Below are positions 1 through 64,000 of a stretch of DNA of 64,000 nucleotides, one piece after another. The notes under the pieces are model-generated. The model had not been told where the DNA came from and did no database searches. It saw only the letters and a list, made by a program, of their open reading frames with translations. Origin of the DNA: an uncultured Flavobacteriales bacterium (GTDB lineage: Bacteria > Bacteroidota > Bacteroidia > Flavobacteriales_G > Salibacteraceae). Both the position numbers and the translations under genes were made by a program. Where the stretch lies: NCBI GenBank assembly GCA_943788145.1, contig CALSPD010000015.1, positions 1-64,000 of the forward strand, in the 5' to 3' direction. The first letter of the stretch is position 1. The number at the start of each line of letters is the position of its first letter.

Positions 1-187
1 ACTGCAAATGCAAAATCCGTTTTCCTTCCACATTGCCTAATAGCTTAAGTTCGATGTTCTTCAAGGAATTCCTGCCGGCAATAAAACTTTTGTTGTCATA
101 GAATTCGGAATCGATATGCACGGCCGTGCGCTGATTCCAAGAATTGCGGTTTACTGCTCTATAGTCTTCGTCTTGATTGCTGCTCAT
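1..187 (-). CDS. SAM-dependent methyltransferase, N-terminal part (runs off window)
   Basis: Reading leftward from the ATG at 187-185, 62 codons stay open to the window edge. The N-terminus has the form NRNSWNQRTAVHIDSEFY, then ELKLLGNVEGKRILHLQ. This matches the start of a family of class I methyltransferases in which a short tryptophan-containing helix precedes motif I (normally LHLQCxxGxDT). Motif I itself lies beyond the edge, so the call rests on the N-terminal pattern only. The start ATG overlaps the stop of the upstream acetyltransferase as TAATG, so translation is probably coupled. The substrate is unknown. Confidence 0.7.
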   Translation of the reverse strand, partial: MSSNQDEDYRAVNRNSWNQRTAVHIDSEFYDNKSFIAGRNSLKNIELKLLGNVEGKRILHLQ

Positions 188-726
188 TACTTGTTGGTTT
201 TCTTCCATTCAGATTGCAACATGGCATAAATGACGTCATCCGTCCATTCGCCATGCATAAAAATACTCCTATGAAAATGTGCCTCTTTGCGAAATCCTAG
301 CCGCTCCATTAAGCGAATCGAAGGCTCATTTCTCGGATCGATAGAAGCTATGATGCGATGCTTGGCCAGTTCATCAAACAACATATCAATCAAAGCAGAA
401 AGCGCTTCCGTAGCCAAGCCTTTTCCTTGGTATGAAGCTGCCAAGGTATAACCCAACTCTACTTGTTCTGTATCGATAAAATGAACCCCGATATCGCCAC
501 AGATCGCGTTCGTTTTTAGATCAAAAAGACCCATCTGAAACCAAGTCCCTACTTGATTGAAAACTGGAGCAATTTCGCTCGTTATCATGGTTTCAACTTC
601 ATGAACCGAGATTGGCCGTTTGGATAAAAAGCGATTCACCTTGACATCTGAACGATAGGCAAAAACGGCCTCGGCATCAATCAATCCGAGCTTTCGCAAC
701 ATCAGCCTTTCGGTTTGAATTATCAT
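187..726 (-). CDS. GNAT family N-acetyltransferase (RimJ/RimL type)
   Basis: A 179-residue protein with the GNAT fold. It opens with IIQTERLMLRKL, the usual first beta strand of RimJ/RimL-like enzymes, and has the acetyl-CoA pyrophosphate-binding loop YQGKGLATEA near residue 100. This is followed by the typical segment DPRNEPSIRLMERLGF. Family members move an acetyl group from acetyl-CoA to an amine, such as a protein N-terminus or small molecule; the acceptor here cannot be told. I chose ATG at 726 over the GTG at 729. It overlaps the upstream methyltransferase stop (TGATG) and its own stop overlaps the next ATG (TAATG), giving a three-gene coupled unit. Confidence 0.85.
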   Translation of the reverse strand: MIIQTERLMLRKLGLIDAEAVFAYRSDVKVNRFLSKRPISVHEVETMITSEIAPVFNQVGTWFQMGLFDLKTNAICGDIGVHFIDTEQVELGYTLAASYQGKGLATEALSALIDMLFDELAKHRIIASIDPRNEPSIRLMERLGFRKEAHFHRSIFMHGEWTDDVIYAMLQSEWKKTNK

Positions 727-1541
727 CACGGTTTTCTGGCTTGAATGAGGAAGTAAACCGTTTCACCAGACTTTAAATCGTTGTAAAACTTTGAACCAGG
801 CACACCGGCAAATTGACTCACGGGACTGGTTAACCAGCTTGGTATATGCTTTTGGATGAGGTCGAGTCTATTCTTAGCATCTGCATCTAGGCCATAGCGT
901 ACATTCTTGGAAATATCTTCGTGAACAAGAATCTGAAAGCCTGATTTCTTCACCGCTTCTAAAATGGGCGGAAACAACTCGCTTGAACGGAAATCAGTAA
1001 AACAAAATGTGCCCCCTGGTTTTAAAACCCGGATGGCTTCTTGAATAAATTTTGGAAAATCAGGATAAATATGTGACGATTCGACATTGATGACAACATC
1101 AGCTGAAGCGTCAGCTAAGGGCATATCATCGGCTGAGCCAACCAAATAGCTAAGTCCAGAGCGATTGAATCGCCTTTGGCAAAAGGTAATGTTGTGTTCG
1201 CTCAAGTCGACACCAATGGCCGATCCCAATTTTCGTTGTTCGTGTAGGTAGTTTAGTCCACCACCACGTCCACAGCCAATTTCAACTACAGATTTTCCTT
1301 CGAGTTCAACTTCGGCACAAGCCTTCTCATAAAGCATCTTGCTGGTGAATTCAAGTTTTGGATTTCCATGAAAAGGGCTAGCCAAATAGCCATAATTCAT
1401 ACAGGTCCACTCATCGACTTTCGCATACTTTTTAGCCAAATAGTTGTACCACCATTTCCAAAATGATTGACGAAAGTTGGCGTTTTCACGCGTAAAACTC
1501 GAAAACCATTTAAAAATGCTTGTATTACCTGCCAGACTCAT
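726..1541 (-). CDS. Class I SAM-dependent methyltransferase (sterol/phthiotriolone MTase-like)
   Basis: About 271 residues from ATG 1541; a TTG three codons upstream is less likely. Motif I is VVEIGCGRGGG near residue 85, followed by GVDLSEHNI as the acidic motif II and ADVVINVESSHIYPD as motif IV. The N-terminal region (FWKWWYNYLAKKY, CMNYGYLASPF) resembles enzymes annotated as phthiotriolone or sterol C-methyltransferase-like, which act on lipids or polyketides. The real substrate is unknown. It is the first gene of the coupled leftward trio with the GNAT and the partial methyltransferase. No frameshift is seen. Confidence 0.85.
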   Translation of the reverse strand: MSLAGNTSIFKWFSSFTRENANFRQSFWKWWYNYLAKKYAKVDEWTCMNYGYLASPFHGNPKLEFTSKMLYEKACAEVELEGKSVVEIGCGRGGGLNYLHEQRKLGSAIGVDLSEHNITFCQRRFNRSGLSYLVGSADDMPLADASADVVINVESSHIYPDFPKFIQEAIRVLKPGGTFCFTDFRSSELFPPILEAVKKSGFQILVHEDISKNVRYGLDADAKNRLDLIQKHIPSWLTSPVSQFAGVPGSKFYNDLKSGETVYFLIQARKP

Positions 1542-1580
1542 AGTGGCCAAATATAACGCGCTGTAATAGACAGCCGATAA

Positions 1581-2402
1581 CTATGATTCAGCAGAGATTC
1601 GGATTCCAATGACGCAAACGTCATCGACTTGTTCGAGCTGGCCTCGCCAAGCTTCAAAATGAGCGTCCAAGGCATCGTGTTGTTCGTCCAATGGCAAATC
1701 ATGAAGTGATAACAACAACTCTTTAAATGGTTTGTATTTAAACTTTTTGCCGCGTTCACCACCAAATTGATCGGCAAAGCCATCGGTAAAAATGTAAATG
1801 GTATCGCCTTTAGCCACTGGAATGATGTGATTCGTAAAAGGTTTGGAGGTGCTATCGTCAGTCGATTCCTGATCGAACATAAATCCAAAGCGCTGCATCA
1901 CTTTACGATCCTGAAATTCTTCTTCTAAATTGTTCAGGTCGATTTCAATTTTCGAATAACTCTCATATTCCAAGAAGTCGCTCTGAAACAGGTCATTTTG
2001 CGACTTATGGTCGACCACCTTCTTCATGAAAGTAAGGGCTGGATTTTTGTCCTTTCGGTTGGCCGTAACCACCACATCGTCCAGTTCAGAAACATCTTCA
2101 TTCAAAATGAAGTCGAGCTTCTGTGTGATACCCTTTTCAACAGATAGAGTTTGAGCTTGAAAACCAATAAATGTTGCGGTGAGCGAATCGCCCGGTTTGT
2201 TTGTTTCGAGCACGTATCGACCGTTTATGTCAGAAATTGTACCGATCGTGGTGCCAAGAAAAAGAATATTTACAGACGGAAGTGGCTGATTGTTCTTATC
2301 AACCACGCTTCCGTTAATCGTAGTTTTTTGCGCAAAAGTTTGATTTGAACTTAAGATCAACGCAAAAGCGATAAAGCAAAATATGTGCTTGGAAGTGATC
2401 AT
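1581..2402 (-). CDS. Chimeric ORF: DUF5686/carboxypeptidase-like N-terminus joined to SpoIIE phosphatase C-terminus
   Basis: The 273-residue ORF has two unrelated halves. Residues 1-25 are a signal peptide ending in FAQ. Residues about 28-110 are a carboxypeptidase-regulatory-like domain (INGSVVDKNNQPLPSVNI), followed by the DUF5686 start (VVTANRKDKNPALTFMKKV). From about residue 188 the text switches to the conserved end of a SpoIIE-type PP2C phosphatase: KGDTIYIFTDGFADQFGG, then GKKFKYKPFKELLL and DDVCVIGIRI. The DUF5686 barrel (several hundred residues) and the phosphatase catalytic core before this point are missing. The join falls at a KPF codon triplet (1836-1844) that both families could share. 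Neither activity is expected. A deletion or misassembly is likely. Confidence 0.75.
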   Translation of the reverse strand: MITSKHIFCFIAFALILSSNQTFAQKTTINGSVVDKNNQPLPSVNILFLGTTIGTISDINGRYVLETNKPGDSLTATFIGFQAQTLSVEKGITQKLDFILNEDVSELDDVVVTANRKDKNPALTFMKKVVDHKSQNDLFQSDFLEYESYSKIEIDLNNLEEEFQDRKVMQRFGFMFDQESTDDSTSKPFTNHIIPVAKGDTIYIFTDGFADQFGGERGKKFKYKPFKELLLSLHDLPLDEQHDALDAHFEAWRGQLEQVDDVCVIGIRISAES

Positions 2403-2572
2403 TTGGTTCGCTGCATGGAAACTGCGAACCTAATACAAAACGAGAATGGTCATTTCATCAGCTCTTGAACCTTAATCGGAATATTTTCAGAAAAGTATGA
2501 TCGTGTGCATATTGCCTCAATTTCGATGTAGTCTTTACGCCTACGCAACATTCCATCTAAGGTTTCAGTGGA

Positions 2573-2603
2573 TTGCTTCCAACGCTGCATTCACCTAGAT
2601 TTG
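2573..2603 (+). promoter_or_regulatory. Bacteroidota-type promoter, TTG-N20-TAGATTTG
   Basis: TTG at 2573-2575 and TAGATTTG at 2596-2603, spaced by 20 bases, match the Bacteroidota consensus for the primary sigma factor. The predicted transcription start lies at or next to the two tandem ATG codons (2605, 2608) of the cytochrome lipoprotein gene, so its mRNA may be leaderless. Confidence 0.6.
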
Positions 2604-2604
2604 C

Positions 2605-3060
2605 ATGATGAGAAAGGCAGCAATAATCATGGCTTTGTTCTTAGGTGTTTGGGCTTGCACCGAAGCGGATGATGCAGCGTGCGAGGAGCAAGTGGCTGAG
2701 GGAAAGGAAGGAATTCAAGTTATTGATGGAGTGGAGCGGAGTGAATTGGCTCTAACGATGCGATTGATGTATGATCAAATGAAATTGGTGGCTGATTCCC
2801 TTGAGTCGGGGAAAGAAATCAGTACAAATTACCTCGAGAAATTTCGCTCTATTCATACTGATCACGCGACCGAACCACAAAAGATAGATGAGGTTTATCA
2901 AGCAATGGCGGCCTCTTTTCTTTTAAAATATGAGGCCTTTGAAACTTCGGTAAACGATAGGCCTCAAGCGTTCAACGCAATGTTGGATGCCTGTTTGGCT
3001 TGTCATCAGCAAAAATGTCCTGGCCCAATAAAAGCCATCAATAAGCTCAAATTAAAGTAG
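2605..3060 (+). CDS. Lipoprotein with a single c-type heme motif
   Basis: A 151-residue protein. The start MRKAAIIMALFLGVWAC is a lipoprotein signal with the lipobox cysteine near residue 18, so the protein is probably anchored in a membrane facing the periplasm. Near the C-terminus lies CLACHQQKCPG, a CxxCH heme c attachment motif. The rest is predicted helical, which fits a small cytochrome c'-like four-helix electron carrier or sensor. Start choice is uncertain between ATG 2605 and ATG 2608; the promoter sits directly against them. It stands alone, not in an obvious operon. A partner oxidoreductase cannot be assigned from this window. Confidence 0.75.
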   Translation: MMRKAAIIMALFLGVWACTEADDAACEEQVAEGKEGIQVIDGVERSELALTMRLMYDQMKLVADSLESGKEISTNYLEKFRSIHTDHATEPQKIDEVYQAMAASFLLKYEAFETSVNDRPQAFNAMLDACLACHQQKCPGPIKAINKLKLK

Positions 3061-3171
3061 GCGTCATATTGTCCGTATGACAAATTGCAGAATCAATTAC
3101 CAAGTTTTGAGCATCAATCTGCAACTTTGCCCACCTTATTCGATCGTCCCGTCTAAGCTATTGACCCTGAC

Positions 3172-3885
3172 ATGAAGTTATCCATTGTTGTTCCTGCTTA
3201 TAACGAAGAAAAAACCATTCATTTTATTTTGGATAAGGTGAAGGTGGTGAAGCTCTTGAACGACATGGAAAAGGAAATTATCATCGTAAATGATTTTTCT
3301 TCTGACGACACAAAGGGAGCGATCGAGCGCTATATGCAGCAAAATCCGGAAATGGCCATCACCTATTATGAGCATGCTTATAACCAAGGAAAGGGAGCTG
3401 CCCTTCACACAGGAATCAAACAAGCTACGGGTGATTACCTCATCATTCAAGATGCTGATTTGGAATACGATCCAGAAGAGTACAATGCCTTACTAAAACC
3501 GGTAGTAAATGGTTTTGCAGATGTGGTTTATGGCTCGCGTTTCGCTGGTGCAAATCCGCATCGGATTCTTTTCTTTTGGCATACGCTAGGAAATAAGTTT
3601 TTGACCCAGCTCTCGAACATGTTTACCAATCTGAATTTAACCGATATGGAGACGTGCTACAAGCTCTTCAATACCAAAATGATTCAGTCCATTCCATTGG
3701 TAGAAAAGCGCTTTGGTTTTGAGCCAGAGATCACGGCAAAAATTTCAAGAATCCCTAATATTCGGATCTACGAAGTGGGTATTTCTTATTATGGCCGGAC
3801 CTATGAGGAAGGTAAAAAAATTGGCTGGAAAGACGGTTTCCGGGCTATCTACTGCATCATAAAGTATGCTGCTTTCCGGGCTTAA
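3172..3885 (+). CDS. Family 2 glycosyltransferase, dolichol-phosphate mannose synthase-like
   Basis: 237 residues of GT-A fold: [10 protein letters not shown] at the N-terminus, VNDFSSDDT for nucleotide binding, and the metal-binding aspartates in [12 protein letters not shown] near residue 90. The C-terminal piece [19 protein letters not shown] is typical of bacterial DPM1-like enzymes. These transfer a sugar from a nucleotide donor to a polyprenyl phosphate at the cytoplasmic membrane. It has no C-terminal membrane helices, unlike the second GT2 gene at 23.5 kb. Its stop overlaps the convergent protease gene by four bases (TTAA, 3882-3885). Confidence 0.88.
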
Positions 3886-6066
3886 TTGACTACTATTTTT
3901 TTCACTTCTTTTCGGCCTTTTGTTTCAATAACAACAAGGTAAACTCCAGCTGGCAAGTGGTCTATTCCGAAATACGAATTTGAGGTTAGTGCTATTCGCT
4001 GAAAGTTGCCGTCAGTTGAGGCCAGCCAAAGCCTTATTATTGGTTCGTTCGATTCAACGAAAACCGTGTGACTGGCCGGATTTGGAAAGAGTTTGATGTT
4101 GCTTTCAACTTGCTCGTTTTCATCCAATCCTACTAATTCCAACGCCCGTAAAACAGCTTGATAGGCGTGTACCTTTCCCGCTCCCCATTTCACATCGCCT
4201 TCAGAGTCCTATTTCACCGGTGTAAACATCATTTCGGGCAGTTTCCATTAAAATATCTTTCACCATTTCAGGTGTCAAAGAGGGATTCGCTTCAAGCATT
4301 AACGCGACAATACCTGTCACCATTGGCGAGGACATAGACGTTCCACTAAAGCGAACAAATCCATAATCTCGACCTTCGAATGACACCGTTGTTACGGGAG
4401 TATAATTTCCATCAGTAAACGAGGAAATGCTTGAGGCTATATTGACTCCAGGAGCAGAAATATCAGGTTTAATTCTTTCGTCAATGGTTGGTCCGATGCT
4501 TGAAAAATTAGCCAAGTTCTGTGGGATGTATTCGCCATTGATAAAAAGACCCGAGGCATAAGCACCAACGCTGATGGCGGCTTCAGAGCATGCCGGTTCA
4601 CCGATTCCATATTCATTATCACCGCCAATGTAACCACCCGTTCCTTGATTAAAATCCCATCCTGTATTGCCGACTCCTGTGGTGGTTTCGAGTAAATTAT
4701 AACAGTGCACTAACCCCTCGAAAGCCGTCACTTTTAGTGCTATTTTTCGCCCTGAAAGCGGATAGTCTACCCGAAGTCTGACGTGCGGTTTATTATTGCG
4801 TGGATGCGATTTATCTACCGTGATATCAAAATGAAAGGTATCTGTACCTACGATTAAATCATCTTCCGTATAGGACGCAGCAGTTTCAGTGTCAAACCAA
4901 TAGCTTCCACCCAAAACCGTGTTATTTGGATCCAACACATCGAATCCAACACGAAACGAATTGCCTGATTCACCCCACATCGTAATGCTTTCTCCATCTT
5001 GATTTGCAACCGCGTTATTCGGCACAAATCCTACGACCGTTTGAACGGTGTCAGTATTGAAATCATGCTTTAAATGAAAATTTGCATCGCCATTGTTTCC
5101 AGCACTTGTCACGAAAATGACGCCCAAATCTGTATAGGATTGAATCACCTCACTGAGTAACGATGTGCCATCTAGCGTTCCCATGTAGTAAAGCCCCCAG
5201 CTCATGTTAACTACCAAACGCTTATCCGCATCAATCGCTTTTTGATACATCCACTCAAATGCATCAACCACTGCTGCTTCATCAACAAGAAAGGTTACAA
5301 ATAGATAATTAGCATCGAAGGCAACTCCTTGATATTTAGTCCCCGCTCCCGACCCACCTGCTATGCCCGCAACGTGAGAACCATGCGTGGCGTAACTGTA
5401 AATGTTTGCCGTGTCGCTGCCTGCATCCAATAGCTCAGATACACTGGCATATTCTGTCCCATAATTATATTCCGATGGGGAAGGACCCGAGGTTTTGAAC
5501 TGATCCCAAGCGGCAAGAATCCGCGTTTCTTGCAGAGCTGTATCATAAAACATGGGTTGGGTATAGTCAAAACCCCAATCCGTAATTCCTATTATGACAT
5601 CTTTACCTGTAAAAGGTTGAGGCAATCCGATGCCTTGTTGGACGCTATCGGCTCGTACATCTCGAACAGCACGATCCAACATAGGGCGCACTTTTCCTGC
5701 AATTTGAACGTAGCTCAATCCTTTCAGTTGATCTATCAAACCAAGTTGCGCGATCGGTACTTGAAAGGAAATAAAAGAAGCGCGGTTTGTTCCGACTACT
5801 ATTCCCAAATCTGTCAGTTCTGTCAGGGAGAAAGCATCGTTCTTTGTTCCCAGAAACGAAATAAATCGCTCGCCTGCCATGCTGCGAAGTGGTAATTCCT
5901 GAATGGCATCTGTATCTAGAGTGCGCGTTGCCATCATATGTTCCGCATACAAGATTGCCGCTTTTGTTTCAGACGACATAGTCACTTGCCCATGAATGGA
6001 AAAGGCCTGAAGGAAGGCAAAGAGCACTATTGTAAAAGGACGCATCTTTCGGTGGATTTTAAACAT
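3882..6066 (-). CDS. Subtilisin-like (S8) protease with T9SS C-terminal sorting domain, one frameshift
   Basis: The catalytic triad is complete: Asp in [13 protein letters not shown], His in [14 protein letters not shown], Ser in [13 protein letters not shown], plus the oxyanion Asn in [10 protein letters not shown]. An insert with a jelly-roll-like region separates Asn and Ser. A signal peptide ([15 protein letters not shown]) follows either start, ATG 6066 or 6045. The C-terminal 80 residues ([12 protein letters not shown] to KKIVVN) form a type A T9SS sorting domain, so the protease is exported and probably anchored to the cell surface. One extra base near 4206 splits the gene; restoring the frame joins GEIG to [18 protein letters not shown]. 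The split looks like a sequencing error because both sides are well conserved. Confidence 0.88.
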
Positions 6067-6188
6067 GGCTAAAATTAGTTTATATAGACACACTAGTTAA
6101 AACGCCTTGGCTCTCACCGCGTTTCATACACTCCAATGCTAATCCGCATATAGGGTATTCAACGTACTCATATACAGCAATCTGCGGA

Positions 6189-6219
6189 TTGAATGCCCCA
6201 AACTTTCCCTTTATCCTTG
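6189..6219 (+). promoter_or_regulatory. Near-consensus Bacteroidota promoter, TTG-N20-TATCCTTG
   Basis: TTG at 6189-6191 and TATCCTTG at 6212-6219 (seven of eight positions with the consensus TAnnTTTG, counting the two free ones) are spaced by 20 bases. They lie just upstream of the ATG at 6239. Confidence 0.4.
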
Positions 6220-6238
6220 TGTTATAAAACTAATTCCC

Positions 6239-6806
6239 ATGAAAACAACTACCTTTTTTAAATCCCTCATCCTAGCTGCATGTTGTCCATTCTTGACCAA
6301 TGCGCAACAAACTCCAACCCTACTGAAGGACATTGCCACCCAAGGATTCTTCTTGAGCTCCAGTCCGACTGGATTCCAACGAGCTGGCGACAACCTATAT
6401 TTCTTTGCCGCATCCGGTGGACTTTACAGCAATTTATTCATTACTGACGGAACAGAAGCCGGTACCGTAGAAGCCACGATTGACGAATACTCCGCATCTT
6501 TCGCTTCGCTCATCTCTATGCCGTTTGGCAACCATATGATCGTGGCAAACAGTATTGGCGACAACGTTTATTTCTCGGATGGTACGGCAACAGGCGAAGT
6601 GGCCATCATCGATGATTTCGATTACACCTTCGACTATGGTTTTAATGGGAAAAATTCTTTCACCATCGGTTCAAACCTCTATTTCTGGGCAGCTAGAACT
6701 GCCGATGCTGAAGGAGGTGAGTTATATAAAACAGATGGAACTGCCGCGGGAACAGGTTTATTCAAAGCGTTCAATCCTGGATCTGCTAAGGGGTTTACCG
6801 GTTCGA
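6239..6806 (+). pseudogene. 5' fragment of an ELWxxDGT-repeat surface protein
   Basis: From ATG 6239 the protein has a signal peptide (LILAACCPFLTNAQ) followed by repeats of the ELWxTDGTxxGT type: FITDGTEAGTVEAT, YFSDGTATGEVAII and ELYKTDGTAAGTGLFKAF, then NPGSAKGF. This repeat forms beta-propeller-like surfaces in secreted Bacteroidota proteins. After about residue 188 the reading becomes nonsense in this frame, and a different protein continues in another frame from about 6806. Nothing in the family predicts a SprB repeat after these repeats. I therefore read it as the start of one gene joined to the end of another, and not as one natural protein. Confidence 0.65.
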
Positions 6807-8725
6807 CAATTGGCCAACACCACTTGTTACAACGCCAGCGATGGTGGCGCAAGTGCATCCACAACAGGAGGAACACTTAACTATACCTATCAGTGGAGCA
6901 ATGCATCTACGAGCAATCAAATTGCGAATGTCCCGTCTGGAACATATTCGGTAACAGTGACTGATGGGAACGGCTGTACGGATAGTTCTAGCGTCTTTGT
7001 AGATGTCTTTGACAATATATATCCAGTTGCTATTGTACAAAACATTACCGTTTTTCTAAATCAAAGTGGTTTCACTTCTATTGATGTACTTGATATCGAT
7101 AACGGGTCCTACGATAATTGTGGCATCGATACCATGTATATCAATTTGGACAGTTTTAAATGTTCAGATGTAGGTGAGAATCTTGTTAGCTTCACAGTCG
7201 TAGACAGCAATTCGAATTCAGTTACGACTTCTGCTTTTGTCAATGTTCTGGATACCACACTTCCACTAATCGATAATTGTCCTTCGGAAATCTTTGATGA
7301 GGCATCTTCAAATTGTGGTTTCACTTTACCTGATTACACCCTCTTGGTGAACATTTCAGATTCGTGTGGAATTCAATCCATTGTGCAATCACCCACCACG
7401 GGAACCGTAGTGGACACCGGTGCAACAGCGGTTGTCATTGTTGCCACGGACGTAAATGGAAATATGGATTCGTGCAACTTCATGCTTTACGTTCACGACA
7501 CAGAATTACCAGTCATATCATGTCGATCAGACACAACGATTTGCACCAGCAATTTCACCTTCCTTACGCCCACAGCAACGGATAATTGCATCGAATTATC
7601 GGTTGAACAGATTGCAGGTCTTCCAAGCGGTTCATCCTTCCCGGTTGGGACAACAACAAACACGTTCACTGCCACCGATAGCGCGGGAAATCAATCAACA
7701 TGTTCGTTTACCGTTACGCGTGACGATTCACCCCTTCAAGCCAACGCTGGATTGGACACCGCGCTGTGTGAATTAAGCACGACCGACTTAAATGCCGAAG
7801 AGCCAACCATTGGCGCTGGAACCTGGAGCAGCCTTGGATCTGCGACCATTGCCAATCAAAATCAATACAATTCAATGGTAAACAATTTGATCCTTGGATT
7901 GAACGAATTTGTCTGGACGGTCGCAAATGGTGTTTGTCCTACAAGTTAGATACGGTTGCCATTTGGATAGACGCCAACCCTACAACAGCCGATGCGGGAC
8001 CTGACGTTGAACTTTGCGATCAAACCGTCTATGAAATGAAGGCAAACAGTCCAAATACTGGCACCGGTTATTGGACGTCAGCTTTTCAAGGTGCTTTCTC
8101 GGACTCGTTATCACCTAATTCGATGGTTGCAAATTTGGCTGGAATAAGCACATTCACTTGGAATATTGAAAATGGAGTTTGCCCTGTTTCTTCCGATGAC
8201 ATTTTAATTGAATCTGGTCGAACCCCTATCATTCAGGCTGGACCCGATCTGTATCCGCAAGGCGTTGCACGTGTTGAAGTTAACCTAAATATAAACCAAA
8301 CCGCATCCATCAATTGGGAGCCATCATACATTATGGATGACGCCCATTCGCCTACTACCATTGCTAACATTGAAGAAACAACTGAGCTCATCGTAACTGC
8401 CACTAGCGAGCCATTTTGTGTCGCACAGGACACTTTACTCATTCGAGTTTTAGGTCCGTTAGAGATTAACACGGTTTTCACTCCCGATGGCGATAACATC
8501 AACGATGAATGGAATATTGAGGGGGCGGAAAGCTACCCAAAGATGAAAGTTGTTGTCGTCAACCGATGGGGAAGCAAAGTATTTGAGTCGGATGAGGGTT
8601 ACACGACAAAGTTTGACGGTAAGTTCAACGGGAATTTGCTGCCCGTGTCGTCCTATTATTACATCATTGAGTTTAACGATGGCATCACGGCTCCTCGCGA
8701 TGGCAACCTCACCATTATCTACTAA
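6806..8725 (+). CDS. SprB/HYR-repeat surface protein with type B T9SS sorting domain (5' end missing, one frameshift)
   Basis: Opens in mid-domain with a SprB-type repeat (TTCYNASDGGASAS, YQWSNA, PSGTYSVTVTDGNGCT). HYR-like immunoglobulin modules follow (VVIVATDVNGNMDSC and NTFTATDSAGNQSTCSF), then two copies of a module with NAGLDTALCE / DAGPDVELCD. The end matches the gliding-motility-associated (type B) sorting domain: NTVFTPDGDNINDEW, VVVNRWGSKVFES and SYYYIIEFNDG. The protein would be a secreted, surface-attached adhesin or filament. A missing base near 7948 shifts the frame between VCPTS and DTVAIWIDA. The following gene is PorP/SprF, the usual partner of type B domain proteins. Confidence 0.8.
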
Positions 8726-8727
8726 AT

Positions 8728-8733
8728 AAGGAG
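8728..8733 (+). promoter_or_regulatory. Canonical Shine-Dalgarno AAGGAG before the PorP/SprF gene
   Basis: AAGGAG lies eight bases before the ATG at 8742 and three bases after the upstream stop. Such sites are uncommon in Bacteroidota, which mostly rely on A-rich leaders. It fixes the start and suggests cotranscription with the upstream adhesin gene. Confidence 0.6.
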
Positions 8734-8741
8734 ATGGAATT

Positions 8742-9701
8742 ATGAAGAGCATTATTTCAATCATATGCATTTTGACCTTCTCCGTTGCTGGTGCCCAACA
8801 GTCGTGGCAATTAAGTCAATACCTAGCCAACAACTATTTAGTAAATCCGGCCAGCGCTGGCGAACGCCAAATGCTTGATTTAAACATGAGCTATCGGCAA
8901 CAATGGGTAGGCAGTCAATATGCACCCAAGACCTATTATGTTAGTGGTGCTTCACGTATTTTTTCACCCAAATCCTTCAGACCTACCACACTGCCAACAA
9001 GCAAATCTGATTTAAATGAACAAGGGAAAATAAAACACGGTGTCGGTGCCATACTATTCAGAGATGATTTTGGGGCGTTTTCTTACACATCCATGGGCGC
9101 TTCCTATGCCGTTCATGTGCCTTTAAGTCGATCATGGACTTTTTCCGCAGCGCTTAAGGGAAGCATGAAGAACTGGGTTTTCGATCCTAGCAAAACACAG
9201 ACTGGAACCGCAAACGATCCCACGCTTCAGGCCTTCGCTGCCAGTTCTCAAGCTTTTAACGATTGGGTGCCAAGCGTAGATGTTGGCTTATATGCTTATA
9301 GCCGACATGTATTCATTTCCTATGCTACCGATCAATTGACTCAAGGACAATTGAAATTCGAAAACAGTCCTGTCACCCCATTGCTTACTACTACGCATTA
9401 TGGCATGATTGGCGGGCGAATTATACTTAATCAACACGTGCACATTGTACCAAGCACCTTGATTAAATACACTGCTGCGGCACCTGCTTCGGTCGATTTA
9501 AACGTCAAACTAGATGTGCAAGACCGCTTTTTCACAGCAGTCGGTTATCGCTGGAATTCAGACATCATTTTATCGGGAGCCGTATTTGTGAATGACATTC
9601 TAAAGGTTGGTTACAGCTTCGATTATCCACTGACCGAAACCAAAAGCTTAGGCTTCGGCTCGCACGAATTGTTCTTGGGAATTGAATTATTCAAAAAGTA
9701 A
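8742..9701 (+). CDS. PorP/SprF family type IX secretion outer-membrane protein
   Basis: 319 residues with a signal peptide (CILTFSVAGAQQSW) and the family signature near the mature N-terminus: LSQYLANNYLVNPASAG, then MSYRQQWVG. The rest alternates hydrophobic and polar residues as expected for an outer-membrane beta-barrel, with SYATDQLTQG and KVGYSFDYPLTE near the end. Members help export or retain type B sorting-domain proteins on the cell surface and are usually encoded directly downstream of their substrate. That is the arrangement here: 16 bases separate it from the adhesin gene. The gene is intact. Confidence 0.92.
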   Translation: MKSIISIICILTFSVAGAQQSWQLSQYLANNYLVNPASAGERQMLDLNMSYRQQWVGSQYAPKTYYVSGASRIFSPKSFRPTTLPTSKSDLNEQGKIKHGVGAILFRDDFGAFSYTSMGASYAVHVPLSRSWTFSAALKGSMKNWVFDPSKTQTGTANDPTLQAFAASSQAFNDWVPSVDVGLYAYSRHVFISYATDQLTQGQLKFENSPVTPLLTTTHYGMIGGRIILNQHVHIVPSTLIKYTAAAPASVDLNVKLDVQDRFFTAVGYRWNSDIILSGAVFVNDILKVGYSFDYPLTETKSLGFGSHELFLGIELFKK

Positions 9702-9819
9702 TTTAGACATGATAGGCTATGCATTTCATCTTTACCCTTCAGTAGGAAACTAGCTCTTTCTTCACGCTTTTGTTTAATTCTTGATCGATCCGCTGCTTAG
9801 CTTTCTAAATCTATTTCAA

Positions 9820-10383
9820 ATGAAAAACATCCTTTTTGCAATCGCATCCATTTTGATTTTGTTTGCTTGCACGCAAAAGCACGAAACTCATGATGACGAC
9901 ACATCCGTTAAACTTTTGGAGGACATAATTGATACCACTGCAACTGCGCCAGTGCAAATCATCGAGCCCGAAGAAGTCGATATGGGATTGCGTTCTGTGA
10001 AAGCCAAATTCATCGATTTTGAATTGGGCGATGCCGAGCATTATTCTTTTCAGGATGAACAAGGAAATTATTGGGAGTTTTCGGGTTGCGATGACACTGA
10101 GATTGAATTTGGTATCGAACTCGATGAAAATGAAGCAGATGAGCGCAATCAAGGCTGGGGCGCGAATTATATGCATTTGCCTGTGCCGATTTTGAACGAT
10201 TCTTACAAGGTTGGGCACCCGGTCATTGGAAGTCAAACAATTATGCTCAAAGACAGGTGGATAGAATTGTTGACGTATTGTGAAGTTGAAAGTCCTGTGA
10301 AGTCGAAAGTCTATAAGTCGAGCGTCCATTTCATAGTTAAATACCCGGACTTCCGACTTTTTGACTTCGAACTTTCCGACTAA
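9820..10383 (+). CDS. Hypothetical lipoprotein whose C-terminus is encoded by a repeat
   Basis: 187 residues from ATG 9820; the TTG at 9781 is too far upstream. ASILILFACTQK is a lipoprotein signal with the lipobox cysteine near residue 17. The body is acidic (DDDTSVKLLEDI, EFGIELDENEADE). The stretch after about residue 155 (EVESPVKSKVYKSS to FDFELSD) is encoded by the first copy of the palindromic repeat that flanks the four-helix-bundle gene. The native C-terminus was therefore probably replaced when that element arrived. I do not recognise the family. Confidence 0.65.
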   Translation: MKNILFAIASILILFACTQKHETHDDDTSVKLLEDIIDTTATAPVQIIEPEEVDMGLRSVKAKFIDFELGDAEHYSFQDEQGNYWEFSGCDDTEIEFGIELDENEADERNQGWGANYMHLPVPILNDSYKVGHPVIGSQTIMLKDRWIELLTYCEVESPVKSKVYKSSVHFIVKYPDFRLFDFELSD

Positions 10384-10398
10384 TTTAACTTCCGACTA
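10315..10398. repeat. 84-bp direct repeat, copy 1 (left of four-helix-bundle gene)
   Basis: Begins AAGTCGAGCGTCCATTTCAT and ends AACTTCCGACTA. It is about 95 percent identical to copy 2 at 10820-10904, with one indel and about three mismatches. The right part is an array of GACTT/CGACT words about ten bases apart. Just upstream (10282-10320) the reverse-complement words GAAGTC/AAAGTC occur, so the whole forms an imperfect palindrome around a central GCGTCCATTTCATAGTTAAA. A further GACTT-rich tail reaches 10430. Confidence 0.85.
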
Positions 10399-10433
10399 AC
10401 CGACTGTTCGACTTCGGACTTTCCGACTAACGT

Positions 10434-10781
10434 TTATTTCAGAGCTTTAATCAGACCATAAATGACGCGAGAAACTTCTTCGCAGTTCTCTATTAATTCG
10501 CCTTTCATTATTTCATCAATAAATTCCAATCGACTTGCTAAATAAGTCATTGATTTCACCTCATCACAAGAGGCTCTGGCAATGTTTAAAAATCGGATGA
10601 ATTCCTTATCTGAGCTTCGGTTAAATCCTTCAGCAATATTGTTTGATACAGAAACAGAGGCACGTGTAATCTGGCTTCTAAAGCTGCGATCCTTTGTCTC
10701 ATCAAAATGTTTGTAAACCAAAACACCTAAATCTTGTGCTTTTTGCCAAGCAATGATGTCCTCGAAACGCTGGATTTTCAT
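10434..10781 (-). CDS. Four helix bundle protein (S23 / 23S rRNA intervening-sequence protein family)
   Basis: 115 residues with the family pattern FEDIIAWQKAQDLGVLVY, then FRSQITRASVSVSNNIAEG near residue 45 and FIRFLNIARASCDEVKS. The family (TIGR02436) forms pentameric four-helix barrels related to Avd of diversity-generating retroelements. Some members are encoded in 23S rRNA intervening sequences, and many sit in Bacteroidota genomes with GACTT-type repeats around them. No reverse transcriptase or variable repeat is seen nearby. The gene lies alone between two 84-bp direct repeats, between a lipoprotein gene and icmF, and so looks like an inserted unit. Its biochemical role is unproven; nucleic-acid binding is inferred from the family. 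Confidence 0.9.
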   Translation of the reverse strand: MKIQRFEDIIAWQKAQDLGVLVYKHFDETKDRSFRSQITRASVSVSNNIAEGFNRSSDKEFIRFLNIARASCDEVKSMTYLASRLEFIDEIMKGELIENCEEVSRVIYGLIKALK

Positions 10782-10819
10782 GCTACTGATTTAATTAGGT
10801 CGTAAGTCTTTGAGTTTTA

Positions 10820-10904
10820 AAGTCGAGCGTCCATTTCATAGTTAAATAGCTGGGACTTCCGACTTTTTGACTTCGTACTTTCCGACTAATTTAACTTCCG
10901 ACTA
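10820..10904. repeat. 85-bp direct repeat, copy 2 (right of four-helix-bundle gene)
   Basis: Same orientation as copy 1 and nearly identical, offset by 505 bases. Reverse-complement words (GTCGTAAGTC, AAAGTCGAG) at 10799-10828 precede the GACTT-rich right arm, again making an imperfect palindrome. It ends three bases before the icmF stop codon (10910-10908), so it may also act as the 3' end region of the icmF transcript. Confidence 0.85.
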
Positions 10905-10907
10905 CAC

Positions 10908-13900
10908 TTACATATTCCTTCTATACTGCCCACCGACTTCGAAAAGTGCATTCGTAATTTGTCCCAACGAGCAATATTTACACACTTCCAACAGCTTTTC
11001 AAACATGTTATCGTTGTTGATGGCAGCCTTTTGGAGATCTCGTAACAATGCGGCTTGTTTGTCTTCATTGCAAGTATGCAATCGGTTCAACATGCTGATT
11101 TGATATTGCTTTTCTTCTTCTGTAGCACGAATCACCTCTTTTGGCAAAATAGTCGGGCTGCCTTTGGAGCTCAAGAAAGTGTTTACACCAATGATGGGGA
11201 ATTCACCAGTATGCTTTAAGGTTTCGTAGTACAAGCTTTCTTCTTGGATCTTACTGCGCTGATACATGGTTTCCATGGCTCCCAACACCCCACCACGCTC
11301 GGTGATGCGGTCAAATTCGAGCAATACGGCTTCTTCTACCAAATCGGTCAGTTCTTCTATAATGAAGGAACCTTGCAATGGGTTTTCGTTCTTCGCCAAT
11401 CCCAATTCTTTGTTGATGATCAACTGAATGGCCATCGCACGTCTCACGCTTTCTTCCGTTGGCGTTGTAATCGCCTCATCATAAGCGTTAGTATGTAGAG
11501 AGTTGCAGTTGTCGTAAATCGCATACAAGGCTTGCAGCGTGGTTCGAATGTCGTTGAAATCAATCTCTTGTGCGTGCAAACTTCTACCACTCGTTTGGAT
11601 GTGGTATTTCAGCATCTGGGCCCGAGGATTGGCTCCGTACTTATATTTCATTGCTTTAGCCCAAAGTTTTCGAGCTACTCGACCAATTACTGCATATTCA
11701 GGATCGATACCGTTGCTAAAGAAGAAGCTGAGGTTAGGTCCAAAGTCGTTGATATCCATACCTCGGCTGATGTAGTATTCCACGTAGGTGAAACCATTTG
11801 CCAAGGTAAACGCTAATTGCGAAATCGGATTCGCCCCAGCCTCCGCAATGTGGTAACCACTAATGGAGACCGAGTAAAAATTACGCACCGCATGGTTGAT
11901 GAAGCTTTCTTGCACATCACCCATTAATCGCAACGCAAACTCTGTGCTGAAGATGCAGGTGTTTTGTGCCTGGTCTTCTTTCAAGATATCGGCCTGCACG
12001 GTTCCGCGCACCACGCTCATGGTTTCCTTGCGGATCTTAGCATACACATCAGCTGGCAACACTAAGTCGCCCGTGGCGCCCAAGAGCATTAAGCCCAATC
12101 CATCATTTCCTTCCGGAATATCACCTTGGTATTTAGGACGTTCTAGCCCCCGATCTTCCCAAAGCTCTTTCAGTTTTTTCTCCACGTCTTTTTCAAGACC
12201 GTTGGCTTTGATGTATTTCTCACACGCTTGATCCACAGCTGCATTCATGAAGAAACCCAACAACATTGGCGCTGGACCGTTAATGGTCATCGATACAGAT
12301 GTTTTTGGATCGCTCAAGTCGAAACCTGAATAGAGTTTCTTGGCATCGTCTAAACAGCAAATGCTCACCCCAGAGTTACCCACTTTACCGTAGATATCGG
12401 GTCGGTGATCGGGATCGTTACCGTATAGCGTTACGGAGTCAAAAGCCGTGCTCAATCGCTTGGCTGGCATGCCCAAACTCACATAGTGAAATCTTCGGTT
12501 GGTACGCTCGGGCCCACCCTCACCTGCAAACATTCGGGTTGGATCTTCCCCTTCCCGCTTAAACGGAAATAATCCAGCTGTATAAGGAAACTCTCCGGGT
12601 ACATTTTCTTGCAAGGTCCAGTTCAAAATATCGCCCCAGCTTCTGTATTTCGGGGTAGAAATCTTTGGAATTTGGTTGTGGCTCAAGGACTCAGAATGAG
12701 TGGCAATCTTTAGTTCTTTGTCGCGCACTTTGAACGTATAGAATTCATCCTTGTAGCGCTGCATCTCCGATCCAAATGACTGGAGGACGTCCCAGTTGTG
12801 TGGGTTAAGGTCTTTCCTTATTTGCTCGAACTTATCTATCAGAGACTGAAGTTGCGGACTGTTCGCTGCTGGATTTTGGACATTTGCTTGCAGCTGATCT
12901 TCTCCCCCAAAAAGCATAAGGGCTTGGTTCAAACCATATAGCTTGTCGGCCACATCCGACTGGGCAGCCGCTTGCTTGTCGTATGCGCGGTTGTTCTCGG
13001 CAATTTCACTTAAATATCTTGTTCGTGCCGGAGGAATTATGAAGATCTTCTCGCTCATCTCATCCGTGATTTCGAACGTAGATTTCAATTCCGTTGCACC
13101 CGCTTTGTTCACCATCAAATCCATGATTTGCTTGTAAAGCGTGTTCATGCCCGGATCGTTGAACTGGCTGGCGATGGTGCCAAAAACTGGAATATCGTCA
13201 TCCGAAGTATCCCACAATTGGTGATTGCGCTTGTATTGTTTCTTCACATCTCGAACGGCATCCAACGCCCCGCGCTTATCAAACTTATTGACAGCAACGA
13301 TGTCGGCAAAGTCCAGCATATCGATCTTTTCCAGCTGCGTGGCGGCACCAAATTCTGGCGTCATTACGTACAAACTTGCATCGCTATGATCCAAGATTTC
13401 GGTGTCACTTTGACCAATTCCGGATGTCTCAAGGATGATCAAATCGAAATTAGACGCTTTCAAAATATCGAGCGCTTCTTGCACGTGTTTGCTCAACGCT
13501 AAGTTGCTCTGTCTCGTAGCCAAGGAACGCATGTAAACACGTTCATTTCGAATGGCATTCATACGGATTCGATCGCCTAACAAGGCTCCGCCTGTTTTCT
13601 TTTTGGATGGGTCAACACTAATGATTCCCAGGGTTTTATCCTTAAAATCGATCAAGAATCTACGCACCAATTCATCTACGAGAGAGCTCTTGCCCGACCC
13701 ACCCGTTCCGGTAATTCCCAGAACCGGAGTCTTGGATTTCTTCGCCAATTCGGTGATTTTGGCCATTTCAGCTTTGAAACCTTCTGGATTGTTTTCCGCG
13801 GCTGAGATCAATCGTGCTATCGAACCTCGGTCTTTGGCATTTAAGTGCCCTACTTCCCCGTTCAAGTTCATTCCCGTTGGGAAATCAGCCTTTTCCAACA

Positions 13901-14318
13901 TGTCGTTGATCATTCCTTGCAATCCCATGGCGCGCCCATCGTCTGGATGATAGATTCGGCAAATGCCATAGTCCTGTAGTTCTGCTATTTCTTCTGGTAA
14001 AATGGTTCCACCGCCTCCACCAAAAATCTTGATGTGGCTGGCGCCTTTTTCCTTCAGTATATCATACATGTACTTAAAATACTCCGTGTGACCACCTTGA
14101 TAGCTCGTCATGGCAATGGCTTGCGCATCTTCCTGAATAGCGCAATTCACCACCTCTTCCACACTTCTATCGTGTCCCAAGTGGATGACTTCGGCACCTG
14201 TACTTTGAATGATTCTGCGCATGATGTTGATGGCGGCATCGTGGCCATCGAACAGCGAAGCTGCGGTAACGATTCGAATTTTATTCTTGGGAGTATAGGG
14301 TGCAGCAGTTTGCGTCAT
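10908..14318 (-). CDS. icmF: Fused acyl-CoA mutase IcmF (isobutyryl-CoA mutase type)
   Basis: 1136 residues from ATG 14318, the usual IcmF length; the TTG at 14342 is less likely. Domain order: a B12-binding domain (residues 1-140, with [13 protein letters not shown] and FGGGGGTI), a MeaB-like GTPase chaperone (P-loop [12 protein letters not shown] near 205, [16 protein letters not shown]), a linker, then the mutase barrel from about 560 ([28 protein letters not shown]). It interconverts isobutyryl-CoA and n-butyryl-CoA, or a related branched pair, using adenosylcobalamin. The built-in G domain loads and protects the cofactor. It supports branched-chain carbon metabolism in the cytoplasm. No frameshift occurs over 3.4 kb, which contrasts with the genes just to its right. 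Confidence 0.93.
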
Positions 14319-14339
14319 GCGAGCTTTTTTTATGGCCGA

Positions 14340-14347
14340 CAAAGATA
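14340..14347 (-). promoter_or_regulatory. -7 element TATCTTTG for icmF
   Basis: Read leftward, TATCTTTG matches TAnnTTTG 21 bases before the icmF ATG. No TTG is found at the expected distance, so only the -7 half is supported. Confidence 0.4.
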
Positions 14348-14411
14348 AAAGATGCCATGGGGTAATTCCTATGCTTTTCTAATCCCATAGTTTCGCGCCC
14401 AAATAACGGAT

Positions 14412-15189
14412 ATGAGAACCTTAAAAATCGCTAGCATTCTACTAATTTCAGCTCTGACCCTAGCTTCATGCGCGGAATTGACCAAGCTCCTTAAACATGC
14501 TGAAGACTATGGATTGGACACGGGTTCGGCCAAAGATGTTTTGACCAATGATGAAATCATCAAAGGATTGAAGGAAGCTTTGAGTAAAGGAACCGACTTT
14601 GCTGTTTCGAGTTTGAACGTTCAGGATGGTTACTTCGGCAATCAAGCTTTGAAGATTCTTTTACCCGAAGGAAGCAAAACCGATTTATGAAAAGTTGAAT
14701 AAAATTCCGTTGGTGGATGGCGTGTTGGACGATGCCGTGCTTTCCATCAATCGAGCGGCAGAAAATGCTGCAGTGGAAGCTAAACCCATTTTCATAAATG
14801 CCATTAAAAATATGAGCATTACGGATGGTATGAGCATTCTTCGTGGCACGGATACGGCCGCTACGCAGTATCTGAGAAAAACTACTTACCAGCAACTTTA
14901 CAATGCTTTCAAGCCAAAAATTGAAGCCTCATTGAGCAAAAAATATGTGGGTAGTCTTTCAGCTGAAGGCACCTACTCGAAGGCCATCGACATGTATAAT
15001 ACCGGTTCGCTGAAAGGTGTGTTATGGCCAGAAATTAAAAGCAACTCGCTTTCTGATCACGCCACGCGCAAAGCCTTGTCTGGTTTATTCAAAAAGGTTG
15101 CTGAAGAAGAAAAAGAGATACGCTTGGATCCTGTTCACCGTGTAACGGACATTTTAAAGCGCGTATTTGGTTACGATTTCGGAAGCTAG
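14412..15189 (+). CDS. DUF4197 lipoprotein, one frameshift
   Basis: Two ORFs (14412-14690 and 14695-15189) are one gene. An extra base in GAAGGAAGC near 14672 breaks it. Restoring the frame gives LPEEAKPIYEKLNKIPLVDG, the conserved core of DUF4197. The start has a lipobox (LISALTLASC). Downstream motifs are MSITDGMSILRGTDTAATQYL and the closing VTDILKRVFGYDFG. The whole protein is about 259 residues, normal for the family. It is a periplasmic-facing lipoprotein of unknown function, found widely in Bacteroidota and Proteobacteria. It is convergent with the downstream phosphodiesterase. Confidence 0.85.
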
Positions 15190-15195
15190 TTTTTC

Positions 15196-16142
15196 TCAGG
15201 CTGAAGTTCGCCTGTAATGCACTTTTTTGCACCAACGTTTGGCCACATAAGAATCGCTTGGGTCATGTGGGCAGTTATCGACCTTCGGACAATCGGGAGG
15301 TTGATGCGATGTTCAAATCCTTAATCCGGTTGCGTTCGTCTAAGGAATTTGCCGTGAAGCTGTGCACTAAAAATCCTTTTCGTTTCCAGCGTTTCACCTT
15401 GCTTTTGTTGATATAGCATTGGTGCGTTTCCACAATTTGGGCATGGTGCTTTTTTGCTAGAGTCGTCATCAACCATCCAGCTAGCCTTGATTTTACTTTG
15501 CCATGTTCATAAAAGGGATGTGTGGCGAAAGCCAACACCATATCGTCCGATTGGGCGCGCAGCATACCAAGCGCTCCTGGGTAAAAGCTCGAAACGAAAA
15601 AGTAGTTATAAATAGCCTTATCGTATTTTCCTTCTGTTGATTTTACGATACGTATCAATTCATCAACTGCTTGCTGGCGATTTTCATCGGTGGTTTTAAA
15701 ATCAAGTTCGATTAGGAATTTGAGTTTTTCATTTACTGCTAAGTGAGTGAGCGTATCCACAAAATCTTCAAATCGACTCACGCGCAAGTGTTCAAACCCT
15801 CGTTTTCGAAAGGGTAAGGCACAAATCTCATCGGCTGTTAAGTCATATACAGAAGTGGTCGATTCGTATTGCAGCGTACGATTAATGGTGTCATCGTGAG
15901 AAGAGGATCAATTTTCCGTCTTTGGTCAACATGAGGTCGACCTCCATGGCATTTAGGTCTTCGTTCCGAAGGTGATCAACCACAATTTCAATGGTGTTTT
16001 CAGCCTGACCGTAGTATCCCCCGCGGTGTGCAAATTCAAGCGTGTGAAACAAATCAGGGCTCAAAAGCGACTGACCACTAGCGCCAATGGCTGATGCAAA
16101 AAGAAGCAAACAAACCAAGAATTTGAAGCCATTTCGATGCAT
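15196..16142 (-). CDS. Glycerophosphodiester phosphodiesterase, secreted, with frameshifts
   Basis: A signal peptide (FKFLVCLLLFASAIGASG) is followed by the GDPD catalytic start: EFAHRGGYYGQAENTIE, then MEVDLMLTKDGKLILF and, in the next frame, the HDD motif. Family enzymes hydrolyse glycerophosphodiesters to glycerol-3-phosphate and an alcohol in a metal-dependent way. The frame breaks near 15895 (missing base before HDD) and again near 15305. In the restored frame the protein ends QPPDCPKVDNCPHDP to HYRRTSA, with the stop at 15198-15196. Length would then be about 315 residues, normal for the family. ATG 16142 was chosen because the signal peptide follows at once. Confidence 0.82.
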
Positions 16143-16152
16143 ATCGATCGAT

Positions 16153-16598
16153 CTACTTTCGTGGTGACGGTGGCGCTGGAGGCGCTGGAGGCGTTGGAGC
16201 ACCTTGTCCACCTCCTTGTCCGTTTTGACCATCCATTCCCGGAGGAGACGGAGGTGATGGAGGTACGTGCATGCCCCTTGGAATATCGGGCATGATCAAC
16301 ACCGAATGTCGAATGATTTCATTTCCATTGATCGTAAGGTGATCACGACTTGTGTCTTGCACTTTATGTAAACGAGCGGTTCGCTCGTCCAAAGCTCCGA
16401 GGTAGGCTAGTTTGGCATCTTCAACGGAGGTATATGTAGTTGTAGTTGCTTTTTTCTCCTTCAATGACGTGATGGTTAGGCTATGTTCTTTTCCATTCAA
16501 GGGACTCGTCCAACTCAATCATAATGGACTGTGCGTTGACTAGATTGGTACTTAAAAGCAGGATGGAAAAACACAAAAGCGATGCGAAAGTTTGTCAT
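16153..16598 (-). CDS. Secreted protein with proline/glycine-rich C-terminus, frameshifted 5' end
   Basis: From ATG 16598 a signal peptide can be read only by shifting frame twice within the first 100 bases (MTNFRIAFVFF, then ILLLSTNLVNAQ, then SPLNGKEHSLTI). The remaining 115 residues are intact: a small beta-rich domain, then a tail with PPSPPSPPGMDGQNGQGGG and repeated PAPP units ending PSPRK. I do not recognise the family. The stop lies 11 bases before the phosphodiesterase ATG, so the two may be cotranscribed. A terminator separates it from the beta-propeller gene upstream. Confidence 0.55.
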
Positions 16599-16650
16599 AA
16601 GTGAAATGGTTATTTGAATGCGCTAAGCTAGAACTAAAGCGTTGGGAAAC

Positions 16651-16684
16651 AAAAAAGCCCGATAATAAATTACCGAGCTCTTTT
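16651..16684 (-). terminator. Rho-independent terminator after the beta-propeller gene
   Basis: The inverted repeat AGCCCGATAA / TTACCGAGCT (ten positions, two of them G-U pairs) has a four-base loop and six A on the left, which read as T on the minus strand. It lies 17 bases after the stop at 16701. Confidence 0.7.
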
Positions 16685-16700
16685 AGGGATAGAATGAAAT

Positions 16701-17862
16701 TTATTGCTTGACTATTTTGCCAACTGACGTTTTTGTCGAAACCATGTAAGTGCCTTTATTCAATTTCGGAAATATCGATGGTCTCATTTGAATGCAAAGC
16801 TTTACCCGAGGATACGGTGCGACCCAACACATCTTGAATAATCCAAGAATCCCCCGTTTCCATACCCTTCCATTTGAAAACTATTCTGTGTTGGATTTGG
16901 GTAGCAAGAAGCCTTTGACAACATCGGTTCCGCGATTCCCGTTGGTGTATTCATAAATACTACTATGTGCGGACTGCTGCCAACTTCTATGCTGTCTTCA
17001 ATGCTCAAATCACTTGGATTTACAATATAAATGATGTCATCAAAATGTCCTACCACCCACATTTTACCAGAGCTCGGATGGCGATAAATACCAAAAGGAG
17101 AACGAGGCATTTCAACGGAATCTGAAAGAGTCATGGTGTTGACATCAATTTTATAGAGCATGTTGTCATTCGAGGCAGAAATAAACGCAGTATTTCCATC
17201 GGCCGTCACTTCCACACCAGAAAGATTGGAAGCAAAGCTCATATCAAGCATGGTTGTGACCGTCTTATTGTCGGCATCAATTTTAGCAACCGTATTGCTG
17301 TTCCAATTCATTTTAATGGCGGTTGCTCCATCAGCCGAGAAGCGAACTTCACTTCCATCGTATGGACTTGAACCAGTCGTAAATGAAGTGGCGAGACTCA
17401 TTCCTGTTGAAATATCGACCACGTGGATGGTGCTATCGGCACACACCCAAACTTCGTCAGCTCCCGGCCTACGTGTGATTCGATCTGTGTTGGGAAGCGA
17501 TATGCTATCAATGGCCCATGTTGAAATATTAATGCTGTAAAACGTTCCAGATCGTACACCAAACATCTCATCTGGATCGTTTCCGTATACAGAATTTGAG
17601 CTAAATCCTTGCAACGAATCGGTGGGGTAAACTGGTAGCCGGGTCGATTAAAAAAGTACTAGTCCAGGTCGATCCTACTAGAATACTACCGTCTGAATTT
17701 GAGGCGATATTAGAAACATAACCCAAGCCAGTGATGCTGTCAGACAGTGTGAGCGTGGATGAATTCACTACGCTAACTGGAACTCCGTTAACGAAGGCCG
17801 ATTGTGCGAGCCCAAATTGAACGCTTAATACGGCAACAAGAAGTGTAAAGGGTTGTTTTCAT
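16701..17862 (-). CDS. YVTN-type beta-propeller protein with T9SS sorting domain, several frameshifts
   Basis: The intact middle (16802-17614) has beta-propeller repeats: EVWVCADSTIHVVDI, VRFSADGATAIKMNW, VEVTADGNTAFISAS and MWVVGHFDDIIYIVNP. In other frames the 5' end gives a signal peptide (LYTLLVAVLSVQFGLAQS) and the 3' end gives a type A T9SS domain (SCYPNPTQN, GDSWIIQDVLGRTVSSGK, KGTYMVSTKTSVGKIVKQ). At least four single-base shifts are needed, near 16765, 16860, 17625 and 17850. The product would be a secreted surface protein of about 385 residues with a ligand-binding propeller; the ligand is unknown. Confidence 0.72.
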
Positions 17863-17932
17863 GGTTGATTGTTTGATTCAAATTTCAACCAATAGCCGGC
17901 CCTCTGCAATACGCACTATGCCCTATTTATTG

Positions 17933-18265
17933 TTAGCGATTCCGATTCAATAATTTACGGGTCTGCGATTCCAACTGTTGTTTCTCCAATTCTAGTTGCT
18001 TCAACAGTTTCATCTTTTTAGGGTCAGCTAAAAAAACCAATAAGCATTTTTCGTTCAATTCTTTAAAGCGAATATCTTGTTTGGCGGCATCAAAATACTG
18101 GGCTCGATCTTCCGCTTTGTGGTCTATCCAAATGTCAATCTCAATCGCCTCATTGTTTGACCAACGCATCATTTCTCGATAAGAAACAAGGCGTCCATCG
18201 AGCAGATGTGCAAGTCTCTTGGCTTCGCCCCAGGTGACGTATTGTGGTTTGACAATCAATTTCAT
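17933..18265 (-). CDS. Hypothetical protein
   Basis: 110 residues, no signal peptide or membrane segment. It starts MKLIVKPQYVTWGEAKRLAH and ends in a charged helix (KLLKQLELEKQQLESQTRKL) likely to form a coiled coil. WIDHKAEDRAQYFDAAKQD suggests a small cytoplasmic domain. I do not recognise the family. It is divergent from the SRAP gene, with 70 bases between the two starts. Confidence 0.55.
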   Translation of the reverse strand: MKLIVKPQYVTWGEAKRLAHLLDGRLVSYREMMRWSNNEAIEIDIWIDHKAEDRAQYFDAAKQDIRFKELNEKCLLVFLADPKKMKLLKQLELEKQQLESQTRKLLNRNR

Positions 18266-18335
18266 GCGACAAATTTGATACAGATAAACGGACTGTATTT
18301 ACAATCTTATCAACGAATGATGATATTTTAGCTCC

Positions 18336-19172
18336 ATGTGCTACAACGCTGCTTATGATGCCAACAGGGCTTTCAAAAAAGCCATTCGAGACGAACTCAA
18401 TCCGGAAGTTCGTGCAGAATTGGAGCGGAAATACGAAGCATGGCGCGAGCAAAATCCTGATATCTATCGAGAAAAGCACGAATCGCAACATGCCTCTGGA
18501 CGTTTCTTTACGTCAGCCTTCGAACACGATGCTTTTCCGATTATTTACTCCGAACAAGGTCAAAAAACCATGGATTTCTTTCGCTGGGGCTTGGTCCCTC
18601 GGTGGTTGTCGCGCGGAGGACAAGGCACTCCAAATTTGGACACAAACCATCAATGCTCGCAGCGAAACAATGTTCGAAAAGCCATCATTTCGAGCTTCAT
18701 CCCTTGATCGAAGATGTGTCGTTTATATGACGGGTTTTTTCGAATATCACCACCAAGGCAGCAAGAAATATCCCTTCTTCATTCGCGACAGAAACTCCGA
18801 TATTCTACTTGTGGCTGGACTTTGGGATTCGGCTATAATCGATGGACAAGAATGGAAGACATTCACCATCGTCACCGTGCCAGCCAATGAAACCATGGCC
18901 GCCATTCAACAACAATCCAAAAAATCCGCATCGCATGCCACTCATCTTGCGACCAGAGCAAGTGGACGAGTGGATTAGCCCTACCCCTTCCCGAAGATAA
19001 ATTGACCATCGACCGATTGAAATCAGACTTCATTCAACCCTATCCCGATGATGGATTAGAATATACTTCCGTGGGGCAATTACTTGGCAAGCATGGCATT
19101 GGAGATAAAAAGGAGGCGCAGGATCGAGTGTTTTATCCCGATTTGAAACTGCAAATCGAGCGAAATTCCTAG
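18336..19172 (+). CDS. SOS response-associated peptidase (SRAP, YedK/HMCES family), three frameshifts
   Basis: Starts MCYN, so Cys2 becomes the catalytic N-terminal cysteine after Met removal. Later motifs are FFRWGLVPRWLS, the active-site Asn in TINARSET, the Glu in YMTGFFEYHH, and the His in PHRMPLILRPEQV. All key residues are present, but the frame shifts near 18613, 18912 and 18986. The closing part is LPEDKLTIDRL and YTSVGQLLGKHG. The protein (about 278 residues) forms a thiazolidine crosslink with abasic sites in single-stranded DNA and shields them from error-prone repair. It ends one base before the convergent glycosyltransferase gene. Confidence 0.85.
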
Positions 19173-19173
19173 G

Positions 19174-20988
19174 TTATTCATAAAATAAGCGAAACTTATT
19201 GTTGTTCATAGGAACGCGAAATACCCGGTAGTCGTTAACGAGCAAAGAATCGCCTTTTGCCAACCACACAAAGGATTTCAACTCAATATTGCCATCGTAT
19301 TTCATTTCAGAATTATATAAAACGTGATAGGCTCGTTGATGGTCAGCAGTCGGATTATAGAAATCGTTGATGCTGACACCACGCCAAAGCGGTTCTAGAT
19401 CTGATTTCACTTCGACAACCGTAGAAGCTTCAGCTGCATAACCACTATAGTCTAACACAAAATGGGTATTAGATTTTGCTGATAAATCTCCCCAAATTCA
19501 CTTTGATGGCCTCCGAATATGGTTCAGCCCCAGCTTTGATGATTTCTTCCCTTATTCCCACTTTAAGTTCAATGCGCGAATCGCAGTTTTTCGACAACAA
19601 ATACGCTTCGCCTGCATGGTAGTAATGCGCTTCTTCCATGCAAGGAAAGTGATGGAGCACGGCAGCAAAAGATTCAGGATCCGTGCCGACATTCATGGCA
19701 AAAAAGATGCGATCGGAAGTCAAGGATTGTAGATACGTTTCTAGCGAATGATCGGCCATAAAAGGCGCTAAAAATTGAACATTATCCACCGTTGTCATAT
19801 CAGTTTCCATCATCATGTCAACAAAATCTTGACGAAGATCAATGATATTGACTAGGCTAGGATCGGCTTGTTTTAACTGCGCCAATCTGTCTAGAGCCGA
19901 TCCATATTCCGATTGATAGTTTAACGTATAATGATTCCGTTGATTAATCAATACGAAGACATTAATTGCCATCAACAAGCCAATGAAAATCGGCACTCGT
20001 TTGGATTGAATTGGAACAAACGAAGCCAACCAAAGCAATAAAAACGGCAACGAAAAAATCAACACACTTTGGTTGCAACAATGGTGCTCGGCCAATGGAA
20101 TAAAAATATCCGATCGCAAAGGGCAAAGTGAAACAAGCTACCATCACCCATCGATCAAGTTTAAAAAACCATTCTTTCCATTTGAGCAAAGCCGGAATAA
20201 TCGCAATGGCAATGAGTAAAATGGGCCACCACGAAAACTGGAAGGTGTAGGACAACATGTGTTGCCAATAGTCGGCTGTAGGAGCTTTCAGCCAATTGCC
20301 AATTCCACCGCGTTCTAAATGAAAAAGTGTTAAGCCTAAATGAGGCAACCAAAGGGCAAATCCAAGAAGTCCTCCCAGGAGCAAATTTGAGGCGCTTGGC
20401 TCGATCAAGCATGATGAAAAACCCGAAACTCACTAGGATGGTCTGCAGCAAAGTGAAATAGTGTATATAGCCTGATGTGGCCATGAGAAACGCGAAGCCA
20501 ATTATCCATTTCCAGGGTGATTTTCGCTCATAAAGCAAACGCGCCAGCACCCAAGTTAAGGTGAGAACGACCAACAATCCAACGATGTAAGGTCGCGCCC
20601 ATTGACTAAAGCTAATGGGGAATTGAAGCGTGGCGATAAGAGCCCCAGAAAACAGTCCAGTTTCCTTTGAGTATAATCGAAAAACCGACCAAATAGATCA
20701 TCCAAATGCACCAGACACCCGCAATAAGGAAAGGCAGTTTTATCCACCAAGCTTCGTAGCCACCTACCATAGTTTGCACCCAAATCAACAATTGCACTCC
20801 GCCTGGGTGGTTGTCCATTTTGATGCCAATGTCAATGAATTCTTGCCAAGAGCTTATACGCGACCGCAACAAGGCGCTCAATTCATCGTGCGTAAATGGT
20901 AATTCCCAAAAGGCCCAAAAACGCGAGACCGTTCCAATTAAAAGAATACTAAAAATGAGTTTTATGTTCTTCTAGCCAAGCCCGCATA
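19174..20988 (-). CDS. GT39-like membrane glycosyltransferase, heavily frameshifted
   Basis: Overlapping frames reconstruct one protein of about 600 residues. It begins MRAWLEE, then IKLIFSILLIGTVSRFWAFW and the first-loop acidic pair in THDELSALL, as in ArnT/PMT-type glycosyltransferases. Many hydrophobic helices follow (IKLPFLIAGVWCIWMIYLVG, WIIGFAFLMATSGYIHYF, WPILLIAIAIIPALL). A soluble C-terminus ends NDYRVFRVPMNNNKF. Breaks lie near 20960, 20660, 20380, 20080 and 19490. Family members transfer sugars from polyprenyl phosphates to lipids or proteins outside the membrane. It follows a methyltransferase whose stop overlaps its start region, so they form a leftward operon. Confidence 0.7.
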
Positions 20989-20989
20989 T

Positions 20990-21668
20990 CATGCTTTATA
21001 GGCTACCACATAAACAGACTGATAATCGTCTTTTCGCTCAAGAAATTCGGGGGAATGCAGTCAACAAACTGCCTTCATCGCTTCGCTCTACGCGATTGAA
21101 CCCCGCTTGATTTAAGGTCCATTTCAATAATTCAAAATCGAAAAGATTTCGATGTTCCAATTGCTGATGAAACATGTCGTTCATAAAGTGCTGATTGGGC
21201 AAGCCATTTAACGTCCAATTTGGAAGTCGCTTTTGCCGATCGGCCACCATGTCATCATTATTGTGATTCACATAGGACTTGGCTACCTTCTCCATATCTG
21301 GCGTTGAAAGCCAAATCGCTCCGCCCGATTTCATGCATCGATTGCACGCTTTTAAAAGTGGAATCAATTCATCTTCTATGGTCAAATGTTCGATGACATG
21401 TTGTGAAAACAATGGTCTGGAATTGGCCCTCGGAAAAGGGAAGCGTACCCGTTGCAATATCTAGGTTCAAAATCGCTTCCGAACATGTCAACGTTAAGCC
21501 ATCCCTTCAAATGACGGTCGCCACAGCCCAAATGCAATTTGTCCAATTTAGTTTCAAAACGAGCAGGAGCTGTGATGCGGCATTTCCATCGTTATATTCA
21601 AAACTGAGCATACGCATCAACTCATACTGGCGCTTTGAAAGTTTTGACTGTAAATACTCCTTGATCAT
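20990..21668 (-). CDS. SAM-dependent methyltransferase, frameshifted
   Basis: From ATG 21668 the frames join as MIKEYLQSKLSKRQYELMRML, then KLDKLHLGCGDRHLKGWLNVD (motif I of the predicted SAM methyltransferases often found in polysaccharide loci). FSQHVIEHLTIEDELIPLL and GGAIWLSTPDMEKV follow, and in the last frame FLERKDDYQSVYVVAYKA before the stop at 20992. Breaks are near 21580, 21440 and 21060. The protein is about 225 residues and probably modifies a sugar or lipid. It is the first gene of the leftward pair with the GT39-like gene and is divergent from the TPR gene. Confidence 0.72.
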
Positions 21669-21743
21669 AAACACTTTTCCCTCGAATGAATGGTCGCAAA
21701 AGTAGCCATTGATTGTAGCCATAAAATATCCGAAGTTTGAACC

Positions 21744-23506
21744 GTGAAGATTTGGTACTACATCGTTTTGTTCGTTATGGCCGCTGGCATTTATGCCAAT
21801 ACCTTGGGTCATGGATATGTGCTGGATGATAAGGCCATTATAACCCAAAACAGCTTTACGCAACAGGGATTTGCTGGAATTAGCGAACATTTCACCCACA
21901 GCTATTGGTTTGGAATCAATGGAAAAGATGAGAGGCAATTATCGTCCGATTAGTGGGGTGAGTTTTTCGATCGAACGAGCAGTATTTGGCACTTCTCCTG
22001 CCGTTGGGCATTTCTTCAATATGTTGTTTTATGCTTTATTATGTGTGGTTCTATTGCGTTGGTTGTTGATGCTCCAACTTTTTTAGTCCGTTACTGACTT
22101 TTGGTGCAGTATTGCTCTTTGCGGGCTCATCCTGTTCACACGGAAGTAGTGGCCAACATCAAAAGCCGCGATGAAATTTATTGCATGTTGTTTTTTGTAT
22201 TGAGCGCTATTCAATTTCAAAAATGGCTCAACGACAAAAAGCCAATTCAGCTAGGTATGACCGGGTTCTTCTTTTTGCTTTCCATGTTGTCAAAAGAGAC
22301 TTCCATCGCTCTACTTCTCATTTTTCCGCTACTCGCCTTTCGATCCAAGCCAATCATGATGGATTCAATTAAATCTTCGCTCGTTCCGCTGGCAACGGTG
22401 GTAGTTTATCTATCCATGTATTTTTAGCGTTACAGATTTACTGGCCGATCGGCAATACCATGTATTTGATAATGCCCTTGTTCAATCCGCAGCTGTATCG
22501 GATATTTTGGCGACTAAATTTTGGATTCTTGGAGATTACATCCGCTTGCTTTCATCCCCTATCCCCTACCCACTCGTTTACGACTATAGTTTCAATACGA
22601 TTCCAGTAGTTACATTTTCGAATCTGCAAGTGCTTATAACAATTGTCCTATTGCTGGCTTTGGTCGTTTGGCGTGGACGTCAATTTAAGCACAGGTTGGA
22701 GTCAACATCGCAAAACACCACACTGATGTTGGCACTTTTTCATTCTTCCCTTATTTCCGGTTTCTAATTTCTTCATCACTATAGGAACCACCATGGCCGA
22801 ACGCCTTTTATTTATGCCTTCGCTTGGCTTCGTGTTGCTGTTCATTTATGGACTATCGAAATTGTTTGGTAAACTGAAGCTGCCTGCGGAGAAACTTTCT
22901 TTGCTATCCATTTCAGTCCTAGTGGCCTTAGCAAGCCTCACCACCATGACCCGTAACAAAGCTTGGGCAAGCGATGAAGTGCTATTTAGCACCGATTTAA
23001 AGCATCTGACAGATAACGCAAAAGTGCATCACAACTTAGCCAACATTTACAAAGCCAAAGCCGAGAAAGCGACTAACCAGGCGCAAAAAGTCACCTTTTA
23101 CGAATCGGCTGCACGACTGATTGAACAAGCCTCGAGCATATATGAAGTGCAAGAGTTTCATCATGAACTCGGCTTGATTTATGGCGAATTAGGAAAATGG
23201 GAGGGTGTGAAAAAGTCGATGGGACGCTACCTAGAAATGAATCCAAACGATGCTACGGCATGGATGCAATTGGGAATCGCTTATGGAATCTCCCAAGAAA
23301 TGCCAGCAGCACTGTCTGCTTTTGAAAAAGCTTATGCCATCAATCCAAAGGACGCGGATATATGTTTGAATCTCGCGAAGACCTACGCTATGCTGAATCG
23401 GCTTACCGATTCAAAAAACATTTGCGATGGTTGTTTGCAAATCGCTCCAGAAAATCAAGAATTGTTGCAGCTAAACGCGCAGTTAGCTCAGTCGCTTGGA
23501 CTCTAA
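21744..23506 (+). CDS. Multi-TM protein with C-terminal TPR repeats (TMTC-like), frameshifted
   Basis: Starts at GTG 21744. The N-terminus has a membrane helix and the acidic loop GYVLDDKAIITQN, then GNYRPISGVSF and HPVHTEVVANIKSRDE, as in membrane glycosyltransferase-like proteins with C-terminal TPRs. About eight more hydrophobic helices follow, then FITIGTTMAERLLFMPSLGF. From about 22990 the soluble part is TPR repeats (AKVHHNLANIYKAKAEKA, NDATAWMQLGIAYGI, KDADICLNLAKTYAML). Breaks lie near 21930, 22085, 22425 and 22760; the last 714 bases are intact. Related eukaryotic proteins add O-mannose, but for bacterial members the function is inference. Its 3' end overlaps the convergent GT2 gene by 24 bases. 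Confidence 0.7.
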
Positions 23507-24448
23507 ATAGAGGTTTCTATCGGGAGCATTCCGTGACATCATTTCACCCATAAATCCACCAATGAACAACTGAACACCCATAATCATTGTGGTCATGGCA
23601 ATGTAGAAAAACGGCTGGTCGGTAACCAAAGGCGCTTTGATTTTCAAGCTGAGATAATAGAGTTTTTCTAACCCTAAATATGCAGCAAGGAAGAATCCAA
23701 CAATAAACATGGCCGTGCCTATCAAACCAAAAAGGTGCATGGGTTTTTTACCAAACTTGCTCACAAAAGAAATGCTCAATAAATCAAGTGGCCCATTGAT
23801 AAAGCGCATTATGCCAAACTTGGTAGTCCCGTATTTACGTTCTTGATGCTGAACAATTTTTTCACCAATTTTCTTGAATCCCGCCCATTTTGCAATCACC
23901 GGAATATAACGGTGCATTTCACCGTAAACTTCGATGGCTTTTATAACATCGTGACGATAAGCCTTCAAACCACAATTAAAATCATGGAGGTAAATGCCAC
24001 TCATTTTACGCGTTGCCCAGTTGTACAATTTGGTCGGAATAGTCTTTGTAATGGGATCGTAACGCTTCTTTTTCCAGCCAGAAACCAAGTCTAAACTTTC
24101 TTCCTTAATCATGCGATACAACTCCGGAATTTCATCTGGACTATCTTGTAAATCCGCATCCATTGTGATGATAACCTCTCCCATTGCAGCTTCGAAACCA
24201 ACGTTGAGTGCACCCGATTTTCCGTAGTTTCTACGAAACTTAATGGCTTTCACATTTGAATCTTGCTTGTGAAGCGATTCAATAACCTTCCATGAATCAT
24301 CTGTACTTCCATCATCGATGAACCAAAGCTCATAAGAGAAAGAATTAGCATCCATCACCCGCTTGATCCAAGCGTGCAATTCAGGAAGTGACTCTGCTTC
24401 ATTCAGCAAAGGAATGACCACGGAAATATTGGGTTGATTATACTCCAT
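23483..24448 (-). CDS. Family 2 glycosyltransferase with two C-terminal membrane helices (GtrB/ArnC-like)
   Basis: 321 residues, intact. GT-A motifs are VVIPLLNEAESLPEL, IDDGSTDDSW, and the metal-binding DADLQDSPDEIP near residue 98. HDFNCGLKAYRHDV and QHQERKYGTTKFG are typical of undecaprenyl-phosphate glycosyltransferases. Two hydrophobic helices (GLIGTAMFIVGFFLAAYLGL and the stretch after FFYIAMTT) anchor it in the inner membrane. It should load a sugar onto a polyprenyl phosphate carrier. The ATG overlaps the upstream DUF4199 gene by 11 bases; this DUF4199-GT2 pair is common in Bacteroidota. Confidence 0.93.
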   Translation of the reverse strand: MEYNQPNISVVIPLLNEAESLPELHAWIKRVMDANSFSYELWFIDDGSTDDSWKVIESLHKQDSNVKAIKFRRNYGKSGALNVGFEAAMGEVIITMDADLQDSPDEIPELYRMIKEESLDLVSGWKKKRYDPITKTIPTKLYNWATRKMSGIYLHDFNCGLKAYRHDVIKAIEVYGEMHRYIPVIAKWAGFKKIGEKIVQHQERKYGTTKFGIMRFINGPLDLLSISFVSKFGKKPMHLFGLIGTAMFIVGFFLAAYLGLEKLYYLSLKIKAPLVTDQPFFYIAMTTMIMGVQLFIGGFMGEMMSRNAPDRNLYLESKRLS

Positions 24449-24968
24449 CAGTGAAATTTGGTCTTTCCTTTTTTACGATAAAAGCAATAGCAAGAGAGGA
24501 AATTACATTAGCAAAGAAAAGATTCATAAAGATGCCAATGGATATCAGAACGCTTCCATAGGCTTCGAGGATATCTAATGTGAGTTGGTATTCTTCTTTA
24601 CTGCCCGCTTCAAGGTAGGCCTCTTTGTTTTTTCCAAACTCTTCCAACAATTGACCAACGCCTTCTTGAACTAAGCTACCATCGTATTGCGAATACATAA
24701 AAAGCAGCATAGAAACCATTGATGCATAGACAAAAGCAAACAATACGCCATTGCCGAAAACACTCGGAATATCGATAAACCCTTCCTTCTCCTCTTCTCT
24801 ATATTTCTTAATTCCAAGGTAAAAAATGCCGCTTGGAATTAACCAAACTGCATATCCAACACCACCCATTGGTGTCAATCCAAGTACATAATATATTGCT
24901 ATATACACCGCGAACGCTGCTAATCCTGCAATGCTCGCGTAGTTTAAAATGGTAATACGTTTTCTCAT
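24438..24968 (-). CDS. DUF4199 family membrane protein
   Basis: 176 residues from ATG 24968, which starts MRKRITILNYASIAGLAAF; longer starts have no support. Four predicted membrane helices: ASIAGLAAFAVYIAIYYVLG, YAVWLIPSGIFYLG, GVLFAFVYASMVSMLLFMY and VLISIGIFMNLFFANVISS, the DUF4199 layout. Function is unknown. A -7 promoter element lies 13 bases upstream. Translation is probably coupled to the glycosyltransferase that follows. Confidence 0.85.
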   Translation of the reverse strand: MRKRITILNYASIAGLAAFAVYIAIYYVLGLTPMGGVGYAVWLIPSGIFYLGIKKYREEEKEGFIDIPSVFGNGVLFAFVYASMVSMLLFMYSQYDGSLVQEGVGQLLEEFGKNKEAYLEAGSKEEYQLTLDILEAYGSVLISIGIFMNLFFANVISSLAIAFIVKKERPNFTDGV

Positions 24969-24980
24969 TTTTTGGGAGGG

Positions 24981-24988
24981 CAAATGTA
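24981..24988 (-). promoter_or_regulatory. -7 element TACATTTG for DUF4199-GT2
   Basis: Read leftward it is TACATTTG, matching TAnnTTTG, 13 bases from the ATG. No clear TTG partner is at the right distance. It is back to back with the ffs promoter. Confidence 0.45.
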
Positions 24989-25015
24989 AGGAATCGTCTT
25001 TGTTGAAAGTTGGTG

Positions 25016-25045
25016 TTGTCAGGATGAAAGTCAATTTTACCTTTG
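25016..25045 (+). promoter_or_regulatory. Consensus Bacteroidota promoter of the SRP RNA gene
   Basis: TTG at 25016-25018, 19 bases, then TACCTTTG at 25038-25045. Both halves and the spacing fit the consensus exactly. The predicted start lies just before the first paired bases of the SRP RNA. Confidence 0.75.
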
Positions 25046-25054
25046 CGCCCTTAA

Positions 25055-25151
25055 GGGCAAGTCTTATACGACCAGCTCCTGGTGAACTCCCCCAGGTCAG
25101 GAATGAAGCAAGGGTATCCGGTTGTAGCGGTGCGATGTAAGTAGCTTGCCC
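25055..25151 (+). ncRNA. ffs: Bacterial small SRP RNA (4.5S RNA)
   Basis: Contains the nearly invariant SRP domain IV: GCTCCTGGTGAACTCCCCC, CAGGTCAGGAATGAAGCAA, then GGGTATCCG. The molecule ends pair as GGGCAAG (25055-25061) with CTTGCCC (25145-25151), giving a 97-nt hairpin. A run of seven T follows at once (25152-25158) and serves as the terminator. It binds Ffh and targets nascent membrane proteins to FtsY and the translocon. A consensus promoter lies directly upstream. Confidence 0.95.
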
Positions 25152-25254
25152 TTTTTTTGTGCCTTATATTTTGGCTTCGATTTATACGTTGCCGTGTTGA
25201 TAACACCGCGATGACCCTCATAATCACTAAAACCAAGCCCCTACCTTCGGTAGC

Positions 25255-27594
25255 GTGATTCGACAACTACTTCTCATTCTGTTTTTATGGCAATTTGGCG
25301 CACAAATTCAAGCGCAATCAAACTTGGTATTCAATAAAACGGAATACGATTTTGGACTCATCGGGAAATCTGAACTACCCTTTGAACAAGACTTCCTGTT
25401 CAGAAATACGAGCAAAGCCGAGGCGACCATTCTCTCAGCGCGATCGGTGAGCAAAGCTTTAAGCTTCATCCATACCCACTCAGAAGTATTGCCAGGTGAA
25501 TATGGTTTTGTAAAAGTCAAACTCAATACATTGACACTTGATGGTTTATTTCATGATGAGATATACATCACCATAAAGGTTGGCGATGAGGTGAAAAGTG
25601 AAGTGATTTATATCCGAGCTCAGGTTTCGGATCAAGGGATAAAGGAAAACGGCCGTCAGTTTAATGATAGTGAGATTGCCATTAGTGTGGAAGTATCGCC
25701 AGACGACATTGAAAACTTAGAGGGCTTTTTAGGAAAAGACCGACTAACTCAAGCGGAGGCCGAAATCGTTTATCTGCGAAAGCAGGTAGGAATGAAAGGG
25801 GAACTCATATCAAAGTTGAGCGAAGATTTGCGCAGCAAACAAGAAAAAGAAGAGGAAAACATTCAACGATTAGCCACTTTGGAACGCAGTTTAAAAAACT
25901 CGAATGGGGGCAACAATGCAGAAATTCTAGGACAAATTCGCGAATTGAGCAATCGTTTGTCCAGTATTCAGCAATCAGATGCCAAGTTGCGAGCAGAGAT
26001 CGTATCGCAAGAAAGCACTTTCAGTAAGTTGAAGCACGAGGCCGACTCAGCGCGCGCCTATGCCGAACAAATGAGTTTGAAGCTGGCTGAACAGTTTAAA
26101 AATCAGGCAGCAGCAATGGATCGCGCCAGTAGACTCGAAGCCGATCTATCGCTAAAAAACAGAATTGAAGCTCGTCAGCAAAAGCAAATCGATTCGTTGG
26201 AATATTTAATCGCGAGCGCTGGTATGTCCGAAAGCGATGTTAGTGTTGAGGTTATTCGACTCAAAAATGAACTCGAAATGAAGCTAAAGGAACAATCTCT
26301 TCAAGCACAACACGTAAAGAGTCAACACGATAAAATAGAGCGCCTGAAACAAGATCGAGAAGCATTACTCGCACAGTCAGAAGACCTTGCCCGAAACCTC
26401 GACACACAAGCACGAGCCAATCAATCGCTGCAAGGTAAGTTGCAATCAACCGAATCACGGATCGGAAAATACGAGGCCAAAATTGATAGCCTAACTTCTA
26501 TTGCCAGCAACGGAATAGCAAATCCAAAGTTGGATAGCTTAAAACAGTTGCTTGTTCAACTGGAATCAAAGGATGACGTATTGAAATCCGAAATTTCACA
26601 AAAAGATGCGGAATTACAATCGCTTGAAAACCAAAATGCGAAAGCTAAAAAAGACATGAGGGCGTTGGAAATTGCAACATCGCGGCAATTGGAAGAAGCG
26701 CACAATTTAATGTATCGAGTAAATCAATTAAGTACAAAGGAAAGCGAAGCTCGGCTGGAAATTACAGCGCTTCGTGACGAATTAAAAACAAGCCGATACC
26801 GCGAAGACATGGCGCGAATATCAGTCACATCGCTAACAAATCAAATTGCAGATAAAGAACACTCCATAGCAAGTGTTAGCCAAGCTTTAATTCAACGCGA
26901 ACAAGAATTAGCGGAAGCGCAGGCCATGCAGCAAGCGATTGAAAATGAATTGCAAGCCTCACTGGAAAACTTAAAGATTAGCGATCATAAAATTGATTCA
27001 TTGAACACCTTGGCAGTTGAGTCGGATAAACGGAAATCTACCTTAGAGAAAGACATTGATGCCTTACAACGTCAAGTGCTTCAAAGCCAACAAAAAGAAT
27101 TCACTTATGTGCAACGAGCAACCATCTTAGAGGCCAAACTTGAAAACGCACTAATGAGCAACGAATTGGCTTTTGCTGAATTGAGTGCTGACGTAGAGGA
27201 AATGCGCAAAGAACGAGATGCCATGCGCGAGGCACTTGCCAAAGCTGAGAAGGAAAACAGCCGACTAAAAGCTGCCAACTCTAATGCCAATCGAGCTATG
27301 AGCGAAATTACTAAACCGCAAAAACCAACTTCAGCCTACTTTAAAGTTGACTTGTTTGTGGTAAATTCTTTATTGCCTACCCTACCCGAAGTTTCTGGAT
27401 ACAAGGAGGTAAGTATTTACGAGTATGGAGGAAAATACCACTATGCCATTGGTCATTTCGACTCCATCGAGGAAGCGATGTTGGAAAAGTCCAAATTGGA
27501 GAAAAATGGTTTTCCAAAAGCCTTAGCTGTTGGGTTTAAGAATGGCCAACCTATTTCTCTAAAAGAAGCCTTGGAAACGGCTTCAGTGGATTAA
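25255..27594 (+). CDS. DUF1573-like domain plus long coiled coil plus SPOR-like C-terminus
   Basis: 779 residues from GTG 25255. A signal peptide (LLLILFLWQFGAQIQAQ) is followed by a DUF1573/ASH-like beta domain (VFNKTEYDFGLIGKSELP, then LFRNTSKAEATIL) to about residue 125. From about 150 to 680 is nearly continuous heptad coiled coil, rich in E, K, Q and L, with no frameshift. The last 80 residues (SAYFKVDLFVVNSLLP, KYHYAIGHFDSIEEAMLEK, GFPKALAVGFKNGQPI) look like a SPOR-type or SPOR-related fold. It is probably a periplasmic structural protein that may touch peptidoglycan. The combination of domains is unusual, and no function is assigned. Confidence 0.75.
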   Translation: MIRQLLLILFLWQFGAQIQAQSNLVFNKTEYDFGLIGKSELPFEQDFLFRNTSKAEATILSARSVSKALSFIHTHSEVLPGEYGFVKVKLNTLTLDGLFHDEIYITIKVGDEVKSEVIYIRAQVSDQGIKENGRQFNDSEIAISVEVSPDDIENLEGFLGKDRLTQAEAEIVYLRKQVGMKGELISKLSEDLRSKQEKEEENIQRLATLERSLKNSNGGNNAEILGQIRELSNRLSSIQQSDAKLRAEIVSQESTFSKLKHEADSARAYAEQMSLKLAEQFKNQAAAMDRASRLEADLSLKNRIEARQQKQIDSLEYLIASAGMSESDVSVEVIRLKNELEMKLKEQSLQAQHVKSQHDKIERLKQDREALLAQSEDLARNLDTQARANQSLQGKLQSTESRIGKYEAKIDSLTSIASNGIANPKLDSLKQLLVQLESKDDVLKSEISQKDAELQSLENQNAKAKKDMRALEIATSRQLEEAHNLMYRVNQLSTKESEARLEITALRDELKTSRYREDMARISVTSLTNQIADKEHSIASVSQALIQREQELAEAQAMQQAIENELQASLENLKISDHKIDSLNTLAVESDKRKSTLEKDIDALQRQVLQSQQKEFTYVQRATILEAKLENALMSNELAFAELSADVEEMRKERDAMREALAKAEKENSRLKAANSNANRAMSEITKPQKPTSAYFKVDLFVVNSLLPTLPEVSGYKEVSIYEYGGKYHYAIGHFDSIEEAMLEKSKLEKNGFPKALAVGFKNGQPISLKEALETASVD

Positions 27595-27910
27595 TTCCAA
27601 GTTATTCCCGACTCTTTCGATTTCATCTAAGGCTTCTATAGCCATGGATGGGTTTGACTTCTCCGATATCGTCACAACCGCTTGCAAGGTTGAATCGATT
27701 GGCATTTCACAGGTTTAATACTCCAAACAATTGGGAAAATCATGAGAATCTGACAAGTCTCAAAACCCAAGCTTGGCAAGAGCGGAAACCATGCCCCTTA
27801 ATAAGCGTGAATTATGTAATTAAAGGATTTGATTGTGTAATGCTTAAAGCTGCAATTGACATCTCCTTTGTGCTCAGGTTGTCAAATTGGGCAATCTATA
27901 AACCTATTAT
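27595..27910. other. 316-bp gap; possible gene remnant on the minus strand
   Basis: No complete gene is seen. On the minus strand about 40 codons are open to a stop near 27592 (EMPIDSTLQAVVTISEK, then SMAIEALDEIERVGNNLELI). This looks like a protein C-terminus without its gene, but I cannot name the family. The right half is AT-rich and probably holds the promoter of the lipoprotein gene at 27911. Confidence 0.35.
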
Positions 27911-28603
27911 ATGTTTCAGAATTCAAAAAATCTCGTTTTCGCGCTTTTGTTCTTATCGATATTAGTCAATGTTAGCTGTAAAAAAGACGACCCAGATCCT
28001 ATTGTCATCATAGAAAACGTTGCGCCAACGGTTAAGTCAACTCTACCAGTTAATGCCTCAACCAATGTGGAGCGTAATGTCCAATTATCCATACTATTTA
28101 GCGAAGAAATGGATGAAGCCTCGATCAGTGAAGCAACTTTTCAACTCAAGAAGGGATCCGTCTCTTTATCCGGATCGGTTAGTTTTAGTGGCACTTCCGC
28201 ATCGTTCTCACCAAATGAATACTTAGATCCAAGTTCCACATACACTGCCACAATTACAGTTGGGGCAAAAGACCTTGAGGGTAAATCACTTTCAAACGCT
28301 ACCGTATGGAATTTCACCACGGGCGGAACGTCCGCTACATTAGCTCAGGTAGATTTAGGAGGTGCAGCAAACTATGTGATTTTGGCAAAAACTGCCATTA
28401 ATAATAGTGCTACATCCGCTATAACAGGTCATTTAGGATTAAGTCCAGCGGCCACATCTTATATCACAGGTTTGTCATTGGTAAACGCCACAGGTTATGC
28501 CACTTCTGCTCAGGTAACAGGAAACATTTATGCGGCCGATTTGTCTGAAGCATGTCGTCAAACTCTTTTAAAGTGCGCGATGCCATCATCTTCTCACCAT
28601 TAG
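27911..28603 (+). CDS. Truncated lipoprotein: Big_5-type Ig domain plus start of DUF3494 (ice-binding-like) domain
   Basis: Lipoprotein signal (FALLFLSILVNVSCKKD), then a bacterial Ig-like Big_5 domain (NVAPTVKSTLPVNASTNV, FSEEMDEASISEATFQL, WNFTTGG). The beginning of DUF3494 follows (VDLGGAANYVILAKTAINN, AITGHLGLSPAATSYITG, TSAQVTGNIYAADLSE). DUF3494 proteins bind ice or act as adhesins and need about 200 residues; only about 80 are present. Past about 28545 the frame reads antisense into the LytTR gene, so the true 3' end is missing. The product as it stands would not fold fully. Confidence 0.7.
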   Translation: MFQNSKNLVFALLFLSILVNVSCKKDDPDPIVIIENVAPTVKSTLPVNASTNVERNVQLSILFSEEMDEASISEATFQLKKGSVSLSGSVSFSGTSASFSPNEYLDPSSTYTATITVGAKDLEGKSLSNATVWNFTTGGTSATLAQVDLGGAANYVILAKTAINNSATSAITGHLGLSPAATSYITGLSLVNATGYATSAQVTGNIYAADLSEACRQTLLKCAMPSSSHH

Positions 28604-29126
28604 TTTGAACCAAATGGGTATATGGACCATCAGATTGCAAGCGCATGAGCTGATCAACGGCCACAAAGTTGTAACCCGATGCACTCGGAACGGCAATGCG
28701 CTTTGGCGCATCATTGGTTAAATTCACCTTCAAAGCTGCCATCCGTTCAACCATTGACTCACTTTCCATGAGCTTTTTCGCCTTTGAAATGGCACGCCCT
28801 AAATCGTCCTTCCCAACGGGTTTTAAAATGTAGTCCAATGCACTCATCTCAAAGGCTTGCACTGCATATTGATTATAGGCTGTGATGAATACGATTTGGA
28901 AATCGAGCTGATCGGCATTAAAAAACTCAATCAGGCGCAGTCCTGAATATCCTGGCATGTCGATATCCAGAAAAACTAGATTAGGCTTGAAGCTGTTTAT
29001 AGCGCGCACCCCCGATGGAACATCTTCGCACTGAGCCAACACGCTAACCTCCGGAAAATATAGCTCCAGCAAGCTTTTTAAGGCTTGTCGTGCATTTTCT
29101 TCATCGTCAATAAGTATGGCTTTCAT
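28464..29126 (-). CDS. LytTR response regulator, C-terminally truncated
   Basis: Receiver domain: MKAILIDDEENARQAL, phosphoacceptor Asp in LVFLDIDMPGYSG near residue 55, the Thr in VFITAYNQYAV, and the Lys in DYILKPVGKDDL. The LytTR DNA-binding domain starts (RIAVPSASGYNFVAVDQLM, SRTLKEFDDML) but its conserved end (usually F.RVH.S..IN) is absent. After about 28545 the frame runs antisense into the ice-binding-like gene. Family members bind direct repeats upstream of target genes when phosphorylated by a LytS-type kinase. No kinase is present here, and DNA binding should be lost if the truncation is real. Confidence 0.75.
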   Translation of the reverse strand: MKAILIDDEENARQALKSLLELYFPEVSVLAQCEDVPSGVRAINSFKPNLVFLDIDMPGYSGLRLIEFFNADQLDFQIVFITAYNQYAVQAFEMSALDYILKPVGKDDLGRAISKAKKLMESESMVERMAALKVNLTNDAPKRIAVPSASGYNFVAVDQLMRLQSDGPYTHLVQTNGEKMMASRTLKEFDDMLQTNRPHKCFLLPEQKWHNLWRLPMTNL

Positions 29127-29255
29127 GATACGGACGAAATTACCCTTTACTCAGAATGAGGCCTGCACTTCATTAAGTTAGAACGACCATTCGTTAACTG
29201 ATCCGCAGATAGAATTGAAGATCGATGGAAATTCGAAGCATAAACAGATAACGAT

Positions 29256-31149
29256 ATGAAAACAATATTACAATCAACTCTTTTGATCGCCCTATCGGCC
29301 TTACTCGGCTGTCAATCTTTACGGGCCCAAACCGTCAACAAACTTGATGTATTCGGATACAATCAACAGGAAGGACGTGTATCTACTCAAATCGATTCGG
29401 ATGGAAATCGTTACGTTTTAGCTACACTTCAACACACGGTTGGTAGCTTTTCAGGGTTTCAAACGATCATCATTCGACAAAACACCAATCTCACTTTGGA
29501 TACGCTTTTCAACTATTATTCAGGAGGAAATTATCAGCAGTTTTATAGCATGCGAATAACGAGCAATCGCCTCTATTTCATTGGTTCGATTACTCAAGCT
29601 TTCAATTGGGATACGGTTACAGTTTCAGCCGGAGGAAGCTTCCAAGAGGCTCAGCTTTTCATAGCAGATATAGATGGAAATCCAATAAAATGCATCAACT
29701 TACACGATTACAATGAAACGGCTGTTCCCATTGATTTGGAAGTTAAAGGCAGTGATATTTACATCTGTGGAATTCGTTATTCATTTCCTGCAAAAGGATT
29801 TGTAACTAAGGTGAATGAAAACACAACTACGAGCCTAAATATTTGGAATTATGAGTTTGAAGTCAACTATGGAAACATTGGAAATTCGGCCAATATGTGG
29901 GTCAACAACCTCGCCATTGACAACAGCGGTATTTATGTGGCAGGAAGCTATGCTGGTCATCCACTTTTTATTGCCGACTCATTGCACGCGGCTGACAACA
30001 ACGGTTTCGTTGCGAAACTGAACTTTAGTGGCCAACTACAATGGGCGAAAGGATGCTTTGCTGCCAACAATAGAAGCGATATGCTTGGCACAGCCGTAGG
30101 GTCGGATGGGAATATTTATTATGCTGGAAGATTGAAAGGAGATTTCACCTATGGCTCTACGACCATTTCCGCTTCGAGTAACCAATACAATGGTTTGATC
30201 ATGAAATTATCGCCTGCTGGAGCTTTGCTTGAGTCTGTCGTTTACCAAGGCCGAAGATGGATTAGTTCATCGCATTGAAGCGGATCTTTGTTCCAACACC
30301 TTAGTCACATCCATTCGAATGACAACAGGCATTAACATCGATGGGACTGACTATGCCGGCACAACGGGACATGCATCTATTCTCATTGGAAGAATAGACA
30401 CATCACTACAACACCAATGGGTATTGAGTAGTGGAGCATCAACGGGTTGGAATATTTGTCCTTCTATTCATACGAACGACAAAGGACAGATTGCAGTCGC
30501 TGGAAGCTTAGGATATGGTAATCTCACCATTGGTGGATTAACTGGTGGAACGGGATCAACGGCCAGTCCTTTCGTTTTTACCATTGACGACACCCACCTT
30601 CCCGAAAGCCTAAGCTTGAGCAACAATTCCATAAACGAGGACGCGGCTGTGGGTTCAACAATAGGCAACTTAAGCAGCAGCGACAATTGTGATGACGATT
30701 TAAACTTTAGCTACAGCCTAGTCGCTGGAACGGGTGATACACACAACGCCTCATTTCAAATAGCTGGTGATGAATTACAAACATTGCTTGCCTTGGATTA
30801 CGAAACGCTTCCTGTCATGTCTGTTCGGATCAAAGTAACAGACCAAGGCGGATTGACGCGAGAAGGTGTGTTTGCCATTAATGTAAATGACGTGGTTGAA
30901 GGCCCTGCTTCCGTTGGCGAATTAACTTCCAATCAAGTGACTTTATTCCCAAACCCTTTCCAAGACCTATTGCACATTTCCGCTCCAAGCGATACTCAAA
31001 TAGTGATATACAACGCGCAAGGTGCTGTTGTTTTTAAAGGAAAGTCGAACGTGGTGAACACCGCAGATTGGTCAACTGGCATGTATGTGATTGAAACCAT
31101 ATCCAATCACCAAACTACGACACGAAGCAAATTGATCAAAGCGTTCTAA
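29256..31149 (+). CDS. Secreted repeat protein with cadherin-like and T9SS domains, one frameshift
   Basis: Signal peptide (LLIALSALLGCQSLRAQ), then beta-propeller-like SBBP-type repeats (FVTKVNENTTT, IYVAGSYAGHPLF, GNIYYAGRLKGDFTYG). A cadherin-like module follows (LSNNSINEDAAVGSTIGNL, SFQIAGDELQTLLALDYE, VRIKVTDQGG). Last is a type A T9SS sorting domain (VTLFPNPFQDLLHI to SKLIKAF). A single-base shift near 30235 splits it; the two parts otherwise join without loss. The whole protein is about 630 residues and should be displayed on the cell surface. The ligand is unknown. A terminator follows at 31203. Confidence 0.8.
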
Positions 31150-31202
31150 CCCTAGTTCGCAGAACCCTCCGAATCCCCAATTCATATCGGTAGGTTGTAA
31201 TG

Positions 31203-31238
31203 AAAACGGTTTCGTCAACTGACGGAGCCGTTTTTTAT
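31203..31238 (+). terminator. Rho-independent terminator
   Basis: AACGGTTTCGTCA pairs with TGACGGAGCCGTT (two G-U pairs), followed by TTTTTT. It ends the T9SS gene at 31149. Confidence 0.7.
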
Positions 31239-31295
31239 TTCATACTCAAACTGAACAATGGCGGTAACATTCTGTTGTATAGAACAAAATCCACC

Positions 31296-31886
31296 ATGAA
31301 AATCTTCATCATCATTACGGTTGTATTAGCCGTCATTTTCATCATCGCCCAAGCTTTTGTTATGAGTTCAACCAATAAAACCGAATCGCACGCCTACACT
31401 GTGGTTAAAGACTTTGGTTCGTTTGAAATCCGACAATATGAACCCGCATTGTTTACTAGTGTTGCCATGCAGGCAGCTTCTTACAAAAGCGTTAGCAGTC
31501 AAGGATTTAGAACGCTAGCTGGTTATATTTTTGGCGACAATGATCGCAGTCAAAAAATTGCCATGACCAGCCCGGTAGCAATGACCATGGATGACTCAGT
31601 AACCATGCGATTCAAAGTGCCCGAAGGAATGGCAATGGATGATTTGCCAAAGCCAAACAACCGAAAAATCAGATTTGAAGAACAGCCAGCCAAAACCATG
31701 GCAGCTATTCAGTTTGGAGGTTGGTCAACAGATGAGCGCATTGCCGAATACACTGAAAAGCTCAAAGCGCTTTTAGCTGAGAACAACATTCCTTACACGG
31801 GCGAATTCAACTATTTCGGTTACAATCCTCCCTATGAATTGGTGAACCGGAAAAATGAAATTGCGGTGGAAGTAGTGCTCCAATAA
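31296..31886 (+). CDS. SOUL family heme-binding protein
   Basis: 196 residues from ATG 31296; upstream in-frame codons overlap a terminator and are excluded. The N-terminal hydrophobic segment (IFIIITVVLAVIFIIAQAFV) is an anchor or signal. The SOUL domain follows with YTVVKDFGSFEIRQYEPAL, GFRTLAGYIFGDNDRSQ, KIAMTSPVAMTMDD and GEFNYFGYNPPYE. SOUL proteins bind heme or tetrapyrroles, and their role in bacteria is unclear. It is convergent with the PNGase F-like gene, with 12 bases between stops. Confidence 0.9.
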   Translation: MKIFIIITVVLAVIFIIAQAFVMSSTNKTESHAYTVVKDFGSFEIRQYEPALFTSVAMQAASYKSVSSQGFRTLAGYIFGDNDRSQKIAMTSPVAMTMDDSVTMRFKVPEGMAMDDLPKPNNRKIRFEEQPAKTMAAIQFGGWSTDERIAEYTEKLKALLAENNIPYTGEFNYFGYNPPYELVNRKNEIAVEVVLQ

Positions 31887-31898
31887 TTCAGTCCTAAC

Positions 31899-33809
31899 TT
31901 ATTTAATCACAATAAATCGCGTGCTCGCGCTGCTGCCCTTGCTTTGATAGTGAGCCGTGTAAACACCGCCTTCCAGCCCAGCAATAACAACGGCATTGAG
32001 GCCTGCAACAACTTGCTGACGCACCAACTGCCCCGCTTGATTGTAAATGCTCAACTCGCCTTGTTCAAAGGCTTGTTCGATGGCCAACGTTACTTGATCC
32101 GATGATGGATTTGGGTAAGCGCGAAGAATGGCTTGATCTACCTGGTGTATTTCCTTATTCCCAAGTTGATAACCAACGGTAAAGGTCAACTGCGATCCAC
32201 ATCCAAATTCAGCGTCAAACTTGTGAATGGGCGGAAAAAAATTGGTGGAACTATTTGGATGAATCCACACGCGGCCTACGCCATCGCTATTGGCAAAAAA
32301 GCTCATACCATCGCAGTCGGTGTCTTCTAAAATCAAGGTGTAACAGCCTGAATCTAAGGCTACCGTATCCTGATCGACTTCAAAAGCCGCATAACCACCG
32401 TGTTGAAAAACCACATCGCCATTGCTGTCTTCAATGCGATAGCTGGTTTCGCCTGCTGCGCCATTGTTGTTAAACGCTATGATAAATTCCGAAGGCATGA
32501 CGGTTGGTTCTTCAAAACGCGATTTCATATGATTGTTGTCCGTTCCGGCATCAGCTTCGCCATTCGCTGTTTTCACTTCCACATGAAAGACATTCGATGT
32601 GTAACCTCCAAACAAATGCCAGTCGGTGGAAGGCAAGGAAACAGCAGCGAAGGTGCCTGGGAATAAAACGCCCTTCCACTCGTATTCAAACACTTCAAAT
32701 CCGCCTTCAACCCAATAGTTTAAGACCACTTTCGTAATGACTTCCGATCCTTGGTTGGAAATGACCACTTCTGGATTATTGCAAATTGGGTTTTCCAAAC
32801 TGTGCTGATCTTTCATCGAAGGTCGAATGATATCATCAACAGACACATCTATGGCGTGTTTCCATGGACCGTATTGAAACAACACCGACTCGATAATCCA
32901 CTGCGGATCAAAGCCCGCACCTCCGGTGTAGTTGTAGTTTTCCATATCCACATTGAGTGTGTTGGTTGAACCGGCATCCAAACGATTTCCGATTTCATCG
33001 TCATAGCGCCTGGTTTCAGCGCCTGGACACCAACCAGCGCGCTCATAAATCCAAGTGCCCGTTTGCGGACGCAATGGATTGGCACCACAGTCGTCTCGCC
33101 AAATGTCGCGCTCTACGGCTTGCGAATTATCTACATAAAGGCGGTAGTATTTCTTGCAAAACTCTGCGCAGTTTTCATTGCCACCAAAGCTGTGACCCGA
33201 AGCTACATAGCGAAATTTTGCCGATTTCATGTCTGCATGAACATCCACATCCGTAGCGACCAAATGGCTTTCAATGGGATCGCTGGTGAAACCATATTTA
33301 AACGTGCCGTGATAGATTTGATCAATGGCAAGCACTTCGCGTGGCGGTGTTCCTTCAATCATTTCAAAGTCGATGGTAACGGTAAAGCCATCCTGATAGC
33401 CTCCATAGTTGGCTTTGATGATGCGCTCTCCGGTTAACACAGATGCGTAATCTGTCACATCGATGATCCATTCGTGGGTCCAACCTTCATTGCGGTCGCC
33501 AGCGTAGGGCGTCATAATGCGCACCAACTCCAACCATTGTGTTGTGCTGTCGTTCAACGGATTGGCCACTTCAATCTTAGTTGTGTAATCCCACTCACTG
33601 CAACCGATAGACGGACAGCCGAGCGTATAATGCATCAATATCCTTCGGTAGATTCCTGATTCAGGAAAAGCTGTGGTGTCGTACCAATTTCCAGCCCAGT
33701 CCCAATGCGTGTTTTGGTGCGAATTCACCCAAGTGGTGTCGCCTTCAGCGGCCTGAAGTTGATGAAACCCAAATGCAGCGATGACAACGAGGAGTACTGT
33801 TTTTTTCAT
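31899..33809 (-). CDS. PNGase F-like glycoamidase with T9SS sorting domain
   Basis: 636 residues from ATG 33809. After the signal peptide (VLLVVIAAFGFHQLQA) come the two eight-stranded jelly-roll domains of peptide-N-glycosidase F: GCPSIGCSEWDYTTKIEV, then GHSFGGNENCAEFCKKYY and YERAGWCPGAE. The acidic residues in CSEWDYTT and around GWCPG are the likely catalytic region by family knowledge. The enzyme would release N-glycans from asparagine of glycoproteins outside the cell. The C-terminus (AILRAYPNPSSDQVTLAI to SASTRFIVIK) is a type A T9SS domain. The gene is intact and its start is divergent from the aldo/keto reductase. Confidence 0.9.
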   Translation of the reverse strand: MKKTVLLVVIAAFGFHQLQAAEGDTTWVNSHQNTHWDWAGNWYDTTAFPESGIYRRILMHYTLGCPSIGCSEWDYTTKIEVANPLNDSTTQWLELVRIMTPYAGDRNEGWTHEWIIDVTDYASVLTGERIIKANYGGYQDGFTVTIDFEMIEGTPPREVLAIDQIYHGTFKYGFTSDPIESHLVATDVDVHADMKSAKFRYVASGHSFGGNENCAEFCKKYYRLYVDNSQAVERDIWRDDCGANPLRPQTGTWIYERAGWCPGAETRRYDDEIGNRLDAGSTNTLNVDMENYNYTGGAGFDPQWIIESVLFQYGPWKHAIDVSVDDIIRPSMKDQHSLENPICNNPEVVISNQGSEVITKVVLNYWVEGGFEVFEYEWKGVLFPGTFAAVSLPSTDWHLFGGYTSNVFHVEVKTANGEADAGTDNNHMKSRFEEPTVMPSEFIIAFNNNGAAGETSYRIEDSNGDVVFQHGGYAAFEVDQDTVALDSGCYTLILEDTDCDGMSFFANSDGVGRVWIHPNSSTNFFPPIHKFDAEFGCGSQLTFTVGYQLGNKEIHQVDQAILRAYPNPSSDQVTLAIEQAFEQGELSIYNQAGQLVRQQVVAGLNAVVIAGLEGGVYTAHYQSKGSSASTRFIVIK

Positions 33810-33870
33810 AATCGGAAGTATTGACGGCAAATTTGGACATATATCCGAGACGAAGACATTTAATGAAGGC

Positions 33871-33878
33871 TACATTTG
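33871..33878 (+). promoter_or_regulatory. -7 element TACATTTG for the aldo/keto reductase operon
   Basis: Matches TAnnTTTG 18 bases before the ATG at 33897. No TTG at the expected spacing was found. Confidence 0.45.
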
Positions 33879-33896
33879 GATTTCAATACAATTCTT

Positions 33897-34875
33897 ATGG
33901 AGTATAGAAGACTAGGAAAAGCAGGCGTGCAAGTAAGCGCATTGTCATTTGGTTCGTGGGTAACTTTTGGCAATCAAATCGACAAAAAGGTGGCTGCCGA
34001 ATGCATGGAATATGCCTACGATAACGGAGTCAACTTTTTTGACAATGCCGAGGTGTATGCCAAAGGCGAATCGGAAGTTGTTATGGGTGAAGTGCTGAAA
34101 AAAGCCAATTGGAACCGCGACACCTTCTTGGTATCGTCCAAAGCGTTTTGGGGTGGTGAATTGCCTAACCAAAAAGGCCTCAGCCGAAAACACCTCGTAG
34201 AAGCTTGCCATGCGGGCCATGAAGCGGCTGCAGGTCGACTATCTGGACTTTTATTTCTGCCATCGCCCCGACAAAAACACACCGATGGAAGAAACGGTTT
34301 GGGCCATGAATCATTTGATTCAGCAAGGAAAGGTGCTTTATTGGGGCACCAGCGAATGGAGCGCGCAAGAAGTACAAGAAGCCATCATGGTGGCACGCAT
34401 GAATCATTTGATTCCTCCGAGCATGGAACAACCCCAATACAGTATGTTGGTGCGTCAAAAAGTAGAAGTAGATTTTTTCAAAATTTTTCGGGATTATGGC
34501 TTAGGCACCACCATTTGGTCGCCTTTGGGCAGCGGAGTGCTGACTGGAAAATACAACAAAGGCATTCCTGACGGATCGCGGTTAACGCTAGCCGACATGC
34601 AATGGATTCGCGAAAAGCTTTTGACCGATGAAAACGTGGCTAAAGTCATCCGAATGGAAAAAATTGCAGCCGATCTTAATGTTTCTATGGCCAACCTCGC
34701 GCTCGCTTGGTGTTTGAAAAACCCAAATGTGAGTACTGTCATAACAGGAGCCACAAAGCTTTCTCAGCTGAAAGAAAACTTAAAAGCCATGGATGCCTTG
34801 CCCCTGCTTACGGATGAAGTAATAGATGCCATTGAACTTATTCTCGACAATAAACCCGTTCGACCGACTTTTTAA
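33897..34875 (+). CDS. Aldo/keto reductase (potassium-channel beta-subunit-like), one frameshift
   Basis: From ATG 33897. The catalytic tetrad is visible: Asp in NFFDNAEVYAKG, Tyr in the same motif, Lys in LVSSKAFWGG, His in DFYFCHRPDK. Other family marks are RRLGKAGVQVSALSFGSW, YSMLVRQKVEVDFF, TTIWSPLGSGVLTGKY and NVSTVITGATKLSQL. It reduces aldehydes or ketones with NADPH in the cytoplasm. A single missing base near 34212 splits it between EACHA and MKRLQVDYLDF; the total is about 326 residues, normal for this branch. This is the rightmost frameshift in the window. Its stop overlaps the TonB receptor start (TAATG). Confidence 0.88.
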
Positions 34876-37244
34876 TGCGTGCACTCTTCTTAACGCTTTG
34901 TTTCAGCTTGCTAGGCTTGGTTTCGTGGGCGCAATTAACCCAAACAATCCGTGGTCGAGTTGTAGATAAAGACTCCAAACAACCTCTGATAGGGGCAAAT
35001 GTGGTTATCGTAAATTCCGATCCCTTCATTGGCAACACGGCTGACGTAGAGGGTTATTTCAAACTCGAAGGAATCCCAATCGGTCGCGTGGCGGTAAAAG
35101 TGAGTTTTATTGGCTACGAGGAAGTCCTTTTGCCAAGTGTTGAATTGAATTCATCTAAGGAAGCGGTACTTCAAATTGAAATGCAAGAAAGCGCCATTTT
35201 AGGCGAGGAAGTCGTTGTTACTGCCGATCGAGACAAGACAGAAACGCTGAATCAAATGGCCACAGTGAGCGCTCGAACCTTTTCGGTTGAAGAATCGCAA
35301 CGTTATGCCGGAAGCCTAAATGATGTAAGCAGAATGGCGCAGAACTTCGCTGGCGTGGGCATTGTGAACGACCAACGCAACGATCTCATAATTCGCGGAA
35401 ACTCTTCATTTGGCGTACTCTATAGGCTTGAGGGAATTGACATTCCCAATCCCAATCACTTTTCTTTTCAAGGATCAACCGGTGGTCCAATTTCCATTTT
35501 AAACAATAACGTTCTCAGTAATTCAGACTTTTTCACGGGAGCTTTTCCAGCTGAATACGGAAATGCTTATGCGGGTGCCTTCGACCTTCATTTGAGGAAT
35601 GGAAACGATGAAAAACACGAATTTCTTGGACAGATTGGATTCAATGGGGCCGAATTAATGGCCGAAGGTCCCTTGTCGCGAAAAAGTAGGGCGAGTTATT
35701 TGGTCAATTACCGTTACTCTACGCTTGAGCTTTTTAAGGTCATGGGCTTGAGCTTCGGAACGGTTGCTGTTCCTCAATATCAAGACGGAAATTTTCACAT
35801 TAACCTACCTGACAAGCACGGGAAATGGGACATTTTCGGTTTGGCAGGTATAAGCAATATCGCCTTTTTGGATGCTGAAAAAGATCCGGACGACACCTTC
35901 TTTGACGATCAAGGCGAAGACCTTTATTATGGAACAAGCATGGCAGCTGCAGGCCTTAGCCGAACACAACTGATTGGAAGCAAATCTTATTTAAAAGCCA
36001 CCCTCTCTTGGAGCTATAACGGCAGGTCTATCATCAACGACACCTTAAATGTTGCTGGCGATGCCTTCAACGTATACAAGAACAACTCAACCGAAGGGAA
36101 GTATTCGCTCATGTTGATGTTCAATAAGAAATTCAATGCGAGACACACTACGCGCATCGGTTCATTCAACGACTTGCTCTACTTCAATATGGATGAAAAG
36201 TTTTGGGTTCAAAGCAATCAAGACTATTTCACACGCAGCGATTTCAGCGGTACAACATGGTTATTGCAGCCCTTTGTCCAACATCAATATCGTCCTGGTG
36301 AAAAATGGACGGTGAATGGCGGAGTACACTTTTTGGTTTTTCTATTGAACGAAAGCTTTACAATCGAACCGCGATTGGGAATAAAATATAAAGCCGCCCC
36401 TCGATTGACGCTAGGAGCCGCTTACGGTCGACACGGTCAATTACCTCCCATGCTGTTATACTTTAGAAAAACTCAGACTGCAAGCGGAGCAGGAACCATT
36501 CGAAATCAAGACCTGAAACCTCTTTTAAGCGATCATTATGTTGTAAGTGCCGATTACCGAATCAGCGAACAAACCCATGTAAAAGTGGAGGCTTACTATC
36601 AAGTATTATCTCAAGTTCCCATAGACTCATTAAACACAACATATTCCGTTTTAAATCAAGGAGCAAATTTTGATTTCAGCTATCCACAGCGCTTGGTAAA
36701 CGAGGGAAGCGGAAAAAATTACGGGATAGAAATCACCCTAGAACGGTTCTTAAATCGTGGATTCTATTACTTGCTGACGGCTTCCATCTTTAATAGTGAA
36801 TACACAGCCCAAAATGGCAAATCATATAACACTGCTTTTAACGGGAATCAGGCATATACGCTATTAGCCGGGAAGGAATGGCGCCTCACAAAAAACCAGG
36901 AAGCAAAAAATCAATTGAAACTAACCATTGATGCTCGACTAGCTTATGCGGGCGGTTTACGCTACACTCCGTTGAATCAAGCTGCGACTGATTTGACAGG
37001 CTTTGCTGTTTACGATTACAACCAACATTTCGAACGAAAATATCCCGACTATTTTAGACCAGATTTACGCATCGCCCTAAAAATGAATGGTAAGAAAGTG
37101 ACGCAAGAATGGGCCGTTGATTTGCAAAACATTATAAACCGAAAGAATATTTTCTCTCGAGAATTTTCCCCTACTTCGTTGCGGCTTGAAGACCGGTACC
37201 AACTTGGGTTTTTGCCCGTATTGCTCTATCGAATCTATTTCTGA
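34875..37244 (+). CDS. TonB-dependent receptor with carboxypeptidase-like N-terminal domain
   Basis: 789 residues, intact. Order: signal peptide (LCFSLLGLVSWAQ), carboxypeptidase-regulatory-like domain (IRGRVVDKDSKQPLIGAN), plug domain (EEVVVTADRDKTETLN, NDLIIRGNSSFGVLYRLEG, FFTGAFPAEYGNAYAG), then an outer-membrane barrel ending LPVLLYRIYF with the terminal aromatic. No SusD-like partner is adjacent, so the substrate (siderophore, vitamin, peptide or other) cannot be told. It is embedded in a run of overlapping genes: 1-base overlaps with the reductase upstream and aat downstream. Confidence 0.92.
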   Translation: MRALFLTLCFSLLGLVSWAQLTQTIRGRVVDKDSKQPLIGANVVIVNSDPFIGNTADVEGYFKLEGIPIGRVAVKVSFIGYEEVLLPSVELNSSKEAVLQIEMQESAILGEEVVVTADRDKTETLNQMATVSARTFSVEESQRYAGSLNDVSRMAQNFAGVGIVNDQRNDLIIRGNSSFGVLYRLEGIDIPNPNHFSFQGSTGGPISILNNNVLSNSDFFTGAFPAEYGNAYAGAFDLHLRNGNDEKHEFLGQIGFNGAELMAEGPLSRKSRASYLVNYRYSTLELFKVMGLSFGTVAVPQYQDGNFHINLPDKHGKWDIFGLAGISNIAFLDAEKDPDDTFFDDQGEDLYYGTSMAAAGLSRTQLIGSKSYLKATLSWSYNGRSIINDTLNVAGDAFNVYKNNSTEGKYSLMLMFNKKFNARHTTRIGSFNDLLYFNMDEKFWVQSNQDYFTRSDFSGTTWLLQPFVQHQYRPGEKWTVNGGVHFLVFLLNESFTIEPRLGIKYKAAPRLTLGAAYGRHGQLPPMLLYFRKTQTASGAGTIRNQDLKPLLSDHYVVSADYRISEQTHVKVEAYYQVLSQVPIDSLNTTYSVLNQGANFDFSYPQRLVNEGSGKNYGIEITLERFLNRGFYYLLTASIFNSEYTAQNGKSYNTAFNGNQAYTLLAGKEWRLTKNQEAKNQLKLTIDARLAYAGGLRYTPLNQAATDLTGFAVYDYNQHFERKYPDYFRPDLRIALKMNGKKVTQEWAVDLQNIINRKNIFSREFSPTSLRLEDRYQLGFLPVLLYRIYF

Positions 37245-37927
37245 TGCCTGTTTACCAATTACCCGAATCCATCGTTTTCCCTTCGCCCGATTTGGCCGAG
37301 GAAGATGGCTTATTGGCCATTGGTGGTGATTTGAGCTTAGAACGCCTGATTCTGGCTTATGAAAACGGCATTTTTCCTTGGTATAATCCCGATCAACCCA
37401 TGCTGTGGTGGAGTCCTCCGAAACGTATGCTGCTCTATCCTGGCGACTTCAAAACGAGTAAATCGTTGAAAAAGTCCATTGAAAAAGGTGGTTTTGAAAT
37501 GCGCATCGACACCGAGTTTAATCAGACTATGGCGGCTTGCGGTAATGTGCCTCGACCCACTCAGGATGGAACATGGATTAGCCCAGAAATGCTTGAAGCC
37601 TATACCGCCCTTTATGAACAGGGTTTTGCCCACAGCTTCGAATGTTGGAAAGATGGACAGCTGGTGGGTGGGTTATACGGTGTTTCCCTCGGTCGCGCTT
37701 TTTTCGGGGAATCCATGTTTAGCTTAGTCTCTGACGCCTCCAAGGTAGCCTTCCATCATTTGCATGAGTTTATTTTGCGGCATCAGTTTCACTTTGTTGA
37801 TTGCCAACTTCACACGAATCATTTGGCCTCGTTAGGAGCGCGAGAAATTGACAGAAGTGTTTATTTGCAAGAATTGAAGGCTGCATTGGCCTTTCCAGAC
37901 CTACGGCAACTATGGACGAAGCTATAA
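37244..37927 (+). CDS. aat: Leucyl/phenylalanyl-tRNA-protein transferase
   Basis: 227 residues, close to the usual 230. It transfers Leu or Phe from charged tRNA to the N-terminal Lys or Arg of proteins, marking them for ClpS/ClpAP degradation (N-degron pathway). Family motifs are FPSPDLAEEDGLLAIGGDL, NGIFPWYNPDQPMLWWSPPK, TWISPEMLEAYTALYEQG, VGGLYGVSLGRAFFGESMF and VDCQLHTNHLASLGA. Its ATG overlaps the TonB receptor stop (TGATG), and its end overlaps the RNA methyltransferase start by 16 bases. Confidence 0.96.
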   Translation: MPVYQLPESIVFPSPDLAEEDGLLAIGGDLSLERLILAYENGIFPWYNPDQPMLWWSPPKRMLLYPGDFKTSKSLKKSIEKGGFEMRIDTEFNQTMAACGNVPRPTQDGTWISPEMLEAYTALYEQGFAHSFECWKDGQLVGGLYGVSLGRAFFGESMFSLVSDASKVAFHHLHEFILRHQFHFVDCQLHTNHLASLGAREIDRSVYLQELKAALAFPDLRQLWTKL

Positions 37928-39249
37928 TCCCAAACGAATTCTTTGAGCAGCTTATCTCCCATTTTGGTGAGGAAGTTGCGAATCGTGTTAAGGCCGGATT
38001 CGAGCTAGCTCCAAGCGTTTCTGTACGTATCAATCCATCCAAACCGACCGCTCAGTTTGACCACCAAAAAGCTGTGCCATGGTCAAGCCGAGCTTTCCTA
38101 CTTGATGAACGTCCGGCCTTTTACCTCGATCCACTATTTCATACCGGGACCTACTATGTGCAAGATTCATCGAGCATGGTACTCGAATATGTTTTGAATC
38201 AGATCACTTTTGAAAGCGAGCAAATGCTGGCCTTAGATCTATGTGCGGCACCTGGAGGTAAATCGACCATCATAGCTGACCGTTTGAAGCAAAATGGTTT
38301 TTTGATCGCCAATGAAATCGATGGAAAACGGAATGCCATTTTGCGCGAAAACCTATTGAAATGGGGAAGCACGAACCATGCAGTCACGCAATTACCCGCT
38401 GATAAATTCTCAGATTTAGGTGCCGTATTCGATTTGATTGTGGTTGATGCTCCTTGTTCAGGCGAAGGCATGTTTCGGAAAGACGATTTTGCCATCACGC
38501 AATGGACGCCACAGCTGGTTGAGCAATGCGCGTTAACTCAGCGTGGAATGCTGACAAACATTGCGGAAAGCCTCAAAGAAGGAGGCTATTTAATCTACTC
38601 TACCTGCACGACCAATGTGCAAGAAAACGAAGAGCAAATTCAGCAATTGCTTTCCAATGGATTCGAATTGCGCTTGCCAAAAATGGATGAGTTTAAAAAC
38701 TACATCCAGCCTGCCGAGCAGCATGGCGGCATTTTAGGTTATTATTTATTGCCCGGTATTTCGACCGGAGAAGGTTTATTTATTTCGGTCTTACAAAAAG
38801 TCGATTCGGCTTACGTGAGTCGCAATAAACGTCCGTTCGATTCAGCACCCTTCATTCGAAGTGCGGTATTGCCCTATTCCAACATCGAATTTGAATCGCA
38901 ATGGTCGAAAGGCAACGAAGTTTTTGGATATGATAATGGTCAGGAATTACTACAAAGACTTCCCTCTCATATGCCTTTTAAAACCGTTGGATTGCCCATC
39001 CTTGAAGCAAAAGGACGCGATTTTATACCATCTCATGGATTGGCTATGCACAAGAATTGCACACCCGATGTTGATTTGTCTTTGAATGATGCCTTGAATT
39101 ATCTGAGAAAAGAGCGTATTTCTGCGCCATCAAATGCAGACAACAAATGGATGACGGTTGGGTTTGAACAAATCGCTCTGGGCTGGGTTAAACAAATCCC
39201 CGGAAGATGGAACAACTATTATCCGCAACACTATAGATTAAGAAATTAA
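37912..39249 (+). CDS. RsmF/NOL1-NOP2-Sun family RNA m5C methyltransferase
   Basis: 445 residues. Motifs: ALDLCAAPGGKSTIIADRL (SAM binding) near residue 105, motif IV with the first cysteine in VDAPCSGEGMFRKDD, and motif VI with the nucleophile cysteine in YSTCTTNVQENEEQI. The C-terminal third (YLLPGISTGEGLFISVLQK, LNDALNYLRKER, VGFEQIALGWVKQIPG RWNNYYP) matches the RsmF-type extension with a PUA-like domain. It methylates cytosine C5 in rRNA; the exact position is inferred only. It overlaps aat, and four bases separate it from the ferredoxin gene. Confidence 0.92.
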   Translation: MDEAIIPNEFFEQLISHFGEEVANRVKAGFELAPSVSVRINPSKPTAQFDHQKAVPWSSRAFLLDERPAFYLDPLFHTGTYYVQDSSSMVLEYVLNQITFESEQMLALDLCAAPGGKSTIIADRLKQNGFLIANEIDGKRNAILRENLLKWGSTNHAVTQLPADKFSDLGAVFDLIVVDAPCSGEGMFRKDDFAITQWTPQLVEQCALTQRGMLTNIAESLKEGGYLIYSTCTTNVQENEEQIQQLLSNGFELRLPKMDEFKNYIQPAEQHGGILGYYLLPGISTGEGLFISVLQKVDSAYVSRNKRPFDSAPFIRSAVLPYSNIEFESQWSKGNEVFGYDNGQELLQRLPSHMPFKTVGLPILEAKGRDFIPSHGLAMHKNCTPDVDLSLNDALNYLRKERISAPSNADNKWMTVGFEQIALGWVKQIPGRWNNYYPQHYRLRN

Positions 39250-39253
39250 CACC

Positions 39254-39529
39254 ATGGCTCAAGTAACCATCATTTTAGACGGAAAGGAAACTACGATTGA
39301 AGTTGGCAAAACCGAGAAAATCCTAGACGCAGCGATCAAAGCGGGAATGGATGCTCCTTTCTCGTGCCGCAGTGCAATTTGCTCTACGTGTATGGCTAAA
39401 TTGGAAGAAGGAGAAGTGAATATGGAAATGAACCATGTGTTGACCGATGGTGAAGTGGCGGATGGCTTTATTGTTACTTGTCAATCGCGGCCAGTATCCG
39501 ATAAAGTGCGGATTAGCTATGACGTCTAG
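39254..39529 (+). CDS. Small 2Fe-2S ferredoxin (PaaE C-terminal-like)
   Basis: 91 residues forming a complete plant-type ferredoxin fold. Cluster ligands are in FSCRSAICSTCMAKLEEG (CxxxxCxxC) and the fourth Cys in IVTCQSRPV near residue 80. It resembles the C-terminal domain of PaaE-type reductases but is free-standing here, without a flavin reductase domain. It is a one-electron carrier; its partner is unknown. Its stop shares a CTAG palindrome with the convergent DUF3108 gene. Confidence 0.9.
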   Translation: MAQVTIILDGKETTIEVGKTEKILDAAIKAGMDAPFSCRSAICSTCMAKLEEGEVNMEMNHVLTDGEVADGFIVTCQSRPVSDKVRISYDV

Positions 39530-40326
39530 TCAGCTCCTAGCTTCGCTCTAAGGCCCGTATAGTCAATCAATTCGGCACGAATTGATCCAACCCGAATTTC
39601 GGATTCCACATAAATAGGAATCACGTTTTCATCTTTTGTCACATAAACCTTCATGCGCTCGCCCGATTTGAACAAGGTGCCATTGACCAATAAAGGACTG
39701 AACACATAGCATTCGATTTCTCCGTATTCACTGTGCTTATAGGTATCTACACCGAGATATCGAATGAATAATTCATGCGTTTCCCTATCGATAAACATAT
39801 TTATCGGCACTTTCTGATCGATTTCAAAACTTTCGTAGTCAAGGTTACGGGCATGGTAAATCATGGACAAGACATCGAAGCTGCCATCAACTAAGGTGGA
39901 AGTATCCACTTGAAGCGGCTTCTCTTTTATTTTCAGCACAGAAAAAATTGCGTTTTTAGAATAATCAAACACGCAATCTTCCACGAAATAGTGGTCTCCT
40001 TCACTTACGTCCCTTCGAAACCGATAGGGTCTTATGTCGATTGGATTTACGTATGATTCATATCGATCTACGACCTTATAAAACCAATCATAGCGTTTGT
40101 GTGTTCCTCCCTCGCCTATAAACTTCAAACATTGCTTTCCTCTATGTTCGGCCGACTCGACACTAAAACTGACATCGCCCGCCACGACCCACACTCCCAT
40201 GAGGTAATAATAAACGCCATAGGTTAATTTCTCCCCCGATTGAAATCGATTAACCTGGGCTTCAACTCTATTGAAAAAAAGCGAAAGCAGCAAGGTGGTC
40301 GCGATGATTATCGAAGTAATTCGCAT
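39526..40326 (-). CDS. DUF3108 domain-containing secreted protein
   Basis: 266 residues with a signal peptide (SIIIATTLLLSLFFNRVEAQ) and DUF3108 features: FQSGEKLTYGVYYYLMGVWV, KVVDRYESYVNPIDIRPYRF, FDVLSMIYHARNLDYES, and VYVTKDENVIPIYVESEIRVG. Members are predicted periplasmic beta-rich proteins of unknown function that may bind lipids. It lies 21 bases downstream of the S41 protease and is probably in its operon. Confidence 0.88.
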   Translation of the reverse strand: MRITSIIIATTLLLSLFFNRVEAQVNRFQSGEKLTYGVYYYLMGVWVVAGDVSFSVESAEHRGKQCLKFIGEGGTHKRYDWFYKVVDRYESYVNPIDIRPYRFRRDVSEGDHYFVEDCVFDYSKNAIFSVLKIKEKPLQVDTSTLVDGSFDVLSMIYHARNLDYESFEIDQKVPINMFIDRETHELFIRYLGVDTYKHSEYGEIECYVFSPLLVNGTLFKSGERMKVYVTKDENVIPIYVESEIRVGSIRAELIDYTGLRAKLGAD

Positions 40327-40347
40327 GAACTCGATTTTTGTCCCATG

Positions 40348-41925
40348 CTATTTCAAGCCGAGTTCTTTAAACGTATCGTTTTGAATGTCGTCAATTGCCT
40401 TATGAATCATCTCATCGTAGGATGCAATCACATAAAAGTGGTCTTCATAACCGAAGTAGAATCGAGCAATAAGTGTTTTCATGACTTCATTCAAATCAAT
40501 CTTTGCTGCTTCAAACTCTTCGTCCGAACAGATATCTCCTCTTTTGGAAGCGGCCATCCTGACTTCGTTTAACAACGTTTCTGGAACAATAAATTTTGAT
40601 GTATATCCTTGAACACTCGGGTAAATTGACAATTCATCGGAATGCGAATCAACGTAGTCCAGCGCTGTTCTAACATGAAGTCCCGATTTAACTAAACTCC
40701 GCATAAATGGGCTAGATTTTGAAGAATCTGCTGGCACAAATACGTCAGGAATAATACCACCCCCACCGTATACCTTCCTTCTTGCAGGCGTGTAATAGAC
40801 AAGGCTGTCGTTAATCTCAATGGAATCAGCAGAATAGAGTTCACCCGACTCTTTTCTTTTTCGACCTTCACTTTTGTACGCCTTCAAGCCTTCATCATAA
40901 GGTCGCTGAATGCTTCTACCTGTTGGCGTATAATACCGTGAAATAGTCATTCTCATGGCCGATCCATCATCAAATTCAACGGTGCGCTGAACTAATCCTT
41001 TTCCGTACGATCTGCGCCCCATGATTAAAGCTCGATCTAGATCTTGCAAGGCACCAGCTACCACTTCGCTAGCCGATGCTGAATTCTCATCGATTAAAAC
41101 CACCAAATCACCACGTGTAAATCGCCCACCCGAAGTGCTAAATGTTTCTTTTCGCGACTGATGCGTGCCTTCGGTATATACAAGCAACCTTCGATCGGGT
41201 ATAAACTCATCCAAGATTTTTACAGCTACGTTCAGGTAGCCACCGCTGTTTCCTCTAAGATCGAAAACCAAATGCTTCATTCCACTCGACCTCAATTTGT
41301 CCATCTCGGCACGAAAGTCAGTCAGACTGGTTGAACTAAAGCGGCTGAATTTGATGTAACCAATATGATCTTCTAAAAGAAACGCAGCTGGCACACTGGA
41401 CACTTTAATGTTATCCCGTTCTAAAACAATTTCCAATCGCTCCTTCCCCCCATTCCGGAAAATGCTGACAGGTTCATTCATGTTTTCATCGCTTTTTAGA
41501 AAACGAGACATTTCACCAGAAGAAAGCTTCTTCCCTGCGATGGTGTCTTTGCCAATGGCAATAAATTGATCTCCGCGCTTTATGCCACCTCGTTCAGACG
41601 GGCTAGAAGGCATTACTTCCAGTACAGTCATAGTGTCAAGTATGATCTGATATCGAATGCCCACGCCTTTAAAATTGCCTTTTAACGGCTCCGTTGCCGC
41701 TATATATTGACTGGGATTCATATAAACCGAATGCGGGTCTAATTCTTCCAGCATGGACCGAATACCCTTTTCAAGTAAAGTAGAAGTTTCAACGCTATCT
41801 ACATAACGTTCGTTCAGGCTGTTAAGGAAAAGACTTAGCTTTTCAACATCCTTGCTTACATCATTTTGACCGGTTAAGGAAAGTGCGAAGAATGAAAACG
41901 AGAAAAAAAGTGCGAATACTTTCAT
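40348..41925 (-). CDS. S41 family C-terminal processing peptidase (CtpA-like)
   Basis: 525 residues. Signal peptide (LFFSFSFFALSLTGQ), N-terminal helical cap (YVDSVETSTLLEKGIRSML), PDZ domain (FKGVGIRYQIILDTMTVLEV, GGIKRGDQFIAIG), then the protease core: LVFDLRGNSGGYLNVAVKI. The Ser is in DENSASASEVVAGALQD and the Lys in GRRSYGKGLVQ. A C-terminal helical domain follows. It is a periplasmic Ser/Lys protease that trims the C-termini of envelope proteins. It heads a leftward pair with DUF3108. Confidence 0.94.
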   Translation of the reverse strand: MKVFALFFSFSFFALSLTGQNDVSKDVEKLSLFLNSLNERYVDSVETSTLLEKGIRSMLEELDPHSVYMNPSQYIAATEPLKGNFKGVGIRYQIILDTMTVLEVMPSSPSERGGIKRGDQFIAIGKDTIAGKKLSSGEMSRFLKSDENMNEPVSIFRNGGKERLEIVLERDNIKVSSVPAAFLLEDHIGYIKFSRFSSTSLTDFRAEMDKLRSSGMKHLVFDLRGNSGGYLNVAVKILDEFIPDRRLLVYTEGTHQSRKETFSTSGGRFTRGDLVVLIDENSASASEVVAGALQDLDRALIMGRRSYGKGLVQRTVEFDDGSAMRMTISRYYTPTGRSIQRPYDEGLKAYKSEGRKRKESGELYSADSIEINDSLVYYTPARRKVYGGGGIIPDVFVPADSSKSSPFMRSLVKSGLHVRTALDYVDSHSDELSIYPSVQGYTSKFIVPETLLNEVRMAASKRGDICSDEEFEAAKIDLNEVMKTLIARFYFGYEDHFYVIASYDEMIHKAIDDIQNDTFKELGLK

Positions 41926-42006
41926 TTGGAGTGAACGTATCGAAGTTAACGAATATTGAGACGGAAGGTTTTTAATGAATCGTGATTTTAGAATCTTTAT
42001 GAAGCA

Positions 42007-43047
42007 TTATTTGTGCTTAAGCACCAAAATGACCGGTAAATGATCCGAATAGCCACCAAAATACTTGGTTCCGCCATAAGTCCGACTTGGGAAAAACTTC
42101 TGATCACTAGAACTTTCGTATAGCATCCAGTCTTTTTTCACGAAGCCTACAAGATCTTGACTAGTTGAATATTCTAATGAATTAGCAAGTAAATTTTTGC
42201 TCACGAGCATTTGATCCAAAACACCCCATTCCCCTTTGTAGACATAGGAACCAGCTTCCGTATCTTCAAATGCGGCACACAAATTCACCAAACAAGGCCC
42301 CTTGTCGCAATTGCTAAGCGCCAGCATACTTTCATTCGAAGGATGATCATTAAAATCACCCATTACCATAAAAGCTGCATTCGGAGTGGTTTTATTCAAT
42401 TCGAATAAATGCTTGGAAAGGGCTTCCGAAGCCATCATTCGTTTCCAATTCGATTCTTCTTCGCCCCCATATCGAGATGGCCAATGATTAACAAACACAT
42501 AGAATTCAAAGTGACTATTTGCCACAATAAATTTAGCCCAAAGCACACCTCTAGTCGGCCGTTCATCTTCTCCCAAATCGATGGGAATAAGCCCAGAGTC
42601 TAGTATGGATAACCGGCTTCGGTCATAAAGTATGGCATTATCAATTCCTCGCTCGTCTGGAGATTCTATATGAAAAACACCAAATGTCTTGGGCGCCACT
42701 TGTGTAGCCAAATGAACTACTACAGCCCGATTCTCGACTTCACATAATCCTAAAATATCAGGCAGATCATTATCAAATGCGGATTTTACAACGCGACTAA
42801 GATTGGTCAGTTTTTCTTGATACCGTTCCGAATTATAAGCTAACTCACTCGAAGGCGTAAATTCTTCGTCTGCAGTTAATGGATTATCAAGAGTGTCAAA
42901 GAGGTTCTCAACGTTGTAGAACATAATGTTTAACGTGGCCTCTTGAGCAGCAACGGTACATTGCTGAACCATTAAAAATAGAATCGGGCAAATTTTTGCA
43001 ATAAAAAAGGTGGCTCTAAGACCACCTTCCTTTTTTTCAAAACACAT
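42007..43047 (-). CDS. Endonuclease/exonuclease/phosphatase family protein, secreted
   Basis: 346 residues from ATG 43047. EEP motifs: LNIMFYNVENLFDT, LGLCEVENRAVV (metal-binding Glu), FYVFVNHWPSRYGG, FMVMGDFNDHPS and GYSDHLPVILVL (Asp-His). It probably hydrolyses phosphodiester or phosphomonoester bonds in DNA, lipids or nucleotides outside the cytoplasm. The segment IAKICPILFLMVQQCTVAAQ acts as signal peptide. The first 15 codons lie inside a terminator hairpin for the upstream gene, so the start is uncertain: translation may begin at ATG 43047, four bases after that gene's stop, or at a rarer codon further in. Confidence 0.85.
   Translation of the reverse strand: MCFEKKEGGLRATFFIAKICPILFLMVQQCTVAAQEATLNIMFYNVENLFDTLDNPLTADEEFTPSSELAYNSERYQEKLTNLSRVVKSAFDNDLPDILGLCEVENRAVVVHLATQVAPKTFGVFHIESPDERGIDNAILYDRSRLSILDSGLIPIDLGEDERPTRGVLWAKFIVANSHFEFYVFVNHWPSRYGGEEESNWKRMMASEALSKHLFELNKTTPNAAFMVMGDFNDHPSNESMLALSNCDKGPCLVNLCAAFEDTEAGSYVYKGEWGVLDQMLVSKNLLANSLEYSTSQDLVGFVKKDWMLYESSSDQKFFPSRTYGGTKYFGGYSDHLPVILVLKHK
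43003..43026 (-). terminator. Terminator hairpin overlapping the EEP gene start
   Basis: On the minus strand GGTGGT-CTTAGA-GCCACC is followed by six T. It lies 25 bases after the stop of the small Cys-rich gene and within codons 7-15 of the EEP ORF, so readthrough or translation could decide expression of the nuclease. Confidence 0.6.
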
Positions 43048-43050
43048 GGA

Positions 43051-43332
43051 TTACAATCCTGAGTTCGTTTTCTTAGTTGCTTTTGCATCCTTGCGTGGCT
43101 CGGTTGCCGCGCTTGTAGAGATCGTTGCTTTTGGAGCTTCGCCATCTACAGCTGCGCTAGCCTTTGCATCTGAACAGCCTTTAGAAGCTTCAGCATGAGC
43201 ACAACAGGCAGCTTTGTCTTTTTTACCGCAACTTGCTTTAGATTCAGTTGCTTTTGTCGAAGATTCAGCTGTTTGTGAAAAACCTGCTACAGAGAAAATC
43301 ATGCAAGCAGCGATAATAATTGATTGTTTCAT
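43051..43332 (-). CDS. Small secreted Ala/Lys/Cys-rich protein
   Basis: 93 residues. Signal peptide (IIIAACMIFSVAGFSQ), then a low-complexity chain of Ala, Lys, Ser and Thr with five cysteines (ASCGKKDKAACCAHAEASKG and CSDAKA). The CC, His and Cys spacing could bind a metal or form disulfides, but no family is recognised. A terminator follows. It is five bases downstream of the OmpA/SPOR-type gene's stop and so may share a transcript with it. Confidence 0.65.
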   Translation of the reverse strand: MKQSIIIAACMIFSVAGFSQTAESSTKATESKASCGKKDKAACCAHAEASKGCSDAKASAAVDGEAPKATISTSAATEPRKDAKATKKTNSGL

Positions 43333-43337
43333 TTTTT

Positions 43338-45527
43338 TTATTTTAAAAGTTGTATTCCTTCAGTAGCGGAAATAATTCGCCCTTCATATTCTGCAATGAC
43401 GAACGAGCCCTCAAACCCTTGCGAAATTAGCTCATTCATATAGGTTTCGGCATCTCCAAAATTGTTAAATTCTCCTGTCATATAACGCACCGCTCCGGCA
43501 TCACCATCACGTTGATCAATTCGACCAAGGTCCATCATCTTGTTCAAGACATCCGTTGGAATTTGACCAACATAAGAACCAATTTGAACCTTGAATTTGA
43601 CTTTTCCAAAATTCTTGGCAAACTCTGGTGCGCCAGCTGAAGTTGATGGAATGTCTCCGTTTGATTCAAGCGTAGCTCGTTGTCCATTTTTAAATGGAAT
43701 TACGTGAGAACCGTCAAAACCACGTTCTATCATGTCTATCTTTCTAGACGCTACTTGTTTGTAGCTTGTTACTGCGCCAACATAGTATCGAGTCAAACCA
43801 TCAGATGTGGTAATTACTATTAAATCGTCAATCCCTTCGAAGACATCTTTTGAAAGCTTGTTGGCATAAGCACCAATCTGCACGCGATATACGGTTTGAC
43901 CTCCAAATGCCGCGTCATCAGCTCTAGAAACGCTACGCTCGTCAATTGGTCTATCCAACGTATACTCACTTTTGTTCAAAATGAGTCTTTTTGCAGGTGG
44001 CAAGGATTTGTTTTTTCGGATTGCCTCTTCAACAGACATACCTAAATTTTTATTCGAAAGCATATCCTGCTCCACTCCGGTCACTTTAGAAGTTTTACCA
44101 GAAGCGTTCGTTGTTGTTATTCCTGATGTGGAAATACCCGCGGTTTCAAGTTCCATGCGTTTTTGCAATGCATCCGGCAAATTGTCAATTCCAGTGAGCT
44201 CAATAATCGTTTTACCATTCTCATCTACACGAGTCGTTACTTCTGGCATTCCGAGTAAAACATTCGCTAAACTGTCGTCTACACCACCCTCAAATTCACC
44301 AATTTTAACCGTATAGCTAGCCTTCTTTCGCTTTGTTTTTCGCTCCGCTGTTTCTTCTGAATACGATGTAGAAGTATATTGAGAATAATCACCCGATTCA
44401 TCCGTCCACTCAAGATATAACGCTTCAAAATCAGCATCAGTTAAGGCAATACCGCTCGAATCAACAATAGAGCCTGGTGCTGAATTCAATTCCGCATCTA
44501 AATAGTCAGCCACACCGTCACCATCACTATCTAATGGACACCCCTTGCTATCCACTTCAACGCCTAATGGAGTATCGGGGCAATCATCCAAAAAGTCAGC
44601 AATACTATCCTGATCGGTATCAGCATTGTCACCTCCAGAAAAATCAGGAGCCTCTTCATGAGGCACGGGAGTTAAATCGTATGTCAATCGAACAAAGGTG
44701 TGTAAGAACTTATCCGTTTGCTTGTTTCCAGCCCGAATCCCCCTTGATTCAGGAGTTATTCCGTCAATGTAATCTGTAAATGTCCAATGGTATTCCAACC
44801 CCATTTTCATACTCATCTTATTGTTAAGCAGAAGGTTGAAACCAGCACCTGCAGGTATTGCAAACGATCGTTCCGGATAATCACCAAATGCGTCTTGATT
44901 GGCATTCCTTATATCAGTCTCATACGTATAATCACGGGTTATTTCTTGCGCAAGGCCTGATTCTTTACTTGTCTCAGAAATATTTCGGATGGTTCCGTCA
45001 TCCCAGTAGTAATATGTGTTACCATATGAATCCAAAAGATCCGTTTTAGACTGGAACTCAAATACCTCAAAACCCAGCGAAATGAATGGCTCCAACTTCC
45101 GAGTATCCTTAAAGAATTGATCAAAGTTGTAAGATAAAGCCATCCCTCCAGCCGTTATTTGGCTTCTGAAGTTCAAATTCCGAACTAGCGTGCGTTCATC
45201 TGCTCCAATGGAACCATAAAGCATAAAAAAGTTCAGATCAAGATAATCATTCAGGGATTGAGCAGCATTTACATGAACTGCTGTGCGATTCTGAAATGGA
45301 TTTAGATACCCTCGAGTGGCAATGAGATCGCCTTGGTAGTTCATCATTCCCACTCCCACGGATATTTTCGGTCGAATGTGCCATTGCTTGACTGCCACTG
45401 TATCTTCAGCCACCCTCGGAGACACACCAGTCGCAGCTACTTCCTGTCCAGAAAGGTCCGTGCAAACGCCTCCTAGCAGTGCAATTAAACAAAAAGATAA
45501 AACCTTTGAACGTAGAGTTAGGGTCAT
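43338..45527 (-). CDS. Outer-membrane barrel protein with thrombospondin type 3 repeats and two SPOR-like domains
   Basis: 729 residues from ATG 45527, giving MTLTLRSKVLSFCLIALLGG as signal peptide. Residues about 40-290 form an outer-membrane barrel (ISVGVGMMNYQGDLIATRG, MALSYNFDQFFKDTRKLEPF, MSMKMGLEYHWTFTDYIDG). Calcium-binding thrombospondin type 3 repeats follow (DNADTDQDSIADFLDDCPD, DSDGDGVADYLD). The C-terminal half contains a Lys/Thr-rich linker and two SPOR-like units (VYRVQIGAYANKLSKDVF and KFKVQIGSYVGQIPTDVL). It probably links the outer membrane to peptidoglycan or works in polysaccharide sensing. The gene is intact. Confidence 0.82.
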   Translation of the reverse strand: MTLTLRSKVLSFCLIALLGGVCTDLSGQEVAATGVSPRVAEDTVAVKQWHIRPKISVGVGMMNYQGDLIATRGYLNPFQNRTAVHVNAAQSLNDYLDLNFFMLYGSIGADERTLVRNLNFRSQITAGGMALSYNFDQFFKDTRKLEPFISLGFEVFEFQSKTDLLDSYGNTYYYWDDGTIRNISETSKESGLAQEITRDYTYETDIRNANQDAFGDYPERSFAIPAGAGFNLLLNNKMSMKMGLEYHWTFTDYIDGITPESRGIRAGNKQTDKFLHTFVRLTYDLTPVPHEEAPDFSGGDNADTDQDSIADFLDDCPDTPLGVEVDSKGCPLDSDGDGVADYLDAELNSAPGSIVDSSGIALTDADFEALYLEWTDESGDYSQYTSTSYSEETAERKTKRKKASYTVKIGEFEGGVDDSLANVLLGMPEVTTRVDENGKTIIELTGIDNLPDALQKRMELETAGISTSGITTTNASGKTSKVTGVEQDMLSNKNLGMSVEEAIRKNKSLPPAKRLILNKSEYTLDRPIDERSVSRADDAAFGGQTVYRVQIGAYANKLSKDVFEGIDDLIVITTSDGLTRYYVGAVTSYKQVASRKIDMIERGFDGSHVIPFKNGQRATLESNGDIPSTSAGAPEFAKNFGKVKFKVQIGSYVGQIPTDVLNKMMDLGRIDQRDGDAGAVRYMTGEFNNFGDAETYMNELISQGFEGSFVIAEYEGRIISATEGIQLLK

Positions 45528-45599
45528 TCGCGTTCCGAAAATATTAGCCGCTAATGTAATGAATGACGGAACACGCAGCAATTAATTCATTATCTGCGC

Positions 45600-46961
45600 T
45601 TATTTGAACCATTTCTGGTTCGAAATCATGAGGGCCTCTTGAACCGTAATTCGCTCACCTGCATTGTAGGCGGTCACGAATGGGCCAGGAAAATTATGTC
45701 CTGATTGGTTAATTGATTCTCGCTTATCGCGAGCGCCTTTATACTCACCAAATTGTCCCGTAGTATATTTCACCCAACCTTCGTGATTTTCAATTAAATA
45801 AGGCTCCTTAAAGGTGTAGGTTTTCCGAAGAAATTCTTCTGAAACTAATTTCTTACCCGCAACTATCTGAACCTTATAACTCACACCAGTCTCAGGATTT
45901 GGAATAACGGACGGCTTGCCCTCTGTTTTACTCACCATCATTTTATCGCCTTTATCTTTTGGCGATGGTTCCGTTTTAACGACCGCTTCTTCCTTCTTAG
46001 GAGGTTTTGGAGTTTCTACTGCAGCAATTTCTTCTGTTTTAACAGGCTCTTCCACAACCGGAACAGCTGCTGCAATTGTTGGCTCCTCTACCTTAACCTC
46101 AGCGGGAATGGGTTCTTTATTAGAAGGTGTAGTGCTAGCCACTGGCAGTTCTTCAATTGGAGCGCCACCTAAAACAGCTACCGTTTTCGTTTCATTCTCA
46201 TCAAGAAAGGAGAAATTACCTTCCATGGCCGATAGGCTCGTTGAAATGTCCTTATCGCTTTTGACATTGTAGGAAACTGAAACGATTTCTCCATCAGGAA
46301 TTGCCATCCAAACAAACTTCGCTTTGTCGTCAACTTGACTAAAAACTGCCCTGCTATTGTTCGCCACTTTAGCTTCGGCCCCTGCCGGTAAGTATTCTTC
46401 CAGTTTCGCGAACCCCTCAATTCCTGCCTTTTTTATAGAAAGGGTAACCTCGTATTCATTTGCCCCGAGGTCTTTTACTGTACGATTCACGTTTGCAATG
46501 GCCGGAACTTTAACTACAATCGGCTCATCCGAAATGACTTTTATCGGAATATTGGGTATGTCGTAACTTCTTCTTTCATTATCCTCAATATAAGAGAACT
46601 TACCTTCTATCATTCCCAGTTCTGGTGCCGCATCTGACGCTGTTAGCGCGTAACTCACGGTTACTTTATCGGACTCGGGAATTGCCATCCAGATGAATTT
46701 CACTTTACCATCTGCAAAAGTGAAAGAGGCATCAGCTGTTTCCACTGGTTGAGCGACAAATCCAGCAGGTATGTTTTGTTGAAATTTCGCAAATCCAAAG
46801 ATCGCCCCTTTAGTAATCGCAACTTCTATTATATAGGTTGAGTCAACAATGAACGAAGATGACTCGGGAAGTTTGGTTTCAATTTTAATATCAGCAGGCA
46901 ATAATGCTGTGATAATGATAAAAGAAAGCAGATTAAGTAATACGATTATTTGCTTTAGCAT
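45600..46961 (-). CDS. Envelope protein with duplicated beta domain, Pro/Glu linker and SPOR-like C-terminus
   Basis: 453 residues with a signal peptide (IIVLLNLLSFIIITALLPA). Two copies of a 130-residue beta domain follow. Copy 1 (residues 40-160) has GFAKFQQNIPAGF, KFIWMAIPESDKVTVSY and IEGKFSYIEDNE. Copy 2 (170-275) has GFAKLEEYLPAGAE, KFVWMAIPDGEIVSVSY and MEGNFSFLDENE. Then comes an acidic/proline linker (VEEP, TEE and KPPKKEE motifs) and a SPOR-like end (VSYKVQIVAGKKLVSEEFL, GWVKYTTGQFGEYKGARD). It resembles periplasm-spanning proteins. It is next to another SPOR-type gene, which suggests a shared envelope role. Confidence 0.75.
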   Translation of the reverse strand: MLKQIIVLLNLLSFIIITALLPADIKIETKLPESSSFIVDSTYIIEVAITKGAIFGFAKFQQNIPAGFVAQPVETADASFTFADGKVKFIWMAIPESDKVTVSYALTASDAAPELGMIEGKFSYIEDNERRSYDIPNIPIKVISDEPIVVKVPAIANVNRTVKDLGANEYEVTLSIKKAGIEGFAKLEEYLPAGAEAKVANNSRAVFSQVDDKAKFVWMAIPDGEIVSVSYNVKSDKDISTSLSAMEGNFSFLDENETKTVAVLGGAPIEELPVASTTPSNKEPIPAEVKVEEPTIAAAVPVVEEPVKTEEIAAVETPKPPKKEEAVVKTEPSPKDKGDKMMVSKTEGKPSVIPNPETGVSYKVQIVAGKKLVSEEFLRKTYTFKEPYLIENHEGWVKYTTGQFGEYKGARDKRESINQSGHNFPGPFVTAYNAGERITVQEALMISNQKWFK

Positions 46962-46962
46962 T

Positions 46963-46990
46963 ATTCCAAGAGGTTATGATTCCTTGGAAT
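46963..46990 (-). promoter_or_regulatory. Stem-loop in the 5' leader of the duplicated-domain protein
   Basis: A perfect 8-base inverted repeat, ATTCCAAG / CTTGGAAT, with a 12-base loop ends one base before the ATG at 46961. With the -7 element just upstream, the mRNA would begin near the first arm. Confidence 0.45.
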
Positions 46991-46991
46991 A

Positions 46992-46999
46992 CAAATCTA
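46992..46999 (-). promoter_or_regulatory. -7 element TAGATTTG
   Basis: Read leftward, TAGATTTG matches TAnnTTTG 30 bases before the ATG at 46961. No TTG at N19-21 was found. Confidence 0.4.
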
Positions 47000-47062
47000 C
47001 CCGAGCATATAGGGGGCTAAACTCTCTGGCCGTGCAATTACAAACAGAAATTTGTTAATTGG

Positions 47063-47776
47063 CTAGAAATTAGGTCGAAGCCTATATTTCTCATAGAATG
47101 ATGTGATTTTCTCAACTGCTTCTTCTGCCGAATCGCAAATATGGAAAAGATCAAGGTCTTCTTGGTTGATATTTCCTTCTGCTACCAAAGTCGATTTCAT
47201 CCATTCAAAAATCCCGGACCAAAATTTAACCCCAACCAATACAATTGGAAAGCGCCCTATCTTTTCCGTTTGAATTAAGGTCAACGCCTCAAACAATTCA
47301 TCTAGGGTTCCAAAACCACCAGGAAGTACCACAAATCCTTGAGCATATTTAATGAACATAACCTTTCGGACAAAGAAATAATCGAAGTTGATGTATTTAT
47401 CCTTGTCGATATACGGATTTGAGAACTGCTCGAAAGGAAGGTCAATATTGAGTCCAACGGATTTCCCACCTCCTTTTTGCGCTCCTTTATTGGCCGCTTC
47501 CATTATACCTGGTCCGCCACCACTTATTATTCCGTATCCTTCTTGGGTAAGTCGAAATGCAATATCCTCAGCCAATAAATAATATTCACTATCCTGTTTA
47601 GTGCGCGCAGAGCCAAAAATACTCACACACGGACCTATCTTCGAAAGGGTATCAAAAGCCTCGACAAACTCGGCCATTATTTTAAATATAGCCCATGAGT
47701 CATTGGATTTAATATCACTCCAATTTTTTTCCGTAAGCTTTTCCTGAATCCTATCCACTTTTTTCATGTACTTCAT
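47063..47776 (-). CDS. LOG family Rossmann protein (TIGR00730)
   Basis: 237 residues. Family marks: VSIFGSARTKQDSEYYL, ISGGGPGIMEAANKGAQ, and PGGFGTLDELFEALTLIQT (PGGxGTxxE). LOG proteins hydrolyse nucleotide-5'-monophosphates with an N6-modified base to free base and ribose phosphate, or act as nucleosidases more generally. The cytoplasmic role in Bacteroidota is not settled. Its start overlaps the end of the four-TM gene upstream by four bases, so the two are coupled. Confidence 0.92.
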   Translation of the reverse strand: MKYMKKVDRIQEKLTEKNWSDIKSNDSWAIFKIMAEFVEAFDTLSKIGPCVSIFGSARTKQDSEYYLLAEDIAFRLTQEGYGIISGGGPGIMEAANKGAQKGGGKSVGLNIDLPFEQFSNPYIDKDKYINFDYFFVRKVMFIKYAQGFVVLPGGFGTLDELFEALTLIQTEKIGRFPIVLVGVKFWSGIFEWMKSTLVAEGNINQEDLDLFHICDSAEEAVEKITSFYEKYRLRPNF

Positions 47777-48162
47777 CTTTTAAGAGCGAATGCTCCTGCC
47801 GATAATATTAATAATCCAATTGTCATTTGACTTATAAACTCCATAAAAACAACGTATAATACCTGAGGAAACGCATCCAGTGATGCGTCATTAAAAATAA
47901 AATCGCTCAGGGTATAAATTAGAACAGCATACACCAAGTTTGAGGCGATTAGCACGTTAAACCCACAGAACCAAGCCACTCTAAATGAAAAATCCAAAGC
48001 ACCTACCTTTCGATAGATCAAAAGAGATCCTAGCACGCTAAAGGAAGAACTCAATACCCACCTTAGAATGGTCCAGTCTGGAGTTCCAAAGGAGACTTGA
48101 ACCGAGAGCATTATTACAGCTAGAAAGCCAAAGGGTACCCCATATTTTAACGGTTCAAACAT
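47773..48162 (-). CDS. Small four-helix membrane protein
   Basis: 129 residues with four hydrophobic segments: VPFGFLAVIMLSVQVSFG, WVLSSSFSVLGSLLIY, FCGFNVLIASNLVYAVLIY and MTIGLLILSAGAFALKR. The order and length resemble DUF4199-like proteins, but motifs are too weak to assign. It is probably in the inner membrane. It is translationally coupled to the LOG gene. Confidence 0.65.
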   Translation of the reverse strand: MFEPLKYGVPFGFLAVIMLSVQVSFGTPDWTILRWVLSSSFSVLGSLLIYRKVGALDFSFRVAWFCGFNVLIASNLVYAVLIYTLSDFIFNDASLDAFPQVLYVVFMEFISQMTIGLLILSAGAFALKR

Positions 48163-48364
48163 GCGGCAAAGAAAACCGAAGTAAAATCATGTTCGGCAAG
48201 TTTTTTTTCAGTCTTAATAATTGATAGGTTAAAGCCTCGGTTTTTAAATTCAGAACACCCTCGCGACTACACCAATTCAATAAAAAACTTCCGTCAACCC
48301 TTGAATGATATTGAATAAGAGAACCGCACCGAATGCCTCCAATCCGCATCGTTTAAATCAATGG

Positions 48365-48394
48365 TTGAATTACACTATTTTTCATGTAGGTTTG
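48365..48394 (+). promoter_or_regulatory. Consensus Bacteroidota promoter of clpP
   Basis: TTG at 48365-48367, 19 bases, then TAGGTTTG at 48387-48394. The predicted start gives a leader of about 20 bases before the ATG at 48418. Confidence 0.7.
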
Positions 48395-48417
48395 AAGCTT
48401 AACAGAAACACTAATCC

Positions 48418-49023
48418 ATGCATAATATTTTTTCAGAGGACAACGAAAACAAAGGAGAGGATTTGATCGAAAAACTTAGCGATCAGCGGTTAATCAATAA
48501 GAAATATCTTGAAAAGCGGATCGTTTTTCTATGGGGCGGTGTTGATGATGACAGCGCAAAGCATGTGATCGACCGGCTCTTGTATCTGGAGGCTGAAAAG
48601 CCTGGAACCCAGATCAATTTCTATATCAATTCTCCTGGTGGATACGTCACTTCAGGGATGGCTATATATGACACGATGCAAATGATCTCTTCTCCGGTCA
48701 ACACAATTTGTATGGGTCTAGCCGCTTCAATGGGTTCTATTCTGTTATCTGGTGGACAAAAGGGTAAACGAAAGATTTTCAAACATGGCCGTGTGATGAT
48801 TCATCAACCTAGTTTAGGTGGTTTTCAGGGAACAGCGAGCGATATCGAAATCCAAACCAAAGAGATAGTTAAGACAAAAGAACTTAGCGCTCGCATATTA
48901 GCTGATAATTGCGGCCAAACATTCGAAAAGGTGATGAAAGATTTCAATCGCGATCATTGGTTGAACGCTGAAGAATCAATTGCCTATGGAATTGTCGATG
49001 AAATCCAAGACAGCATTAGCTAA
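48418..49023 (+). CDS. clpP: ClpP family serine protease (possible second ClpP)
   Basis: 201 residues with a full ClpP catalytic triad: Ser in CMGLAASMGSILLSGG, His in RVMIHQPSLGG, Asp in DFNRDHWLNAEESIAYG. The strand YINSPGGYVTSGMAIYDTMQ and the LWGGVDDDSAKHVIDRLLYL region match ClpP. It should form a 14-subunit barrel that degrades proteins delivered by ClpX or ClpC. It is not next to tig or clpX, and its N-terminus differs from the most common ClpP form, so it may be a paralogue. The next gene, a lone receiver, starts eight bases after its stop. Confidence 0.92.
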   Translation: MHNIFSEDNENKGEDLIEKLSDQRLINKKYLEKRIVFLWGGVDDDSAKHVIDRLLYLEAEKPGTQINFYINSPGGYVTSGMAIYDTMQMISSPVNTICMGLAASMGSILLSGGQKGKRKIFKHGRVMIHQPSLGGFQGTASDIEIQTKEIVKTKELSARILADNCGQTFEKVMKDFNRDHWLNAEESIAYGIVDEIQDSIS

Positions 49024-49031
49024 GATACAAT

Positions 49032-49430
49032 ATGGAGAATATTTCAAAAGTCTGCCTAATCGATGATGACGACATCTATCAGTTCTTGGTTAAAAAAGAA
49101 TTGAAAGGGTCAAAAATGGTTGACAACACAATGGTTTTTAGCGATGGATCAAAGGCGCTTGACTTTATTACTAGTGCTCAAGACAAGCCAGATGAGTTGC
49201 CAGACGTAATTTTTCTTGACATCAATATGCCAATTATGGATGGTTGGGGATTTCTTGATCGTTTTATCCAAATTAGGCCTCGACTCTCAAAGGAAATCAC
49301 GATTCTTATCGTGACAAGCTCATTTGACCCAAGAGATATGGAGCGAGCAAAAGGTTATAGCGAAATTTCAGACTACATCGTAAAACCAGTGACAAGAAAT
49401 CACTTGGTGAATGTACTCAAAGACTTATAA
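49032..49430 (+). CDS. Single-domain response regulator (CheY-like)
   Basis: 132 residues, receiver only: VCLIDDDDIYQFLVKKEL, phosphoacceptor Asp in VIFLDINMPIMDGWGFL near residue 62, Thr-Ser in ILIVTSSFDP, and Lys in SDYIVKPVTRNHL. There is no output domain. It probably relays phosphate or signals through protein contact. It is cotranscribed with clpP (eight-base gap), a link that suggests but does not prove a role in proteolysis control. Confidence 0.9.
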   Translation: MENISKVCLIDDDDIYQFLVKKELKGSKMVDNTMVFSDGSKALDFITSAQDKPDELPDVIFLDINMPIMDGWGFLDRFIQIRPRLSKEITILIVTSSFDPRDMERAKGYSEISDYIVKPVTRNHLVNVLKDL

Positions 49431-49439
49431 ACCAGTCGA

Positions 49440-50357
49440 CTAGCGCCCACCTTCTTTTATCGCCAAGTATTTTGTTGAATTTGCAGGATCAATAATGTCC
49501 AACAAGGCAATTAGTTCATTTTTTTCGGATGGTTCGGCCTGAGCAAACAGCTTAATGATTTCGTCATTTTTGGCCGTAAAGAACAACCTCTGGTTGTATG
49601 AATTGGGTTCATTCTTATGCGTTTTCTCGATTAATTTAATCGCTTTCAAAACCTCAGCTCTGCCCTTTTGCACATTTTCAGACATTTGATCAAACCCCTT
49701 TCGGTGATAGACGTAGCTGCACTCTCTCATCGATTTGAATCGATCGTTTAATGCATTTTGAACCAACCAATAACGATTGTTTCTATCCTTAAATGACTGC
49801 CAACCGGTACCTCCACTCGTCTGGGCATTGGATACCACACGTTGGGCAAGTTGCCAATACTCTTGACCACCCATAAGGGAGAAAGAGTCGTAATCCTGAG
49901 CTATAATCACATAAGCATAATAACCCAACAGGCTCGTGAATTCAGACAAATATGCGTTTTCAGAAAAGTCTAAGACATCAAATTGTAGGTATTTAAACCT
50001 CACAGCTTCATCTTGATATTTGAAAACATTTGATGTGTATGTACTTCCAAAAACCGGCCTCGTTGAAGAAATCTGTATTGTGGCCTCATATTGATCTGTT
50101 GAAATTTGTCGATCAATCGTAATGAGAATACTGCAATCTATTCGTTCGGCAGGAGCATATTTATCGTTTGTCCAACGCCTATTATTCAAAAAGTCATACA
50201 CCGATCGCTGCATGGCTTCAAAAACAGTTTTATCATTAATAGAAACCTGGCTGCTGTTTATTTGAACAGAACAATTCAATTCTTGCGCTTCAATGCGCGA
50301 AAAGTTCATTCCAATTAGAAAAAAAACTAATATGCTAAATCCGGTTTTCAATGGCAT
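49440..50357 (-). CDS. DUF4835 family secreted protein
   Basis: 305 residues from ATG 50357, where the signal peptide (TGFSILVFFLIGMNFSRIEAQ) begins; the longer ORF start lies inside coaBC. DUF4835 marks: LNCSVQINSSQVSINDKTVF, FLNNRRWTNDKY, TRPVFGSTYTSNVFKYQDE, LLGYYAYVIIAQDYDSFS and GWQSFKDRNNRYWLVQN. It is probably a periplasmic or outer-membrane protein. Its conserved place after bamD-rpoZ-coaBC suggests an envelope role; the function is unknown. It overlaps coaBC by 23 bases. Confidence 0.9.
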   Translation of the reverse strand: MPLKTGFSILVFFLIGMNFSRIEAQELNCSVQINSSQVSINDKTVFEAMQRSVYDFLNNRRWTNDKYAPAERIDCSILITIDRQISTDQYEATIQISSTRPVFGSTYTSNVFKYQDEAVRFKYLQFDVLDFSENAYLSEFTSLLGYYAYVIIAQDYDSFSLMGGQEYWQLAQRVVSNAQTSGGTGWQSFKDRNNRYWLVQNALNDRFKSMRECSYVYHRKGFDQMSENVQKGRAEVLKAIKLIEKTHKNEPNSYNQRLFFTAKNDEIIKLFAQAEPSEKNELIALLDIIDPANSTKYLAIKEGGR

Positions 50358-51531
50358 CAAATATGTCCTTGGCGACTGCTCTTTTGTCTTTAAGGCTGTG
50401 TTCAATATTTCCTTCAGGGAAGATGAAGGTAACTTTATTCGTGTCTGTTCCAAATCCAGCTCCTTTATCGTTTAAAGAATTCATAACGAGCATATCTAGA
50501 TTTTTATTCTCCAGTTTCCTGCGACCATTTGCAAGTTCATCGTTGGTCTCAAGGGCGAATCCTACTAAAAACTGATGATTTTTCTGCTTTCCCAAACTTT
50601 TTAATATGTCTGTTGTCTCCTCTAATTCAATAGCATTCAATCCTTTACTTTCCTTCTTCTGCTTATCCTGAAAAACGTGTTTTGGCCTGTAATCAGCAAC
50701 TGCAGCCGACATTATAACAACGTCTGCTACATGGTAATGACTATCAACAGCGCTAAGCATTTCTTCAGCCGATTCAACGGAGATAAAGTCTATCCCCTCG
50801 CCTGGTCGAGGCAAAGCCGTTGGTCCTGAAATCAGCGTTACGGAACAACCACGTTCAAAAGCCTCTTGGGCAATTGAATAACCCATCTTTCCTGAACTAT
50901 AGTTACCTATAAATCGAACAGGATCAATCTTTTCATAAGTCGGTCCAGCCGTAATCAAGATTTTCCGACCACTCAATTTTGATTGAACATCGAAGTATTC
51001 ACCAATTGCCTTATAAATATCTTCTGGTTCAGCCATTCGGCCTTTACCTACCAATCCGCTTGCAAGTTCTCCATCACCGACATCGATGACTTTCACCCCA
51101 TTTTTTCGAAGGTTCGATAAGTTTTGCTGTGTCGTCCAATGATGGTACATATCAAGATCCATTGCCGGAGCGACCATAATCGGACAATCTGCGCTTAAGA
51201 AAGTTGCAAGCAGAAGATTGTCGCATAATCCATGAACTAATTTGCTTAGCGTATTGGCCGAAAGTGGCGCAATAACAAATAAATCTGCCCACTTACCTAA
51301 ACGTACATGGTTAGTCCATTCTCCTGATTTTGAATCAATGAGAAAATCGGAATAAACAGGATTTTGAGATAATGTGCTTAGGGTTAAGGGAGTAATGAAA
51401 TCTAATGCTGACTTAGTACATATAACTTGGACTTCAGCACCTGATTTGGCAAGTTCTCGCACGAGGAGAACAGTTTTATAAGCAGCTATACTGCCTGTAA
51501 TTCCAATAAGAATTTTCTTTCCCTTTAGCAC
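50335..51531 (-). CDS. coaBC: Bifunctional phosphopantothenoylcysteine decarboxylase/phosphopantothenate-cysteine ligase
   Basis: 398 residues. The CoaC half binds FMN (KILIGITGSIAAYKTVLLVR, WADLFVIAPLSANTLSKLV, ATFLSADCPIMVAPAMD) and decarboxylates phosphopantothenoylcysteine. The CoaB half starts at ILITAGPTYEKIDPVRFIGN and has MSAAVADYRP and LVGFALETNDE; it joins cysteine to phosphopantothenate using CTP. Together they form steps 2 and 3 of coenzyme A synthesis from pantothenate. It is 12 bases downstream of rpoZ, in the conserved block. Confidence 0.96.
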   Translation of the reverse strand: MLKGKKILIGITGSIAAYKTVLLVRELAKSGAEVQVICTKSALDFITPLTLSTLSQNPVYSDFLIDSKSGEWTNHVRLGKWADLFVIAPLSANTLSKLVHGLCDNLLLATFLSADCPIMVAPAMDLDMYHHWTTQQNLSNLRKNGVKVIDVGDGELASGLVGKGRMAEPEDIYKAIGEYFDVQSKLSGRKILITAGPTYEKIDPVRFIGNYSSGKMGYSIAQEAFERGCSVTLISGPTALPRPGEGIDFISVESAEEMLSAVDSHYHVADVVIMSAAVADYRPKHVFQDKQKKESKGLNAIELEETTDILKSLGKQKNHQFLVGFALETNDELANGRRKLENKNLDMLVMNSLNDKGAGFGTDTNKVTFIFPEGNIEHSLKDKRAVAKDIFDAIENRI

Positions 51532-51543
51532 AAGGGTTGGTTA

Positions 51544-51900
51544 TTAGGCTTCTTTTAATTCTGACGGAAGCGGTGTGTCAGGTCGTCTGAAATATACTTT
51601 CCCTAAAATAAATTCCTCCATTGCCAACGCAGAAGGCTTCGGCATGCGCTCGTACATCTTAGAAATTTCAATTTGCTCTCTATTTTCAAAGATTTCCTCC
51701 AAGCTATCCGTTACGGACGCAAACTCTTGTAATTTTTGATCCAATTCCTGCTTCAAAGCCGTTCCAACTTGATTGGATCGTTTTGCAATAATTGAAATGG
51801 CTTCATAAACATTATCGCAACCGGCTTCAAGAGTTGCAATGTCTCTTGTAATAATACTTGCAGGTGCTTCAAGTTTCTGATAGTTTTTAAGAATGTCCAT
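51544..51900 (-). CDS. rpoZ: RNA polymerase omega subunit, Bacteroidota type
   Basis: 118 residues. The core ASIITRDIATLEAGCDNVYEA, then SIIAKRSNQVG, matches Rpb6/omega, followed by a C-terminal extension (LEEIFENREQIEISKMYE, ALAMEEFILGKVYFRRPDT) typical of Bacteroidota. It stabilises the beta' subunit of RNA polymerase. It lies three bases after bamD and 12 before coaBC, the usual order in this phylum. Confidence 0.9.
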   Translation of the reverse strand: MDILKNYQKLEAPASIITRDIATLEAGCDNVYEAISIIAKRSNQVGTALKQELDQKLQEFASVTDSLEEIFENREQIEISKMYERMPKPSALAMEEFILGKVYFRRPDTPLPSELKEA

Positions 51901-51903
51901 TTT

Positions 51904-52710
51904 TCAATTTTGATTTTGCTCGTAAACTAATTTTTTCTCGATATCCGAATTCATATCAGAAGCATCCTTAAGATACTTGCTATTTGGAAATCGGTCGGCA
52001 AAGGTAGTGTAAGCTTCCTTTGACGCTTCAATCCGTTCAATTTTTTTATCTGGTATGCTATTAATCGCTAGTAAATAGGTGGATTTATACCATAAAAACC
52101 AGGTTTCCTCCTTATATCGGCTGTTGGGATATCGATCATTGAAGTTCTTAAACGCAACCGATGCAGCCCTATATCGCTCTCGTTTGTAATAAAGCTTTGA
52201 TGTTTTATAGTCTTTCAGCTCTATTTTATATCGAAGGTCATCCAAAAACTGATTACAGCTGTCAATCCGTTTGCTTTCGGGATGTTGTAATGCGAAAAGT
52301 TGGAAGGACTTGATCGCTTTATAGGTATCGGATTGATCTAAGGAATACTTGGGCGATAATTTATAATTGCAATATGCCGAGAGGAATTGGCTCTTCTCAG
52401 CGTATTCCGAATTCGGGTAACTTTTATGAAACTGTCCGAAACGATGCGCTGCTAATATGTAATCCTTCATTCCATACTCGCATTGAGCAAGGTTATAAGC
52501 AATCTTCTCCCCTTTCTGTGTTCCTCTGTACATAATGTATAATTCATCCAATAATGGATATGCTTTCGCATACTTTTCAGACTTCATATACTGCAGCGCC
52601 ATATCATACTTATACTGCATATCTGTGCTCTTCAGCACCTTTCGATATTCAGTACATGACGAAGCAAAAAACATCAACACAATAGAAAGTAAAGGGAGTA
52701 ATTTTTTCAT
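51904..52710 (-). CDS. bamD: Outer-membrane assembly lipoprotein BamD
   Basis: 268 residues. Lipobox in LSIVLMFFASSCTEYRKVL, then TPR helices: MALQYMKSEKYAKAYPLLDE, KIAYNLAQCEYGMKDYILAA, FGQFHKSYPNSEYAEKS, and FADRFPNSKYLKDASDM. BamD sits on the periplasmic face of the outer membrane and works with BamA to insert beta-barrel proteins. It is the first gene of the leftward block with rpoZ, coaBC and DUF4835. A -7 element lies nine bases before its ATG. Confidence 0.95.
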   Translation of the reverse strand: MKKLLPLLSIVLMFFASSCTEYRKVLKSTDMQYKYDMALQYMKSEKYAKAYPLLDELYIMYRGTQKGEKIAYNLAQCEYGMKDYILAAHRFGQFHKSYPNSEYAEKSQFLSAYCNYKLSPKYSLDQSDTYKAIKSFQLFALQHPESKRIDSCNQFLDDLRYKIELKDYKTSKLYYKRERYRAASVAFKNFNDRYPNSRYKEETWFLWYKSTYLLAINSIPDKKIERIEASKEAYTTFADRFPNSKYLKDASDMNSDIEKKLVYEQNQN

Positions 52711-52718
52711 AAAACGCG

Positions 52719-52726
52719 CAAAGCTA
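52719..52726 (-). promoter_or_regulatory. -7 element TAGCTTTG for the bamD block
   Basis: Read leftward, TAGCTTTG matches TAnnTTTG; the predicted transcript would have a leader of only a few bases. No clear TTG was found at the right spacing. Confidence 0.4.
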
Positions 52727-52805
52727 TATCGAAACCCAAATAAAACGTGTTAATAAATGCTTTTAGCTTCATTTTGAAGTTGCATTTTCAAAATAGACTT
52801 AATGC

Positions 52806-52813
52806 TACATTTG
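52806..52813 (+). promoter_or_regulatory. -7 element TACATTTG for the alpha-oxoamine synthase
   Basis: TACATTTG lies 32 bases before the ATG at 52846. The nearest upstream TTG is 23 bases away, a little long for the consensus. Confidence 0.45.
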
Positions 52814-52845
52814 CGTTTGAAACGCAGCAAGCTTAAAACCTATTT

Positions 52846-54090
52846 ATGAAGGATATTTTCGATAAAATCAGAGAGAACAAAGGGCCACTTGGTCAATATA
52901 GCAATGTAGGCCACGGTTATTTCTTTTTCCCAAAACTAGAAGGTCCAATTTCTAATCGAATGAAATTTCGAGGAAAAGATGTTCTAGTTTGGAGTTTAAA
53001 CAACTATTTGGGGTTAGCGAATCATCCTGAAGTGAGAGAAGCGGATGCAAAAGCAACAGCTGATTATGGTTTGGCTTATCCAATGGGCGCTCGAATGATG
53101 TCCGGAAACTCAAATTATCACGAACAACTTGAAGCTGAGCTATCTTCATTTGTGGGTAAGGAAGACACAATCCTCCTGAATTTTGGATATCAGGGTTGTG
53201 CTTCAGCCATCGATGCGCTCGTTGATCGAAATGATGTTATTGTTTATGACAGTGAATCTCATGCCTGCATCATGGACGGAATGCGCATGCATGTTGGTAA
53301 GCGTTTTGTCTATCAACACAATGATATTAATAGCCTTAAAACTCAACTTGACAGAGCGAATCGCCTAGTCGAAAACACCAATGGTGGTATTATGGTTATC
53401 ACTGAAGGAGTATTCGGAATGGCTGGTGATCAAGGCAATTTGAAAGAAATAGTAGAATTAAAGAAGTCCTACAATTTCCGATTGTTTGTTGATGACGCAC
53501 ATGGAATTGGAACCTTAGGTGCTACTGGTGCCGGGGCTGGTGAAGAACAAGGTTGCATGGATGGAATTGATGTTTACTTCGGAACATTCGCTAAATCATT
53601 TGCCTCTATAGGAGCATTTATTTCTTCTGAAGAGAAAATTATAGAATACCTTCGATACAATACTCGATCTCAGATTTTCGCAAAATCTCTTCCTATGCCG
53701 TTGGTTATTGGTGCCTTAAAGCGGTTAGAATTAATGAGAACACAACCTGAATTGAAAGATAATCTTTGGAAAGTGACGAATTTATTACAATCCAAATTAC
53801 GCGAGAATGGATTCAACCTAGGTCGGACCAATTCATGTGTGACTCCTGTATTCTTAAGTGGAGGCCCATTTGAAGCGGCCAATGTCATTCTAGATTTACG
53901 CGAGAATCATGGCATTTTCTGTTCCATGGTAATCTACCCTGTAGTTCCAAAAGACACGATCATGTTGAGGGTTATCCCTACTGCCGTTCATACCGAAGAA
54001 GATGTCAACTACACCGTTGATACCTTCAAGTTAGTACAAGAAAAACTCAAGCAGGGTCTTTACGCCAAGGATAAGATTATGCACGCTTAA
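52846..54090 (+). CDS. Alpha-oxoamine synthase (serine palmitoyltransferase / cysteate acyltransferase-like)
   Basis: 414 residues, PLP fold type I. The PLP lysine is in YFGTFAKSFASIGAF near residue 248, the cofactor-binding Asp and His in RLFVDDAHGIGTLG, and the substrate side in VWSLNNYLGLANHPEV and GARMMSGNSNYHEQLEAELS. Family members condense an amino acid with an acyl thioester. In Bacteroidota this gene usually makes sphingolipid (serine plus acyl chain) or sulfonolipid (cysteate plus acyl chain) precursors. Sequence alone does not let me choose between them. It stands alone and is followed by a strong bidirectional terminator. Confidence 0.88.
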   Translation: MKDIFDKIRENKGPLGQYSNVGHGYFFFPKLEGPISNRMKFRGKDVLVWSLNNYLGLANHPEVREADAKATADYGLAYPMGARMMSGNSNYHEQLEAELSSFVGKEDTILLNFGYQGCASAIDALVDRNDVIVYDSESHACIMDGMRMHVGKRFVYQHNDINSLKTQLDRANRLVENTNGGIMVITEGVFGMAGDQGNLKEIVELKKSYNFRLFVDDAHGIGTLGATGAGAGEEQGCMDGIDVYFGTFAKSFASIGAFISSEEKIIEYLRYNTRSQIFAKSLPMPLVIGALKRLELMRTQPELKDNLWKVTNLLQSKLRENGFNLGRTNSCVTPVFLSGGPFEAANVILDLRENHGIFCSMVIYPVVPKDTIMLRVIPTAVHTEEDVNYTVDTFKLVQEKLKQGLYAKDKIMHA

Positions 54091-54100
54091 GCAGATAGAT

Positions 54101-54137
54101 TAAAAAAAAGGGGGCGAATTATCGCCCCCTTTTTTTT
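54101..54137. terminator. Strong bidirectional terminator
   Basis: GGGGGCGA (54110-54117) pairs perfectly with TCGCCCCC (54122-54129), with eight A before and eight T after. Confidence 0.85.
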
Positions 54138-54300
54138 GCGCTCGCTTTTACAGATATTGGGTTAAAATCTGAATTACTTAAAAGCCTGTAAGGTCCTTCA
54201 CTTTACATCAGTATATCAACGAATTGTCAGAACCTTTCCACTATTGTTATGGATAGCTTATCGATAAGTCCATTTGTAATTTATCAATAATGATAGGAAC

Positions 54301-54330
54301 AAAAAAGGCCGGAATCACCGGCCTTTTTTG
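54301..54330. terminator. Bidirectional terminator at the FKBP gene end
   Basis: GGCCGG (54307-54312) and CCGGCC (54318-54323) around a five-base loop, with six A before and six T after. Mainly for the leftward FKBP gene. Confidence 0.8.
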
Positions 54331-54349
54331 TTCTCTATAATATTAAATC

Positions 54350-55135
54350 CTATTTCCCTATTTTGATCAGCTCAACATCAAAAATTAGCACCTCATTTGG
54401 CCCAATAGCTCCACCAGGACTTCTTTCTCCATATCCCAATTCACTTGGAATGTAGAATTTATATTTCGCTCCAGGACTCATCAATTGAACACCTTCTGTC
54501 CAGCCTTTTATGACTTGATCTAGTCCAAAGGCAATGGGTTCTCCTCTTTGAACAGAACTATCGAAAACTTCCCCGTTAGTTAAGGTTCCGTGGTAATGAA
54601 CTGTAACTTGATCCGTTGCCTTTGGTTTTGGACCAGTTCCAGCCTTAACAACCTCATACTGAAGACCACTAGCTGTTGTAACTACGCCACTGCGCTTGCC
54701 ATTTTCAGTGAGCCACTTTTGACCCGCTTCCTTAGCTGCCTGAGCTTTTATTGCCATTAAACTTCCTATATACTCGTTTAGGAATTCTTGCGACTGCTGC
54801 ACTGTCATTTTAGCGTTTGGTGAATTTGTAAATGCATCAATCATTCCCTTATTCATTGCCATAAAATCAACCTGCGGAATGCCCTGTTGCTTCATATTCT
54901 CAGCAATCGAAAGGCCATAAGCATAGCTAAGCTTAGTTATATCATTTTTCATATCCATGTTGCTTCCGTACAGCGACTTCATTTCATTCTGGAGGGAAAA
55001 CACTTGATCAAGTTTTTCATTTATCGCTTTTTGCTCGGTCAATATCTCATCTTGTTTTGCTCCTGAGGCCTTCTGTGCCATTACTCCCGTACTTAATAGA
55101 ATTGCTATAACCGCAACTGTTGTCTTCTTATTCAT
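54350..55135 (-). CDS. FKBP-type peptidyl-prolyl isomerase with N-terminal dimerisation domain
   Basis: 261 residues from ATG 55135 (MNKKTTVAVIAILLSTGVMAQ, a signal peptide). The N-terminal helical FKBP_N domain has LSYAYGLSIAENMKQQG. The C-terminal FKBP domain has LQYEVVKAGTGPKPKATD, VTVHYHGTLTNGEVFDSS, MSPGAKYKFYIPSELGYGER and NEVLIFDVELI. It is a periplasmic foldase similar to FkpA or Mip. It lies five bases downstream of the DnaJ/TerB gene and ends at a terminator. Confidence 0.92.
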   Translation of the reverse strand: MNKKTTVAVIAILLSTGVMAQKASGAKQDEILTEQKAINEKLDQVFSLQNEMKSLYGSNMDMKNDITKLSYAYGLSIAENMKQQGIPQVDFMAMNKGMIDAFTNSPNAKMTVQQSQEFLNEYIGSLMAIKAQAAKEAGQKWLTENGKRSGVVTTASGLQYEVVKAGTGPKPKATDQVTVHYHGTLTNGEVFDSSVQRGEPIAFGLDQVIKGWTEGVQLMSPGAKYKFYIPSELGYGERSPGGAIGPNEVLIFDVELIKIGK

Positions 55136-55139
55136 TTGA

Positions 55140-55874
55140 TTATTGTTTATATAAGTTTTCGTATGCTTCTTGTACTTGTCTAAATTTTTCATTTCCAGCC
55201 TTCCTTGCTTCTTCTCCAATGTCGCCTAGTTTGTCAGGATGATATTTCTTGGCCATTTTTCTATAGGCCGACTTTATTTCATCTTGTGTAGCTGTTTTTT
55301 CAATTTCTAAAATGCGATAATATCGATCATCATCGACTTGATACATTGCAGTAAGCGAATCAAGGTCTTTTGAATTGATGTATAAATAATTGGAAACAGT
55401 TTTTAATAATTTCCATTCTAATTCATGTATTTGACCGTCAGCTTTAGCGATTCCAATCAGAAAATGAATCAACTGCAGACGCTGAGCATGAGTCATATGC
55501 CCTCTAATCTGAATACAAACCGGCTCAAGTGTGATTTCTTTCTCTAATAAATCCTTGAGAACCTTTAGCATGTCGTTGGAATGCTCGACACCAAATTGAC
55601 TTTGTAAGAACTGCTTTACATAATTCAATTCGGACTTTAAAACCTTATTATCGGCTTTCATCATGGCTGCAGCCAAAACCAAAAGGCTAATATAAAAATC
55701 GCCTCGATGCGTGCTATTTGGCTGACCTTCAGCATTTGATGAATTCAGCAAACTACCCGAAAGTGTAGCATTATCCCAAAGGGCTCCGAGAGAAAACCCG
55801 ACCAAGCCTCCTATTGGACCGCCTAAAGCCCAACCTAACGTTCCACCAATCCATTTCGCAAATTTCGCTGACAT
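55140..55874 (-). CDS. TerB-like and DnaJ domain protein (DjlA-like)
   Basis: 244 residues. The N-terminal glycine-rich segment ([20 protein letters not shown]) is probably membrane-associated. A TerB-like helical domain follows ([39 protein letters not shown]). The C-terminal J domain ([32 protein letters not shown]) contains HPD, which stimulates DnaK. DjlA-type proteins are DnaK co-chaperones at the inner membrane. It is coupled to the FKBP gene, so both may serve envelope protein folding. Confidence 0.9.
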
Positions 55875-55915
55875 AAAAAGCGCGAAGATAAATCATTAAA
55901 ATTGTCGTCAATTAT

Positions 55916-56350
55916 TTGGTTGTGCCAAAAACGTTCACATTTATTGCACCATCTATACCGTCTATCGGTATATACCTATTCACGACCGATAAGGGCTTGA
56001 ATTATGAAGTGCGCTTTGGACGAAAGCAAAATGACATCTTATGTGTCAACATTGTGTTTGGTGTCTTAAATGACGAGTTTGATGGCGAAGAATACACATT
56101 AGTGAATAAAGGGGAGTTTTTCTCCGTTATGCAAACGGTAGAAGCGATCATTCAAGATTTTTTCATTAAAAACCCAAACATTCACACTTTTGAATTTGCG
56201 GGTGAGCCATTAAGTCCAAATATGCCAAGTGATCATATTTCAAAACGTACCAGAGTATATATGAGATATGCTAGAAAAATCTTTCACTCCAGTTTCTGGT
56301 CCATTGAAACTCAGGGAAATAAAGTAATTATTGAAAGAAAGCGCAATTGA
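55916..56350 (+). CDS. Conserved hypothetical protein
   Basis: About 144 residues from TTG 55916, or 142 from GTG 55922; neither start is strong. No signal peptide or membrane helix is seen. It begins with a beta-rich segment (GIYLFTTDKGLNYEVRFG, VNIVFGVLNDEFDGEEYTLV). Then comes a helix (VMQTVEAIIQDFFIKNPN) and an arginine-rich end (SKRTRVYMRYARKIF). I recall similar unnamed proteins in Bacteroidota but cannot give a function. It is divergent from the DnaJ gene. Confidence 0.6.
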   Translation: MVVPKTFTFIAPSIPSIGIYLFTTDKGLNYEVRFGRKQNDILCVNIVFGVLNDEFDGEEYTLVNKGEFFSVMQTVEAIIQDFFIKNPNIHTFEFAGEPLSPNMPSDHISKRTRVYMRYARKIFHSSFWSIETQGNKVIIERKRN

Positions 56351-56375
56351 ATGCCACAACATTTTGGTATTCTCT

Positions 56376-56383
56376 TACTTTTG
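56376..56383 (+). promoter_or_regulatory. -7 element TACTTTTG for tRNA-Ser
   Basis: TACTTTTG matches TAnnTTTG 30 bases before the tRNA. A TTG at the right distance is not seen. Confidence 0.4.
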
Positions 56384-56413
56384 CGCTCGATTTTAGAAAA
56401 TCTTTAATCAAGA

Positions 56414-56502
<89 letters not shown>

Positions 56503-56508
56503 AATAGA

Positions 56509-56540
56509 AATCCCAATTCCAATATTGGGATTTTTTTTAC
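56509..56540 (+). terminator. Terminator after tRNA-Ser
   Basis: AATCCCAAT pairs with ATTGGGATT, followed by eight T. Confidence 0.75.
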
Positions 56541-56565
56541 CCTTTATTAATATGCCCTCAATCGC

Positions 56566-56595
56566 TTGCAAGTTAATTTGATCCCATTAGATTTG
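56566..56595 (+). promoter_or_regulatory. Consensus promoter of the 56620 lipoprotein gene
   Basis: TTG at 56566-56568, 19 bases, then TAGATTTG at 56588-56595. Both halves and spacing match the consensus; the leader is about 20 bases. Confidence 0.7.
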
Positions 56596-56619
56596 CGGTA
56601 AGCGTAAACCAAAAACTAC

Positions 56620-57441
56620 ATGAAAAACCTTAAACTCTCTGCCTTTGTAATCGTTTCCATTTCACTTCTAATAAGTGCTTGTGGGGAAGAACAACATTCT
56701 ACAGCGCCAACTTATAATTTCGAAAAAGCCGATTCGCTCCCTTCAGGATATTTGGAAGAGCTGGGCATAGTAAAAACAAACATTGAAGTTACAGCTAAGC
56801 TTTACGCCCGTATGAACAGCGTAGGTTACGCTTACAATGAATCGGTTCTACTATCTGCTGGGAAGAGTTTTAGTGGCTCATCTAAGCAAGCTTTGGGAAT
56901 TGGGGCAGTAGGAAGTGATTTGGTCTATGCCGCCTCGTTTGCGCAAAGCCAAAGTGCGATGGATCGCATGAAAGGATTAATATCAACAGCTGGAAGCCTA
57001 GGCATTGGTGAAGCTTTTGATGAAGAGTTGATGACGAAAATGGCGAGTGATGATTCAACTATTAATAAATCAGTTCTTTTGACTAAAGCTTATTTAAAAG
57101 CAAAGGATCAATTGTTTTCTGATGAGCGTGCTCAGCTCGCAACAATGATGATCATAGGTGGTTGGATTGAAGGACTTCACGTTAGCTGTCAAATGCTTAA
57201 AACTGAAATTAAAGACGATGAGATTCGAATAGGATTTTGGGAACTGGTGAACAGTATTGAAAACGTTCGACACCTTTGCGTTGTATTTAAAAACAATGCT
57301 GAGCTAACTGCGCTAGATGAACAATTAGGTAAATTGTCCGATCAAATTACTCCGATAAAAAAACACGCTAAGAAATATACCATTGCAGATGTGAATGCAT
57401 TGGCCGATGCAATTGCAACGATTAGAAATAGCACTTTTTAA
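56620..57441 (+). CDS. Hypothetical helical lipoprotein
   Basis: 273 residues. Lipobox in FVIVSISLLISACGEEQ with the cysteine near residue 21. The rest is mostly helical (SLPSGYLEELGIVKTNIEV, QALGIGAVGSDLVYAASFAQ, ATMMIIGGWIEGLHVSCQML, VADALADAIATIRN-like end). I do not recognise a named family; similar proteins are found in Bacteroidota. It is monocistronic, with its own consensus promoter and terminator. Confidence 0.7.
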   Translation: MKNLKLSAFVIVSISLLISACGEEQHSTAPTYNFEKADSLPSGYLEELGIVKTNIEVTAKLYARMNSVGYAYNESVLLSAGKSFSGSSKQALGIGAVGSDLVYAASFAQSQSAMDRMKGLISTAGSLGIGEAFDEELMTKMASDDSTINKSVLLTKAYLKAKDQLFSDERAQLATMMIIGGWIEGLHVSCQMLKTEIKDDEIRIGFWELVNSIENVRHLCVVFKNNAELTALDEQLGKLSDQITPIKKHAKKYTIADVNALADAIATIRNSTF

Positions 57442-57471
57442 TAGCGTTTTTATTCTAGGAAATTATACATT

Positions 57472-57500
57472 TGCCGTCCCTTAAAAGGACGGCATTTTTT
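57472..57500 (+). terminator. Terminator after the 56620 gene
   Basis: TGCCGTCC pairs with GGACGGCA around a short loop, then six T. Confidence 0.8.
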
Positions 57501-57580
57501 GTTGATTGAAATAGGTTGATTTATTTGAAATCCATCGCTCTAGTTTGCGTGATTTAAAGCTGAATAATTCGACTAAATTT

Positions 57581-57655
57581 CGGGGTGTAGCGTAGCCCGG
57601 TTATCGCGCCTGCTTTGGGAGCAGGAGGTCGCAGGTTCGAATCCTGCCACCCCGA
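57581..57655 (+). tRNA. tRNA-Pro(TGG)
   Basis: 75 nt. The acceptor CGGGGTG pairs with CACCCCG, the anticodon loop contains TGG in CTTTGGGAG, and the T arm is GCAGGTTCGAATCCTGC. CCA is not encoded. Confidence 0.95.
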
Positions 57656-57658
57656 CAA

Positions 57659-57684
57659 AATGGCCTCTTTGAGGCCATTTTTAT
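57659..57684 (+). terminator. Hairpin between tRNA-Pro and tRNA-Arg
   Basis: ATGGCCTC pairs with GAGGCCAT around TTT, followed by five T in all. It may process or end the tRNA-Pro transcript, although tRNA-Arg follows only nine bases later. Confidence 0.6.
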
Positions 57685-57692
57685 TTAAGAAT

Positions 57693-57766
57693 GGTCCGGT
57701 AGCTCAGCTGGATAGAGCAACTGCCTTCTAAGCAGTAGGTCACAGGTTCGAATCCTGTCCGGATCA
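57693..57766 (+). tRNA. tRNA-Arg(TCT)
   Basis: 74 nt. The acceptor GGTCCGG pairs with CCGGATC (one G-U), the anticodon loop is CTTCTAA, and the T arm is ACAGGTTCGAATCCTGT. CCA is not encoded. Confidence 0.95.
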
Positions 57767-57769
57767 CGA

Positions 57770-57804
57770 AAAAGCTCAAATCGAATTTTGATTTGGGCTT
57801 TTTT
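57770..57804 (+). terminator. Terminator after tRNA-Arg
   Basis: AAGCTCAAATC pairs with GATTTGGGCTT (one G-U), followed by T residues. Confidence 0.7.
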
Positions 57805-58086
57805 ATGCTCTATTTTACGTTGTCCTTGGTATTTCTCGTATACCAATCGATAAAATTCCACCTCCCCTTTTCTCATCACACAAAGGATTAGTTTAAAGTA
57901 GATTCCAAAGTTTCATCCCAATTATTGATCGATGTTTTTATTGTTTCATCGACCGTAATATATGTTTCATCTGCCAACTTCAAGTTAGATCGGAAGCGAC
58001 CGAATCATTCGTTTCCAATACAACATAGTAACATGACAGAAATGCAATTTTTTGCGGTCGTACATTTCGCAATAATTTAAACTTTA

Positions 58087-61000
58087 ATGAATATGAAAAA
58101 AGTTCTACTAACTCTTGCGAGTGGCTTTATTGGTCTGGTAGGTTTTGCTCAGCTGAGCGGAACATACACAGTCAATGGCGCTCAGGCAACGGGCGGTACA
58201 AACTATCAAACGTTTACCGCTGCGTTCTCCGCATTGACTTCTCAGGGCGTCAATGGACCCGTTGTGTTTAACTGTGTGCAAGGTACATATACCGAGCAAG
58301 TTTACAGTTCTTCACAAACAATTTCGGGTACTTCAACCACGAATACCGTGACATTCCAGTCGGCCTCGACCAACACGAATGAAGTATTGTGGCAGTACAC
58401 CACTTACCCGCTCTATTTGTACTACCCAAACAACATGAGCAACGTATCGTTTGATGGTCTCCATTTCAAAACGACAAGTACTGGTAATGCCATTCGTATC
58501 TATTACGGAACCATTACCAACTTCACGTTTGAGAATTGCAAGTTTACAGGGTACACTGGTTTAGGCACTTCAAGTACTTACTCAACCATTTACATGTATT
58601 ATACTGCAGCCAATAATGTGACATTTGAGAACAACCAAATCTTAAACGGAGATTATGCTGTTTATGGATATTATCTGCAAGCCAGTTCCGTTGTTAATTT
58701 CATTGATAACGACATTCTTGGATTCAGTTATATGGGTATGTATCTCTATTCAGGATATTATCCAAAATGGGTGGTTAAGAACAATACTATAAAGGATAAC
58801 CCAAGTGGATACGCTTACACTTACATGCTCTACACTTACTATTGGGGCGCTGGCTCGGAATTGAGTGGTAACTACCTTGAGTGTAATTCCTCTGCTGGTG
58901 GATATGGAATCTTCGGATATTATTGGACAGGTACATCGTCAGCTCCAATTAACTGTTACAATAACATCGTAAACTTTGCGAATTCGAATGCCACGGCTTA
59001 TCAATACGCTATTTACAAGGGATATGATCAATACACAAGAATTCGGCATAACACCATACATGTAAGTACTTCATATACTTCGGGGTACGCTGTTTACCTA
59101 TACTATAGCAGCACTTCATACGCTGGTTGTGAATTCCGAAACAACATTGTACAAGTAGATAATGCTGGAGAATATACGATGTATTGTTATACCATTCCAG
59201 GTTATTACCTTATGGACAATAATGTATATTCAAGCAATGGGGGATCCGACATCTATAATTACAGTGCCTATTCAGGAACTACTGCTTATAATATCGGAAC
59301 GTGGCAAACTGGAACTGGTTGGGAAACGAATGGAATTGGTGCTTATCCAGATTTCACTTCATCCACAAACCTTACTCCGCAAAATGCTGACATCAACAAC
59401 ATTGGCGCTGCATTGGGAATTACTACAGACTATTATGGTGCTGCTCGAAGTGCAACTACTCCTGACCCAGGAGCAATTGAATTCAGCGTTCCTACAAACA
59501 ATGCTCAGCCTTCTGACCTATTGAATCCTGCTGCGCCACTTTGTGATGAAGATACTTCAGTAGTTGTGGTAATTAAGAATGCTGGTCTTGCAACATTGAC
59601 ATCTTTGAATATCAATTATTCACTGAATGCAGGAACCGCAGCTGTTACTAACTGGACTGGAAGTCTTGCACCTCAGGCGTTTGACACGGTAACAATTGTA
59701 CCTACTACATCTTTCAGCAATGGAGATAATGTAAAAGTTTGGACTTCACTTCCAAATGGTGTTCAAGATAGTGCTGCCGCTTATGATACGATTCAGGTTG
59801 ACCTATATGACGGTATGTCTGGTACTTATACGATTCCAGGTGACTTCGCTTCTATTACTGCTGCTCGAAATGCAATGGTTGCTGCTGGTCTTTGTGATGA
59901 CGTTATTTTCAACGTTGCCACTGGAACATACAATGAGGCAGTTGATTTCCCTGCAATTAATGGTTCAAGCGAACTCGCAACTATTACTTTCCAAAGTGCT
60001 ACTGCAAACTATAACAACGTAACGATCACTGCAAACGGTGGAGCTACAGTTAACTTCAATGGAGTGGATTGGATTACATTCAAGAACATCAAAATTGAAA
60101 ACACATCGGCTAATCCTGTTCAAGTGAATGGACAGTCTGATAATGTAACCATCGATCATTGCTGGTTAAAAGGTACAAATGGTACTTCCACAAACGGTCA
60201 AGCCATTATTTATATGGCAGGCAACGGAAATGATTTCACTGTAAAAGACAGCAAGCTTGAGAAAGGCGCTTCATGGTTCTACAGTACTTCAGGATCTACC
60301 ACAGCGTATAAGTATGGATTGACTTTCGAGAACAACTACATGAAAGATCAGTCTTATTATGGTGCTTACCTATACTATTTTGACGGTGTTGAGTTCAATG
60401 GAAATACTATCAAAAACGACTCTGCTTTCCAATACGGATACGGTTATTACGCGATGGGATATTGGTATTATGTGAATAATTTCAATGTGACTAAGAACTA
60501 CGTAAGCGCAAGCACTGGAAGTGGTTGGTATTACGCAAACTATTTCTATAACTGTGTAGGTTCTAGCAACCCAAGAAGTCAAATTTCTAACAACTGTATT
60601 ACTACAGGTAATGAGACTTCTTCTGCTGCTTATTATTCATTGTACTTATACAATTCTGGTTTGATTGATATTTACAACAACTCATTAAACCGATATGGAG
60701 CTAATAATTCATATGGTATTTACATCTATCAAGGTGGTGCTATGAACTTTGTAAACAATAGTGTTACAAGTATGGGTGGTGGATACGCTTCTTACATTAA
60801 TGGTGGTTTTGCGATCAACACATGCGATCACAACAACTATTACACTGCATCTGGAGCACTGCTTTACTTTGGATCTGCTCAATACAATACGTTAGAGGAT
60901 TTACAAAATGCTACTGGACAGGATATGCACTCAGTAACTACCAACCCAGATTGGGAGGATTTAGCTACGTGTGTTACTTGTAACGATACCATGGGTAATG

Positions 61001-62259
61001 CTGGTACTGTTTTGGCCACTTTAGTTGATGATATCAATGGCAACAACCGAAGTGTGATTACTCCAGATATTGGAGCTGTTGAGTATGTTACTCCTGCGTC
61101 TTTCACGCTTGGTGCTGATGATACGATTTGTGGTAATTCACACATCATCGAAGCTGGTCCTGCACAATCCATTACTTGGAACGTTAACAACCAAACTTCA
61201 ACTCAGCCATTTGTTACCTTAACTGCTAACAACGAGCCTGTTACATTCAACATCTCTGTAAACATTACTACAGAATATTGTGGAACTGGTTCTGATGCTG
61301 CCGTGATTCGATTGGTACCTAATGCTAACCTTGATTCGACTGAGCACATCTGTGCTGGTGCGACTACAGTATTAGAGCCAGGAGGAAGCGCTGCTGCCGA
61401 CTTCACATGGTCAAATGGAGCGAATACTCCAACCATAACTGTTGGCGAAGCGGGAACTTACTCAGTTACTAAGCTTGAAGACGGTTGCGAAAGTGATGCA
61501 ACTATCGTTGTAACGCAGTCTGATGCAGTTCAGATCGTTGATCTTGACGCATGTTCTGATGCACTTCCAGTTTCTATAGATGCTACCATCAACAATGGGA
61601 CATCTTATGCTTGGTCTGGCGGTTCTAGCATCAATGCTGCAGTTAACACATTCAATGATGCAGGAAACTACACAGTTACTGCTACTGATAGCTATGGTTG
61701 TTCATCTACTGATGGATTCCAATTGACTGTTCTTGAAGCTCCAGAAGCTGCAATCGTTGAAAGTCATTCAGGGAATGCATATTTCTTTGATGGAACAAGT
61801 TCATTGTACATCAGTGCTAATACAACATACTTATGGGATTTTGGTTACAATGGTTTGACAGCTACTACGGCTACTGCTACTGTTAACTATCCTTGGAGCG
61901 ATCCAAATAACTTGACTACTTACAATGTAACCTTGACTATTGACAACGGTTGCGATGTAGATGTTAAGACGATGGAAGTTACTCCTGACCCATTAGGAAT
62001 TGGTTCAATAGATGCTGCATCATTTGGTCTTTACCCTAACCCTGCATCTGACAACGTAAACATCATCCTTGGAAGTGCTGCTTCTACAAAAGGATCTGTT
62101 TCTGTTCTTGATGTAACAGGACGAGTAATTATCGTTCAAACAATCGCTGCTGGTCAAACAACAGGCGAATTGAATGTAGCTGAATTAGCTGCTGGTTCTT
62201 ACTTAGTGAAAGTTAGCGTTGACGGAAGCACTTCTGTTAGCACGCTTATCAAGAAGTAA
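58087..62259 (+). CDS. Giant secreted parallel beta-helix protein with T9SS sorting domain
   Basis: 1390 residues, intact. Signal peptide (LLTLASGFIGLVGFAQ). Residues about 20-470 form a first right-handed parallel beta-helix, rich in Asn and Tyr (NVSFDGLHFKTTSTGNAIRI, NVTFENNQILNGDYAVYGYY). A CARDB-like Ig module follows (VVVVIKNAGLATLTSLNINY), then a second helix domain (about 580-990; SGTYTIPGDFASITAARNAM, FNVATGTYNEAVDFP). PKD-like modules and a type A T9SS domain end it (FGLYPNPASDNVNIIL to STLIKK). It may be a carbohydrate-binding or carbohydrate-cleaving surface protein, since parallel beta-helices are common in such enzymes. No active site is recognised. Confidence 0.88.
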   Translation: MNMKKVLLTLASGFIGLVGFAQLSGTYTVNGAQATGGTNYQTFTAAFSALTSQGVNGPVVFNCVQGTYTEQVYSSSQTISGTSTTNTVTFQSASTNTNEVLWQYTTYPLYLYYPNNMSNVSFDGLHFKTTSTGNAIRIYYGTITNFTFENCKFTGYTGLGTSSTYSTIYMYYTAANNVTFENNQILNGDYAVYGYYLQASSVVNFIDNDILGFSYMGMYLYSGYYPKWVVKNNTIKDNPSGYAYTYMLYTYYWGAGSELSGNYLECNSSAGGYGIFGYYWTGTSSAPINCYNNIVNFANSNATAYQYAIYKGYDQYTRIRHNTIHVSTSYTSGYAVYLYYSSTSYAGCEFRNNIVQVDNAGEYTMYCYTIPGYYLMDNNVYSSNGGSDIYNYSAYSGTTAYNIGTWQTGTGWETNGIGAYPDFTSSTNLTPQNADINNIGAALGITTDYYGAARSATTPDPGAIEFSVPTNNAQPSDLLNPAAPLCDEDTSVVVVIKNAGLATLTSLNINYSLNAGTAAVTNWTGSLAPQAFDTVTIVPTTSFSNGDNVKVWTSLPNGVQDSAAAYDTIQVDLYDGMSGTYTIPGDFASITAARNAMVAAGLCDDVIFNVATGTYNEAVDFPAINGSSELATITFQSATANYNNVTITANGGATVNFNGVDWITFKNIKIENTSANPVQVNGQSDNVTIDHCWLKGTNGTSTNGQAIIYMAGNGNDFTVKDSKLEKGASWFYSTSGSTTAYKYGLTFENNYMKDQSYYGAYLYYFDGVEFNGNTIKNDSAFQYGYGYYAMGYWYYVNNFNVTKNYVSASTGSGWYYANYFYNCVGSSNPRSQISNNCITTGNETSSAAYYSLYLYNSGLIDIYNNSLNRYGANNSYGIYIYQGGAMNFVNNSVTSMGGGYASYINGGFAINTCDHNNYYTASGALLYFGSAQYNTLEDLQNATGQDMHSVTTNPDWEDLATCVTCNDTMGNAGTVLATLVDDINGNNRSVITPDIGAVEYVTPASFTLGADDTICGNSHIIEAGPAQSITWNVNNQTSTQPFVTLTANNEPVTFNISVNITTEYCGTGSDAAVIRLVPNANLDSTEHICAGATTVLEPGGSAAADFTWSNGANTPTITVGEAGTYSVTKLEDGCESDATIVVTQSDAVQIVDLDACSDALPVSIDATINNGTSYAWSGGSSINAAVNTFNDAGNYTVTATDSYGCSSTDGFQLTVLEAPEAAIVESHSGNAYFFDGTSSLYISANTTYLWDFGYNGLTATTATATVNYPWSDPNNLTTYNVTLTIDNGCDVDVKTMEVTPDPLGIGSIDAASFGLYPNPASDNVNIILGSAASTKGSVSVLDVTGRVIIVQTIAAGQTTGELNVAELAAGSYLVKVSVDGSTSVSTLIKK

Positions 62260-62278
62260 GTAAAGCTCACTTATTGTA

Positions 62279-62311
62279 AAAGGGCGGACTCAATGAGTCC
62301 GCCCTTTTTTT
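62279..62311 (+). terminator. Terminator after the beta-helix gene
   Basis: GGGCGGACTC pairs perfectly with GAGTCCGCCC around three bases, followed by seven or more T. Confidence 0.88.
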
Positions 62312-62363
62312 ATTTATCTCTTCTTCGAAATATTCTTTCTTTTGTTCCAAAGTCAAAAGACAA

Positions 62364-62699
62364 ATGAAAACACATTTAATTGCCGTATCTCTTGTTGTAG
62401 CTGCTTTAGGATTTACCTCTTGCCAGAAGTGCACGGATTGTTCTTGCACTGGAACAACCGAATTCACGTTTTCCGATTCAATTTCCACCGCTGATCAGGA
62501 AAGCATTCAAATGATCTATCAAACGGATTTTGACAACAACTATCCTGATGAATCAGTGGAGGTATGCGAAAAACGAGGTGATTTTGATGCCACCATTGTT
62601 AACTATGAAGCCCAGAGTGTGACCTATGAAGAAAATCAAAAGAAAAACGGCTTTCCTTGGTCACTAATCGCAACGTATGAGTGTGTGTGCGTAGAGTAA
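62364..62699 (+). CDS. Small cysteine-rich lipoprotein
   Basis: 111 residues. Lipobox in LVVAALGFTSCQKCTDC with several close cysteines (CQKCTDCSC) right after the lipid anchor, and CECV-type cysteines at the end (ATYECVCVE). The close spacing suggests disulfides or a metal site, but no family is recognised. It lies between two terminators, so it is expressed on its own. Confidence 0.65.
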   Translation: MKTHLIAVSLVVAALGFTSCQKCTDCSCTGTTEFTFSDSISTADQESIQMIYQTDFDNNYPDESVEVCEKRGDFDATIVNYEAQSVTYEENQKKNGFPWSLIATYECVCVE

Positions 62700-62722
62700 G
62701 GAAATCAAAAAGAATAAACTGT

Positions 62723-62747
62723 AGGCGGCATTTTGTCGCCTTTTTTT
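62723..62747 (+). terminator. Terminator after the Cys-rich lipoprotein
   Basis: AGGCGGCA pairs with TGTCGCCT (one G-U), followed by seven T. Confidence 0.7.
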
Positions 62748-62842
62748 ATTCCATTTAACTAGATATTTCACCTACCATCACGTTTCCCATTCGCTGTACC
62801 AATTCGTAAAAAAGCATTCCATTCGGTAGTTAATATTGTGTC

Positions 62843-63520
62843 GTGATAGAACTCAAGAACATCAATAAATACTATTCCACAGGCAATCACGAACTTCACG
62901 TGTTGAAGGACGTGAACCTTCAAATTGGTGCTGGGGAATTGGTGTCGATAATGGGTTCATCTGGTTCTGGAAAATCCACTTTGCTGAACATTCTGGGCAT
63001 TCTAGATGCTTATGACAGCGGGGAGTACATTCTGGATAATACGCTCATTAAAAATTTAAGTGAGCAGAAGGCGGCTAAGTATCGAAATGAATTCATTGGA
63101 TTTATTTTTCAATCCTTCCATTTGCTTTCCTATAAAAACGCCATGGAAAATGTGGCATTACCGCTCTATTACAGAGGGGTTGGCAGAAAAGAACGAAACA
63201 AGATTGCGCTCGAATACCTTGAAAAAGTTGGTCTTCTCGACTGGGCTGAACATATGCCAAATCAACTTTCTGGTGGACAGCAACAACGCGTTTCCATTGC
63301 GCGTGCGCTTATTTCTAAGCCGAAGTTAATTCTAGCAGATGAACCTACGGGGGCACTTGACTCCGAGACATCAGGAAATGTGATGGAGCTTTTCAGAGAA
63401 GTGAACAAACTTGGAATAACGGTCATTATCGTTACGCACGAACAGGATATTGCCGCGATGACAGATCGAAAAATCACGTTAAGAGATGGACAAATTGTTG
63501 AGAGCCTAGTCGATGTTTGA
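62843..63520 (+). CDS. ABC exporter ATP-binding protein (MacB/LolD type)
   Basis: 225 residues from GTG 62843. Walker [10 protein letters not shown] near residue 38, Q-loop in IFQSFHLL, signature LSGGQQQR, Walker [13 protein letters not shown], and the His switch in VIIVTHEQD. The LolD/MacB group exports lipoproteins, peptides or drugs by mechanotransmission and not by classical transport. Its stop overlaps the permease start by eight bases, so they are coupled. Confidence 0.93.
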
Positions 63521-64000
63521 CTTAGATAAATGGCAAGAAATATTCAGCACAATCAGTAAAAACAAATTACGAACGTTTCTTACTGGGTTTAGTGTCGCAT
63601 GGGGGATATTCATGTTGATTTTACTTCTTGGTGCAGGCGAAGGCTTGCAACATGGAACCGAAAACCAATTTAAAGGAGACGCCATGAATGCCGTTTGGAT
63701 CATGCCAGGGAAGACTTCGCTCCCATACAACGGGTACAAAATTGATCGAACGATAAAACTTGAAAATCGTGATTTTGAAGATCTCCAAAAAAACATTTCC
63801 GGAATCGAAAACTTAAGCGCCCGAAAATATTTGAATGGAATTACGGAAATAAACTATGGCAAAAAGTCTGGTTCTTTTGGAGTACTTGGCTGCCGACCAG
63901 AGGAACAGGAGGCTGAGAAACTGGTTATTGAAGGCGGTCGGTTTATCAATCAATTGGATCAAACTGAGGCCCGTAAAGTTGCCTGCTTAGGTAGAGACAT
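63513..64000 (+). CDS. MacB-like ABC permease, N-terminal part (runs off window)
   Basis: 162 codons from ATG 63513 to the right edge, all open. It begins [20 protein letters not shown], then [20 protein letters not shown] (first membrane helix). A MacB-type periplasmic domain follows ([57 protein letters not shown]). It should pair with the ATPase upstream and with an outer-membrane/periplasmic adaptor outside the window. Confidence 0.9.

Follow-up and report, generated by a model that had tools for sequence, protein, structure and literature searches.

An S23 gene between repeat arrays behind icmF in a Flavobacteriales genome: probably a mobile, intercistronic relative of the 23S rRNA intervening sequence

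The question raised by this locus, which lies in a 64,000-nucleotide stretch of contig CALSPD010000015.1 (assembly GCA_943788145.1, an uncultured Flavobacteriales bacterium) that is referred to below as the window, is why a gene for one small helical protein should stand alone between two nearly identical repeats, and whether it reached that position as a mobile unit, as the initial annotation proposed. The gene (10434–10781, minus strand) encodes a 115-residue four-helix-bundle protein of the S23/IVP family, and matches the profiles PF05635 (E = 2.7e-31) and TIGR02436. Its host gene, icmF (10908–14342, minus strand), encodes a fused isobutyryl-CoA mutase; the S23 gene is located 3' of it and runs in the same direction, and a lipoprotein-like open reading frame converges from the other side (9820–10383, plus strand; the listed frame starts at 9781). 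The name of the latter is simply the label first given to it, as it has no Pfam or NCBIfam match at an E-value of 0.001, and since its frame terminates within one of the arrays (at window positions 10282–10383) its last codons are repeat sequence. Of the two arrays that flank the S23 gene, one runs from the icmF stop codon, beginning a few bases from it, to the S23 start (10782–10907) and has, read in the S23 sense, AGTC-type words followed by GACT-type words; the other, 3' of the S23 stop (10282–10433), has the same order of words but is longer and has the stronger hairpin. The direct repeats of about 84 bp that had been described lie within these arrays, at 10820–10904 on the icmF side and 10315–10398 on the lipoprotein side (both given on the plus strand), and they were confirmed: 81 of 85 aligned columns are identical, and their alignment score is 148, whereas no score above 29 was reached by 1,981 pairs of segments drawn at random from the window.

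Some of the internal detail needs adjustment. The words had been taken to be spaced about ten bases apart, but the spacing of AGTC and GACT is mostly 7–9 bases and only once 10, being longer at the loop and at places that lack a word; with words 7–9 bases apart, no lag-7 array rises above threshold in the window. The description of both repeats as imperfect palindromes holds for the lipoprotein side, where the array has an inverted score of 31 (random 99% level 26, random maximum 49) and folds better than shuffled sequences (z = −4.3), but much less so for the icmF side, where the inverted score is 16 and z is −1.2. The idea that a local hairpin is conserved behind icmF was considered and rejected, as among the six icmF-site hairpins compared none of the 16 pairs had changed on both sides. 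If instead the outer arms of the unit are scored against one another (i.e. the 5' flank against the reverse complement of the 3' flank, with mismatched pairs of flanks as the null), the window gives 23, one short of the 95% line, which is at 24, and the same-site loci of two relatives, G004 and G006, lie above it, at 33 (L006) and 47 (L007) respectively.

The most literal form of the original proposal is that the unit is bounded by the 84-bp direct repeats and was moved by recombination between them. Although the repeats are real, and a tandem duplication is visible at the corresponding site in G006, at most loci of the family the flanks are inverted rather than direct; no more than 7 of 70 among the relatives' loci listed have direct arm matches that outscore 99% of mismatched pairs, and the ends of the family are inverted heptamer arms. 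Moreover, the repeat has no further copy in the window's own genome (86.6% complete), where a 151-base query found no strong place beyond the two copies, the one additional match being of 19 bases (E = 0.2); other genomes share the heptamer-arm architecture but with different words. Movement by repeat–repeat recombination thus appears improbable, and the direct repeats look like the product of local duplication or rearrangement, not the ends of an element. Behind the intact S23 gene of G006 (L007, L088) the duplicated region has 21 codons of the icmF tail in a further copy, along with a hairpin array and the beginning of a broken S23 gene, and in G003 (L090) there are short icmF tail copies after icmF without S23. 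As regards contents, the unit in the window holds S23 alone, neither a recombinase nor a RAYT-like transposase being found in it by Pfam search. The same genome (G000) has one further S23 gene, 32% identical (L002, contig C7), beside which a run of GTGATTA heptamers occurs on a single side only.

S23 genes are common among relatives, being present in 68 of 100 related genomes, and the architecture of the unit is best examined across such loci. The relatives' set comprised 71 loci (L001, L002, L006–L074) among those listed, including 40 next-listed stretches, of which one (L026) was excluded for a short flank to leave 70 for arm matching; a named set consisted of the best 80 of at least 575 relatives, picked by likeness to one Nostoc protein, of which 78 were used, two being short; and a plasmid set consisted of 8 of the 42 records found, a non-random choice including two near-copies of each other. 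Over the 71 relatives' loci among those listed, identity at a lag of seven bases within 60 bp of the gene is 0.436 upstream and 0.424 downstream, and at lag 14 it is 0.40, falling for both lags to about 0.25 at 200–900 bp; 7 is the best period in 88 of their 142 flanks, as against 44 of 552 control windows. The two flanks are also matched to one another. Arm scores exceed 95% of mismatched pairs at 47 of 70 relatives' loci among those listed (99% at 28), at 51 of 78 named loci from the best 80 of at least 575 (99% at 35) and at 6 of the 8 plasmid loci chosen from 42 records (99% at 2), leaving 23 and 27 loci below the 95% line in the relatives' and named sets; for flanks taken 400 bp away the 99% level is exceeded in 0/68, 0/72 and 0/8 respectively. 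The arms are polarised, in that among those above the 95% line G exceeds C in the 5' arm in 94 of 101 (41 of 45 relatives, 47 of 50 named loci and 6 of 6 plasmid loci). The named loci are spread over, for instance, Cyanobacteriota, Pseudomonadota, Planctomycetota, Chloroflexota, Acidobacteriota and a Thermoplasmata archaeon, the last being a weak case with an inverted score of 17. At the level of nucleotide sequence, these comparisons show that it is a feature of the family for S23 genes to stand between arrays of degenerate heptamers that are inverted and complementary to one another.

It might be argued that these are ordinary intergenic simple repeats, heptamer arrays being common and S23 merely occupying the same gaps. 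Arrays without S23 do exist: in one Nostoc genome (G100, L192–L209) 10 of 11 sites of a three-unit GGGAGTR pattern lack the gene, and PMC4692102 gives 186 and 183 GGGAATC arrays in Xanthomonas. Against this, the arms are matched within each locus and polarised, sites empty of the unit are without arms, and DUF559 genes of the same genomes, the sole control gene family, lack heptamer arms, with lag-7 identities of 0.28 and 0.27 over 21 loci (23 of 30 were retained, seven being omitted for long frames or a contig edge, and two of the 23 were short). Such an explanation, already disfavoured, is thus very improbable indeed. Several of the G100 sites are short inverted pairs, e.g. GGGAGTG with CCCAATG. 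Many of the DUF559 (PF04480) endonuclease-like genes (L220–L249) have inverted flanks of their own, of the CCCCTCT/AGAGGGG type; the idea that DUF559 is a regular second cargo was rejected, its loci not being heptamer-flanked as a set, though nesting in heptamer arms is seen in G005 and G006.

What is conserved appears to be the complementarity rather than the words. Arm words vary among loci (AGTAGGG, GGGAACA, TCAGATA, GGTTTAG, TAGCGAA and others), and the similarity of words is almost uncorrelated with that of the S23 proteins (Mantel rho 0.065, as against a permutation maximum of 0.049, and 0.026 after allowing for composition). Word scores of 30 or more are reached by 8% of pairs at a protein similarity of 0.5–0.6 and by 15% above 0.6, compared with 1–3% below, and this slightly higher word similarity between close S23 proteins may reflect some word dependence; strong word-specific recognition was rejected, since the correlation, though above the permutations, is near zero. 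For orthologues at the same site, the median match of an arm to its own partner is 32, against 16 with the arms of another genome, and the own partner is uniquely best in 18 of 41 cases, which implies that the pairing of the arms is maintained, by selection or by copying, as their sequence changes.

The unit mostly shares the direction of the genes around it. Of 159 loci, 150 yielded neighbours (picking the longest open reading frame is unreliable in GC-rich sequence), and in 31 of these the two neighbours disagree in direction; where they agree, S23 agrees with them in 108 cases and opposes them in 11. Within the named set (the best 80 of at least 575), S23 is opposed at 9 of 54 co-directional loci. 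At the 70 of the 108 co-directional loci that have an arm score of at least 26, the left arm starts a median of 0 nt from the upstream stop codon, and within −7 to +14 nt of it in 42, and the right arm ends a median of 5 nt ahead of the next start. Sites that recur include the suf genes, carA/carB, guaB/guaA, the pdh subunits and cas6/cas4, all names except the cas ones having been read from sequence. At L097 an S23 gene enclosed by heptamer arms separates cas6 from cas4; PMC3936711 reports 18 S23 genes in cas loci, and these may be insertions of the element.

Evidence as to mobility comes from comparing the same site in different genomes. Not every relative has this gene and its repeats at this position: an S23 gene with arrays lies 3' of icmF in G000, G004 and G006, i.e. 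in 3 of the 11 genus genomes with a readable icmF 3' end (one of which, G003, has a broken icmF frame), and in the other 8 the first 420 bases downstream of icmF do not contain S23. These 8 downstream regions are unlike each other, so that they are better called unfilled than clean empty sites; inspection by eye of the same 420 bases revealed no clear case of a single repeat copy without S23, and the unfilled site of G007 has a few AGTC words. At the dinB–dnaE site, compared in 10 genomes, S23 with arms is present in G003, G007, G009 and G010, G008 and G011 are without the unit next to dinB, and the dinB tail was not found in G004 and G000. When G008 is aligned with G010 the whole unit is an insertion within common flank. 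At this site G005 and G006 (L216, L217) have a DUF559 gene nested inside S23-type heptamer arms.

Four Nostoc plasmid sites give a clearer picture, based on 12 of the Nostoc matches, whose records, the element itself aside, are 78–96% identical to the query. Site A is occupied in L098 and L260 and empty in L250, L251 and L253, and L252 (520–760) has a gene-less version, with heptamer arms and a spacer of about 115 bp in place of S23; about 40 bases of the empty copies are missing from the occupied ones. Site B is occupied in L099 and L261 (in the latter the annotated S23 frame is shortened) and empty in L254–L258, site C is occupied in L258 and empty in L254, L255, L256 and L099, and site D is occupied in L095, with S23 antisense, and empty in L259. 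In all four the unit starts within about ten bases of the upstream stop codon, even at D where S23 is opposed, and the empty sites have no arms. At site B the unit has TTCTA on either side, which may be a 5-bp target-site duplication, and none is clear at A, C or D. There are also loci in which arm, gene and arm are alike but the flanks unrelated, namely L039 and L058 in one genome and L098 and L100 in two cyanobacteria. Comparison of such filled and unfilled sites shows that in some relatives the arm–S23–arm structure is gained or lost as a single unit; the proposal of a candidate mobile unit is upheld to this extent, but on evidence other than the direct repeats, which do not support mobility.

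An alternative that must be weighed is that these are resident RNA devices, in which vertically inherited operon DNA carries arms acting as an RNase III or RNA-stability stem in mRNA, S23 being an RNA-binding regulator and movement rare and incidental. The 108:11 co-direction is in its favour, as is the excision of rRNA intervening sequences by RNase III (described in PMC4990558), and so is the behaviour of the protein. Among labelled rows S23 proteins cluster by site, the dinB, hadh, icmF, fad, rhizo and guaBA sites requiring one change each (guaBA being poorly supported), suf 2 and carAB 3, with the proviso that 115 unlabelled rows may sit inside these groups; many insertions may therefore be old, and the clustering is compatible with long vertical descent as well as with homing. 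Values of dN/dS, which are rough as they rest on a simplified synonymous-site count, were 0.04–0.15 in 8 of the nine pairs that gave one (of 12 selected pairs two had saturated dS and one was identical), the exception being L095/L102 at 0.42 with a dS of only 0.05. For the window's S23 they are 0.05 against G004 and 0.04 against G006, with a dS of 1.2–1.6 that is near saturation, implying that the protein is maintained; by this measure S23 is under purifying selection. Against a purely resident device stand the gain or loss at the four Nostoc sites between otherwise similar records, the antisense copy at site D, and the fact that cyanobacterial S23 proteins are nested among alphaproteobacterial ones, which together leave it as an unlikely competitor. 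The reading that fits best is a mobile unit placed between cistrons and related to the 23S rRNA intervening sequence, and we would put at roughly 0.6 the probability that the window holds a member of a widespread group of small mobile elements, each made up of a 5' heptamer arm richer in G than in C, an S23 gene and a complementary 3' arm.

It is instructive to set this reading against several known systems. The cyanobacterial STRR sequences are heptameric repeats, and such repeats resemble the arrays described here in their 7-nt units, their mostly intergenic location and their partial occurrence as inverted pairs; they differ in that the arrays of the S23 family pair around a gene. The family's words are tandem 7-nt units, and those in the window are mostly 7–9 nt apart. 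In REPIN/RAYT systems, likewise, palindromic repeats surround a gene and gene-less copies exist, but the S23 unit is without a RAYT-like transposase and its word sequence is not conserved. The Avd protein of diversity-generating retroelements has the same four-helix fold as the window's S23, for which an AlphaFold2 model has four helices and a mean pLDDT of 97.6; the nearest solved folds are 2gsc (TM 0.92) and then 2rld, each of five chains, as against a TM of about 0.79 and weak E-values of 0.04–0.65 for Avd (4dwl, 8ub7). What differs is the setting, with no reverse transcriptase beside the window's S23, the RVT_1 matches of that genome being on contig C1 only, whereas the window lies on contig C15. 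Resident retro-mobility was likewise rejected, as RVT_1 and S23 show no association among 100 relatives: S23 is present in 15 of the 21 genomes with RVT_1 and in 53 of the 79 others, and 12 other genomes of the genus have RVT_1 in none and S23 in 11.

The closest parallel is the 23S rRNA intervening sequence, which carries an S23/IVP open reading frame in Leptospira and Coxiella (Ralph and McClelland 1993, as cited in PMC4990558 and PMC3936711) and in which that frame lies in the loop of complementary termini, the Coxiella example being reported to have heptamers 5' of it (PMC4990558). Complementary termini are found in much of the S23 family, the window falling just short of the 95% line and its two same-site relatives above it, but the window's S23 follows icmF rather than lying in an rRNA gene, and the units of the family stand between protein genes. 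A location of the flank-sharing loci in rRNA was rejected, since none of the 80 named loci (the best 80 of at least 575) has a match to LSU rRNA within up to 2.5 kb a side, a figure to be read with the fact that metagenome assemblies often lack rRNA. Heptameric repeats have themselves been described several times, e.g. TAACTGA (PMC4679880), GGGAATC and GGGGA(C/T)T (PMC4692102, which also gives 70 and 75 inverted-pair cases of heptamer arrays in two xanthomonads) and the Geobacter heptanucleotides (PMC2700814). S23 is unmentioned in the texts of these three papers; MacGregor 2015 was rejected as prior art, its text being without S23, "intervening" or "four helix", and in the open-access PMC literature no paper was found that ties S23 genes to heptamer arrays outside rRNA.

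Across the family the element fills intergenic gaps a short way from the upstream stop codon and is mostly oriented as the operon is. If the mobile reading is right, its two arms would pair into a stem, either as RNA or as single-stranded DNA. An S23 pentamer might bind this stem by its shape and heptad spacing rather than by any particular word, and host enzymes might cut it or make copies of it; the same design would then have a ribosomal branch in the 23S rRNA intervening sequence. Within the window, a single element would have settled behind icmF, and a later local duplication would have left a hairpin on each side, hence the direct repeats. A bolder proposal, which we hold tentatively and at rather less than even odds, is that this is a new kind of mobile element: one whose only protein is a pentameric S23, with no known recombinase, which enters close behind operon stop codons, has its ends set by heptad-spaced complementarity rather than by sequence, and, together with gene-less derivatives, gave rise to the heptameric repeats seen in cyanobacteria, Xanthomonas, Beggiatoaceae and Geobacter, the rRNA intervening sequence being one branch.

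With relatives lying between genes in very different microbes, arrays that can pair with each other and a unit that in some relatives comes and goes, this looks like a little-noticed mobile element. It brings together two old puzzles, namely the role of the S23/IVP protein and the origin of heptameric intergenic repeats, and it offers for both a concrete unit whose sites are found filled as well as empty, and which may in turn explain the puzzling seven-letter repeats of bacterial genomes.
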